NCBI GenBank assembly: GCA_017646685.1 | Contig: JAGCLZ010000114.1 | Location: forward strand, 1-42,513 | Reading direction: 5' to 3' | Length of the DNA stretch: 42,513 nt | Origin: Bacteroidales bacterium | Lineage (GTDB): Bacteria > Bacteroidota > Bacteroidia > Bacteroidales > P3 | Part shown: in pieces, positions 1 to 42,513 of the stretch | Numbering within the stretch: position 1 is the first letter of the stretch | Layout: each line of letters begins with the position of its first letter | Made by a program: the position numbers and the translations under genes | Notes under the pieces: model-generated | What the model saw: only the letters and a program-made list of their open reading frames with translations | What the model was told of the DNA's origin: nothing | The model's database searches: none

Positions 1-1
1 G

Positions 2-868
2 AAGGACAGTTATCCCATCTTTCTTGAGGGGCTCCATTGCTGTATGCTACTCAACGAACCTAGATTGAAAGGTCGGCAGATGTACGTTCGTATGCACAAT
101 GTGGAACATGACTACTACAGAGGCCTTTCAAAGGTGGAAACGAGTTGGGTGAAAAGGCTTTATCTGAAGCTAGAGGTGCCGCGTTTGCGTAGGTTCGAGG
201 CTGTATTGTCGAAAGCCACCGGCATATTTGCAATTACTCAAAAGGATATGGAATATTTTTCGGAAAGGTATCGGAATGTACATCTCCTGCCACCATCGCT
301 TCGACAAAATAAAGTGTGTAGCAAGGTAGGGTCGGGCACATACGTGCTGTTTCATGGCCAGCTGTCGGTGCCGGAAAACTACGATGCTGTAAAGTATTTG
401 GCCAAAGAGGTGTTTGCCCACACGTCGCTTATGCTTAAGGTGGCCGGTCTTAATCCGCCAAAGCATTTGGAAAGGTTGCTCTCGAACTATACCAACATAG
501 AGTTAATTAAGAACCCCTCGGACGACGAGATGACAAGTCTTGTTCGAAATGCACATGTGAATCTTTTGCTTACCAGGCAAAGTACAGGTTTGAAACTAAA
601 ACTATTAAATTCCCTTTTCAATGGTCGCTTCTGTGTAGTGAACGAAACAATGGTGGAGGGTACAAACCTTGGAAATTTGTGCATACTGTTTGACAAACCC
701 TCGGATTTGGTGGCAAAGCTGGAAGACCTCTTTACCGTTGATTTTAAGGCCGAAGAGTTGCAACGCAGAGAGGATTTCTTTCAAAAATATTACAGCAATA
801 TCGATTCGGGAAGAACTATTGTGAAAAATATTTATTCCAATAAGGGACAAGATGTTGATTTATTGTGA
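2..868 (+). CDS. Glycosyltransferase, GT4-like (5' end outside window)
   Basis: The reading frame is open to the window edge: the codons before the first ATG (position 44) continue a plausible protein (KDSYPIFLEGLHCC), so the true start is upstream and about 288 residues of the C-terminal part are visible. The stretch YVRMHNVEHDYYRGL is typical of Bacteroidetes family-4-like (group 1) sugar transferases. HGQLSVPENYDAVKYL looks like the start of the second Rossmann-like domain, and KLKLLNSLFNGRFCVVN corresponds to the donor-binding part near the C-terminus. No signal peptide or membrane segment is seen, so it is probably a cytoplasmic or membrane-peripheral enzyme acting in polysaccharide or LPS synthesis. 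The sugar donor and acceptor cannot be read from sequence. A promoter for the next gene overlaps its 3' end. Confidence 0.8.
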   Translation, partial: KDSYPIFLEGLHCCMLLNEPRLKGRQMYVRMHNVEHDYYRGLSKVETSWVKRLYLKLEVPRLRRFEAVLSKATGIFAITQKDMEYFSERYRNVHLLPPSLRQNKVCSKVGSGTYVLFHGQLSVPENYDAVKYLAKEVFAHTSLMLKVAGLNPPKHLERLLSNYTNIELIKNPSDDEMTSLVRNAHVNLLLTRQSTGLKLKLLNSLFNGRFCVVNETMVEGTNLGNLCILFDKPSDLVAKLEDLFTVDFKAEELQRREDFFQKYYSNIDSGRTIVKNIYSNKGQDVDLL

Positions 869-885
869 AAAAAGATGTAAATTTG
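854..885 (+). promoter_or_regulatory. Bacteroidetes-type promoter for the DUF4199/GT2 genes
   Basis: GTTG (854-857), 20 bases, then TAAATTTG (878-885) matches the Bacteroidetes -33/-7 pattern (TTTG, N19-20, TAnnTTTG). It overlaps the last codons of the upstream glycosyltransferase gene and sits about 20 bases before the next ATG. Confidence 0.6.
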
Positions 886-905
886 CAGTCTAAAAACTGA
901 AAGAT

Positions 906-1460
906 ATGGGATTGATAAAACGTTACGAATCAGAAATATATGGTGATTACAAAAAGGGGTGGTTGCTTTACGGACTCTACACCGGACTGATAATGAGTTT
1001 TTCGGTGATGTTTAGGTATTGGCTTACTTACCCAATGGATACTCCATCTACATGGACTGATAATATCATATTGTTTCTGTGTATGTTTGTGTTTACTTAT
1101 TTGTATCGCAAGAAGTTGTATTGTGGAAATGTTTTCTTCAAAGAGATTTATATACTCAATTTGGGAGTAGGAGTGGTGGCAGGTGCTATATATGGTTTGT
1201 TTATATGGTACTATGGTAGTTGTGTAGACACCGACTTGGTACAGCGTTATATAGATGCTCAAGAACATATTTATATCAACAATTGGCAAGGTACAACAGA
1301 GGATATGAATAAAAAGATAGAAGAGATAAAGAATCTAACCACGGTTCCTTATCTAAGTATTTGGGGTGGAATACTTACGGTGGTAACATCGTTTATGACA
1401 TCGTTTATAGTAGCTTTGTTGCTAAGAACACAAAAGAATGTAGTAAGACAAAAGAAATAA
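906..1460 (+). CDS. DUF4199 family membrane protein
   Basis: A 184-residue protein with four predicted membrane segments (about residues 18-38, 52-68, 82-102 and 150-172) and a polar loop between the third and fourth. Its size, topology and position directly before a GT2 polyprenyl-phosphate glycosyltransferase match DUF4199 proteins, which are commonly next to such enzymes in Bacteroidetes. No catalytic motif is visible. By context it may assist membrane-bound sugar transfer, but its biochemical role is unknown. It starts just after a Bacteroidetes-type promoter and is followed after 27 bases by the GT2 gene, so the two are probably one transcript. Confidence 0.8.
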   Translation: MGLIKRYESEIYGDYKKGWLLYGLYTGLIMSFSVMFRYWLTYPMDTPSTWTDNIILFLCMFVFTYLYRKKLYCGNVFFKEIYILNLGVGVVAGAIYGLFIWYYGSCVDTDLVQRYIDAQEHIYINNWQGTTEDMNKKIEEIKNLTTVPYLSIWGGILTVVTSFMTSFIVALLLRTQKNVVRQKK

Positions 1461-1487
1461 TAAACATAGAAATAAATAAATTATATA

Positions 1488-2462
1488 ATGGATATATCTG
1501 TAATAGTGCCCTTATTTAACGAAGATGAATCGTTGCCACACTTGGCCGAGTGGATAACAAGGGTAATGACCGAACATAAATTTTCCTACGAAGTGATAAT
1601 GGTTGATGATGGTAGTAAGGACAAATCGTGGGAAGTGATAGAAAACCTCTCGAAGGAAAATCCGGCTTATAAGGGCGTTAAGTTTAGACGTAACTATGGT
1701 AAATCGGCTGCTTTGAATGTTGGTTTTACACATGCACAAGGAGATGTGGTAATAACCATGGATGCCGATCTTCAAGACAGCCCCGACGAGATACCGGAAC
1801 TATATCGAATGATAAAGGAAGATGGATATGACCTAGTGTCTGGTTGGAAGAAAAAACGTTATGATTCGAAGTTGGCAAAGAATTTGCCTTCGAAATTATT
1901 TAATGCCACCACTCGAAAAATGAGCGGCATAAAACTGCATGATTTCAACTGTGGGCTGAAAGCCTACCGCAAGGATGTGGTGAAGAGTATAGAAGTGTAT
2001 GGCGAGATGCATCGTTATATTCCGGTAATAGCCAAATGGGCAGGATTTACAAAGATAGGCGAAAAGGTAGTACAACATCGTAAGAGGGAATTTGGAGTAA
2101 CAAAGTTTGGTTTGGATAGATTTATCAATGGTTACTTGGATTTGTTCTCGATAATGTTTATTTCCAAGTTTAGCAAGAAACCTATGCACTTCTTTGGGCT
2201 TATAGGAAGTGTGTTCTTTTTGTTGGGGTTGATATCTGTGATAGTGTTGGGAGTACAAAAACTTATAGCCTTGTCAAACCAAGTGCCTATGCGACTGATA
2301 ACCGACAGCCCTTATTTCTATTTGGCATTGCTGTGTATAGTTCTTGGAACGTTGCTTTTTGTAACAGGCTTTTTGGCCGAACTTATGGGTAGAAATTCTC
2401 CTACGAGAAATACATATCTTATAGAGAAAGAATTGTTGGGCGACGATAAGGAAGAAAAATAA
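1488..2462 (+). CDS. Polyprenyl-phosphate glycosyltransferase (GT2, DPM1/GtrB-like)
   Basis: A 324-residue enzyme with an N-terminal GT-A domain (about 1-215) and two C-terminal membrane segments (about 232-257 and 275-300). Motifs: VDDGSKDKSWEV near residue 40 (nucleotide-sugar binding), DADLQDSPDEIPE near 92 (metal-binding DxD-type), and GEMHRYIPVIAKWAGF near 170, conserved in dolichyl/undecaprenyl-phosphate sugar synthases. Family knowledge: such enzymes move a sugar from a nucleotide donor to polyprenyl phosphate on the inner face of the cytoplasmic membrane, supplying surface glycan assembly. The sugar is not predictable. It is in an apparent operon with the DUF4199 gene upstream and the HAD phosphatase five bases downstream. 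Confidence 0.9.
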   Translation: MDISVIVPLFNEDESLPHLAEWITRVMTEHKFSYEVIMVDDGSKDKSWEVIENLSKENPAYKGVKFRRNYGKSAALNVGFTHAQGDVVITMDADLQDSPDEIPELYRMIKEDGYDLVSGWKKKRYDSKLAKNLPSKLFNATTRKMSGIKLHDFNCGLKAYRKDVVKSIEVYGEMHRYIPVIAKWAGFTKIGEKVVQHRKREFGVTKFGLDRFINGYLDLFSIMFISKFSKKPMHFFGLIGSVFFLLGLISVIVLGVQKLIALSNQVPMRLITDSPYFYLALLCIVLGTLLFVTGFLAELMGRNSPTRNTYLIEKELLGDDKEEK

Positions 2463-2467
2463 ATATT

Positions 2468-3016
2468 ATGCGTGATTTTGCCGGATATACACTCTTTTTG
2501 GATCGGGACGGTGTTCTCAATGAACGAATAATAGGTAATTATGTTACAAAACCGAATGAGTTTATAATTATCAATGGTGTGTTAGAAGCATTAAAGAAGT
2601 TTTCTGTTGTTTTTGGTAGGATAGTGATAGTTACCAATCAGCAGGGGATAGGTAAGGGGTTGATGACTGAAGATGATTTGGCAGAGGTACACAATCTGTT
2701 TTTGAAAAAGGTGTCGGAAAATGGTGGACGTATTGATAAGATTTATTTCTCTCCATGGCTAGAAAGTGAGCATAGTTTTTATCGCAAGCCTAATATAGGA
2801 ATGGCATTGAGGGCCAAAAAGGATTTTCCCGAAATAAGATTTCGTCGTTCGGTAATGGTTGGAGATAGTCTTAGCGATATGAAATTTGGTAAAAATGCCG
2901 GAATGACAACAGTGTTAGTGGGTGATAATCCGGAAATGGCAAGACAGTATCCGCACTTGGTAGATTATTGTTATCCTACGCTCTTTGAATTTGCCAAAGA
3001 GATTGATAGTAAATAG
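2468..3016 (+). CDS. HAD phosphatase, GmhB/HisB-N-like, without zinc-site cysteines
   Basis: A 182-residue HAD-superfamily protein. The nucleophile motif is FLDRDGVLNE near residue 11, motif II is VTNQQGIGKGL near residue 56 and motif III/IV is MVGDSLSDMKFGKNAGM near 137. This architecture is that of D-glycero-D-manno-heptose 1,7-bisphosphate phosphatase (GmhB) and the HisB N-terminal phosphatase. Those enzymes usually carry a Cys-x-His...Cys-x-Cys zinc site before an RKP motif; here the equivalent stretch is SPWLESEHSFYRKP with no cysteine, so it belongs to a zinc-less branch or has another substrate. Its place after glycosyltransferases favours sugar-phosphate metabolism for heptose or other surface sugars. 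It follows the GT2 gene by five bases and is probably cotranscribed. Confidence 0.8.
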   Translation: MRDFAGYTLFLDRDGVLNERIIGNYVTKPNEFIIINGVLEALKKFSVVFGRIVIVTNQQGIGKGLMTEDDLAEVHNLFLKKVSENGGRIDKIYFSPWLESEHSFYRKPNIGMALRAKKDFPEIRFRRSVMVGDSLSDMKFGKNAGMTTVLVGDNPEMARQYPHLVDYCYPTLFEFAKEIDSK

Positions 3017-3046
3017 ATGAAATAAAAATAAAAAACTGTAATAGAA

Positions 3047-4507
3047 ATGAAAAAACTGATAGCGGTAATTGTATTGATGGTTTGTACTCTTACTGTAGCC
3101 TCGCAGAATGTTTCTGTTAAGGGTAAAACTATTAATGCAAAAGGCAAAACTATAGAAATATATAAAGAAGCCGATAAATTTTCCAAGCAGGAACAGTTGT
3201 TGGATTCATATACAATAGATGATAATCAAATATTTGAATTTGCTTTCACTGTGAAATATCCTACATTGGTATTTATTCAAATAGAGAATTACTCACAGTC
3301 GTTCTTTGTTGAACCGGGAAAGGACTACGAACTCGTTATCCATGAATTCAGGTGGAATATAGATGAGGAAATGAATGTATATCAAAATCCGGTTGCATTG
3401 CCTATAGAGTTTATTGGTTTGGACGATGATGATTTGAATTATCAAATATCAGCATTTGATAGTGTTGAATCGGAAATGATATTGAAATATAGAATGTTTT
3501 TGGATTTCCGATTCAAGAAGGATGCAAAGAGGATAGATACAATGTTAACAGCATTGAATAATGTTTGGAATGATAGCGAGAATCAATTTTTTATCAGTTA
3601 TAAGAAACATAAAATAGCCGAATTGCAGTACCTTTTGCGATTGCAACCTGCAAAAAAAATAGCTGATGAGTATTTTAAAGGACAGTTAATCCAATATGAT
3701 GATGAAGGTTATACATCATTGTTTAATAGCTTTTTTTCTGATTATATATCAAGAGGAACGAAGCAGTTGCCTGTAGAAACTTTATCACGATGGGTAGATG
3801 AAGGTGATTTGTTTAAGTATTTAGACTCTATAGGTATAGATCCTATATTGCAACACGAACAGTTGAGAGAGTTGGTTGCATTGAAAGCTTTGCAAGAATC
3901 CTATTACAATGATTGTTATCATCATAAAATGGTGGTAGAGATGCTTAAGAGATTTGAAAATGAAAGTAAGTTTCCACAACATAGGGTTATAGCACGAAAT
4001 ATATTGAAAACCTTTACAGAAGTTTCGAAAGAAGTTGAACTTCCAGAATTTAGATTACCGAATGTAGATAAGCAGATGGTCTCATTAGCTGATTTTAAAG
4101 GTAAATGGGTTTATCTAAGTTTTGTAAGAGTGTCTGAAGTACATTCGATATGTGAAATCGAAACATTGGCATTTTTGCACGATAGTGTTGCCAAGAGTAG
4201 CAATATGGAGTTTGTTACGATATCTTGTGATAGGGAGTTTCAGAAACTTTATCATTTTTTGAAGAATTCAAAGAAGGGTTCAAAATACAAATGGACTTGG
4301 TTGCATTTTGATAATAATTATAAGATGTTGGATGTATTTGGTGTACGTTCGTATCCACATTTTGTACTGATAAATCCGGAAGGAAAAGTGCATAGCTATT
4401 CAACAGCCAAACCCGGTGAAGGATTTTTTGTAAATTCAAAGTGGTTGAAGGGTGATGATAAGGATAAAAAAAGTGATGAAACATTCCCTTTAGATAAAAA
4501 AAGATAG
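3047..4507 (+). CDS. Secreted thioredoxin-fold protein (TlpA-like), CxxC lost
   Basis: A 486-residue protein with an N-terminal signal peptide (cleavage near TVASQ, residue 19). Residues about 20-105 form a beta-rich region resembling the DUF4369-type N-terminal domain of Bacteroidetes thiol-disulfide proteins; the middle is mainly helical; residues about 335-465 are a TlpA/AhpC-like thioredoxin fold (LPEFRLPNVD start, LADFKGKWVYLSF, then SYPHFVLINPEGKV). The redox motif normally WCxPC is degenerate: His366-Ser-Ile-Cys369 keeps only the second cysteine. It therefore probably is not a classical disulfide reductase; it could bind a ligand or form mixed disulfides. It is exported to the periplasm or envelope. 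It starts 30 bases after the HAD gene. Confidence 0.75.
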   Translation: MKKLIAVIVLMVCTLTVASQNVSVKGKTINAKGKTIEIYKEADKFSKQEQLLDSYTIDDNQIFEFAFTVKYPTLVFIQIENYSQSFFVEPGKDYELVIHEFRWNIDEEMNVYQNPVALPIEFIGLDDDDLNYQISAFDSVESEMILKYRMFLDFRFKKDAKRIDTMLTALNNVWNDSENQFFISYKKHKIAELQYLLRLQPAKKIADEYFKGQLIQYDDEGYTSLFNSFFSDYISRGTKQLPVETLSRWVDEGDLFKYLDSIGIDPILQHEQLRELVALKALQESYYNDCYHHKMVVEMLKRFENESKFPQHRVIARNILKTFTEVSKEVELPEFRLPNVDKQMVSLADFKGKWVYLSFVRVSEVHSICEIETLAFLHDSVAKSSNMEFVTISCDREFQKLYHFLKNSKKGSKYKWTWLHFDNNYKMLDVFGVRSYPHFVLINPEGKVHSYSTAKPGEGFFVNSKWLKGDDKDKKSDETFPLDKKR

Positions 4508-4512
4508 AATAC

Positions 4513-4543
4513 TATTGTTGATTCAAACTTTTTTTGTACCTTT
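4513..4543 (+). promoter_or_regulatory. Bacteroidetes-type promoter upstream of the 261-aa secreted protein
   Basis: ATTG (4513-4516), 19 bases, TACCTTTG (4536-4543). The spacing and -7 box fit the Bacteroidetes consensus. It lies 55 bases before the ATG at 4598 and suggests that gene has its own transcript. Confidence 0.65.
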
Positions 4544-4597
4544 GAAAAATAAAAATAATAGAATTAAACGATATATATAACATATAAACAGACTGAT

Positions 4598-5383
4598 ATG
4601 AAATTAAAGGTAGCGTTGGCAGTGTTTTTATTCGGTTCATTTATGACTTTTGCACAGGTTCCTGTGCTAAAACCGGATGTAGAATATGATGGATACAAAG
4701 GACCTGTTAAAAAAATAACAGAAGTGTTGTATGAGGCTTTTGGAACTCAAACAGAACCCGAAAAGACTTTAAAGTTGGAAAGTTCTCAGATACGTTATGA
4801 GAGATCGGGAAAGAAAATTGATGTGAAATATTTTACAGGCGAAGAAGAATTGATATTTCGTATTCGTCATAAAAGAGATGGTATTGGAAATATCTTTCTT
4901 GACCAAGCAATAGATCCTCAAGATTCGGTGATAGGCAGAACATATTATTCTTTTAATCCTGCAAATCAATTGGTGGAAGTTATAACCTACGATCAAGAGA
5001 TGGATTTGGAAAACCGTATGCATGTAAGTTATGATAAGGATGGTGTAGTGTCGCAACGTTCGTATAACGACCGTCATAATGATGTTAGACGTAGAGAGGT
5101 ATATAAATACTACGATGATGGTCATTTATGGGTGTCTACTGTATACGATAGGACAGATACCAAAGTACAAGAAGTATTTTTTGAATATGATGATCATGGC
5201 GAAGTAACGACTCAAACCACTTTTGATTATTACGACGATGAAGAGCCAATTGTTACTGTTCAGATGTTTAGATATAAGTATGATGATTATGGCAATTGGA
5301 TAGAAAAGGTTGAGTTTGCGGTAGAGAAAGGAGAGATATATCCTGTGATGATAATCGACAGAATTTATGAATACTACAAATAG
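4598..5383 (+). CDS. Secreted protein with YD/RHS-like strand repeats
   Basis: A 261-residue protein with a signal peptide ending near FMTFAQ (residue 20). From about residue 110 it has repeated tyrosine/aspartate-rich strand motifs such as VSYDKDGVVSQRSYND, YKYYDDGHLWVSTVYD, FEYDDHGEVTTQTTFD and YKYDDYGNWIEK. These resemble degenerate RHS/YD or MORN-like beta-hairpin repeats seen in exported Bacteroidetes proteins. No enzyme motif is present. It probably is a periplasmic or surface protein of unknown role. It has its own promoter-like sequence and a terminator-like hairpin downstream. Confidence 0.65.
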   Translation: MKLKVALAVFLFGSFMTFAQVPVLKPDVEYDGYKGPVKKITEVLYEAFGTQTEPEKTLKLESSQIRYERSGKKIDVKYFTGEEELIFRIRHKRDGIGNIFLDQAIDPQDSVIGRTYYSFNPANQLVEVITYDQEMDLENRMHVSYDKDGVVSQRSYNDRHNDVRRREVYKYYDDGHLWVSTVYDRTDTKVQEVFFEYDDHGEVTTQTTFDYYDDEEPIVTVQMFRYKYDDYGNWIEKVEFAVEKGEIYPVMIIDRIYEYYK

Positions 5384-5409
5384 ATAATTATTTTGGTTTT
5401 AGATTTATT

Positions 5410-5442
5410 GAAGGGGAAGATTTGTTCTTCGCCTTCTTTTTT
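5410..5442 (+). terminator. Rho-independent terminator
   Basis: An imperfect stem GAAGGGGAAGA / TTCGCCTTC followed by a run of six T lies between the 261-residue secreted protein gene and mtgA. Confidence 0.55.
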
Positions 5443-5469
5443 GTATAAAATATTATATATATTTATTGT

Positions 5470-6213
5470 ATGAACAGACAACCCAATACCGGAAAGAAAC
5501 CTTTGTTGAGAAGAATACGAAGGTTTATATCAAAACTTATCGTTATCTTTATTGGCATAAGTTTGTTTTTCACTTTGCTGTATAGGTTTGTCGAACCGCC
5601 ACTTACACCATTGATGGTGAAACGTTTCTTTCAACAAGCCATTGATGACAATAGGTCTTTGAGGTTTAAACGTGATTATGTGGATATTGAGGATATATCT
5701 CCCAATCTGATAAATGCCGTTGTAGCTGCAGAAGATGGTAAGTTTATGGAACATAATGGTTTTGATTTTGATCAACTAAAGAAGAGCTACGAAGAAAACA
5801 AATCGAACACCAATGGTCGTATACGTGGAGGAAGCACAATATCTATGCAAACGGCAAAGAATGCCTTTTTGCCCCATCATAGAACTTATTTGCGTAAGGC
5901 TTTTGAGGCTTATTTTACGGTGTTGATAGAATTGATGTGGAGTAAGGAGCGAATAATGGAAGTGTATCTCAATATAGTGGAGTTTGGTGATGGTATTTAT
6001 GGATGCGAAGCTGCTGCACAGCATTATTTTGGAAAATCGGCAAAGAATCTTACACGAAACGAGGCTGCTCAGCTTGCCGTTACATTGCCGAGCCCGCTCA
6101 AACGAAATCCACATAACGCAACACCATATTTCAAGAAACGGACTGCAATAATAGCCAGGAGAATGACAAAAGTCAATATTTCGCCTATAGAAAAACCAAA
6201 GAAAGAAAACTAA
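5470..6213 (+). CDS. mtgA: Monofunctional biosynthetic peptidoglycan transglycosylase
   Basis: A 247-residue GT51-family enzyme with one N-terminal membrane anchor (about residues 21-40) and the usual catalytic motifs: AAEDGKFMEHNGFD with the catalytic glutamate at residue 88, GGSTISMQTAKN near 121, and KERIMEVYLNIVEFGDGIYG near 160. There is no transpeptidase domain, and the length matches MtgA. The family polymerises glycan strands from lipid II on the outer face of the cytoplasmic membrane. The short cytoplasmic N-terminus is basic. It is followed by xerD after 13 bases, so they may be cotranscribed; no functional link is required. Confidence 0.93.
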   Translation: MNRQPNTGKKPLLRRIRRFISKLIVIFIGISLFFTLLYRFVEPPLTPLMVKRFFQQAIDDNRSLRFKRDYVDIEDISPNLINAVVAAEDGKFMEHNGFDFDQLKKSYEENKSNTNGRIRGGSTISMQTAKNAFLPHHRTYLRKAFEAYFTVLIELMWSKERIMEVYLNIVEFGDGIYGCEAAAQHYFGKSAKNLTRNEAAQLAVTLPSPLKRNPHNATPYFKKRTAIIARRMTKVNISPIEKPKKEN

Positions 6214-6226
6214 GACCTTGAAAGAT

Positions 6227-7162
6227 ATGGAAAAAGATATTGTACTTGTGTGGAATAGAACCATACACGACTTTGAGATGTTTTTGAAGTTGGAGAAAGG
6301 TCTTTTGCCAAACTCTGTAAATGCATATATACATGATGTGTCGTATCTTTCGGAATACTCGCGTAAGATGAGGCTTATGCCAGAGGAGATAAAGTTGACC
6401 GATTTGCAAGATTTTCTGAAAGAATTGAATGCTACCGAAATAGCGTTGACCACACAATGTCGTATGATATCGGGGATAAGGATGTTTTTTAAGTATTTGC
6501 TTATAGAAGATGCTATACAGGAAAATCCTGCCGATTTGCTTGATGTGCCTCGCACAACACGAAAACTTCCTGATGTACTTAGCAATGCCGAGGTAGACAG
6601 AATGTTGGCTACGCTTGATAACAGCAAGCCCGACGAAGCACGTAATACTGTAATTATCGAAGTTTTGTATGGTTGTGGTTTGCGTGTGTCGGAGTTGGTT
6701 GGACTTACATTGTCGCAGTTGTATTTGGAAGAGGAGTGCCTGCTTATAACTGGCAAGGGCAATAAGCAACGTTGGGTGCCTATCAATGCAAGAGCCATAA
6801 AACTATTGGAAAACTATATATCTCTTATTCGAACACAGATACCTGTCAAACCCGGAAATGAAAATTATGTTTTTCTCAATCATCGGGGAACCAAACTTTC
6901 GAGAGTATATGTCTTTATGATAATCAAAAAGGCAGTGGAAGAAGCCGGCATACACAAAACGGTGAGCCCTCATAGTCTGCGCCATAGTTTTGCTACAGAG
7001 CTGGTACAAAATGGTGCCGACTTGCGTGCCGTACAGGAAATGTTGGGTCATTCATCAATTACAACTACAGAAATATACACACATATTTCGCGTTCTTATT
7101 TGCGTAAAACAATACTTGAATATCATCCACGTTATAGAAAAAGTAATTCAGAAAACGACTGA
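6227..7162 (+). CDS. xerD: Tyrosine recombinase XerD
   Basis: A 311-residue tyrosine recombinase with the N-terminal SAM-like core-binding domain (about 8-90) and a C-terminal catalytic domain. Active-site residues are visible: Arg in YGCGLRVSELVGL, Lys in TGKGNKQRWVPI, the HSLRHSFATELV motif, the His in LGHSSITTTEIY and the nucleophile Tyr in that same segment. Length and the HSLRHSFATELVQNGADLRAVQEMLGH-like spacing match housekeeping XerD, which resolves chromosome dimers at dif with XerC. ATG at 6227 is preferred to the in-frame TTG at 6218. It is very different from the second recombinase at 21.7 kb. Confidence 0.9.
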   Translation: MEKDIVLVWNRTIHDFEMFLKLEKGLLPNSVNAYIHDVSYLSEYSRKMRLMPEEIKLTDLQDFLKELNATEIALTTQCRMISGIRMFFKYLLIEDAIQENPADLLDVPRTTRKLPDVLSNAEVDRMLATLDNSKPDEARNTVIIEVLYGCGLRVSELVGLTLSQLYLEEECLLITGKGNKQRWVPINARAIKLLENYISLIRTQIPVKPGNENYVFLNHRGTKLSRVYVFMIIKKAVEEAGIHKTVSPHSLRHSFATELVQNGADLRAVQEMLGHSSITTTEIYTHISRSYLRKTILEYHPRYRKSNSEND

Positions 7163-7224
7163 TGGCATTGTGGCTGTTGCGTTTTTACATAGAAAATAAT
7201 GTTTATTTATAAATACTATATCAC

Positions 7225-7593
7225 ATGAGAAAAATATGTTTAATGTTTGTTGCAGTGATTTTTATGTCGGCATGTGCCGAAGATAAGACTGCCGAATTGG
7301 AAACTTTGAAAACTCAATATTCCGAGTTGGAAGCTAAATACACTGCATTGAATGTCGATTACGAGAATTTGAAAGCCGACTATTCGAAGTTGGAACAGAG
7401 AGCAAAAGAAACTCCTGCACCACAAAACAATTGTTGCAACGAAGCTGCTGCATTGAGACAAAAGATGGCCAATGCCAAAAAGGCTGTTCGTAAGTTGAAG
7501 GACGATTTTGCTGACTTTCAAGGTGGGTTCAGTTTGATAAATATGATAGACATCGACGATAGGATAAAGGCTGTAGAGAGTACTTTGAGGTAA
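7225..7593 (+). CDS. Small coiled-coil lipoprotein
   Basis: A 122-residue protein with a lipoprotein signal (VIFMSAC, lipidated Cys17). Residues about 20-65 form a heptad-rich coiled coil (ELETLKTQYSELEAKYTAL, then further repeats), there is a CC pair near residue 70, and a second helical stretch follows. This is a structural type seen in small periplasmic or outer-membrane lipoproteins, but no named family was recognised. It follows xerD by 62 bases with no clear promoter seen and precedes the separately promoted lpdA. Confidence 0.7.
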   Translation: MRKICLMFVAVIFMSACAEDKTAELETLKTQYSELEAKYTALNVDYENLKADYSKLEQRAKETPAPQNNCCNEAAALRQKMANAKKAVRKLKDDFADFQGGFSLINMIDIDDRIKAVESTLR

Positions 7594-7676
7594 AACTTTG
7601 CGATATAGTTGGGCACTTTGCAACGTTTTCCATACATATCAAGGCATGGCCTTAGCAAAAAAAAACTATGTGTGGC

Positions 7677-7708
7677 TGTGTTTAAGTCGAAATTTTTATG
7701 TACATTTG
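7677..7708 (+). promoter_or_regulatory. Promoter-like sequence upstream of lpdA
   Basis: A good -7 box TACATTTG (7701-7708) with a weaker upstream box TGTG at 7677-7680, 20 bases apart. It lies about 92 bases before the lpdA ATG, leaving a 5' leader of about 80 bases. Confidence 0.5.
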
Positions 7709-7800
7709 CAAGCTGTTTGCACAATGCGTTGTATTGTGGAACTATCGTTGAAATAGATTTTTACGACAGTAAAGCAAGAAAATAAATAAAATATAATACA

Positions 7801-9189
7801 ATGAATTACGATGTTATAGTAATAGGTAGCGGCCCGGGAGGCTATGTAGCTGCCATAAAATCGGCACAGTTGGGATTTAAAACTGCCGTTGTTGAACGTG
7901 AAAATTTAGGCGGAATATGCCTTAACTGGGGATGTATCCCTACCAAAGCTCTTTTGAAGAGTGCTCAGGTGTTTAATTATGTATCGCATGCATCTAACTA
8001 CGGTGTGGCTGCTCAACCCATCACTCCCGATTTGGAAGCTATGGTAACTCGCAGCAGAGGTGTGGCCGAAACAATGAGTAAAGGAGTACAATTCTTGTTG
8101 AAAAAGAATAATGTTGACGTTATAACAGGTACAGGTAAAGTAAAACCCGGCAAAAAAGTTGAGGTTACCAATGCCGAAGGCGAAGTAGCAATATACGAAG
8201 CCAACCATATAATTATAGCCACAGGTGCTCGTTCTCGCAACCTTCCAAACCTTCCTCAAGATGGCAAAAAGATAATAGGATATCGCGAAGCTATGACATT
8301 GCCACAACTACCAAAATCGATGGTGGTTGTAGGTTCGGGAGCTATAGGTAGTGAATTTGCTTTCTTCTATCAATCAATAGGTGTAAAAGTTACATTGGTA
8401 GAGTTTATGCCAAACATCGTTCCAAACGAAGACGAAGACGTTTCGGCTCAAATAAGCCGCTCGTTCCGTAAGATGGGTATGAAGGTTATGACCTCTTCAT
8501 CGGTAGAGAAAGTGGATATTGATGGCGATGTTTGTCACGTAACTATCCAAACCAAAAAAGGTACCGAAGTGGTAGATGCCGATATAGTACTTTCGGCTGT
8601 AGGTGTTATAACCAATTTGGAAAACATCGGTTTGGAAGAAGTAGGTATAGAAGTAGAACGTACCAAGATAGTTGTTGACGACTATTATCGTACCAATGTA
8701 GAAGGCTATTATGCTATTGGCGACGTTGTTCATGGACCGGCATTGGCCCACGTAGCATCGGCCGAAGCCCTAGTATGTGTTGAAAAGATAGCCGGCGAAA
8801 ACCCAACTCCGGTAAACTACAAAAATATACCCGGATGTACATACACCACTCCAGAAGTAGCATCGGTAGGTATGACAGAAAAAGCTGCCAAAGAAGCCGG
8901 CCACGAAATATTGGTAGGCAAATTCCCATTCACAGCCAGCGGAAAAGCTACTGCTGCCGGTAGCCGCGATGGTTTTATTAAGATTATTATCGATGCCAAG
9001 ACCGACCTTATTTTGGGTGCTCACCTTTGTGGCGACAATGTAACCGAAATGATAGCCGGACTAGTAGTAGCCCGTCAAAACGGTCTTACTGCAAAACAAG
9101 TGGCAGGTTCGGTACACCCTCACCCAACTTTGAGCGAGGCTATAATGGAAGCCATCGAACAAGCTTACGGAAAAGCCGTACACTTATAA
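7801..9189 (+). CDS. lpdA: Dihydrolipoyl dehydrogenase (E3)
   Basis: A 462-residue flavoprotein. FAD-binding GSGPGGYVAA is at residues 9-18, the redox-active disulfide is GGICLNWGCIPTK (Cys40, Cys45), the NAD-binding GSGAIGSEFAFF is near 178, a second FAD segment YYAIGDVV is near 305, and the C-terminal active-site His-Glu pair is in HPHPTLSE (His441, Glu446). All residues needed for the E3 of 2-oxo acid dehydrogenase complexes or the glycine cleavage system are present. The neighbours do not include E1, E2 or glycine-cleavage genes, so the partner complex is not shown here. Its codon use is richer in C-ending codons than its neighbours, as expected for a highly expressed gene. Confidence 0.96.
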   Translation: MNYDVIVIGSGPGGYVAAIKSAQLGFKTAVVERENLGGICLNWGCIPTKALLKSAQVFNYVSHASNYGVAAQPITPDLEAMVTRSRGVAETMSKGVQFLLKKNNVDVITGTGKVKPGKKVEVTNAEGEVAIYEANHIIIATGARSRNLPNLPQDGKKIIGYREAMTLPQLPKSMVVVGSGAIGSEFAFFYQSIGVKVTLVEFMPNIVPNEDEDVSAQISRSFRKMGMKVMTSSSVEKVDIDGDVCHVTIQTKKGTEVVDADIVLSAVGVITNLENIGLEEVGIEVERTKIVVDDYYRTNVEGYYAIGDVVHGPALAHVASAEALVCVEKIAGENPTPVNYKNIPGCTYTTPEVASVGMTEKAAKEAGHEILVGKFPFTASGKATAAGSRDGFIKIIIDAKTDLILGAHLCGDNVTEMIAGLVVARQNGLTAKQVAGSVHPHPTLSEAIMEAIEQAYGKAVHL

Positions 9190-9211
9190 TATAAGCTTAT
9201 ATATTACAAAC

Positions 9212-9245
9212 AAAACGAGGTTATCCGCAAAGGTAACCTCGTTTT
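9212..9245. terminator. Bidirectional terminator between lpdA and pfp
   Basis: A perfect 12-bp stem (9212-9223 with 9234-9245; AAAACGAGGTTA and its complement) with a 10-base loop, flanked by A on the left and a T run on the right. It can end both convergent transcripts. Confidence 0.9.
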
Positions 9246-9264
9246 TTTATATCTGTCGTTCAAT

Positions 9265-10500
9265 TTATTCCCAGTTCAAGATCTTCATAAAGTCATATTC
9301 TTCGGGGTTGGCTACATATTTCTTAGCCTCTTCATAGTCGGCAGGGGTTATGTAGTCCATTATGTCCTCGATATAGCTTTGAACCTTGTTGGTAGTAATG
9401 TTTACCAAACGTGGTGGTATCTTGCCTGTAGTTGGGTCTTGTATATCTTTGAGGAACAACGGCGAGATGTTGCCAACATGGTCAACATATACCATACAGC
9501 CGGTATGCCCGTCTTTAAATAGCTTATATACACCCATACCCAGTAGGGAGCAGTATGTAAGGTCGTAAGCTATAGGAGTGTGGCAGCGTATTTCGTAGCC
9601 AATCTCAACCGGACGGCTTTTTACCTTCAAACCTATTTCTTTATTTACTTGTTCAAGCATATTGTTGAAAATATGGGCTTTGCTTACCTTGCCAAGTTCG
9701 GGGTGGCCATGGTCGTCGTAGGTAAAGTTTACACCGGTTTTCTTCAGCTCATCGTCGCTAAGCGAGTGGAACACACCTTCGCTAATCATGGCAGCACCAT
9801 AGTTGATACCCATTATTTTGCGTTTGATTATCGACGATATTACCAAGCGGATAATCTTGTCTAAGGTAATGGTGGTTTTGTTGAAAAACTCCGGAATAAT
9901 CACCATCGGGTAGTGGCATGCACCGGCAATGCCCAACGCCAAGTGGCCGGCACTACGTCCCATAGCACTTACCACAAACCAGTTTTCGCTTGTACGAGCA
10001 TCTTCCATTACGGCAGTACCTATAACTGTGCCTTGTGCCTTGGCCGAGTTGTAGCCAAAAGTAGGCGACGAGTTTGGTAGCGGAAGGTCGTTGTCTATAG
10101 TTTTGGGAACATGTATATTGCTTATCGGATAGTTCTTCTTGCTAAGGAATGCCGATATGCGGTTGGCAGTACTTGCAGTATCGTCGCCACCAACGGTAAC
10201 CAACAGCTTGATGTTATTGTCTTGAAACAAACTTAGATTGAAACGTTTTTCAAAATCTTCGTCCGAAGGTTTGAAACGGCTCATCTTGAGCATCGAACCG
10301 CCTTTGTTGAAAATATCATCGGCCATTAGAAAGTCGATGTCAAGCATTCGAGGCGTTTCGGTAAACAGGCTCGAGTATCCTCCGTGAAGGCCTATAACCC
10401 TGTAACCATCGCGTAAAAAAGTTTTTGCCACACTGGCAATAACTGTGTTCATTCCCGGTGCAGGACCGCCACCGGTAAGAATTGCTACTGAATTTTTCAT
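9265..10500 (-). CDS. pfp: PPi-type 6-phosphofructokinase
   Basis: A 411-residue phosphofructokinase. The nucleotide/phosphate loop is LTGGGPAPGMN (9-18), the metal and phosphate-donor site is GGDDT (104-108), and the substrate site is PKTIDND (132-138). The Asp after GGD together with Lys in PKTIDND is the signature of pyrophosphate-using enzymes, whereas ATP-dependent enzymes have GGDG and PGTIDND. The predicted reaction is reversible phosphorylation of fructose 6-phosphate with PPi in cytoplasmic glycolysis. MGRSAGHLA (near 175) is the fructose-6-phosphate binding segment. It converges with lpdA and shares the terminator. Donor choice is inferred from motifs. Confidence 0.9.
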   Translation of the reverse strand: MKNSVAILTGGGPAPGMNTVIASVAKTFLRDGYRVIGLHGGYSSLFTETPRMLDIDFLMADDIFNKGGSMLKMSRFKPSDEDFEKRFNLSLFQDNNIKLLVTVGGDDTASTANRISAFLSKKNYPISNIHVPKTIDNDLPLPNSSPTFGYNSAKAQGTVIGTAVMEDARTSENWFVVSAMGRSAGHLALGIAGACHYPMVIIPEFFNKTTITLDKIIRLVISSIIKRKIMGINYGAAMISEGVFHSLSDDELKKTGVNFTYDDHGHPELGKVSKAHIFNNMLEQVNKEIGLKVKSRPVEIGYEIRCHTPIAYDLTYCSLLGMGVYKLFKDGHTGCMVYVDHVGNISPLFLKDIQDPTTGKIPPRLVNITTNKVQSYIEDIMDYITPADYEEAKKYVANPEEYDFMKILNWE

Positions 10501-10579
10501 CGTTATATATTTATATTAGTTTAATAATCTTTTCAAACCAAGAGCGTTATCTTCAACAACAACCGCCCTTAACCGTATG

Positions 10580-10587
10580 CAAAGATA
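10580..10587 (-). promoter_or_regulatory. Candidate -7 box for pfp
   Basis: On the minus strand this reads TATCTTTG, a match to TAnnTTTG about 80 bases upstream of the pfp start. No convincing -33 TTTG is found at 19-20 bases, so the call is weak. Confidence 0.35.
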
Positions 10588-10914
10588 CAACTTTTTTGGA
10601 TATAAACCGTAAATACTTGGCTGTAAACTCCACCTTATTGCCGCAGTGCACTAATATCATTGATTTTCAATCTCCGGGCCTTTCCCAAAACGCCCTTTAT
10701 ACTTTGTGCTAACGATGCCTGCCCTTGGGCCATCAAAAACTCACATGCTTAGGCTGTAAAACTATGGCAGTTTTGGTGCAAAACTATGCACCTCAAATAG
10801 TTTCACGATTTTTGACATAGCCTTGGCCCGATCAAAAACTTTGCAACACATTTATACCAAATTGGCAAATGTTTTAGATAAAAAATATTTGTGCCACCAA
10901 TGTTATTGCTATTA
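10588..10914. other. Intergenic region with no recognised gene
   Basis: Upstream of pfp, no reading frame with coding character was seen on either strand. It contains short repeated phrases around AAAACTATG and GCAAAACTATGCACC but no clear site. It runs into the tandem repeats that begin at 10915. Confidence 0.5.
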
Positions 10915-11116
10915 CCCTTGCGTTGGTTTGATTTTACCCTTGCGTTGGTTTGATTTTACCCTTGCGTTGGTTTAAATTTGCCCTTGCGTTGGTTCGATTT
11001 TACCCTTACGTTGGTTTAAATTTGCCCTTGCGTTAGGTTGATGGTAGCCCTTGCGTTAGGTTGATGGTAGCCCTTGCGTTAGGTTGATGGTAGCCCTTGC
11101 GTTAGGTTTATGCTCT
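10915..11116. repeat. Tandem repeat, 22-23-bp unit, about nine copies
   Basis: Five 22-bp units starting CCCTTGCGTTGGTT (10915, 10937, 10959, 10981, 11003) are followed by 23-bp variants starting CCCTTGCGTTAGGTTGATGG (11025, 11048, 11071) and a partial unit at 11094. The two unit types show a switch of variant within one array. The frames inside it are not credible genes. Confidence 0.9.
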
Positions 11117-11197
11117 GCTTTCGCCGAAAGCAAATACCCCTTTCGCCGAAAGCAGGTATTCCTTTCGGCGAAAGCAAATATTCCTTTCGGCGAAAGG
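11117..11197. repeat. Four copies of a TTTCG[C/G]CGAAAG palindrome
   Basis: Four 12-bp palindromes, two TTTCGCCGAAAG and then two TTTCGGCGAAAG, spaced by about 10 bases of A/T-rich sequence (GCAAATA, GCAGGTATT and similar). They can form alternative hairpins with each other. Function unknown. Confidence 0.85.
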
Positions 11198-11343
11198 GGA
11201 CTATCAACCTAACGCCCGGGCGAGGTGCAACCCTACGCCTGGGCAAGGTGCAACCTAACGCCTCGGCTACCTCCATTCCTACGGCGGGAGGATGTATATA
11301 TAATGTATGGGCGTTGGCAAATATATGTATGGGCGTTGGCAAA
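11198..11343. repeat. Further short direct and inverted repeats
   Basis: CTATCAACCTAACGC near 11200 is the reverse complement of the GCGTTAGGTTGATGG core of the tandem array, so array and flank can pair. AACGCCCGGGCGAGGTGCAACC is followed by a variant copy, and ATGTATGGGCGTTGGCAAA occurs twice (11303 and 11325). No gene is credible here. Confidence 0.75.
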
Positions 11344-11378
11344 CTAACGCTACGCCAAAGTTTTTTTCGGCCGAATGT

Positions 11379-11409
11379 TTTGCATTGCAAAAATAAATAC
11401 GTACCTTTG
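11379..11409 (+). promoter_or_regulatory. Strong Bacteroidetes promoter before small ORF
   Basis: TTTG (11379-11382), exactly 19 bases, TACCTTTG (11402-11409): a full consensus match. It points at the small reading frame at 11483 with a leader of roughly 65 bases. Confidence 0.75.
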
Positions 11410-11482
11410 CAGACGATGTGGGACAATCGTTTGAATATCTACTCGTTGATAAATAATTATTTACAAATAAAAAATAGACGAA

Positions 11483-11722
11483 ATGAGAAGTAGAATTAAA
11501 TTTGTTGTAAAATTCATAGTTGCCGTGGCGGTTTTGGCAGCCTATGCCTCGTGCGACTTCAATCCCTGCGTTCGCGGTGAGGGGGCAAAAACATCATGTG
11601 CTGAATCAATGTATCTTTATGTGATGAATGCAATCGATAAGGAGGTGCGACGCAGTGTTGCACCTCCTTTATATCTATTGTTATTACCTTTTCCTCTTGT
11701 GATAACATTCGAAAAAGAATGA
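11483..11722 (+). CDS. Possible small exported protein or lipoprotein
   Basis: A 79-codon frame that begins with a basic start and hydrophobic stretch (IKFVVKFIVAVAVLAAYASC), resembling a lipoprotein signal ending at Cys24, followed by a short cysteine-containing peptide (CDFNPCVRG). A consensus promoter lies upstream. Against it, a strong hairpin (11639-11669) lies inside the 3' third, so the last 25 codons may not be real or the transcript may end inside the frame. No family was recognised. Alternatively the promoter and hairpin delimit a small RNA of about 260 nt rather than a protein gene. Confidence 0.4.
   Translation: MRSRIKFVVKFIVAVAVLAAYASCDFNPCVRGEGAKTSCAESMYLYVMNAIDKEVRRSVAPPLYLLLLPFPLVITFEKE
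11639..11669 (+). terminator. Strong hairpin, possible terminator, within the small ORF
   Basis: A perfect 10-bp stem: AAGGAGGTGC (11639-11648) and GCACCTCCTT (11660-11669), 11-base loop, weakly T-rich downstream. The right arm CACCTCCTTT is the same as the 16S rRNA anti-Shine-Dalgarno tail, and the left arm contains a perfect Shine-Dalgarno sequence, which is otherwise rare here. Confidence 0.55.
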
Positions 11723-11771
11723 TATTTTATTTATACTTTGTAATCGTAAGGTGTTGGGAAATAGGTGGTAT

Positions 11772-12701
11772 TTATTGCTTTTGGTTATTGGTTATACTAT
11801 TATATATATATACCAGTCCATCAACGTTGCGAGGTACTTGCAGGTCTATATAGGCACTTTCGATGGGTATCACTCTTCCTTGTTTCACTGCTGATAGGTA
11901 AGTGTAGGGCTTGGTGTTCATAAAAGTGGCCATATCTTCCTTACGGATAATTATATAGTCGGGGTCGGCTTCGAGCAGCGCTTCTACGCTGTAGTTCCAG
12001 CCTGTTATGTCTTCGGCAATGTTGCGTAGGCCGCATAGCTTGAAAATATCGTTGATAAAGGTGTTGCCACCGGCTGTAAAGTTGCCGCCTTTGCCATAGC
12101 CTACCACATAATACACTGTAGGCTTGTTACTTGCTGATGTGTCTATATGGGTTGTTACCTCTTGCACTTTTCGGCGTAACGAGTCGTTGAGGTGCAGGGC
12201 TTCGTTGTGGTGGCCACATAGTAGTCCTATCTTTTCGATGTTGTCGAACAATGCCTCGAAGTTGTCTTTCTCGCGAACGGTTACGAGTGTTATTCCGGCA
12301 TTGGTCATGAGGTTTACGGTGTTTTCGTTCACCATAGAGCCTATAAGCACTAAGTCTGGTTTGAGAGCTAGCAGCTTTTCGATGCTGAAGTTGCTTATTC
12401 CGCCAATGCTTTCTACCGAATCTACTTGCGGGGGATAGTTGCAAAAGTCTGTCCGGCCCACCAATTTGTCGTCGGCACCCAAGGCGTATATCACCTCGGT
12501 AATGGCTGGCGATATAGAAACAATCCGTTTTGGATTGTTGGGAACTTTTACCGTGCGGTTGTAGTCGTCGGTGTAGGTGTAGTAGCCGGAAGCGTTGGTG
12601 CCTGTGGTTGTATTATGTTGGCAACCTATTGTAGCTACGGCTATCATTACAATTCCCAATCCAAAACGGATTGATGTTTTTATTGTTTGTCGTATTCTCA
12701 T
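11772..12701 (-). CDS. ABC transporter substrate-binding lipoprotein (BtuF/FhuD-like)
   Basis: A 309-residue protein with a lipoprotein signal (MIAVATIGC, Cys near residue 27). The start of the mature fold, VPNNPKRIVSISPAITEVIYALG, is typical of class III periplasmic binding proteins for cobalamin, haem or ferric siderophores, as are IGGISNFSIEKLLALKPDLVL and the long helix linking two lobes. GGNTFINDIFKLCGLRNIAED and ADPDYIIIRKED mark the second lobe. It should deliver a corrin or iron complex to an ABC permease, but no permease or ATPase gene is present here, so the ligand is undetermined. It starts five bases after fabG ends and is probably cotranscribed with it. Confidence 0.85.
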   Translation of the reverse strand: MRIRQTIKTSIRFGLGIVMIAVATIGCQHNTTTGTNASGYYTYTDDYNRTVKVPNNPKRIVSISPAITEVIYALGADDKLVGRTDFCNYPPQVDSVESIGGISNFSIEKLLALKPDLVLIGSMVNENTVNLMTNAGITLVTVREKDNFEALFDNIEKIGLLCGHHNEALHLNDSLRRKVQEVTTHIDTSASNKPTVYYVVGYGKGGNFTAGGNTFINDIFKLCGLRNIAEDITGWNYSVEALLEADPDYIIIRKEDMATFMNTKPYTYLSAVKQGRVIPIESAYIDLQVPRNVDGLVYIYNSITNNQKQ

Positions 12702-12706
12702 CGTTG

Positions 12707-13453
12707 TTAGCAGTTCATACCGCCACAGATGTTAATTACTTGTCCTGTTACATAGCTCGAAAGGTCGGAACCCAAGAATACGCATACTTTTGCTACTTCG
12801 TCGGGTTCGCCACCGCGGTGCAAAGGAATTTTCTTGTACCAGTCTTCTTTGATGTTATCGGGAAGTACGGCAGTCATCTCGGTCATTATAAATCCTGGAG
12901 CTATAGCATTATGACGGATGTTGCGAACGCCCATTTCTTTGGCAGCACTTTTGGTGAAGCCTATTATGCCGGCTTTGCTGGCCGAGTAGTTGCATTGGTT
13001 GGCATTGCCCGATACACCTACTACCGAACTTAGGTTGATAACGCTACCACCGCCTTGTTTCCACATAATGGGTTGTACGGCTTTGGTAAGGTTAAATACC
13101 GATTTAAGGTTTACGCTTATTACCATATCCCATTGTTCTTCGGTCATACGTTTAAGGGCTCCGTCTTTGGTGATACCGGCGTTGTTTACAAGGATGTCTA
13201 TTCGTCCGAAGTCAGCTACTACGTTTTGTACCAATTCGTTCGAGCTTTCAAACGATGCTGCGTTTGATGCATAGCCTTTGGCTTGCACGCCGTATGATAA
13301 TAATTCTTTTTCGGTTTCTTCCATTACTTCGTTGCGTACTAGGTCGGAGAAAGCTACGTTACAACCTTCTTGTGCGTAGCGTATTGCTATTGCTTTTCCT
13401 ATTCCGCGGCTTGCTCCTGTTATAAGAGCTGTTTTTCCTTCTAATAATTTCAT
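12707..13453 (-). CDS. fabG: 3-oxoacyl-[acyl-carrier-protein] reductase
   Basis: A 248-residue short-chain dehydrogenase. The NADP(H) loop is TGASRGIGKAIA (12-23), NNAG is at residues 90-93, and the catalytic Ser143-Tyr156-Lys160 set lies in NLSSVVG and NYSASKAG. Length and the C-terminal VTGQVINICGGMNC match FabG, which performs the first reduction of each fatty-acid elongation cycle in the cytoplasm. Other SDR substrates cannot be excluded, but the match to FabG is strong. It lies between the SufT-like gene (81 bases upstream) and the binding lipoprotein. Confidence 0.92.
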   Translation of the reverse strand: MKLLEGKTALITGASRGIGKAIAIRYAQEGCNVAFSDLVRNEVMEETEKELLSYGVQAKGYASNAASFESSNELVQNVVADFGRIDILVNNAGITKDGALKRMTEEQWDMVISVNLKSVFNLTKAVQPIMWKQGGGSVINLSSVVGVSGNANQCNYSASKAGIIGFTKSAAKEMGVRNIRHNAIAPGFIMTEMTAVLPDNIKEDWYKKIPLHRGGEPDEVAKVCVFLGSDLSSYVTGQVINICGGMNC

Positions 13454-13500
13454 TGTATTATTATTTTAAGTTTGTATTCTGTTTTATGTTTTTGAGTTTG

Positions 13501-13527
13501 CAAAGATACGACTTTTTTTCGTATCAG
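13501..13527 (-). promoter_or_regulatory. -7-like box and small hairpin between SufT-like gene and fabG
   Basis: CAAAGATA at 13501-13508 reads TATCTTTG on the minus strand, about 48 bases before fabG. GATACGA/TCGTATC (within 13505-13525) forms a hairpin overlapping it. The -33 box is not convincing. It could end the Suf/GH3 transcript and start fabG. Confidence 0.4.
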
Positions 13528-13534
13528 CATCTTT

Positions 13535-13852
13535 TTATAAGAATCCAAGTTCAAGTTTTGCCTCTTCGCTCATCATGTCCATACTCCATGGTGGGTCGAA
13601 GGTTATATCTACTTGTGCATCCTTAACGCCCTCTATCATAAGTATGTTGCTGCGTACTTCGATAGGTAGCGAGTCGGCCACAGGGCAGTTCGGAGCCGTC
13701 AATGTCATGGTGATAAAAACTTTGTGCTCGTCGGTTACTTCTATGCCATACACAAGGCCCATATCATATATATTTACCGGAATTTCGGGGTCGTGTACGT
13801 TTCTCAGTACGTCGACAACGGCACTTTTTATAGTTTCTTTGTTAGGTATCAT
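13535..13852 (-). CDS. SufT/PaaD-like metal-sulfur cluster assembly factor (DUF59/MIP18)
   Basis: A 105-residue DUF59 protein with the family motifs DPEIPVNIYDMGLVYG (about residues 21-36), TLTAPNCPVADSLP (51-64, with the conserved cysteine) and FDPPWSMDMMSEEAKLELG (near the C-terminus). Proteins of this family help mature iron-sulfur proteins. The next gene upstream is sufE, supporting a role in cytoplasmic Fe-S assembly. The spacing to sufE is 12 bases, suggesting one operon. Confidence 0.9.
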   Translation of the reverse strand: MIPNKETIKSAVVDVLRNVHDPEIPVNIYDMGLVYGIEVTDEHKVFITMTLTAPNCPVADSLPIEVRSNILMIEGVKDAQVDITFDPPWSMDMMSEEAKLELGFL

Positions 13853-13864
13853 GGTGTTAAGAGT

Positions 13865-14287
13865 TTATTTGTTCATAGTGGTGTAGGCTAAAGCGTATAG
13901 TTTCAGCTGTTTCAGCATAGCTGTAAGCCCGTTGGAACGGGTAGGTGAGAGGTGCTCTTTCAGGCCGATGTGTTCGATAAAACTTAGGTCGGCATCCACA
14001 ATGTCTTGTGGTGTTTGGTTGTTCAGCACGCGTATTAGCAGGTAGGCTATACCTTTGGTTATTACGGCATCGCTATCGGCTGCAAACACCATTTTGCCAT
14101 CAACTAGGTTGGCACTGAACCACACTCTGGATTGGCAGCCTTTTATAAGGTTGGCTTCGGTTTTGTCTTTATCCTCAATTTTTGGGCATTCTCTTCCCAT
14201 TTCTATGATGTAGTTGTACTTGTCCATCCAGTCTTCAAAGACTTCAAACTCTTCTATTATCTGATTTTCTATCTCTTTTATAGTCAT
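13865..14287 (-). CDS. sufE: Cysteine desulfuration protein SufE
   Basis: A 140-residue SufE-fold protein. The sulfur-accepting cysteine is Cys51 in LIKGCQSRVWF, matching the family GC.S.VW motif, and the C-terminal HLSPTRSNGL segment is conserved. SufE accepts persulfide from a cysteine desulfurase and passes it to the Suf scaffold. No sufS or sufBCD genes are in the window. Its start codon overlaps the stop of the GH3 gene by one base (TAATG type), so the two are translationally coupled. Confidence 0.93.
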   Translation of the reverse strand: MTIKEIENQIIEEFEVFEDWMDKYNYIIEMGRECPKIEDKDKTEANLIKGCQSRVWFSANLVDGKMVFAADSDAVITKGIAYLLIRVLNNQTPQDIVDADLSFIEHIGLKEHLSPTRSNGLTAMLKQLKLYALAYTTMNK

Positions 14288-15804
14288 TATAGTTCGTTAT
14301 TTGCGTGTTTAAAAACTTCGTCTATTATCTCTCTTGTGTTTTTTAATCGTGGTATTTTGTGTTGCCCACCCAGTTTGTTGTTGTCCTTTAGCCACTTCAT
14401 AAACGTTCCGTTTGGTACAAAGTTTATAACGGGTTTTTGTAGTATAAGGTTTTTGTATCGCTTGGCTTCATAGTCTGAGTTGGAAGCTTTTAGTGCCTTG
14501 TCCAATAGTTCGGCAAACAGTTCCTTGTCGGCCGGTTCTTGTTCAAACTCTATTATCCATTCGTGTCCAACAGGTTTGTTGTCGGCCGAAAGGTATGGGG
14601 CAGCAGTGTATTCTTTTACCATGCAGTTGGTTTCGCTACATGCTGTTTTTATTGCTTGGTTGGCGTTATCCTCTATCAGTTCTTCGCCACATACGTTGAT
14701 GTAGTTACGTGTACGTCCCGTTATTTGTATGCGGTAGGGCGCTTTGGATGTGAATGTTACGGTGTCGCCTATAAGGTATCGCCATAGTCCGGCATTGGTG
14801 CTTAGCAGTAGGGCATAGTTTTTTCCTATCTCCACATCTTGCAGCTGTGTTACTTTGGGTTGTTCTTTCCCAAGCTCGCAAGTTTCGATAAATTCGTAGT
14901 ACACTCCGTTGTTGAGCAGTAGTAGCATGTCTGATACTCCATGTTGGTCTTGTATTCCAAAGTATCCTTCCGAAGCGTTATATACATTTACATATCGCAT
15001 ATCGGGGTTGGGGATAAGTTGTTTAAACTTCTGCTTGTATGGTAGGAAGTCTACACCGCCATGGAAGTATACCTCTAGTTTTTTCCATACTTCGCCTATG
15101 TGGTTTTTGCCGGTTATTTCCAAGCAACGTTGTAGTAGCAAAGCCATCCACGATGGTACACCGGCAAGGCTTACAATATTTTGAGCGCTTGTGGTTTCGG
15201 CCATCCTTATCAGTTTGCTTTCCCATTCGTTCATAAGTGCAATTTCGCGTTTGGGAGCACGAAACATTTCGGCCCAGCGTGGAAGGTGGTCCATAATTAT
15301 TGCCGACACATCGCCGCAGTAGTAGGGGTCTGAAGGTCGGCTTTGTTTGCTACCGCCAAGGGCAAGGTTATAACCTCCAAATATATTGGATACAGAGTAC
15401 ATGTTGCAGTATATTATAAGCATATCCACACCGCCCTTGTAGTGGCATTGTTTTAGGGCTTCGTGGCTTACGGGTATAAATTTACTTACACGTCCCGAGG
15501 TGCCGCTTGATTTGGAAAACATAGTTATAGGGCTGTTCCATAGTAGGTTTTGCTCGCCTTGCTGCATCCGTTGAATGTATGGAATAAATGCATCGTACTC
15601 ATTTATGGGCACCTTTTGGTTGTAATCTTCCCACGATTTGATATTGCCATAATCATGCTTTTTGCCCCATTCGGTATTTTTGCCGGCTGCTATAAGTTGG
15701 TGAAACACATCGTTCTGAACCTCTATCGGGTTGTTTATCGTTCGTTCCACTTCAGAGTGTCGGCTCTTCATCACAGCGTATGCTATCGAATTGAAAATAC
15801 TCAT
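14287..15804 (-). CDS. GH3-family acyl-adenylating protein
   Basis: A 505-residue member of the GH3 (auxin-responsive promoter) family, which belongs to the ANL adenylating superfamily. Visible motifs are FSKSSGTSGRVSKFIPVS (about 95-112, phosphate-loop like), YNASEGYFGIQD (near 280), LWRYLIGDTVTFTSKAPYR (near 345) and ITGRTRNYINVCGEEL (near 368). Plant members join amino acids to hormones; the bacterial role is unsettled and probably involves adenylating a carboxylate and amidating it. No signal peptide. It is the second gene of a run that starts with the LptF/G-like permease and continues into sufE with a one-base overlap. Confidence 0.88.
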   Translation of the reverse strand: MSIFNSIAYAVMKSRHSEVERTINNPIEVQNDVFHQLIAAGKNTEWGKKHDYGNIKSWEDYNQKVPINEYDAFIPYIQRMQQGEQNLLWNSPITMFSKSSGTSGRVSKFIPVSHEALKQCHYKGGVDMLIIYCNMYSVSNIFGGYNLALGGSKQSRPSDPYYCGDVSAIIMDHLPRWAEMFRAPKREIALMNEWESKLIRMAETTSAQNIVSLAGVPSWMALLLQRCLEITGKNHIGEVWKKLEVYFHGGVDFLPYKQKFKQLIPNPDMRYVNVYNASEGYFGIQDQHGVSDMLLLLNNGVYYEFIETCELGKEQPKVTQLQDVEIGKNYALLLSTNAGLWRYLIGDTVTFTSKAPYRIQITGRTRNYINVCGEELIEDNANQAIKTACSETNCMVKEYTAAPYLSADNKPVGHEWIIEFEQEPADKELFAELLDKALKASNSDYEAKRYKNLILQKPVINFVPNGTFMKWLKDNNKLGGQHKIPRLKNTREIIDEVFKHANNEL

Positions 15805-15833
15805 AGTTGTTATATTATTGTTTGTTATGGTTT

Positions 15834-16919
15834 CTATTTAGGAGCTTTTCTTATAAGTATTAATGCCGCCACAGCATATATTATTTGCGGTAGTAGTACG
15901 GCCAAAAATGGGCTAAGGTTGCCATTGGTGGCAAACACTGTGGTAACTTTCATAAACACAATGAATGAGAATGCCACAGCTATGCCTATGGCTATATGTA
16001 TGCCCACTCCGCCTCGCATCTTTCGCGACGAAACGGCCACACCTATAAGTGTCATTATCACTATAGCCAAGGGGTTAAGCATCCGCTGGTAATGCTCTAT
16101 CTTGTACGATACCACTAGGTGCGAACCCCGTTGTTGTTCTTGTTTTATAAAGTTTCTCAGTTTGAAAAAGTTCATCGTTTCAACACTCGTATAGTTGATG
16201 TTGAAGTCGGCAGGCGTTACCCCAAGGTTAAGCACCGTGTCGGGGCGACGAATAAAACTTTCTTCCATACCGTTGATATGGCGGCAAGTATAGTTGAACA
16301 TCTTCCATTGATTGGAAGTGCTGTCGAAAGTTATTTGGTCAGACGTTACTTTGCTAAGCAATTCGTTGTTGTCCGAAAATATTTCCTTTGTAAACTTGTA
16401 GCCTATATTGTTTTTGTTGTCGAAAGTTTCAATGTATATCTGCGTGCCTTTCTCTATCTGAATATGTATGTTGCGCATGTTGTTTTGATAACGGTTTTTG
16501 ATATATTTCCGTTCAAAATCCTTTACATACGTGTTGTTTATAGGTATTATAAAGTTACCAAAAATAAACATTACCACAGCTATTATCGCCGCTCCATACA
16601 TATAGGGGACTAGCATTCGCCGAAAGCTTATACCATTGCCCAATATGGCTATAATTTCGGTGTTGCCCGCCATCTTGGATGTAAAAAAGATGACCGATAT
16701 AAACACAAACAAGTGGCCAAACAGATTGATAAAGCTGGGTATGAAATTCAGGTAATATTGAAAAACAATCAACTTCAGAGGGGCGTTGCGACTAAGGAAG
16801 TCGTCCAACTTTTCCGATATGTCGAAAACAATTACAATGACTATAATCAACCCAATGGCGGCACAGAAGGTTTTCAGAAACTTGCCCAAAATGTAGCGGT
16901 CGATTAGTTTATATTTCAT
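15834..16919 (-). CDS. LptF/LptG family LPS export permease
   Basis: A 361-residue protein from MKYKLIDRYILGKFLKTF; the frame extends upstream, but this Met is the natural family start. Three membrane segments near the N-terminus (about 13-35, 55-80, 97-120), a periplasmic beta-rich domain (about 125-265) and three more segments near the C-terminus match the YjgP/YjgQ fold. Motifs include DRYILGKFLKTF at the start and MAGNTEIIAILGNGISFRRML around 85. The family works with LptB to extract LPS from the inner membrane and pass it to LptC/A. Whether this is F or G cannot be decided. It is probably first in an operon with GH3, sufE and sufT-like genes. Confidence 0.88.
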   Translation of the reverse strand: MKYKLIDRYILGKFLKTFCAAIGLIIVIVIVFDISEKLDDFLSRNAPLKLIVFQYYLNFIPSFINLFGHLFVFISVIFFTSKMAGNTEIIAILGNGISFRRMLVPYMYGAAIIAVVMFIFGNFIIPINNTYVKDFERKYIKNRYQNNMRNIHIQIEKGTQIYIETFDNKNNIGYKFTKEIFSDNNELLSKVTSDQITFDSTSNQWKMFNYTCRHINGMEESFIRRPDTVLNLGVTPADFNINYTSVETMNFFKLRNFIKQEQQRGSHLVVSYKIEHYQRMLNPLAIVIMTLIGVAVSSRKMRGGVGIHIAIGIAVAFSFIVFMKVTTVFATNGNLSPFLAVLLPQIIYAVAALILIRKAPK

Positions 16920-17161
16920 TGTTTTATATCGTTTTTGAATATGTTTTTTGTTCCTAAAAGGCAGAATATGTTTGATATTTTGCATATTACTATATCTCTG
17001 CCCGTCGGAAAAATATCTGCAAATATACATAAATATTTTCGTATTTGCACGTCTTTGTCCTAAAGTTTTCCACATCAGTGTGCCCACAGTGTTTTATCGT
17101 CCACTTTCGTTAGGGGTGAACAGCACGTGGTATGCACGTTCTTTGCCACTTGCCGGAACGT

Positions 17162-17247
17162 GAAAATTCCATCGCGAGGAAGATTTGTCTACATCACGAT
17201 CTAGATGAAATTCCATCACGATGAAAATTTATCTACATCACGATCTA
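17162..17247. repeat. Two tandem copies of a ~42-45-bp repeat
   Basis: Copy 1 (17162-17203) and copy 2 (17207-17247) share GAAATTCCATC, then a few differences, then TCTACATCACGATCTA exactly. Period 45 bases. It lies in the promoter region between divergent genes, so it could be a regulator-binding site pair, but no known operator was recognised. Confidence 0.75.
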
Positions 17248-17324
17248 AATTTCTGCTCTATATATTCCCCTAGAAAATAATTGTCATTAACTTTTTTTCA
17301 AATACACAATCCTTTTTATTTTCA

Positions 17325-17332
17325 TACCTTTG
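17325..17332 (+). promoter_or_regulatory. -7 box for the 242-aa lipoprotein gene
   Basis: TACCTTTG fits TAnnTTTG; the upstream box at 19-20 bases is weak (T-rich only). The ATG is 43 bases downstream. Confidence 0.5.
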
Positions 17333-17375
17333 TAATATTTATTTTGAATCTCTAACCAAGGTTAAATATAATGTT

Positions 17376-18104
17376 ATGAAAGGAATAACAAATATTTTGG
17401 CAATAATAATGGTGCTTGTAGGCCTATGTACTTCGTGTAGGAGCTATGTTGGTTTTGACGATATATGTCAAATAAAAAATCCATCCAAAGGCGAATTTTA
17501 TTACACCTTCAAAACAGAATATGATTCCATAACCAAGGCTGTCCACCGCATTCGGTTGGATACAAATTTGAGATACGGTTTGGACGTTGATACTTTTTTG
17601 AAAGCCATCAAAAGAACAAAACCTATTAAAGCCAAATTTGTTTCAAACAAAGTTGTTAAGGTATATGACTCAGATGGAAAAGTATACCGTTTTTTATTTT
17701 CTAAAGGTAATGGAACTTTTAAATTAAGTATAGATGGAACTAGCCATTGTTTTAAGGTATCCAAACGTCGAGCACGGATATTGACCGCACTGTTTATGAA
17801 AGCAAACAAGCAGTGTAATGAATGTCATTGCCAAACATTGAATCCTCTCGAAGAATTGGACTGGCTGAAGAAAAAACTGAACAAGTTATATGAAAAAGGA
17901 TGCTCTGCCGATGAAATATATTCGTGTAAGTATCAGAAAGACAAAGATGGTTTCCTTTTTGTAAACACAACATGCAGGGATGTTCCTCAAGAGCTTTATG
18001 ACTGTAGGGGCAATAGACTATGTACCATCGGCGGTGTTCTAGGTAGGAGAGATACTATTTATAATATTGAAGAAAACTCGTTACAACTAATATTCAAACT
18101 ATAA
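17376..18104 (+). CDS. Lipoprotein with C-terminal CNECHCQ domain
   Basis: A 242-residue lipoprotein (signal ending VLVGLCTSC, Cys21). Residues about 30-140 form an unrecognised region. Residues about 145-242 are a compact cysteine-rich domain starting CNECHCQTLNPLEELDWL and ending near NSLQLIFKL. The same domain forms nearly all of the lipoprotein at 18851 (CNECHCQTANPLTDLEWL ... NSLQLIYRNF), so the two are paralogues and this one has an extra N-terminal module. The conserved cysteines (CxxCxC, CKY, YDCxGNxLC) suggest disulfides in the periplasm or at the surface. Function unknown. A terminator-like hairpin follows directly. Confidence 0.75.
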   Translation: MKGITNILAIIMVLVGLCTSCRSYVGFDDICQIKNPSKGEFYYTFKTEYDSITKAVHRIRLDTNLRYGLDVDTFLKAIKRTKPIKAKFVSNKVVKVYDSDGKVYRFLFSKGNGTFKLSIDGTSHCFKVSKRRARILTALFMKANKQCNECHCQTLNPLEELDWLKKKLNKLYEKGCSADEIYSCKYQKDKDGFLFVNTTCRDVPQELYDCRGNRLCTIGGVLGRRDTIYNIEENSLQLIFKL

Positions 18105-18129
18105 CCCCATAGCTTTGGGTCTTTTTTTG
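18105..18129 (+). terminator. Terminator after 242-aa lipoprotein gene
   Basis: ACCC-loop-GGGT short hairpin (ACCCCATAGCTTTGGGT) followed by CTTTTTTT. Confidence 0.65.
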
Positions 18130-18339
18130 TAATTTGAGAAACTTAAAAACTTATTATATTTTCTCTCCGAAAGCAATGAAAAAAAACTATTGTTTTTAAC
18201 ATTTGTATAGCTCTATTTTATGTATTTTCAATGGTCGGGTAGATTTATTTGTCTATTTTTATTGTTTTTCTAACATCTTGTTTTATAACGGATAAAAGTA
18301 TTAGTTTTAATTTGTTTGAATATTTTTTTATTGAAAATA

Positions 18340-18370
18340 TTTGGTAGTTACAAATAAATGTGTAACTTTG
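18340..18370 (+). promoter_or_regulatory. Consensus promoter for three-lipoprotein operon
   Basis: TTTG (18340-18343), 19 bases, TAACTTTG (18363-18370): a textbook Bacteroidetes match, 48 bases before the ATG at 18418. The sequence between the terminator at 18129 and this site is AT-rich with no gene. Confidence 0.8.
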
Positions 18371-18417
18371 CAGCGATTTTAATCAATATATAAATACAAA
18401 TAAATAAAATTCAAATC

Positions 18418-18846
18418 ATGGGAAAACAAATGTTGAAAATCGCCGTATTGGCGATGGTAGCAATAGGAAGTATAAGTACTATTGGCTGCAAAAAGGACAA
18501 AGAGGAATCGAAAAACCTTACAGTATCTAACATCAGTTACACCGATTGTTTGTCGGAAAATAAAGATGCTTTAAGCAAAGCTCTTGGGGATCCGGATTCA
18601 ATTGCGTATTCGTATCAAAACAATACGTTGTACATTACTCATTATAATTTGGTTGTGGGTTGTGGTGAAGAAGTTCATGTGGACGTTCAGAGTATTGGCG
18701 ATACAATCCGCATTGCTGAGTGGACTGATGGATATGTAAATTGTGTTTGTAGTGTTGATAACTCGTTTCAAATCAATGATGTCAAGGATGGATTATGCAT
18801 TCTTGAGTTTGTAAATCAGGGAATTGTTTTACCAATAAATTTATAA
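18418..18846 (+). CDS. Small lipoprotein, first of three
   Basis: A 142-residue lipoprotein with signal MVAIGSISTIGCKKDKEES (Cys near residue 24). The mature part is beta-strand-rich with three further cysteines (YTDCLSENK, LVVGCGEEV, VNCVCSVDN) and no recognised family. Its signal and first mature residues are almost the same as in the next two genes although the remainder differs. It is separated from the next gene by four bases, so an operon is likely. Probably anchored in the outer membrane; function unknown. Confidence 0.75.
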   Translation: MGKQMLKIAVLAMVAIGSISTIGCKKDKEESKNLTVSNISYTDCLSENKDALSKALGDPDSIAYSYQNNTLYITHYNLVVGCGEEVHVDVQSIGDTIRIAEWTDGYVNCVCSVDNSFQINDVKDGLCILEFVNQGIVLPINL

Positions 18847-18850
18847 TATC

Positions 18851-19246
18851 ATGAAAAAGTTAGTTTTTAAAGCCATGATATTGGCGATGGTAGCAATAGG
18901 AAGTATAAGTACTATCGGCTGCAAAAAGGACAAAGAGGAATCGAACGAGCGGAAATGCAATGAATGTCATTGCCAAACTGCCAATCCACTTACCGACTTA
19001 GAGTGGCTTAGGACAGAGGTAGCGGAAATGGATGAAGCCATACTGTCCATGGAAATTTCCACCTGCAAGTATCAAAACGATAAAGATGGTTTCTTTTTCG
19101 CGGAGGTGCAATGTTCAGACGGACAGCAATATCTTTATGATTGTAGCGGTAATCTGTTGTGCACAATGGGTGGGATTGCAGGCAAGATAGACACTGTTTA
19201 TAACGTCGATTACAACTCATTACAATTGATCTATAGGAATTTTTAG
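18851..19246 (+). CDS. Small lipoprotein with CNECHCQ domain, second of three
   Basis: A 131-residue lipoprotein (signal ending ISTIGCKKDKEES, Cys26). After a short linker, the mature part is the cysteine-rich domain CNECHCQTANPLTDLEWLR ... CKYQNDKDGFFF ... YDCSGNLLCTMGG, closely related to the C-terminal half of the lipoprotein at 17376. WL pairs and the CKYQ.DKDGF motif are shared. No enzymatic motif. It is in an operon with the flanking lipoprotein genes (gaps of four and three bases). Confidence 0.78.
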   Translation: MKKLVFKAMILAMVAIGSISTIGCKKDKEESNERKCNECHCQTANPLTDLEWLRTEVAEMDEAILSMEISTCKYQNDKDGFFFAEVQCSDGQQYLYDCSGNLLCTMGGIAGKIDTVYNVDYNSLQLIYRNF

Positions 19247-19249
19247 GTT

Positions 19250-19627
19250 ATGAAAAAGTTAGTTTTTAAAGCCATGATATTGGCGTTGGTAGCAATAGGA
19301 AGCATAAGTACTATCGGTTGCAAAAAGGAAAATAATGATATCCTTTCCGGCACTAAGTGGATGTTTGTACGTTATGATGACGAACCTGTCAACTATATGT
19401 ATGTTGAAATGACATTCACCGAAGACGGTAATATACAGATACCATTCCTTACTTTACCCTACGTCGAAAATGGTTCTGCTATATCAGTTTCTTATCCCGA
19501 ATCGACAAGGTCTCATCGTTTTATACTAAGCGACGATGGGCAAAGCCTTAAGATATTGGATAATTTTCATATCTTTAGCGATACTCAAGATGTATGGGAC
19601 ACAACTTATTTTGAGAGGATAAACTAA
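19250..19627 (+). CDS. Small lipoprotein, third of three
   Basis: A 125-residue lipoprotein with the same signal as its neighbour (MKKLVFKAMILALVAIGS then TIGCKK). The mature part starts LSGTKWMFVRYDDEP and continues with strand-rich sequence ending WDTTYFERIN, which resembles the small lipocalin-like domains common in Bacteroidetes lipoproteins (a domain guess from pattern only). The first ~80 bases are nearly identical to the start of the preceding gene, after which there is no similarity. A strong terminator follows. Confidence 0.75.
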   Translation: MKKLVFKAMILALVAIGSISTIGCKKENNDILSGTKWMFVRYDDEPVNYMYVEMTFTEDGNIQIPFLTLPYVENGSAISVSYPESTRSHRFILSDDGQSLKILDNFHIFSDTQDVWDTTYFERIN

Positions 19628-19651
19628 AAGCTCTCATATAGCCATATAACT

Positions 19652-19690
19652 AACCGCCCAAAGTTTCATTGCGAAACTTTGGGCGGTTTG
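19652..19690 (+). terminator. Strong terminator after lipoprotein operon
   Basis: A perfect 16-bp stem (19652-19667 with 19673-19688, AACCGCCCAAAGTTTC and complement) with a 5-base loop, followed by TTTGCTTTTTG. Confidence 0.9.
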
Positions 19691-19848
19691 CTTTTTGCAC
19701 TCGCCATACTTGCGAGTTATAAACATGCGGGTTTGGCATTGTAAGTGCCATACTTACGGGGCAAAACTATGGCACTTACGGGTCGTAAACCACAGGGTTG
19801 CGAACGTCAATTTTTTGTTCTGCGACAAATAAATTGGACGGACGTTAT

Positions 19849-19899
19849 TTATCGGTTAGCTTGCGTTTGTCCGAAACCTACAAGGCGGTCGTAGAGGTC
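19849..19899 (-). pseudogene. 3'-end fragment of a T9SS plug (DUF5103) gene; candidate attachment site
   Basis: On the minus strand this short stretch encodes DLYDRLVGFGQTQANR followed by a stop. It matches the end of the intact DUF5103 protein at 39515-40786 (DLYDRLVGFGQSQAN) at 14 of 15 residues. Across the 45 bases there are 8 differences, of which 7 are silent, so it diverged while still coding. Nothing upstream in the frame continues the gene. The intact copy lies in the same orientation 19.7 kb away, which is what an integrative element inserted at the gene's 3' end would produce (displaced original tail). A decayed duplicate gene is the alternative. Confidence 0.7.
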
Positions 19900-20266
19900 A
19901 CTTTAAATAAATCTCTCTTGTTCCTCGAATGGCCTCTTACCGTGCTAGACTTCAACCTCTAAATCGTCTTGCAACACCATTCCCTACCTCTTGAAAAGTT
20001 TTGCAAAGTTAAAACCTTTTTCCGAAACATCCAAATTTTTTTGAAAAAAGTGGTCGTTTGCTACTCAAAACTATGTGGTTTAGAGGTGGAAAGTGTGCGG
20101 TTTACGGCTTAAAACCATGGGAGTTATGGCTCAAAAGTATGGGGGCTACAATGGTTAAACTGCGTATTTTCAGACTATGGACAACAGACTATGGACAACG
20201 GTCTGGCGGTAGCCGGATGGGGCTACGCCGGACAACAAGACAACGAGTCAACGAGACAACTAGTGG

Positions 20267-20472
20267 GGCGGTAGCCACTTGTAGTCTCGTAGTCTTGTGG
20301 ACTAGTTGCCTGCGAAGCTAGGGCGGTAGCCACTTGTAGTCTCGTAGTCTTGTGGACTAGTTGTCTGCGAAGCTAGGCGGTAGCCACTTGTAGTCTCGTG
20401 GTCTTGTGGTCTCGTAGTCTGCGAAGCTAGGGCGGTAGCCACTTGTAGTCTCGTAGTCTGCGAAGCGGTAGC
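20267..20472. repeat. Four tandem copies of a ~55-bp repeat
   Basis: Copies start at 20267, 20322, 20376 and 20431 with GGCGGTAGCCACTTGTAGTC and run through TCTCGTAGTCTTGTGGACTAG to TGCGAAGC. The last copy is shortened. Reverse-complement pieces (ACAAGACAACGAGTC, GAGACAACTAG) lie just upstream at 20233-20262, so the array can fold back. Confidence 0.85.
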
Positions 20473-20496
20473 TGAGCATAAACCCAAAATTCGACA

Positions 20497-20594
20497 TTGT
20501 CAGCCCCGCCTCACCACCGTATCCCCCCGTATTCCCCCTAAAGGGGAATACTTAAGGGGGATACTTGAGTGGTGGCGGACGGAGGTGCTGACAA
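20497..20594. repeat. 98-bp imperfect palindromic element
   Basis: The ends TTGTCAGC (20497-20504) and GCTGACAA (20587-20594) are perfect inverted repeats. Inside are nested pairs: CCACC/GGTGG, GTATCCCCC/GGGGGATAC and GTATTCCCC/GGGGAATAC around a CTAAA loop. A long cruciform or RNA hairpin is expected. It resembles a miniature palindromic element; family unknown. Confidence 0.8.
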
Positions 20595-20652
20595 GTCGCC
20601 ACGATTTCAAAGCTTCGCCAAGACTACAAGACAACTAGTCAACGAGACAACG

Positions 20653-20760
20653 AGTACTGCGGCAGCCACTTGTAGACTTGTGGTCTCGTAGTCTGCGAAG
20701 CGATAGCTGAGCCCAAGGCGGTAGCCGTCTCATGACTCACGACTCTTTCGACTGCGAAGC
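20653..20760. repeat. Degenerate copies of the 55-bp repeat family
   Basis: GCGGCAGCCACTTGTAGACTTGTGG (split here by position, 20661 onward), TAGTCTGCGAAGCGATAGC and GGCGGTAGCCGTCTCATGACTC are diverged parts of the family at 20267. Confidence 0.6.
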
Positions 20761-20860
20761 CCCTTTTGTCCTTTGCCTTTCGTCGGTATAGTCTGCGATG
20801 CCCTCCGTTGTCCGTTGACTGTAGTCCTAAAAAAACGCCTATTGTAATTCAGTTTTTTAC

Positions 20861-20970
20861 AAACAAAACGGGACAAAACGGGACAAAACGGGACAAAACG
20901 GGACAAAACAGGACAAAACGGGACAAAACAGGACAAAACAGGACAAATCGGGACAAATCGGGACAAATCG
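20861..20970. repeat. Tandem array of 11 copies of a 10-bp unit
   Basis: Units of consensus GGACAAAACG run from 20861 to 20970; some copies end in ACA and the last three have AAATCG. The period keeps exact 10-bp spacing, about one helical turn, so repeated sites would face the same side of the DNA. A -7-like box (TATCTTTG, 20995-21002) is just downstream. Confidence 0.9.
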
Positions 20971-21412
20971 TTAAAGTGACATTTCGAATGTTTGTATCTT
21001 TGCAAAACCGAACCGAAAAGTGCGTATGCGGTTAAAGTGCTGAACAAAATGCTTTTGCTTCTACCTCTCCTCTCTTACAACCTCGCAAAAGTGTTTTTAG
21101 GACAACAGACAACAGACAACGGAATTGGAAAGAGTTCTTTGACATGTTTTTGAACTACGTAGGACAACGGACTACAGACAACGGAGGTCGGTTGCTTGCT
21201 CTCAATTTTATCGCGAAAATAATCCGTAATTTGCGAAAAGCACGAAAACTCTTTCTGCTACGCAAAAAGTAGGGCGGTAATCGGAGCTATGGAACTACGG
21301 ATTAACGGAATCACGGATTTATGGATTGCTACGCTTCGTAGCTCACAACTCATAGCCTCATACGAAAATACGTGCGATATGCGGAGCCAGCCAATAGCTA
21401 ACAGCTGACAGT

Positions 21413-21533
21413 AGTGCGACAGCCACTTGTAGTCTCGTGGTCTTGTAGTCTGCGAAGCGGTAGCAGAGCATAGTGCGGCAGCCACTCGTGGTCTTGTTGT
21501 CTCGTGGACTTATAGCCTGCGAAGCGTTATCGA
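21413..21533. repeat. Two more degenerate copies of the 55-bp repeat family
   Basis: GCGACAGCCACTTGTAGTCTC at about 21416 and GCGGCAGCCACTCGTGGTCTTG at about 21475, both ending in TGCGAAGCG, repeat the pattern of the array at 20267. Confidence 0.65.
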
Positions 21534-21588
21534 AGCCCTCTTTCGTATATCCTGTACAGTCTCACCTTATTTGGATTCAAAAAAATAT

Positions 21589-21610
21589 TTTTGAAATGCA
21601 AAAGTAAAGT
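21589..21610. repeat. Left 22-bp inverted repeat
   Basis: Exact reverse complement of 22737-22758, beginning TTTTGAAATGCAAAAGTAAA. It holds CAAAAGTA (21599-21606), a leftward TACTTTTG box without a -33 partner in the present orientation. Confidence 0.9.
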
Positions 21611-21681
21611 AGAAGCTAAATTGTAGTTTTATAGTAGATTATAGTTTGCATTTCGACGTTATGTTCATAAAACTATCAGTA

Positions 21682-22638
21682 ATGAATGCAATTAAATACA
21701 ATGCTATAAATTTAAATCCAAATCGGCCTCGATACAAAAAAGGAATATCGATAAAAGAACTTATTTATAAGCGACAAGAAAAGATACGCAAACATACTCA
21801 AACAATAGATTTAACACTATTGAAACACCTGAATGATTTTTCAAAAGAAAATACACTTATTCAATCAGTTGATGCAAATTTTTGCTATAAGTTTGCAAAC
21901 TATCTTGTTTCCCAAGCAAAATTACAAATAAGCAGTGCCACCACTTATATGCAAAAATTACATGCAGTACTGCAAGATGCAGTTTATTTGGGATATTTAA
22001 AAAGTAATCCTATGCCTCCGATTAGTCGACTACTTCCTAAATATACATCACCACAAAGGTCAAATCTTAGTGTAGAAGAAGTGGAAACCTTAAATAATTC
22101 AGAATGTCCGCACTTAATAACCAAGTTGGCATTCCTTTTCTCGTGCTATACTGGGTTGCGATTGTCAGATATAGAAACTCTTAGATGGAATAACATAAAT
22201 AAGAGGAATGGTGTATATATGTTGACAAAAATTCAAGTAAAAACAAATAGCGAAGTATATATACCTCTATGTAAGCAAGCTGTACAAATATTGCAACAGG
22301 TGCAGAATAACAAACTATCAAATGATGAAAATATATTTCCAATGTATTCACGTACCACGATATACTCCGACCTTCGACAATGGGGTACTAATGCAGGAAT
22401 AACTAAACATATTACTTTTCATATATCTAGAATAACCTTTGTTACACTTTCCATTTCGGCAGGAATGAATATGTATGTAATATCCAAACTATGTGGGCAT
22501 AAAGATATAAAAACAACGCAAGTATATGCACGAATGATAGATCGCACCTACATTGATGCCATGACGATGTTTGAAAACATATTCAAATATAAGAAACTTA
22601 AACAAAAAACTTCTCAAAAAGTTGAATTATTACTATAA
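21682..22638 (+). CDS. Tyrosine recombinase (invertase/integrase type)
   Basis: About 318 residues from the ATG at 21682 (MNAIKYNAINLNPNRPRYKK); an in-frame ATG at 21661 would add seven residues. The core-binding domain spans about 30-125 and the catalytic domain 135-300. The full catalytic set is present: Arg in YTGLRLSDIETL, Lys in KIQVKTNSEVYIP, HISR in the box II region, His in LCGHKDIKTTQVYARM and the nucleophile Tyr there. It is unlike XerD at 6.2 kb and resembles phage-integrase-type enzymes that in Bacteroidetes act as DNA invertases or transposon integrases. It lies inside the inverted repeats, so it is the obvious candidate to invert this segment; it could instead, or also, be the integrase of the whole island. 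Confidence 0.88.
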   Translation: MNAIKYNAINLNPNRPRYKKGISIKELIYKRQEKIRKHTQTIDLTLLKHLNDFSKENTLIQSVDANFCYKFANYLVSQAKLQISSATTYMQKLHAVLQDAVYLGYLKSNPMPPISRLLPKYTSPQRSNLSVEEVETLNNSECPHLITKLAFLFSCYTGLRLSDIETLRWNNINKRNGVYMLTKIQVKTNSEVYIPLCKQAVQILQQVQNNKLSNDENIFPMYSRTTIYSDLRQWGTNAGITKHITFHISRITFVTLSISAGMNMYVISKLCGHKDIKTTQVYARMIDRTYIDAMTMFENIFKYKKLKQKTSQKVELLL

Positions 22639-22717
22639 CTTATGCCAAAAGTATTGCTAAATAATTAAGGTTATTTATTTGTAAATACGACTGTTATTCC
22701 GATTTAAGAAAATAAAT

Positions 22718-22748
22718 TTTGCCAATTCAAAAATAAACTTTACTTTTG
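22718..22748 (+). promoter_or_regulatory. Consensus promoter of the tubulin/PEGA operon, in the ON position
   Basis: TTTG (22718-22721), exactly 19 bases, TACTTTTG (22741-22748). The -33 box is inside the invertible segment; the -7 box is inside the right inverted repeat. The first gene starts at 22809, about 55 bases after the expected transcription start. Confidence 0.8.
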
Positions 22749-22758
22749 CATTTCAAAA
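22737..22758. repeat. Right 22-bp inverted repeat
   Basis: ACTTTACTTTTGCATTTC plus AAAA, the exact reverse complement of 21589-21610. It overlaps the -7 box. Confidence 0.9.
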
Positions 22759-22808
22759 TCAGAGCAGAAATATTTTTTTTTTGAAATTATAAAGTGTAGA
22801 TATATACG

Positions 22809-23363
22809 ATGTATTGGGTGATATTAATAGCAATAGTATTGACAGTTTTGGTAGCTGTAGTTGCACTGAATATAGATGTAAAAAAGAGTTTTTCAGTGCT
22901 TTCTGTTATTATATTGATTGTGGGATTTGGATTGTTGTGGCTAGAAGTATCTACTACAGCCAATGCTATACAGTCTAAGCGTTCGTTGTCCGAAACGGTT
23001 GGTGCTGTAAGCAACTCAATACTTCAAGTGGTGGGCGAAGAGAATGCCGATTATAGATTTGATTACAATGATGCGACTAATATTTTTTTGACGTTAAAAC
23101 TATATTCGCCGGTATCGTTGGAAGGGATGGAAGTAAACGATATTGTAGGTCAAACGGTAGTTTCGTTGCCACAGGTAATAGGCAAGGAGTTGGCACAAAA
23201 ATATAAAACTCGTATTGTGGTAAATATATTTCTTATACTGCTTACTTTATGTGCAATGTGTTTTTTTGTAGCCAAAACAATGCAGGGTACATCAAGAGGT
23301 AGGAGTAGTAGAAGCTATAGCGATGAAGGATATAGCAAAAATACCCGTTTCGAAGATTTTTGA
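22809..23363 (+). CDS. Small membrane protein, first gene of the tubulin/PEGA operon
   Basis: A 184-residue protein with two N-terminal membrane helices (about 3-22 and 28-48), a soluble, probably periplasmic, region (about 50-135) and a third helix (about 140-160) followed by a Ser/Arg-rich cytoplasmic tail (GRSSRSYSDEGYSK). Its family was not recognised. Topology resembles a membrane anchor or adaptor. It lies 43 bases before the tubulin-like gene, so it may anchor or position that protein at the membrane. No other function can be stated. Confidence 0.75.
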   Translation: MYWVILIAIVLTVLVAVVALNIDVKKSFSVLSVIILIVGFGLLWLEVSTTANAIQSKRSLSETVGAVSNSILQVVGEENADYRFDYNDATNIFLTLKLYSPVSLEGMEVNDIVGQTVVSLPQVIGKELAQKYKTRIVVNIFLILLTLCAMCFFVAKTMQGTSRGRSSRSYSDEGYSKNTRFEDF

Positions 23364-23406
23364 TTATACAACTATATTATATAGAGAATAAAAAAACAAT
23401 AGATAT

Positions 23407-26400
23407 ATGGCAAATCATTTGATTATAGGATTAGGTGGAACCGGTGGTAAAATTATCCGAGAATTCCGCAAACGTATATATGAAGAATTTCGCACTCTTG
23501 AACCTGGTGAAGGTGTGCATATAGATTATGTTTATGTAGATTCGTCAACCGAAGATCTAAACGATCGTAAAGATTGGAAGGTGATGGGCAAGAGTGTGCA
23601 TTTGGGCGAAGCTCAAAAGGTTAATATCAATGGTGTTAATGCTTCGATGCTTGATAATATCAAGATGTATCCCGGATTGGAAGCTTTTCTTAATGGCGAA
23701 GATGTACGTATGATGCGTGGCGAAAAGATGGGGCCGCTTATTACTGCCGGTATCGGGGGACAACGTCGCAGACTGGGCCGTACATTGATAGCCAATAATA
23801 TGAGTGATAAAAACAATTCATTAAATTTTGAGGCTACAGTTCGTTCGGCTGTTCAACGTCTACAACAAAATAGTAGCGACCAAAGTGTAAACTTCCATAT
23901 CTGTGCCGGTTTGGCAGGCGGAACAGGTTCCGGTTCTATAGTAGATGCAGTGTCGCTTATACGAAAATGGTTTTATAATCCACAAGACCCTAAAACATTT
24001 AAGGTAAGACTTATGGTTTATATGCCTGAGCAAACAATGGTACACACTAATCATGATGCAGGTTTTTATCAAGCAAATGGTTATGCCGCATTGTCCGAAC
24101 TTAATGCAATGAGTGTTGGCAAGTATCACCCGGTTGATATTATGGGTGAAAAAGAATTGTTTGGTGATAGAGCACAACGCCTATTGCAAAATCAAGAAGC
24201 TTTCGAGGCTTGTTATATTTACAGCAATGTAAATGAGTATGGCAAAACACTTGAGTTGACTCAAGAATTGCCATCGGTAGTAGCCAACTTCCTTTTCCAA
24301 ACCATAGTGGCATCGGATATTGTTGGCGATAAAGGCCGAATGTCCAGAGTGGAAGGATGCGAAAATGAAGGTGCCGGACCCGAAGTGGATCAAGCCGGAC
24401 AAAGCACCCGCTCTCGTAAATTTTTGAGTTTTGGTATTACTCGTGTGTCTTATCCCGAAAGCGAAGTGAGGGAATTTGTTACCTATAGCTATGCCACACA
24501 GGTAGCCAAGCAACTTACCTACAATTATTGGATAGGAGGTCAAGGTTATAGCGAACGTACACTCGACGAGGTGGGTTCCGGTTATTTGGAAGAGATAAAG
24601 CAACCTAGAAATAGAGGTTCTTTGATGTTGGATAACAGTAGATTGATGTTATCCTCGGCTATTATAGATAACGATTCGTCAAAGAAATGGAAAGATATAG
24701 ATGAAACGTGGAGCTCGCGAACCGCACGCGAAACAAACGATATAATGCAAACTGAACCCGACAAGAAATTGTGGGTGAATAGTTTGAACGAGCGTTGCAA
24801 AAATTTCTTTGAAAGAGATTTTCGCAATCAAGGTGTAAAGGCTTTTTATACCAACCAACGAAAGGAACTGAAAGCATATGCTAAATTTATTCGTCGACAC
24901 ATTGAAAGTAAGATGTTTACCGATTGGACTGCCGGTAACAGATCAATGCTAGAGGTGGAAAAATATATAAGCATACTTATTTCGGACTGCAACGAACGTA
25001 TAAATAAGTTTACCGAACAAAAATCTAACTTGATGAATACCGAATTGTCTCGTTCGATGGACGAGATGAAACAATGCAAGGTAGATTACGACAATATTGG
25101 TTGGCTAAAGGATGCTATTACAGGTGCTTCGGGCAAGATATTTGGACGTTACCAAACTGCTATTACCGATTATTATACTACAGCAACTCGCATAGAAGCA
25201 TACGATTATGCCAAGGAATTGCTAGCCGAAATAGTTATAGAGTTGGGCAAAATGCAAGAAGGTGTACGAGCATTCAAAAATAGAATTGCCGAAATTAATG
25301 AAGAGGTAGAAAAACAAGCTGCTTCTAAATGTAAGACTAACGAGGAGCAAGACGAAGCAAACATTAAGAAATACGATCCCGAAAAAGTTAGAACTATTGT
25401 ACGTCAGTATACTTCGAACAAAGAGTATCAAGACAAAACAGCTCAAGCTATCCGAAATAGTTTTATAACAAATCTTGGTGAGGATGGCGAACGTTCGTTT
25501 GCAAACCTTTACGATAAAACAGACTTTAACAGTATAAGTGATACTATTTTGGATATTTGTACGAACAACGCTATTGAAGCAATGGAAGAAACTGCAAAAA
25601 GTGATCCTTTGTGCAGAATGATAGGTGTGAACATTCTTGAAAAACTAAAACAAGAACTTATTACCGAAGACCAATTGGATCAATTTGTAAAAAATATTGT
25701 ACAAAAGTCTAGCACATACGTGCAGTTTAATGCCGAAGAGAAATCAAAGATTATTGCCGGCAATGTAGGTGCTATGCAAAGTATGGTGCAGGTAAGTATA
25801 CCGGTAGCTGACGAAAATACTCAGGCTTTCAGAAATAAATTGGTAGAAGCTTTCAAGAGAACATTGCCGGGATTTACAGATGCGGATGTTTCGGAACACT
25901 ATAAAAACAACGAAATAGTATGCGTGTCGGCCAGAGCCGGCTTCCCATTGCGTTATTTGGCTAATATGGTTACTTTGCGTGAAAAGTATGAACGCTTGTT
26001 GGCAGCACAGGATGGAAACTATAATAAAATGCTTTTACATACCGAAAGTGGCGTTGAATTGCCTTCGCTTTTCGAAAAGTCTAAGGATGAAATCAAAAGA
26101 GATGTATTTAAATCTCTTATGTTGGCATACACTCTTGGTCTGATACAAGAACAACAAAATCCTGTAACCGGCGAGCGTTTTTCGGCAATGAAGAAGAAAG
26201 ATGCCTTTGGTAATGATGAATGGGTACAACTTGGAAAAGATTTTGCCTTGGTATGGGATGCACTGGGTAACGATTATGCCAAAGCTACAGAGTTGAAAAA
26301 CTTGGTAAAGAAAGCATTAGAAACCGAAGCTCGTAGCAACGAACAAAAGGCTGCTCTTAAACCTTTGTTGGGCAACGTGTTGGTAAATCAAGTGAAAGTA

Positions 26401-26493
26401 TCGTTGTGTGAAAACAACGAGTTCCATCCCGATTACCAAAAGTATAAGAATCTTGCATTAGAGATTCTTGAAAACGAATTGAAACAATTGTAG
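23407..26493 (+). CDS. Tubulin/FtsZ-like GTPase (Tubulin_2-type), 1028 aa
   Basis: A 1028-residue cytoplasmic protein. The N-terminal Rossmann-like start LIIGLGGTGGKIIREF (6-21) and the phosphate-binding GGTGSG loop (171-176 in AGLAGGTGSGSIVDAVSL) are the two hallmark GTP-contacting segments of tubulin/FtsZ-type proteins. The GTPase domain is about 1-420. The rest (420-1028) is largely helical with charged, coiled-coil-like stretches (for example 600-690) and is much longer than in FtsZ. Family knowledge: 'tubulin-like' large proteins (Pfam Tubulin_2) are encoded in accessory loci with undefined roles and may polymerise. It is placed here between a membrane protein and a zinc-ribbon membrane protein. 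Polymerisation and GTPase activity are inferred only. Confidence 0.85.
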   Translation: MANHLIIGLGGTGGKIIREFRKRIYEEFRTLEPGEGVHIDYVYVDSSTEDLNDRKDWKVMGKSVHLGEAQKVNINGVNASMLDNIKMYPGLEAFLNGEDVRMMRGEKMGPLITAGIGGQRRRLGRTLIANNMSDKNNSLNFEATVRSAVQRLQQNSSDQSVNFHICAGLAGGTGSGSIVDAVSLIRKWFYNPQDPKTFKVRLMVYMPEQTMVHTNHDAGFYQANGYAALSELNAMSVGKYHPVDIMGEKELFGDRAQRLLQNQEAFEACYIYSNVNEYGKTLELTQELPSVVANFLFQTIVASDIVGDKGRMSRVEGCENEGAGPEVDQAGQSTRSRKFLSFGITRVSYPESEVREFVTYSYATQVAKQLTYNYWIGGQGYSERTLDEVGSGYLEEIKQPRNRGSLMLDNSRLMLSSAIIDNDSSKKWKDIDETWSSRTARETNDIMQTEPDKKLWVNSLNERCKNFFERDFRNQGVKAFYTNQRKELKAYAKFIRRHIESKMFTDWTAGNRSMLEVEKYISILISDCNERINKFTEQKSNLMNTELSRSMDEMKQCKVDYDNIGWLKDAITGASGKIFGRYQTAITDYYTTATRIEAYDYAKELLAEIVIELGKMQEGVRAFKNRIAEINEEVEKQAASKCKTNEEQDEANIKKYDPEKVRTIVRQYTSNKEYQDKTAQAIRNSFITNLGEDGERSFANLYDKTDFNSISDTILDICTNNAIEAMEETAKSDPLCRMIGVNILEKLKQELITEDQLDQFVKNIVQKSSTYVQFNAEEKSKIIAGNVGAMQSMVQVSIPVADENTQAFRNKLVEAFKRTLPGFTDADVSEHYKNNEIVCVSARAGFPLRYLANMVTLREKYERLLAAQDGNYNKMLLHTESGVELPSLFEKSKDEIKRDVFKSLMLAYTLGLIQEQQNPVTGERFSAMKKKDAFGNDEWVQLGKDFALVWDALGNDYAKATELKNLVKKALETEARSNEQKAALKPLLGNVLVNQVKVSLCENNEFHPDYQKYKNLALEILENELKQL

Positions 26494-26518
26494 TATAAAT
26501 AATAAAAAATAAAATATT

Positions 26519-27190
26519 ATGGCACTAAAGAAAGGTGTTTGCAAAAACTTTGACAACTGCGATTTGGCAGATAAACAAGAAATACAAGAAGTGGAATCGA
26601 CAGAGTTTAAATGCTCGGAATGCGGAAAAGATTTGCACGAAATTGCTACTACCACAAAGCCTAAAGGTGGCTCAAAGAAAATAGTTGTTATTGCAGCTAT
26701 TTTGGTGGTTATTATAGGTGCTGCGTGTGCTTATCTTTTAGTGGGTAATGAACCGCAGATGCAGATTGAACCGAAATCTGAACAGCAGAATGAACAGCAG
26801 AATGAAGAACCACAGAACAAGCCTCAGACTGAACAGCAGGTAACGGAAGTGAATTCTACTGATGAATTTGAAGATATAGGTTGCATTACAGAGGAAGAAA
26901 TGAAAGAACTTGAAGCAGAATTCAAGAATAATCAACAAGCAGAAACTCAATATGACTATGATTTTGGTTGGGCTAAATATAATGGACCTATGAAAGGTGG
27001 TAAACCTCATGGTCCGACTGGAACACTTAAGATAACTCGTAGTTATAGTATTGATTTGAAAGATGGACTTGGTTCTACACTTGATGTATATCCTGGCGAA
27101 ACTATCGAAAATACCAAGTTTGATAATGGTCGGTTGCGTTCCGGTGAGTTGCATCGCCTTGATGGTACTCGTCCGTATTTCAATATATAG
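26519..27190 (+). CDS. Zinc-ribbon, single-span membrane protein with MORN-like C-terminus
   Basis: A 223-residue protein. The N-terminus has a two-part zinc ribbon: Cys-x4-Asn-Cys near residues 8-14 (VCKNFDNCDLA) and CSECG near 39. A membrane helix (KIVVIAAILVVIIGAACAYL, about 58-77) follows, then a Gln/Glu-rich linker (about 80-115), then a C-terminal domain starting FGWAKYNGPMKGGKPHGPTG, with a glycine/aromatic pattern like MORN repeats. The zinc ribbon side is likely cytoplasmic and could contact the tubulin-like protein encoded 25 bases upstream; the C-terminal part likely lies outside the membrane. A bridging role is inferred. Confidence 0.78.
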   Translation: MALKKGVCKNFDNCDLADKQEIQEVESTEFKCSECGKDLHEIATTTKPKGGSKKIVVIAAILVVIIGAACAYLLVGNEPQMQIEPKSEQQNEQQNEEPQNKPQTEQQVTEVNSTDEFEDIGCITEEEMKELEAEFKNNQQAETQYDYDFGWAKYNGPMKGGKPHGPTGTLKITRSYSIDLKDGLGSTLDVYPGETIENTKFDNGRLRSGELHRLDGTRPYFNI

Positions 27191-27222
27191 TTTTTACTAG
27201 ATGTTTTATAACTTTTAAACAG

Positions 27223-28152
27223 ATGATTAAGCGGTATTTTATAGTACTATTTACTATAAGCTTTGCACTAGGAGGTGTAGCTGTTGCACAGACTGATGTG
27301 GAACGGCTACATCATCATTTTATACAGCGCCTGGTATATGGTTCTGAGAAAGGAGAACTGCAAGGCAAACCAATAGATAAATTTATGCAAGAGGAGAAAA
27401 TTTCTATCCTCGAAGGTGATTTTAAATTATTGGGAGTTTTGAATAGTGATACTTCTGCCATAATGGAGATGACTATTGTGGATGGCAAACGCTATGCCAT
27501 AAGTTTTATTAAGGATAGTGTGAGAAAGGCTGTTATCAGTTATCCGGCATCGTATCAGCTTATACTTGGAACCACTCTTATGGAGGCAGAGAATTTGTTG
27601 TTGAATAATGTTCGACGTACGGCGTTGCCACCGGTAGAGGATGGTAGTATTTCGGGCGATATATTGCAACGAATAGGTACTAGTGATATATATCTTTTAA
27701 AGGGTTTTCATTACACATTGCCCGAACTCAATGCCAATCGCTACTATGTAAAAGAGAGCGACACTGTTTATTCTTTGCTATACAGCGAGGATTTGCCTAT
27801 GGAAACTATGGCAAACCTTATTACCGGCACAGAGATAGAAAACCAATTGATGTTGAATATCACTATGGTGAAGTATGGTTATAAGATAGATAGTGCAACT
27901 GTTCCTTTAAGGCAATGGATTACCTATTGCTTTTCGGAGGGATGTGTGCCTTATTTTGGGGTAATGACTAAAGAGTCGGAAAAAATGGTTTGTGAGCTTT
28001 TGATGATAAACGAAATGCTGGGGTATGCCCATGTTATGAAAATGGAGTTTAATCCCAAAATATTGGCCAATCGTGAAGGTAAAATTAAAGCTCGATTAAA
28101 TAGTTATATTCCTATTTGGAATTTAAAGTCGTTGATGGATGATAAAAACTAA
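27223..28152 (+). CDS. Secreted protein of unknown function
   Basis: A 309-residue protein with a signal peptide ending near GVAVAQ (residue 22). The mature part mixes strands and helices with no recognised motif: an initial helix (VERLHHHFIQRLVYG), a strand-rich middle and a helical end. It has few cysteines. Lying 32 bases after the zinc-ribbon gene and four bases before the next, it is part of the operon and probably a periplasmic component. Function unknown. Confidence 0.72.
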   Translation: MIKRYFIVLFTISFALGGVAVAQTDVERLHHHFIQRLVYGSEKGELQGKPIDKFMQEEKISILEGDFKLLGVLNSDTSAIMEMTIVDGKRYAISFIKDSVRKAVISYPASYQLILGTTLMEAENLLLNNVRRTALPPVEDGSISGDILQRIGTSDIYLLKGFHYTLPELNANRYYVKESDTVYSLLYSEDLPMETMANLITGTEIENQLMLNITMVKYGYKIDSATVPLRQWITYCFSEGCVPYFGVMTKESEKMVCELLMINEMLGYAHVMKMEFNPKILANREGKIKARLNSYIPIWNLKSLMDDKN

Positions 28153-28156
28153 TGAT

Positions 28157-29110
28157 ATGATTAAGAAATTTACAATTACGCTTTTAGCGTTGATTATGGG
28201 AGTGGTTGTAATGGCTCAGCAAGAATCTGTAAGTAAGCAAATAAATCAGATAAAGCGAAATCCATTGTACATCTATTCCGAAGCTACGATGGCTACAGAG
28301 GAAGAAGCACGCGAAGTGGCTTGTGAAATGCTTTTGAAACAAGTAAAGGAGTATGCTGAATCAAAAAAATATCTGGTAAAGGCTGATAATATCTTGATAA
28401 AGGACATTCAAACAAAAAGTGAGTCGCTTATGATGCGACGTGGTACTATGTATCGTGTGTTTGTGTATGTTAGCAAGATAGATATTGAACCTGTAAATAA
28501 TGTTACAAACATTAATAGCTCTACCGGCACTACGATAAGTACCAATAATGTGGTGACAAAAGTAACGAACGCTAAACCTACTGTTGAACAAAAACAGAAA
28601 GAGCCGGAGACAGTAAAGAAAAAAGAGAATGTTGTTTCGAAAAAGAAAAAAGAGGATTATTTTTCGAAAACGAAGAAAGTAGAGCCGGCTGTAAAATCGG
28701 AACCGGCTACAGTGAAATCGGAACCGGCTGTAAAATCGGAACCGGTGGTAGCTAATGAGAAAAAGGAAATCAATACTACAAAAGAGATCGAAACTATGAA
28801 TATCCATTCGGGAAATCTTCCTAAATGGCAGCAACAAGCAATTGAGTCTTTACTTACTTGTGCTAATGTGTCGGAAATTATTAATAAACTAAATCGATTG
28901 AAAGCGGAATATAAGATAAGTGGATACGGAACTGCAGATAAATGTCGTTCGGTAGCCAGCTCTTATTGGATTATTTTTGATTCCGATGGAAGACTAGTTA
29001 CTATATTAGGAATGGGAGAAACAGAAAGACTTGATTATAGTTCAGCGCAAACATCTTCGTTAGAAAAATATAGAGGAATGAATGCATTATGGTTTAATTT
29101 TGCAAAATAA
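28157..29110 (+). CDS. Secreted protein with KSEPA repeat linker
   Basis: About 317 residues from the Met at 28157; an upstream in-frame ATG at 28139 overlaps the previous gene and is disfavoured. The signal peptide ends near VVVMAQ. Residues about 25-115 contain IYSEATMATEEEAREVACEM and a strand-helix pattern reminiscent of FlgT/LPP20-like periplasmic domains (tentative). A charged low-complexity linker follows, with repeats of VKSEPA encoded by near-identical 21-27-bp DNA repeats at about 28680-28745. A C-terminal globular domain (about 215-317) starts with a helix LPKWQQQAIESLLTCANVS. Probably periplasmic; function unknown. Confidence 0.72.
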   Translation: MIKKFTITLLALIMGVVVMAQQESVSKQINQIKRNPLYIYSEATMATEEEAREVACEMLLKQVKEYAESKKYLVKADNILIKDIQTKSESLMMRRGTMYRVFVYVSKIDIEPVNNVTNINSSTGTTISTNNVVTKVTNAKPTVEQKQKEPETVKKKENVVSKKKKEDYFSKTKKVEPAVKSEPATVKSEPAVKSEPVVANEKKEINTTKEIETMNIHSGNLPKWQQQAIESLLTCANVSEIINKLNRLKAEYKISGYGTADKCRSVASSYWIIFDSDGRLVTILGMGETERLDYSSAQTSSLEKYRGMNALWFNFAK

Positions 29111-29120
29111 TAGATATAAG

Positions 29121-30083
29121 ATGAAAAAGATATTATTGTTAGTTTTAGCTATTGTATTTGGATACGTGGCAAATGCACAAGATGTGGTGTATTTTGAGTT
29201 TTCTGATGGTATAGAAGGAAACCTTAAAAGTGTGATGGAACGAAATACATCTAATTTACTTACAGCTATCAATCGTGCCGAAAGCACTAATAGTGATATA
29301 AATTATACGGGTATAAGTATTGACAATCTTGCTTCGCAAAGTATAGGAATGATGTGGAATAATGTTCGTTTTAGAGTATTGGACGAAGATATCGTAGAAC
29401 ATTGTTTGAGCATCAAGTCGAGTTCGGGAAAGGTTATAGGTTATCAAGTGCGTAATATTGCAGTTGAAATGAAACCGCGTGATAATACTTATATTGGAGA
29501 CCTAAACCAAGAAGTTTGTATCAATTTTGATAGAAATGGTCGTATAAGCGATTTTAATATCACTATGGGTTTGCAACAATATGTAAAACTTATAAAGGAA
29601 GGTGAACGCTTGGATGATTTGGATCGTCGTATGCAAATTTTGCACTGGGTAGAACAATTCCGTAATGCCTATATTACAAAAGATATAAACTTTATGGAAA
29701 ATGTGTTTAGCGATGATGCTCTTATCGTTACCGGTAAAGTGGTGAAACGTCAAAAAACAGATATGAAGCCTATAAGTGTGGAATATACTACGCAAGGAAA
29801 ACAACAATATTTGAATGGTTTGCGTCGTGTGTTTAAAAACAATGCCTACATAAACGTTAATTTTGATGAGATTAAGATAGTTCGTCATGGTGCCAAACCA
29901 AACTATTATGGAGTTACTCTTAAACAAGGATGGAACACCAAGGGTTATAGCGATGAGGGTATAGTGTTTATAGTATGGGATTTTACTGATGAGTTTAATC
30001 CAAAGATAATGGTGCGTACATGGCAACCAATGCAAATTGATGATAAAGATGTATTTACACTTGGCAATTTTAAGTTGAACTAA
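29121..30083 (+). CDS. Secreted protein with NTF2-like C-terminal domain
   Basis: A 320-residue protein from MKKILLLVLAIVFGYVANAQ (signal peptide); the longer frame starting at 29082 overlaps the previous gene and is not used. The first half (about 20-165) is strand-rich. The second half (about 180-320) starts LHWVEQFRNAYITKDINFMENVFSDDALI, a helix-turn-strand pattern characteristic of NTF2-like (SnoaL-type) domains, ending with WDFTDEFNPKIMVRTW. No catalytic residues can be assigned. It follows by 10 bases and precedes the first PEGA gene by four bases, so it is an operon member in the periplasm. Confidence 0.75.
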   Translation: MKKILLLVLAIVFGYVANAQDVVYFEFSDGIEGNLKSVMERNTSNLLTAINRAESTNSDINYTGISIDNLASQSIGMMWNNVRFRVLDEDIVEHCLSIKSSSGKVIGYQVRNIAVEMKPRDNTYIGDLNQEVCINFDRNGRISDFNITMGLQQYVKLIKEGERLDDLDRRMQILHWVEQFRNAYITKDINFMENVFSDDALIVTGKVVKRQKTDMKPISVEYTTQGKQQYLNGLRRVFKNNAYINVNFDEIKIVRHGAKPNYYGVTLKQGWNTKGYSDEGIVFIVWDFTDEFNPKIMVRTWQPMQIDDKDVFTLGNFKLN

Positions 30084-30087
30084 CGAA

Positions 30088-31422
30088 ATGAAGAAGCATA
30101 TATTTTTTCTATTAGCAGTAGTATTTTCGACTTCTGTATTTTCGCAGCAGTTGAAAGTGGTAGAGAATTTGTATAAAGACGAGAATTCGAGATATGCTAT
30201 TGATTATCCCAGGGAGGATTTTAATAAAACTCTTTGTGGTCTTATTCTCGTAGAATTGGATATGCCGGAAGCAACATTTGAAGGTGATGTTGTATATTCT
30301 GAATATCAAAATGGTGTGTGGTGGATATACATGTTGGATGGTGCAAACTGGCTTACGGTTAAAGCTAATGAATATGTACCTTTGCGTCTCGAATTTAGTC
30401 CTATAAAGATAGAGAGTGCTGCTACTTATTTTATGAAGATAGAAAAGGTGCAAAACGAATCCATACCATTGGTAAGACAATATCTGGTTATACGTACTGA
30501 ACCATCGGATGCTAAAATATATGTCGATGGTGAATATGTAGGACAAGGCGAAGTAGCACCATTTTTGCCGGTTCATAAAGAACATCACTATAAGGTGGAA
30601 GCTCCGCTGTATCATTCGGAAGAAGGAATAGTGCGAATGACTGCCGACAATACAACTGAGTTGGAAGTAAAGTTGGAGCCAGTGGATTTGGGATATTTGG
30701 TAAGTATACGAACCGACCAGTTTGGCGATAGTTTGTATGTCGACGATAATTTTATGGGTGTTTCGCCACAAGAGTTGTATTTTGAGATAGGTTCATATCA
30801 GATAGAGGCTAGACGTGGAATGGCTGTAATGGAACGAACCTTGGAAATAACAGATAAACTGCGAAAAGATGAGACTCTAGATGTTCTTATAGAAATAAAA
30901 GAATATGATTTTGTTGACTTGGGATTGAACGTTAAATGGGCTACATGTAATGTTGGCGCTTCTGTACCTGAAGAATATGGCCATTGTTATACGTGGGGCG
31001 AAACAATGTTCAAGGATGAATATGTTTTGGACAATTGTGCTACCTGTCGTGATACTATATATGAGATAAGCGGTAGTGCTACACATGATGCGGCAAGGGT
31101 TAATTGTGGCAAAAAATGGAGAATCCCAACAAAGGATGAGATGGCCGAACTGAAGGATAGATGCCAATGGACATGGACTGAAAAGAATGGTGTGAAAGGT
31201 TATGAGATAACCGGACCTAATGGAAACACTATTTTTATGCCGGCTGCCGGAAATTATATGGGATCAACGAGGTACAATGCCGGTATAGGTGGTTTGTATT
31301 GGACTGCAACATCGCCCTCTACCGAAAAAGGAAATGCTTATTATTTGCATTTCGATGTGGATAGAAATATAATTTCAGCCGATAGATATTATGGGCTTGC
31401 AATACGTCCGGTGATAGATTAA
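30088..31422 (+). CDS. Exported protein: shared N-domain, two PEGA repeats, FISUMP domain
   Basis: A 444-residue protein with a signal peptide ending near VFSQ. Residues about 20-120 form an unnamed N-terminal domain found in all four large proteins of this cluster (SQQLKVVENLYKD ... CGLILVELDMPEATFEGD ... WWIYM). Two PEGA-type beta repeats follow (about 130-205, with IYVDGEYVGQGEVAPFLPV, and 206-275). The C-terminal part (about 275-444) is a Fibrobacter major paralogue (FISUMP) domain: FVDLGLNVKWATCNVGA, EYGHCYTWGE, WRIPTKDEMAEL, GLYWTATSPS and IRPVID. FISUMP has a C-type-lectin-like fold and is usually at the surface. A binding or adhesion role is inferred. Confidence 0.85.
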   Translation: MKKHIFFLLAVVFSTSVFSQQLKVVENLYKDENSRYAIDYPREDFNKTLCGLILVELDMPEATFEGDVVYSEYQNGVWWIYMLDGANWLTVKANEYVPLRLEFSPIKIESAATYFMKIEKVQNESIPLVRQYLVIRTEPSDAKIYVDGEYVGQGEVAPFLPVHKEHHYKVEAPLYHSEEGIVRMTADNTTELEVKLEPVDLGYLVSIRTDQFGDSLYVDDNFMGVSPQELYFEIGSYQIEARRGMAVMERTLEITDKLRKDETLDVLIEIKEYDFVDLGLNVKWATCNVGASVPEEYGHCYTWGETMFKDEYVLDNCATCRDTIYEISGSATHDAARVNCGKKWRIPTKDEMAELKDRCQWTWTEKNGVKGYEITGPNGNTIFMPAAGNYMGSTRYNAGIGGLYWTATSPSTEKGNAYYLHFDVDRNIISADRYYGLAIRPVID

Positions 31423-31489
31423 GGTATTTGAAACTAATAAAGAAAGAAATAATATTTTGTAACATATTAAATATTTCAATAGCAACTAA

Positions 31490-33487
31490 ATGAAACGATT
31501 TGTATTATTGACTTTGCTGTTAGTGGTTTGTGGTACCACATTTTCTCAGCAACTACGTGTGGTTAAGGAATTGTATAAAGATGAAAACAATACTCTTGCT
31601 GTTAAGTATCCAAGGAAAGATACCAGAGGTGATAATTGTGGTCTTATACTTGTAGGATTGGTTATGCCCGATGCAAAATTTGAAGGAAATATAGTGTATA
31701 AGGAATACAAGCAAGGGGAATGGTGGATTTATATGCCTAAAGGTTCCACATCTTTTACTGTAAATGATGTGTTGCGTTGCAGTTTCTCTCCTATAGAGAG
31801 CAATGCTACTTATTTGATGACGATAGTTCGTGAAAATAAAGACGCAGTTAAAAATTACTTGGTTATCAGAACCAATAATTCTAGTTCAAAGATATTTGTT
31901 GACAATGAATATATGGGAAAAGGGGAGTGTAGCAGTTTTTTGGATGTGTCTAAAAAATATACATATCGTATAGAAACTCCTTTGCACCATACCGAAGAGG
32001 GAGTGCTTGAATTGTCGGAAGATAAAACAACAGAACTAAACATCACTCTAAGACCTGCTTATGGTTATCTACAAATAAATACATTTCCTGAACAGGGTGC
32101 AACTATAGAGATAAATGGAGAGGAATATGCAGAGGTTACTCCGTTTACAACAAAGGCTTTTGCAAGTGGCGTTTATAAAATACAAGCATTTAAGCAAATG
32201 TACAAACCGGTGATGGTAGAAGCAGTGGTAGAAGATGGAAAAACAACACAAGTTGATATAAGTTTGGTTTCCAATTATGGTAATGTTTTGATAGTGTTGG
32301 CTGATGGAGATGCCATGTTGTATGTGGATGATAAATATATATCGCAGGGTACTTGGCAGGGGTCTCTTACTGCCGGAGAGCACATTATAGAGGCACGAAA
32401 AGATAACTATTATACATTTTCTAAAAAACTAAATGTGATAGAGGGACAAACCGAAAAAGTGTCGATCCCTCCTTTGCAATACAAATCCGGAAAATTAAAT
32501 GTAAATTCCAATCCTATTGGAGCTGACATAAAAATAGATGGGAAAGATTACGGCAGAACTCCTAAGGTGGTACAAAATATAATAACGGGAACACATTCGA
32601 TTAGTATTTCCAAAGCCGGATACGCTACCTATACCGCCAATGTGGAAGTGGAAGAAGACAAGATGGCAGAAGTTAGCTGCACACTTGTTAAAGGAGTGGA
32701 TAAAACTACTCAACCTGCATTGGCCAATATAACTACAGGCCAACAAGGAGACTCTGTATACGTAAATAAAAAATACATAGGTAAATCGCCGATAAACAAG
32801 TATTCTCTTAAAGCAGGCAAATATACCATTGAAGCCAGACGCAATGGTGCAAAGGTTTCGAAGGACATAAATGTAAATGCAAACAACGGTCAGACGATGA
32901 ATGTTGTTCTTGAATTTCCAAAACAAGCTGTTGCTAGTAGCAATACTGATTCGCAAAAAGAAGATGACGAACAATCTAAAGCAGATAATTATAGAATAAA
33001 AAATCGTTTCTTCTTTACGGGCGACTATGTGTATTCCTTAACCCAACATACAGCATACGGTCTTACTATCGGTAAGGTGTACAATGGGTCGTTGGGATGG
33101 TATGTTTCGGTTGCAAGTAATCTTGTTGACGGATTTTCGATAACTAGAGAATTGAGAACCGACCATATTTACGATCATTATTATACCGGCGAAACAAAGG
33201 TGATGAGACATTCGGCAACGTTGGGTGTTCTTCTAGGTGGCCGACATTTTTATTGGAAATTGGGCGGTGGTTATGGAATGCGTAATATGATGTGGTATAC
33301 ATCAGATGGAAAATGGTATAATGTGATGGAAGATAGCTATGAAGGAATAGAAATTACAACCGGTTTTCAGTTGATGCTTTGGCGTTTTGTAATATCGGCC
33401 GACGTATTGGTTCCTATAGATAAGTTTGATATACAAGGAGGTCCTTTCTATTGGGAAGCACGTGCCGGTGTAGGTTTTAATTTTTAA
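31490..33487 (+). CDS. Exported protein: shared N-domain, five PEGA repeats, barrel-like C-terminus
   Basis: A 665-residue protein with signal peptide (FSQQLRVV start of mature part). The shared N-domain spans about 20-118, then five PEGA-type repeats (about 120-470), each with a strand-DG-strand core such as IKIDGKDYGRTPKVV and VYVNKKYIGKSPI. A Ser/Asp/Glu-rich linker (about 473-495) leads to a C-terminal region (about 496-665) with alternating aromatic/polar strands (FFFTGDYVYSLTQHTAYGL ... GGHYFYW-like, ending EARAGVGFNF) and a terminal Phe, consistent with an outer-membrane beta-barrel. The repeats would then extend on the periplasmic side or surface. Function unknown. Confidence 0.82.
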   Translation: MKRFVLLTLLLVVCGTTFSQQLRVVKELYKDENNTLAVKYPRKDTRGDNCGLILVGLVMPDAKFEGNIVYKEYKQGEWWIYMPKGSTSFTVNDVLRCSFSPIESNATYLMTIVRENKDAVKNYLVIRTNNSSSKIFVDNEYMGKGECSSFLDVSKKYTYRIETPLHHTEEGVLELSEDKTTELNITLRPAYGYLQINTFPEQGATIEINGEEYAEVTPFTTKAFASGVYKIQAFKQMYKPVMVEAVVEDGKTTQVDISLVSNYGNVLIVLADGDAMLYVDDKYISQGTWQGSLTAGEHIIEARKDNYYTFSKKLNVIEGQTEKVSIPPLQYKSGKLNVNSNPIGADIKIDGKDYGRTPKVVQNIITGTHSISISKAGYATYTANVEVEEDKMAEVSCTLVKGVDKTTQPALANITTGQQGDSVYVNKKYIGKSPINKYSLKAGKYTIEARRNGAKVSKDINVNANNGQTMNVVLEFPKQAVASSNTDSQKEDDEQSKADNYRIKNRFFFTGDYVYSLTQHTAYGLTIGKVYNGSLGWYVSVASNLVDGFSITRELRTDHIYDHYYTGETKVMRHSATLGVLLGGRHFYWKLGGGYGMRNMMWYTSDGKWYNVMEDSYEGIEITTGFQLMLWRFVISADVLVPIDKFDIQGGPFYWEARAGVGFNF

Positions 33488-33499
33488 TATCTTAATATA

Positions 33500-34150
33500 G
33501 TGATGAATATGAAAGTAAAAAATATAACTAAACTTTTTCAGGTGGTTTTGTTGCTCGTGGCTACCTCGTGTGTAAAAGAGGATTTGGAAGTGCCACAAGG
33601 CAGAATAGAAAGTGGTAGAATTTGGGACCATGGTTATGTCGATCTTGGCCTTAGTGTGAAATGGGCTACTTGCAATATAGGTGCCGCCAAACCCGAAGAA
33701 TACGGCGACTATTATGCTTGGGGCGAAGTTGATAATAAGACAAATTATACGTCGACAAATAGCAAAACCTATCGTAAGAATATCGGCAATGATATAAGTG
33801 GAAATATCAACTATGATGCAGCAGCAGTTAAGTGGAGTTCGTCATGGAGGTTGCCCACATTGGCCGAGATGGAAGAATTGATAAACGGTTGTACATGGAC
33901 TTGGACGCATGTGAATGGTGTGTACGGCCGTATGGGTGTAGGGCCAAATGGCAATAGTATATTTTTCCCTGCAGCAGGTTATTGTGAATCAATGGCATTG
34001 TATGGCGAAGGTGAATATGGTTATTATTGGTGTTCAACTGCTGCCAATACCGAGAATAGCCATATTATGTTTTTCGATGCCGGACGAAACTATACCGATT
34101 GGTTTTACAGATACCGTGGAGCAAGCATACGACCGGTTTCGAATTACTAG
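33500..34150 (+). CDS. FISUMP-domain lipoprotein
   Basis: A 216-residue lipoprotein (signal ending LLLVATSC, Cys near 24) whose mature part is almost entirely one FISUMP domain: HGYVDLGLSVKWATCNIG (about 45-62), EEYGDYYAWGE, WRLPTLAEMEELINGCTWTW, FFPAAGYCES and the terminal IRPVSNY. There are no PEGA repeats. The lectin-like fold suggests ligand binding at the cell surface. Its C-terminus uses the same AT-rich codons as the rest of the gene, unlike the FISUMP gene at 36012. It starts 12 bases after the previous gene and ends before a terminator-like hairpin. Start at 33500, 33503 or 33509 cannot be decided. Confidence 0.85.
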   Translation: MMNMKVKNITKLFQVVLLLVATSCVKEDLEVPQGRIESGRIWDHGYVDLGLSVKWATCNIGAAKPEEYGDYYAWGEVDNKTNYTSTNSKTYRKNIGNDISGNINYDAAAVKWSSSWRLPTLAEMEELINGCTWTWTHVNGVYGRMGVGPNGNSIFFPAAGYCESMALYGEGEYGYYWCSTAANTENSHIMFFDAGRNYTDWFYRYRGASIRPVSNY

Positions 34151-34188
34151 TTCGTAGATTGAGAAATAATTTTATTGTCGTTTGTCAT

Positions 34189-34222
34189 AATCTCTTATAC
34201 TTTTTGTATAGGAGATTTTTAT
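34189..34222 (+). terminator. Internal terminator-like hairpin in the cluster
   Basis: AATCTCTTATAC (34189-34200) and GTATAGGAGATT (34206-34217) form a 12-bp stem with one G-T pair and a T5 loop, followed by TTTATAT. It splits the cluster, yet no consensus promoter was found between it and the next gene at 34247. Confidence 0.65.
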
Positions 34223-34231
34223 ATAACTAAC

Positions 34232-34340
34232 AAACCATTATAAAAGATGAAGAGACTGATATTATTTGTATCATTGATAATATGTTCGGTTGCAGTGTTT
34301 TCGCAGCAGCTGAAGGTGGTGGAACCATTGCGCAAGGATG
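34232..34340 (+). repeat. 109-bp direct repeat, copy 1
   Basis: From AAACCATTATAAAAGATG through the first ~31 codons of the PEGA gene; it differs at one base from copy 2 at 36682-36790. Beyond it the two genes diverge at once. Confidence 0.9.
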
Positions 34341-36001
34341 TAACAGACACTAAAGCTAGCAAGTTTTCCAAGAAAGACTATAGTGGCAATACTTGTGGGT
34401 TAATTCTTTTGGGAATGGTGATACCCGATGCTAAGTTTGAGGGTGATATTATACATACAGAGTATAAAGATGGTGAGTGGTGGATATATATGTCACCGGG
34501 TGCAAACTGGCTTACCATAAAAACGCAATACTATAGACCGCTATTATTGGAATTTGATGATCCTATCGAAACTAGAGTTACTTACCGGATGGCGATAGAT
34601 AAGCCAGATACTGATAGTCGTAAAAAAAATATTATCACCAATCAGTATTTGGTAATATCGACAACAGTGTCTACCGCTAGAATATACATTGATGGTGAAT
34701 ATGTGGGAAATAAAGAGGTGGAGAAATTATTATCGATAGGTGTAAATCACACTTATAGAATTGAAGCGCCGATGTATTATTCCGAAGAGGGTAATGTAAT
34801 ACTTTCGGATGAAAAGAAAACAGAATTGAATATTTCATTAAAACCTGCATTTGGTTATTTAAGTATATCTACATTACCAGCCAATGCAAAAGTTGAAATA
34901 AATGGCAAAACACATACATCACCACTGGAAAATTTGCAGCTTACAAGTGGCGAATACACTGTTTTTATTTATGAGGAAATGTATAAGGAACATCGAAAAG
35001 ATATTTTGATTAAAGATGGCGAAACGACAAATATATCGGTTGATTTGGAACCAAACTTTGCATTGGCAATTATAACAACAAAAGATAGAAATGCAGATAT
35101 ATATATAGATGGTGAAAGAAAAGGCAAGGATAAGTGGAAAGGACAATTGAGTGTTGGAGATCATAAAGTTGAAATTAAAAAACAGAGTCATAAAACGTAT
35201 GACGAAATAATAACTTCGAAAGCAGGAGATGAGATAGAAAAACTAATGCCTAGCTTAGAGCCTATAGTGGGCGTGTTGAATGTTACATCAACACCAACGA
35301 AAGCCAAAATACTGATAGATGGAAAAGATTATGGTACCACTCCCTCAATGTTGGCTAACGTATTGGTTGGAGAACGCATTGTTGAAATATCGAAAGATGG
35401 ATACGAAACCAAACTAGAAAAAGTAATGATAGAAGAAAATAAAGAAGTGGTACGAGAGGTAATATTGGTAAAGAAAGAAAATAAAACCACAAATACTGCT
35501 ACAGCTAAAAATAAAAAACAAAATCACGACTATTTTCTGATGGCTAATGTGGCATATTCCGTAGCACCTCAAATCTCATATGGTATCACATTTGGGAATA
35601 TGTTAGGAAATATTGGATGGTATACAAGTGTGGCATTTGGTGGTAATTCTTTTAAAGCATTATTTGCCACAAATATAACATACGATCCAGAGGGATATTA
35701 TCCAGGTAGTTATACTGAAATTGCTCGATTTTCAGCCACAGGAGGAATGTTAATTAAATTGTCAGATATAATTTCTCTTAAGATAGGTGCTGGTTATGGA
35801 TTGAGAAATTATGCACGTAGGGCATACAATGACTATAATGATGATGTGAAATTGATAAAAGTTCCTGAAAATTCTTACGATGGAATAGAATGTTCTATAG
35901 GTTCTCATTTATCGTTTGGAAGAGTTGCTTTATCATTGGATTTAATTACCATTCCATTTAAATATTCAGAAATAAAATTAGGTATTGGTATAGCATTTTA
36001 A
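34247..36001 (+). CDS. Exported protein: shared N-domain, four PEGA repeats, barrel-like C-terminus
   Basis: A 584-residue protein with signal peptide (FVSLIICSVAVFS, mature QQLKVV). The shared N-domain (about 20-125) has CGLILLGMVIPDAKFEGD and EWWIYMSPGANWLTIK; four PEGA repeats follow (about 135-425; IYIDGEYVGNKEVEK, VEINGKTHTSPLENL, DIYIDGERKGKDKWKGQ, ILIDGKDYGTTPSML). After a Lys/Thr/Asn linker, the C-terminus (about 432-584) alternates aromatic strands and ends in SEIKLGIGIAF, as in outer-membrane barrels. It is a close homologue of the protein at 31490 with one repeat fewer. Its first 31 codons are nearly identical to those of the gene at 36697. Confidence 0.83.
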   Translation: MKRLILFVSLIICSVAVFSQQLKVVEPLRKDVTDTKASKFSKKDYSGNTCGLILLGMVIPDAKFEGDIIHTEYKDGEWWIYMSPGANWLTIKTQYYRPLLLEFDDPIETRVTYRMAIDKPDTDSRKKNIITNQYLVISTTVSTARIYIDGEYVGNKEVEKLLSIGVNHTYRIEAPMYYSEEGNVILSDEKKTELNISLKPAFGYLSISTLPANAKVEINGKTHTSPLENLQLTSGEYTVFIYEEMYKEHRKDILIKDGETTNISVDLEPNFALAIITTKDRNADIYIDGERKGKDKWKGQLSVGDHKVEIKKQSHKTYDEIITSKAGDEIEKLMPSLEPIVGVLNVTSTPTKAKILIDGKDYGTTPSMLANVLVGERIVEISKDGYETKLEKVMIEENKEVVREVILVKKENKTTNTATAKNKKQNHDYFLMANVAYSVAPQISYGITFGNMLGNIGWYTSVAFGGNSFKALFATNITYDPEGYYPGSYTEIARFSATGGMLIKLSDIISLKIGAGYGLRNYARRAYNDYNDDVKLIKVPENSYDGIECSIGSHLSFGRVALSLDLITIPFKYSEIKLGIGIAF

Positions 36002-36011
36002 AACTATATAT

Positions 36012-36641
36012 ATGAAAAGATTATTATTGATACTACTTGCGTTATTTATATTAATTGGATGTAAAAAAGATACAGAAAATTTTGTTTTTCCTACATGGGG
36101 TTATAAAAACAATCATGCATGGATTGATTTAGGTTTACCAAGTGGAACCAAATGGGCTACTTGCAATGTAGGAGCAAGCCAACCACACAACTATGGCAAC
36201 TACTATGCCTGGGGCGAAACTGCAACCAAAACTAACTATAGCGAAAGTAATAGCAAAACTTATGGTAAAAATATAAGCGATATAAGTGGCAATAGCGACT
36301 ACGATGCCGCCCGAGCCAATTGGGCCGGCAGTTGGCGTATGCCTACCGAACGAGAGATGGAAGAACTCGTAAATAAATGCACTTGGACATGGACAACCCT
36401 AAGTGGTGTAAAAGGTTATAAAGTAACAGGACCTAACGGCAACAGCATCTTTCTTCCTGCTGCTGGCTACTGCAACGGCTCGTCGCAGTTCGACGTTGGT
36501 GAGGACGGCTACTATTGGGGTTCCACGTCCGACGAGAGCTATACCTACTACGCTTACAGCCTCTACTTCAACAGTGGCGGCCGGAATGTGAGTTGGGACT
36601 ATCGCAGCAGCGGGCTTCCGGTTCGCCCGGTCTCAGAATAA
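36012..36641 (+). CDS. FISUMP-domain lipoprotein with GC-shifted C-terminal tail
   Basis: A 209-residue lipoprotein (signal LLLILLALFILIGC, Cys17) with one FISUMP domain: AWIDLGLPSGTKWATCNVG (about 36-54), HNYGNYYAWGE, WRMPTEREMEELVNKCTWTW, FLPAAGYCN and the end LPVRPVSE. The first part is AT-rich like its neighbours. From about 36465 to the stop the base composition rises sharply in GC, and about half of the codons end in C, with many NNC codons (AAC, GAC, TAC, AGC, GGC) at loop positions. That pattern resembles a variable region diversified from AAC-rich template codons. It follows the previous gene by 10 bases. Confidence 0.85.
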   Translation: MKRLLLILLALFILIGCKKDTENFVFPTWGYKNNHAWIDLGLPSGTKWATCNVGASQPHNYGNYYAWGETATKTNYSESNSKTYGKNISDISGNSDYDAARANWAGSWRMPTEREMEELVNKCTWTWTTLSGVKGYKVTGPNGNSIFLPAAGYCNGSSQFDVGEDGYYWGSTSDESYTYYAYSLYFNSGGRNVSWDYRSSGLPVRPVSE

Positions 36642-36681
36642 AGTGATAAAACCTCCTTTTTTATACAACTTGATTAAAAAT

Positions 36682-36790
36682 AAACCATTATAAAAGATGA
36701 AGAGACTGATATTATTTGTATCATTGATAATATGTTCGTTTGCAGTGTTTTCGCAGCAGCTGAAGGTGGTGGAACCATTGCGCAAGGATG
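36682..36790 (+). repeat. 109-bp direct repeat, copy 2
   Basis: Matches 34232-34340 with a single base difference (GGT versus GTT in codon 13). It includes the leader, signal peptide and first mature residues. Spacing between copies is 2450 bp. Confidence 0.9.
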
Positions 36791-38802
36791 CGATGAGTAC
36801 CGATGCTATTAAGTATTCCAAAACCGACTATTCGGGCAATAAGTGTGCCCTTATACGTATGGGATTGCTGTTGCCCAACGCCAAGTTTGAAGGCGATGTA
36901 TTCCATTCCGAATACAAGAATGGCGAATGGTGGATATATATGACAAATGATGCCACTTATATAAAAATATTATCCAACGACTATTTGCCTCTCGAATATA
37001 ATTTTCCGGAAACTCTCAAAAGTAGTGTAACCTACATTATGACTATAGAAAAACCCAAAGGGGACCCTGACCCGGAAGTTCTTACCGAGAATTTTTTGGT
37101 AATAAAATGCCAAACGCCTGCCGATGCCAAGATATTTATAAACGATGAGTATGTGGGACGGGGCGAAGTAAGCAAATACTTGCCAATATATCGCGAACAT
37201 AGCTATAGGGTGGAAGCTCCTCTTTATCATACCGAAGAAGGGAGGGTAAGACTTTCGGCGGACAATACAACAGTGAAAACTATAACCCTCAAACCTGCAT
37301 ACGGTTATTTGGAGATAAACACCAACCCCCAAGGTGCTACGATAGAAATAAACGGAGAGGGGTATACACAACTTACCCCGTTTATAACCCAAAGATTGCC
37401 AAGTGGGGTATATACCATAAAGGCTTTTAAGGAGATGTATAAAGAAGCTATGGTACAAGCCACTGTGGAAGACGGAGGTGCCGCCAAAGTGCAAATAACT
37501 TTAGAGCCTAATTTTGGCGAGGTTGTGCTTACGCTAGCCGACGGAGATGCCGAAGTGTATGTGGACAACGACTATAAGGGCCGTGGAGGCTGGCAAGGAA
37601 AAGTATCGATAGGCACCCACCGCATAGAGATAAAAAAAGACAAACACCGCACCTATGCCAAAACCATTGTGGCCCAGCAAGGAAAAACCGTTAGAGAAAG
37701 CATAGCAAAGTTGGAGCCTATATGTGGCAGAATGATGGTAAACACCACTCCTATAGGAGCAAAGATAATGATAGACGGCCGTGACTATGGCACAAGCCCA
37801 AAGGTGATACAAGGATTGCTTATAGGCGACCATAAAGTAACTCTCTCGAAGGAAGGGTGCTCCACCATGCAGCTTACTGTAAATGTAGAAGAAGGCAAAA
37901 CAGCCGAATGTGTGGCAGAGTTGCCACAAGGCAATAAAGTAAACATACAAACGGACAAAGCCGGCGATGCACTGTATGTAGACGGACAATACATAGGCAC
38001 CTCGCCTATGGAGGTAACCCTTAGCTTTGGCAACCACAAGGTAGAAGCCGAACGAGGGGGCAAAAGAGTAAACAAACGTATAAATGTAACAGAAGGTGAT
38101 AGGCAAACTATAACTTTGAAATTTTTCGGAAATAACACCTTTATTGTAAAAGGAGTAACATTTACGATGATAGCCGTAGAAGGTGGTACCTACACCATGG
38201 GAGCCACATCGGAGCAGGGTTCAGATGCTTGGGATGATGAAAAGCCTGCCCACAAAGAAACGGTTTCGGACTTTATGATAGGTGAAACGCCGGTTACGCA
38301 GGAGCTGTGGCAAGCCGTGATGGGAAGCAACCCCTCGAGTTTTACCGGTGATTTGCAACGCCCTGTTGAGCGGGTTTCGTGGAACGACTGTCAAGAGTTT
38401 ATTCGCAAGCTGAACCAACTGACGGGGCAAAACTTCCGCCTGTCAAGCGAAGCGGAGTGGGAATACGCAGCCCGAGGTGGCAACCGAAGCAAGGGGTATA
38501 AATACGCCGGTAGCAACGATGTGGATGCTGTGGCATGGCGTTTGCCTAATAGTGGTAAGACGACCCATCGGGTAAAAAACAAGCAACCGAACGAATTGGG
38601 TATATACGATATGAGTGGTAATGTGTGGGAGTGGTGTCAGGACAAATGGTGTGGTGATTATAATAGCCCACGTAATTTTGGCTACCGCGTTTTGCGTGGC
38701 GGTAGTTGGGACGACTATGCGAGGAGCGTGCGTGTGTCTAATCGCAACAGCCACGGCCCCGGCCGTAGGAACAACGACTATGGCCTGCGGCTTGCCCTCT
38801 AA
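36697..38802 (+). CDS. Exported protein: shared N-domain, five PEGA repeats, FGE/SUMF1-like domain
   Basis: A 701-residue protein with signal peptide (SFAVFS). The shared N-domain spans about 20-125 and five PEGA repeats about 130-478. The C-terminal domain (about 485-701) is a formylglycine-generating-enzyme-like (FGE-sulfatase/SUMF1) fold: FTMIAVEGGTYTMGATSE, PVTQELWQAVMGSNPSSF, RPVERVSWNDCQEFIRKLN, FRLSSEAEWEYAARGGN, YDMSGNVWEWCQDKW and VLRGGSW. In secreted bacterial proteins this fold often serves binding rather than catalysis, and it is a C-type-lectin-like scaffold. The last ~34 codons have many NNC codons at loop positions (see findings). Codon use after residue ~31 is richer in GC than in the gene at 34247. 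Confidence 0.85.
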   Translation: MKRLILFVSLIICSFAVFSQQLKVVEPLRKDAMSTDAIKYSKTDYSGNKCALIRMGLLLPNAKFEGDVFHSEYKNGEWWIYMTNDATYIKILSNDYLPLEYNFPETLKSSVTYIMTIEKPKGDPDPEVLTENFLVIKCQTPADAKIFINDEYVGRGEVSKYLPIYREHSYRVEAPLYHTEEGRVRLSADNTTVKTITLKPAYGYLEINTNPQGATIEINGEGYTQLTPFITQRLPSGVYTIKAFKEMYKEAMVQATVEDGGAAKVQITLEPNFGEVVLTLADGDAEVYVDNDYKGRGGWQGKVSIGTHRIEIKKDKHRTYAKTIVAQQGKTVRESIAKLEPICGRMMVNTTPIGAKIMIDGRDYGTSPKVIQGLLIGDHKVTLSKEGCSTMQLTVNVEEGKTAECVAELPQGNKVNIQTDKAGDALYVDGQYIGTSPMEVTLSFGNHKVEAERGGKRVNKRINVTEGDRQTITLKFFGNNTFIVKGVTFTMIAVEGGTYTMGATSEQGSDAWDDEKPAHKETVSDFMIGETPVTQELWQAVMGSNPSSFTGDLQRPVERVSWNDCQEFIRKLNQLTGQNFRLSSEAEWEYAARGGNRSKGYKYAGSNDVDAVAWRLPNSGKTTHRVKNKQPNELGIYDMSGNVWEWCQDKWCGDYNSPRNFGYRVLRGGSWDDYARSVRVSNRNSHGPGRRNNDYGLRLAL
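38701..38802 (+). other. Candidate variable region at the 3' end of the FGE-like domain
   Basis: Codons after GGSW run GAC GAC TAT ... AGC ... AAC AGC CAC GGC ... AAC AAC GAC TAT, all one or two adenine changes away from AAC or AAT, while the scaffold residues between them (A-R, V-R-V-S, P, G-L-R-L) are conserved in the family. This is the look of a DGR variable region. No template repeat is in the window. Confidence 0.45.
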
Positions 38803-38834
38803 GTTTACCACCAAAGTTCTAAGCTAAAAAGAAA

Positions 38835-38920
38835 AGCTGTGGTATTTGTGCGGAGAGCAAGCGAAGTGAGGGACGAACGCAGCGGCGAACGGAATGAATG
38901 CCACAGCTATTTCTTTTTTT
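38835..38920 (+). terminator. Terminator of the PEGA cluster
   Basis: AGCTGTGGTATT (38835-38846) pairs with AATGCCACAGCT (38897-38908), one G-T pair, long loop of 50 bases, followed by TTCTTTTTTT. Confidence 0.8.
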
Positions 38921-38933
38921 TGATATATATCTT

Positions 38934-38985
38934 ACCACATTATCCCATATATGTTAGCGGCGTAGCATATATGGGATAATGTGGT
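38934..38985. repeat. Perfect 20-bp inverted repeat with 12-base loop
   Basis: ACCACATTATCCCATATATG (38934-38953) and its exact complement (38966-38985) around TTAGCGGCGTAG. No long T run follows, so it is not obviously a terminator. Confidence 0.9.
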
Positions 38986-39058
38986 TTTGATATTATTGGT
39001 GTTTGTTAAATAATAGTGTTAATCACTCTTAAAATTTCAACCATATATTGTCCTTCAA

Positions 39059-39182
39059 AAAAATGGGTACCCATTTTCGGAAAAATGGGTACTATATTTT
39101 GGAAAAATGGGTACCCATTTTATGTATGAAATAGTACCCATTTTTGGATTAGATAGTACTATTTTGTTCAGAAATGGGTAGG
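39059..39182. repeat. Cluster of AATGGGTACC-type palindromic sites
   Basis: Two copies of the 18-bp palindrome AAAATGGGTACCCATTTT (39060-39077 and 39104-39121) and at least four partial copies (AAAAATGGGTACTATATTTT at 39081, AATAGTACCCATTTTT at 39130, AGATAGTACTATTTTG at 39151, GAAATGGGTAGG at 39171). Sites this regular suggest protein binding or a folded RNA/DNA structure. Confidence 0.85.
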
Positions 39183-39330
39183 GATATAAAAAGAAAGCAG
39201 TACGAGATGTTAATCAATTGAATAATAAGGTATTTGTTTTTGATGAAAATCTTCTGTTTTTACTCAAACGATGATTTGCAACCTTCTTATGGACCAAAGT
39301 ACCATGGCTACGAATAGATTTTCAAATGTT
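39183..39330. other. Short gene-free stretch before the terminal element
   Basis: No gene or repeat was recognised here. With the terminator, hairpin and palindrome cluster it completes the roughly 700 bases without a gene between the FGE-like gene and the plug gene. Confidence 0.4.
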
Positions 39331-39528
39331 AAGGCAACTTCTAAAAATTGCTTTGCAAGTGATTTGTTGAATTTTGCTAGAAAGATTTCTACTTTCTTTT
39401 GACCCATCATAGCGGGCTATGCGACCCCAAAAGAAATAGAAAGATTTTGGTAAAAAACGCACGGCACGCAAAAGTTTAAAGAAGAATTTTTCTAATTTCT
39501 TAGAACATGGAATTTTAGAAGTTGCCTT
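39331..39528. mobile_element. 198-bp MITE-like palindromic element
   Basis: Bounded by 16-bp perfect inverted repeats AAGGCAACTTCTAAAA (39331-39346) and its complement (39513-39528). Inside, TTTCTACTTTCTTTTG pairs with CAAAAGAAATAGAAA, and CATAGC/GCTATG form an inner hairpin. The right terminal repeat supplies the last codons (KGNF) and stop of the plug gene. No transposase gene is nearby. It could also function as a terminator for the minus-strand gene. Confidence 0.6.
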
Positions 39529-40786
39529 TATTTGCTTGCGATTGACCAAAGCCTACAAGTCGATCGTAGAGGTCGCCGGGCATGCGTTGGTATACATATA
39601 TATAATAGTCGTTTGTGGTTTGGAAATGGTTGCCTTCCAACCTCGAGGTTTCGCCTACCTTGCTGCCTACGGGCAGAAACAGTAGTTGGTAAGAATAATA
39701 TCCTTGTTTCAGAAACAGACGTGCGGTGTAGACTTTCATTTCCTCGTTCCACTCCATACGGGTGTTGTCGTTCAGTTTCCAGTTTGTAAAGTCGCCCACT
39801 ATATGTATGTTGCCATCAAGGAAAGGTAGTTCCTGGGGTAAGCTGAAATTTACCCACGCATAGTCGGCTTCGGTATTGGGATTCTGAATATTTACAGCTG
39901 CTATTTTATACTGTCCGTTAAGGCCTTCTTCGAATGAGTAGACGTTTCGTGAGCGATTTTCGTCGGGTTTTAGAAACACTATGTTCTCGCCTCCAAAATA
40001 TTCTATTTTCCATACATTGTTCATGGCAATCTGCAAGTTGCTAAAGTCGAAGAAACGAAATTCATTGCCACCGGGAAAAACGTTTTCTTTTTTCCAACGG
40101 TAGTTGAGTGTGTTGCCACTCATGCTTTCCAAAGGTAGTAGTCGCGTAAGGTCGGTGCGACCGTTCTGTTCGGCATACACATACATGTAGGCATCGGGGT
40201 TTATAAAGTAGTTGCCTTCCAAGGGGTTTATCTTTACCGATAGGTTTTGGTTTTCCATTAGGCCTACGGAACCTTGCACCCTGCCCACAGTGGCTTCCAC
40301 TACCGTAAGTGGTTCAAACACTTTAAAGCGACGGGTAAACACAATGCTGTCCGGGTCCGACTGCAGATATACCGTAAGCAGGTAGTTGCCCGATGCGGCA
40401 AAGTTGCTCATATCATTTGGAATGGTTTGCCAATAGTTGGTGTAATGCTCTATGGTTGTGAACGAAAACTGCTGGTTGTCTATAGCACCATCTTCAAAGC
40501 CATCCATATAATCGGATACCGATATGTCCGAAATTTGCCAGTCGTGGGTACAATGGGCTATACGGTAGCGGTAGTAGTTGGAGTTGTTGCCAAGTTCGTC
40601 AAAGCGTAGCATCAGCCGTTCGTTGCTTCCAAGCTGAATGATAGGCAACGACATTTCCACACCCTGCTTGCCTAGAATCACCGTTTTGATATTTTCGGAA
40701 TATATGGAGTCGACGGCCGGAGTTTGTGCCCTAAGCAATAGACCGGTGGCTATAAATGTAATGGACAATAACAATTTTCGTATCAT
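39515..40786 (-). CDS. T9SS plug-domain protein (DUF5103)
   Basis: A 423-residue protein with a signal peptide ending near LLLRAQ. The N-terminal half (about 25-155) is the plug domain with SLPIIQLGSNERLMLRFDELG and YRIAHCTHDWQ; the middle is strand-rich; the region at about 320-400 contains HIVGDFTNWKLNDNTRMEW and AYYSYQLL-like early-set (carbohydrate-binding-like) strands; it ends YDRLVGFGQSQANKGNF. In T9SS species, plug proteins such as this occlude the SprA secretion pore. The last four residues derive from the overlapping palindromic element. The 15 residues before them are duplicated at 19855-19899. Confidence 0.88.
   Translation of the reverse strand: MIRKLLLSITFIATGLLLRAQTPAVDSIYSENIKTVILGKQGVEMSLPIIQLGSNERLMLRFDELGNNSNYYRYRIAHCTHDWQISDISVSDYMDGFEDGAIDNQQFSFTTIEHYTNYWQTIPNDMSNFAASGNYLLTVYLQSDPDSIVFTRRFKVFEPLTVVEATVGRVQGSVGLMENQNLSVKINPLEGNYFINPDAYMYVYAEQNGRTDLTRLLPLESMSGNTLNYRWKKENVFPGGNEFRFFDFSNLQIAMNNVWKIEYFGGENIVFLKPDENRSRNVYSFEEGLNGQYKIAAVNIQNPNTEADYAWVNFSLPQELPFLDGNIHIVGDFTNWKLNDNTRMEWNEEMKVYTARLFLKQGYYSYQLLFLPVGSKVGETSRLEGNHFQTTNDYYIYVYQRMPGDLYDRLVGFGQSQANKGNF
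39530..39574 (-). other. Candidate attR: duplicated plug-gene tail
   Basis: The last 15 native codons of the plug gene (DLYDRLVGFGQSQAN), matched in the same orientation by 19855-19899 with 37 of 45 bases identical. It is the right partner of the candidate attachment site. Confidence 0.55.
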
Positions 40787-40841
40787 ATATTGATGGTGTT
40801 TTTTTGATTATAACGACAAATCAACGAGTATTTTGTTTGAC

Positions 40842-40884
40842 AAAAAAAGGAAATATCCCATAGCCGGCATATTTCCTTTTTTTT
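40842..40884 (-). terminator. Terminator after serA (minus strand)
   Basis: AAAAAAAGGAAATAT (40842-40856) pairs with ATATTTCCTTTTTTT (40869 onward); on the minus strand the stem is followed by a T run directly downstream of the serA stop. Confidence 0.85.
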
Positions 40885-40902
40885 GATTGGTGTAAATATA
40901 TC

Positions 40903-41820
40903 TTATTTATTTACTTGGAATTTCTTGTTACCAGTTTTAAAGAAATCAACTATTTGGTTAGCAGCTGCTATACCGGCGTTGATGTTAGCTTCTTCTGTTT
41001 GAGCACCCATTTTCTTAGGAGTAGCGAAGTAACGACCTTCCAATTTAGCAAATTCTTCGTGAGCGTCAGGCATGATGTCAGATATGTATCTGATATCGGT
41101 ACGTTCGTTCATAAGTTTCAACAATTCAGCTTCGTTGATAACTTCTTTACGAGCAGTGTTTACTACTATACCGCCTTTTTTCATTTTGTTTACAACTTCG
41201 TAGTTGATGCTGTTTTTAGTTTCGGCAGTTGCAGGGATGTGAAGAGAAACGATGTCGCAAGTTTCGAACAAAGCGTCTCTAGAATCAACAGCTTTAACAC
41301 CGGCAGCTTCGATAGCTTCTTTTGGGCAGAAAGCGTCGAAAGCGTAAACTTCCATACCGAAACCTTGAGCTATACGAGCCACGTTGCGTCCTACGTTACC
41401 GAAAGCTAAGATACCAAGTTTTTTGCCCATAAGTTCAGAACCCGATTTTCCGTTGTAGAAGTTACGAACGGCGTAAACCAACATACCCATTACCAATTCG
41501 GCAACAGCGTTAGAGTTTTGACCAGGAGTGTTCATAGCAACGATACCTCTTGCTGTACAAGCTTCAAGGTCAAGGTTGTCGAAACCAGCACCAGCACGTA
41601 CAACTATTTTCAAGTTTTTAGCGTGGTCGATAACTTCTTTGGTAACTTTGTCAGAACGAACTATCAAAGCGTCAGCGTCAGCAACAGCTGCGTAAAGTTC
41701 GTTTACATCTGTATATTTTTCCAAAAGAGCCATTTCATAACCGGCTCCTTCTACTACATTGCGTATGCCGTCAACGGCAACTTTTGCAAATGGTTTTTCT
41801 GTAGCAACTAATACTTTCAT
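40903..41820 (-). CDS. serA: D-3-phosphoglycerate dehydrogenase
   Basis: A 305-residue enzyme from MKVLVATEKPFAKVAV; the frame continues 34 codons upstream but the family start is this Met. The NAD-binding loop is LAFGNVGRNVARIA (about 146-159). VVRAGAGFDNLDLEAC is around 74 and contains the catalytic Arg. Near the C-terminus the usual PHIGA motif is ATPKKMGAQTEEAN, so the catalytic His of enterobacterial SerA is absent, a variant typical of Bacteroidales short-form enzymes. There is no ACT domain. It performs the first step of serine synthesis in the cytoplasm. It follows serC on the same strand, matching the pathway. Confidence 0.9.
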   Translation of the reverse strand: MKVLVATEKPFAKVAVDGIRNVVEGAGYEMALLEKYTDVNELYAAVADADALIVRSDKVTKEVIDHAKNLKIVVRAGAGFDNLDLEACTARGIVAMNTPGQNSNAVAELVMGMLVYAVRNFYNGKSGSELMGKKLGILAFGNVGRNVARIAQGFGMEVYAFDAFCPKEAIEAAGVKAVDSRDALFETCDIVSLHIPATAETKNSINYEVVNKMKKGGIVVNTARKEVINEAELLKLMNERTDIRYISDIMPDAHEEFAKLEGRYFATPKKMGAQTEEANINAGIAAANQIVDFFKTGNKKFQVNK

Positions 41821-41947
41821 TTTCTTTATTATTTGTTGTAACGCCTCAAGGGATGTAAGTTTTATAGTATCTTGGTCGCCATCTTGTGCCACCTTCGACG
41901 ATATTATGCTTATTATACCCATTGATTTGTTTGTGATTTATTAAAAA

Positions 41948-41982
41948 CAATAAGACTATGGATTGCTCCATAGCCCTATTGC
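41948..41982 (-). terminator. Hairpin between serC and serA
   Basis: CTATGGA (41955-41961) and TCCATAG (41967-41973) with imperfect flanking pairs AATA/TATT. On the minus strand it follows the serC stop and precedes serA; it may be an attenuator or partial terminator. Confidence 0.45.
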
Positions 41983-41999
41983 AATTGTTATGTCAATTA

Positions 42000-42513
42000 T
42001 TATTTGTTAGCTTTTTCAAATTCTTGCATGCAAGCTACCAATGCTTCAACGTCTTCGTAAGAACAAGCGTTGTACAACGAAGCGCGGAAACCACCTACCG
42101 AACGGTGACCTTTAATACCAACCATACCACGTTCTTTTGCAAATGCCATGAAAGCATCTTGTTTATCTTGATAACCTTCAGCCATTACCCAGCAGTGATT
42201 CATGATAGAACGGTCTTCTTTAGCAGCTGTTCCTACGAACATGCTGTTGCGGTCTATTTCTTCGTACAACAAGTTAGATTTCTTAACGTTGATTTTGTTC
42301 ATTTCTTCAACACCACCGATAGTTTCTTTCAACCATTTCAAAGTTTCATGCATTGTGAAGATAGGAAGTACCGGAGGAGTGTTGAACATAGAAATATCGC
42401 GAGGTTCAGCCAAAGCGTGAGTGCGATAGTCAACCATTGTTGGAAGTGGGTTCATGTATTTACGATCTTGGATTTTTCCAAGGATGTCTTTACGTACGAT
42501 AACGAAAGTAACA
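42000..42513 (-). CDS. serC: Phosphoserine aminotransferase, C-terminal part (5' end outside window)
   Basis: The frame runs to the window edge with about 171 residues visible: [19 protein letters not shown], then [16 protein letters not shown] and [20 protein letters not shown], followed by [20 protein letters not shown] near the end. These are the conserved C-terminal features of class V aminotransferase SerC, including the [10 protein letters not shown] substrate-phosphate binding segment. The PLP lysine is upstream, beyond the window. It converts 3-phosphohydroxypyruvate to phosphoserine, the step after SerA, whose gene lies immediately downstream. Confidence 0.93.

Follow-up and report, generated by a model that had tools for sequence, protein, structure and literature searches.

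A putative invertible promoter cassette enclosing its own tyrosine recombinase upstream of a tubulin-like/PEGA operon in an uncultured Bacteroidales bacterium

The 42,513-nucleotide stretch of Bacteroidales DNA analyzed here (the window) contains a segment of 1,170 bp (positions 21589 to 22758) that is most probably a self-contained invertible promoter cassette, ON in the assembled orientation for an operon encoding a tubulin-like protein and PEGA-domain proteins. In the proposed mechanism, the enclosed tyrosine recombinase would act on both inverted-repeat arms and invert everything between them, its own gene included, with the core site of each arm consisting of TTTTG and CAAAA half-sites that flank a 5-bp crossover spacer. 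The sole outward promoter would lie at the recombinase-3′ end of the segment, with its −33 box within the segment and its −7 box within the arm. In the assembled orientation, this promoter would transcribe the operon 51 bp away, which encodes a membrane protein, the tubulin-like protein, and PEGA proteins (ON); after inversion, the −7 box would stay at the operon, the −33 box would be lost (AAAC), and the promoter would face 2 kb of gene-free DNA (OFF). It is very probable that the segment flips, switching the operon on and off. The module recurs at many other genes of uncultured relatives, where both orientations occur. The mechanism is supported by the one-sided promoter, the constancy of the spacer within each element, orthologous flanks that adjoin one end of the segment in one relative and the other end in another, and a sister element placed between two alternative surface-protein genes. 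A locked relic, a transposon, read-through transcription, and flipping by a paralogous recombinase were all judged less likely than an invertible cassette.

The original prediction had described a perfect 22-bp inverted repeat around 1,126 bases, and its coordinates are exact: the left arm (21589 to 21610) and the right arm (22737 to 22758) are complementary at 22 of 22 positions. Of all perfect inverted repeats in the window whose arms are separated by no more than 1.2 kb, it is the longest, and the best perfect inverted repeat in Markov surrogates of the window (n = 20) was 15 bp. The core site of the left arm is TTTTG-AAATG-CAAAA (half-site, spacer, and half-site), and the right arm has TTTTG at 22744 to 22748, the spacer CATTT at 22749 to 22753, and CAAAA at 22754 to 22758. 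The full tyrosine recombinase claimed to lie between the arms was likewise found. Its ORF on the forward strand extends from an ATG at 21661 to a stop at 22638 (325 amino acids), with an alternative TTG start at 21646, and matches PF00589 (2.5e−25) and PF13102 (1.9e−13); all family matches of the protein are to tyrosine recombinases, XerA and XerD among them. The catalytic residues R172, K195/K199, H259, R262, H285, and Y294 (R-K-H-R-H-Y) are intact and invariant among ten aligned family members, and the assignment rests on these residues, the Pfam matches, and the enclosure by arms across the family. The recombinase is predicted to invert its own segment. The window locus is present on a single contig and was assembled in one orientation only, which, together with promoter-only remnants among sister elements (G005:C48, G005:C36, and G004:C37), could point to a locked relic whose promoter works and whose segment no longer inverts. 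However, the window recombinase has all of its catalytic residues, and the arms are perfect over 22 bp, where decay would have blurred them, making a relic quite improbable. We infer that the window copy inverts and that its own recombinase is responsible. The window encodes another tyrosine recombinase at 6218 to 7162, which is only distantly related (27% identity); no tRNA genes were found in the window.

The operon promoter is split across the segment boundary exactly as originally predicted. The −33 box TTTG (22718 to 22721, + strand) lies within the segment, and the −7 box TACTTTTG (22741 to 22748, + strand) lies within the right arm, where it overlaps a recombinase half-site; the spacing between them is 19 nt, and the promoter as a whole (22718 to 22748) crosses the boundary. 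The pattern TTTG-N18-20-TAnnTTTG was found 8 times in the window, versus 1.05 expected. The left arm has an outward −7-like box on the − strand (21599 to 21606) but AAAC at −33, and therefore there is no promoter there in the present state. In silico inversion left both arms unchanged, placed AAAC rather than TTTG before the operon −7 box, and produced a leftward mirror promoter at 21599 to 21629, in full agreement with the inverted state that had been foreseen. Because the −7 box sits on a recombinase half-site, it is possible that the recombinase occludes RNA polymerase at this box. The − strand has a further sequence resembling a promoter, TTTG-N18-TATTTTTG (22728 to 22757), which is directed toward the interior of the segment and runs antisense to the end of the recombinase; in a comparison by eye with one sister element, no such inward match was seen.

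The first gene of the operon (22809 to 23363, + strand) encodes an apparent membrane protein of 184 amino acids with no Pfam match and begins 51 nt past the right arm, which leaves little space for another promoter. It is followed on the same strand by the gene for the tubulin-like protein (Tubulin_2; 23407 to 26493; 1,028 amino acids; PF13809, 2.3e−53), four co-directional genes (26519 to 30083) for proteins of 223, 309, 323, and 333 amino acids without Pfam matches, and genes for two PEGA-domain (PF08308) secreted proteins of 444 and 665 amino acids (30088 to 33487). The 223-amino-acid protein is encoded first, and the other three intermediate products look secreted; PADLOC returned one marginal match on the operon. 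Judging from the sequence, the promoter is probably active and the whole gene series is probably one transcript. The recombinase gene reads toward the operon, and read-through from it could contribute to operon expression. It is very unlikely that such read-through is the main source of transcription and the arm promoter incidental: a terminator-like site between recombinase and operon was searched for and not found, but the −33/−7 geometry is kept across elements while the flanking sequence varies, and promoter-only remnants keep it after loss of the recombinase.

The left flank (19628 to 21588), which the promoter of the invertible cassette would face after inversion, is repeat-rich and gene-free over 1.96 kb, and the inverted promoter would therefore drive nothing obvious there. 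It contains a ten-base tandem repeat, ACAAAACGGG, in approximately 10 copies (20863 to 20982) and repeats of approximately 54 bp (GGCGGTAGCCACTTGTAGTCTCGTAGTCT...) at 20267 to 20459 and 21410 to 21557, with inverted relatives nearby. The host is an uncultured member of Bacteroidales, and its genus relatives derive from ruminant gut metagenomes. Across the order, 3 of 198 genomes, including that of the window, carry the operon's tubulin gene; the gene and the operon are absent from all five other genomes of the genus, which leaves the window locus without a cross-species comparison.

A search with the recombinase revealed that the window's genome has three more close copies and that others are present in four sister genomes. 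The layout of the window element recurs around related recombinases in the genus and, in a few cases, in a sister genus, as at G000:C43 and -C86, G002:C104, G005:C72, -C84, and -C10, G004:C43, and G001:C102, and further partial copies are interrupted by contig ends. Within the genus, wherever both ends lie on the contig, an inverted repeat surrounds the recombinase, with one exception (G000:C41; L171:19337-19597), which retains the left arm but has, in place of the right arm, unrelated sequence with the start of an apparent transposase gene. The repeat sequences differ among elements, and every one has an outward TAnnTTTG box. In a directed test, enclosure by arms was detected in 12 of 100 recombinase loci versus 0.2% in left/right-swapped controls, and all arm-bearing members fall within one clade of 21 (support, 100/100). 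Several sister-genus members of this clade have no enclosing repeat, and the enclosed layout is thus typical of the clade, not universal. Enclosing repeats were not found around distant homologues (less than approximately 40% identity), and the viral contigs searched contained only distant relatives of the recombinase, which gives no link to phages.

The nine complete elements share a one-sided promoter. At the recombinase-3′ end, eight of them have TTTG as the −33 box, preceding the −7 box by 19 or 20 nt, and the ninth has ATTG; at the opposite end, none has a −33 TTTG. Each arm forms a small dyad, TTTG-N5-CRAA in most elements, whose 5-bp spacer is the same in both arms of all nine elements, while the outer positions diverge (permutation P = 1e−5). 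Seven spacers occur among the nine elements (CATTT, CACTT, CAATT, CAAAC, TAGTC, CAATC, and CACCT). Tyrosine recombinases require a matching crossover region between partner sites, and a spacer that is constant within an element and variable between elements is the pattern that they demand. Across elements, arm distances correlate with recombinase distances (Mantel r = 0.67; P = 0.0006; the test makes no correction for shared descent). These data bear on whether a paralogous recombinase of the same genome flips the window segment. The genome has three other close recombinases with similar half-sites, and half-site recognition could be shared among paralogs; nonetheless, flipping by a paralog is unlikely, as every element encloses its own recombinase, the arms co-vary with it (partly through shared descent), and the four spacers within the window's genome are all distinct (CATTT, CACTT, CAATT, and CAGTC). 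Three elements at contig ends of one genome (L172, L173, and L182, on G002:C47, -C105, and -C41) have the common spacer CAGTT, so that cross-talk between these loci is possible.

Opposite orientations were observed at loci of relatives, in comparisons between species or metagenome-assembled genomes and not within one clone. At locus B, beside a group of rhodanese-like, ion channel, and M16 peptidase-like genes, the orthologous flanks of G005:C73 and G002:C47 are 99.3% identical over 587 bp, up to the arm; the identity breaks there, and beyond the arm, one genome continues with the recombinase 5′ end and the other with the 3′ end. At locus C, a shared gene and terminator hairpin precede the segments of G002:C41 and G005:C48, with the promoter end pointing toward the gene in G002:C41 and away from it in G005:C48, where only the last recombinase codons remain. 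The promoter of G005:C48 faces a leader that, in G004:C37, precedes genes for an HU-like protein and a lipoprotein, and the arrangement reads as a locked-ON derivative. At locus A, G002:C104 has an operon whose first gene is NusG/UpxY-like and which begins at a distance of 31 bp from the end that lacks the promoter (OFF), and a homologous operon lies at the promoter end in G000:C43 (ON); the two operons are diverged homologues with 38 to 75% identity, not strict orthologs. In G005:C72, the element lies between genes for two divergent IgGFc_binding proteins of 1,866 and 1,862 amino acids, and its repeats, which are approximately 200 bp long, contain the start and signal peptide of both. Inversion of this element would swap the surface proteins, as in a natural A/B switch. 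Support for the original prediction of a phase-variable promoter segment carrying its own recombinase comes from these relatives, the window locus itself being in one orientation.

The occurrence of multiple copies within a genome, at loci that are unrelated, with homology between copies that can end at the arm, is also what would be seen if the segment were a transposon-like mobile element that has terminal inverted repeats and an incidental promoter and was inserted either way round. This explanation is highly improbable. Inspection beyond the window arms revealed no target-site duplication, the outer bases differing between left and right; the crossover spacer differs between elements and never within one, which is the rule for mutually recombining sites; at two loci, the start codons under control are 31 to 51 bp away from the arm; and at G005:C72, the two alternative genes start within the extended arms. 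Since the cassettes must have spread by some process, past mobility is possible.

Inverted repeats around a promoter with the Bacteroidota consensus place the window element with the Bacteroidales invertible promoters. The described ones, such as Tsr19/BF2766 of Bacteroides fragilis, in which a tyrosine-type invertase acts at an invertible promoter (PMC4747536), and the IP-ARG classes, likewise combine a dedicated recombinase, inverted repeats, and the −33 TTTG/−7 TAnnTTTG consensus, and they likewise control surface or secreted products; a further likeness is that one sister locus has an operon headed by an UpxY-like gene. In those systems, however, the invertase adjoins the invertible region (PMC8748976, PMC4747536), whereas here it lies inside the segment and turns with it. 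The −7 box is here part of the recombination site, which is perhaps peculiar to this cassette family; the idea that a promoter split across the repeat is the usual logic of Bacteroides switches was not confirmed by these papers, which give the same consensus with the invertase beside the region (PMC8748976, PMC4747536). The outside position of the recombinase is typical of described invertible promoters, not strictly defining, and the window element is a variant. According to a survey of DNA inversion, most recombinases are located near the switch and only occasional ones lie within it, Hin being the named example (PMC5903667). As in Hin/fljBA of Salmonella, the invertible segment is approximately 1 kb and holds the recombinase and an outward promoter (PMC5903667), but Hin belongs to the serine recombinases and uses a Fis enhancer, and the window element has a tyrosine recombinase and other core sites. 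The survey also describes the fimbrial switch of Providencia stuartii, in which an 844-bp putative invertible segment encloses a recombinase ORF and adjoins surface genes (PMC5903667); unlike the multicopy Bacteroidales family with its −7 box in the arm, that switch is a single proteobacterial locus with 14-bp imperfect repeats. Within the open-access literature compared, the window element has a Hin-like layout of the tyrosine class.

The elements may jointly represent a class of self-propagating phase switches, a reading that we offer tentatively, in which one cassette combines recombinase, promoter end, and core sites, the −7 box overlaps the binding site, the spacer is cassette specific, and the cassette is placed before unrelated operons. 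In that case, the enzyme might additionally act as a repressor of the promoter that it moves, as its binding site lies on the −7 box; the cassette-specific 5-bp spacer would bar recombination among sister cassettes of a genome; and ON/OFF or A/B switches would act on tubulin/PEGA, Hsp70/M48, surface-protein, and polysaccharide genes. A cassette with recombinase, sites, and promoter could move as a unit and make any gene phase variable, whereas described Bacteroidales phase switches have the recombinase outside the switch (PMC8748976, PMC4747536). The 5-bp spacer rule predicts which cassettes could cross-talk. The tubulin-like/PEGA operon and an Hsp70/M48 operon at sister loci are not commonly listed among phase-variable types.

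Several further pairs were considered and rejected as orientations or orthologs of one locus. G002:C47 and -C105 have an exact 141-nt end in common but four adjacent differences, and they were taken as two copies, not as clean evidence of a mixed population; the flanks of G005:C65 and G002:C105 match over approximately 100 bp only, and the genes beyond differ; and the 180-bp near-identical stretch of G000:C43 and G002:C104 lies among genes that are not collinear and is more likely a dispersed repeat than an ortholog flank. Two elements of different species face convergent genes across a common stretch of approximately 100 bp (ATCAACGGTGTTAGAATCTAAATC...; L173:17746-17846 and L175:1004-1101). 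The remnants L176, L177, and L178 retain the promoter end but have neither a complete recombinase nor a second arm; two of them, with the downstream side on the contig, precede lipoprotein genes, one after an HU-like gene, and all three are apparent locked-ON derivatives.
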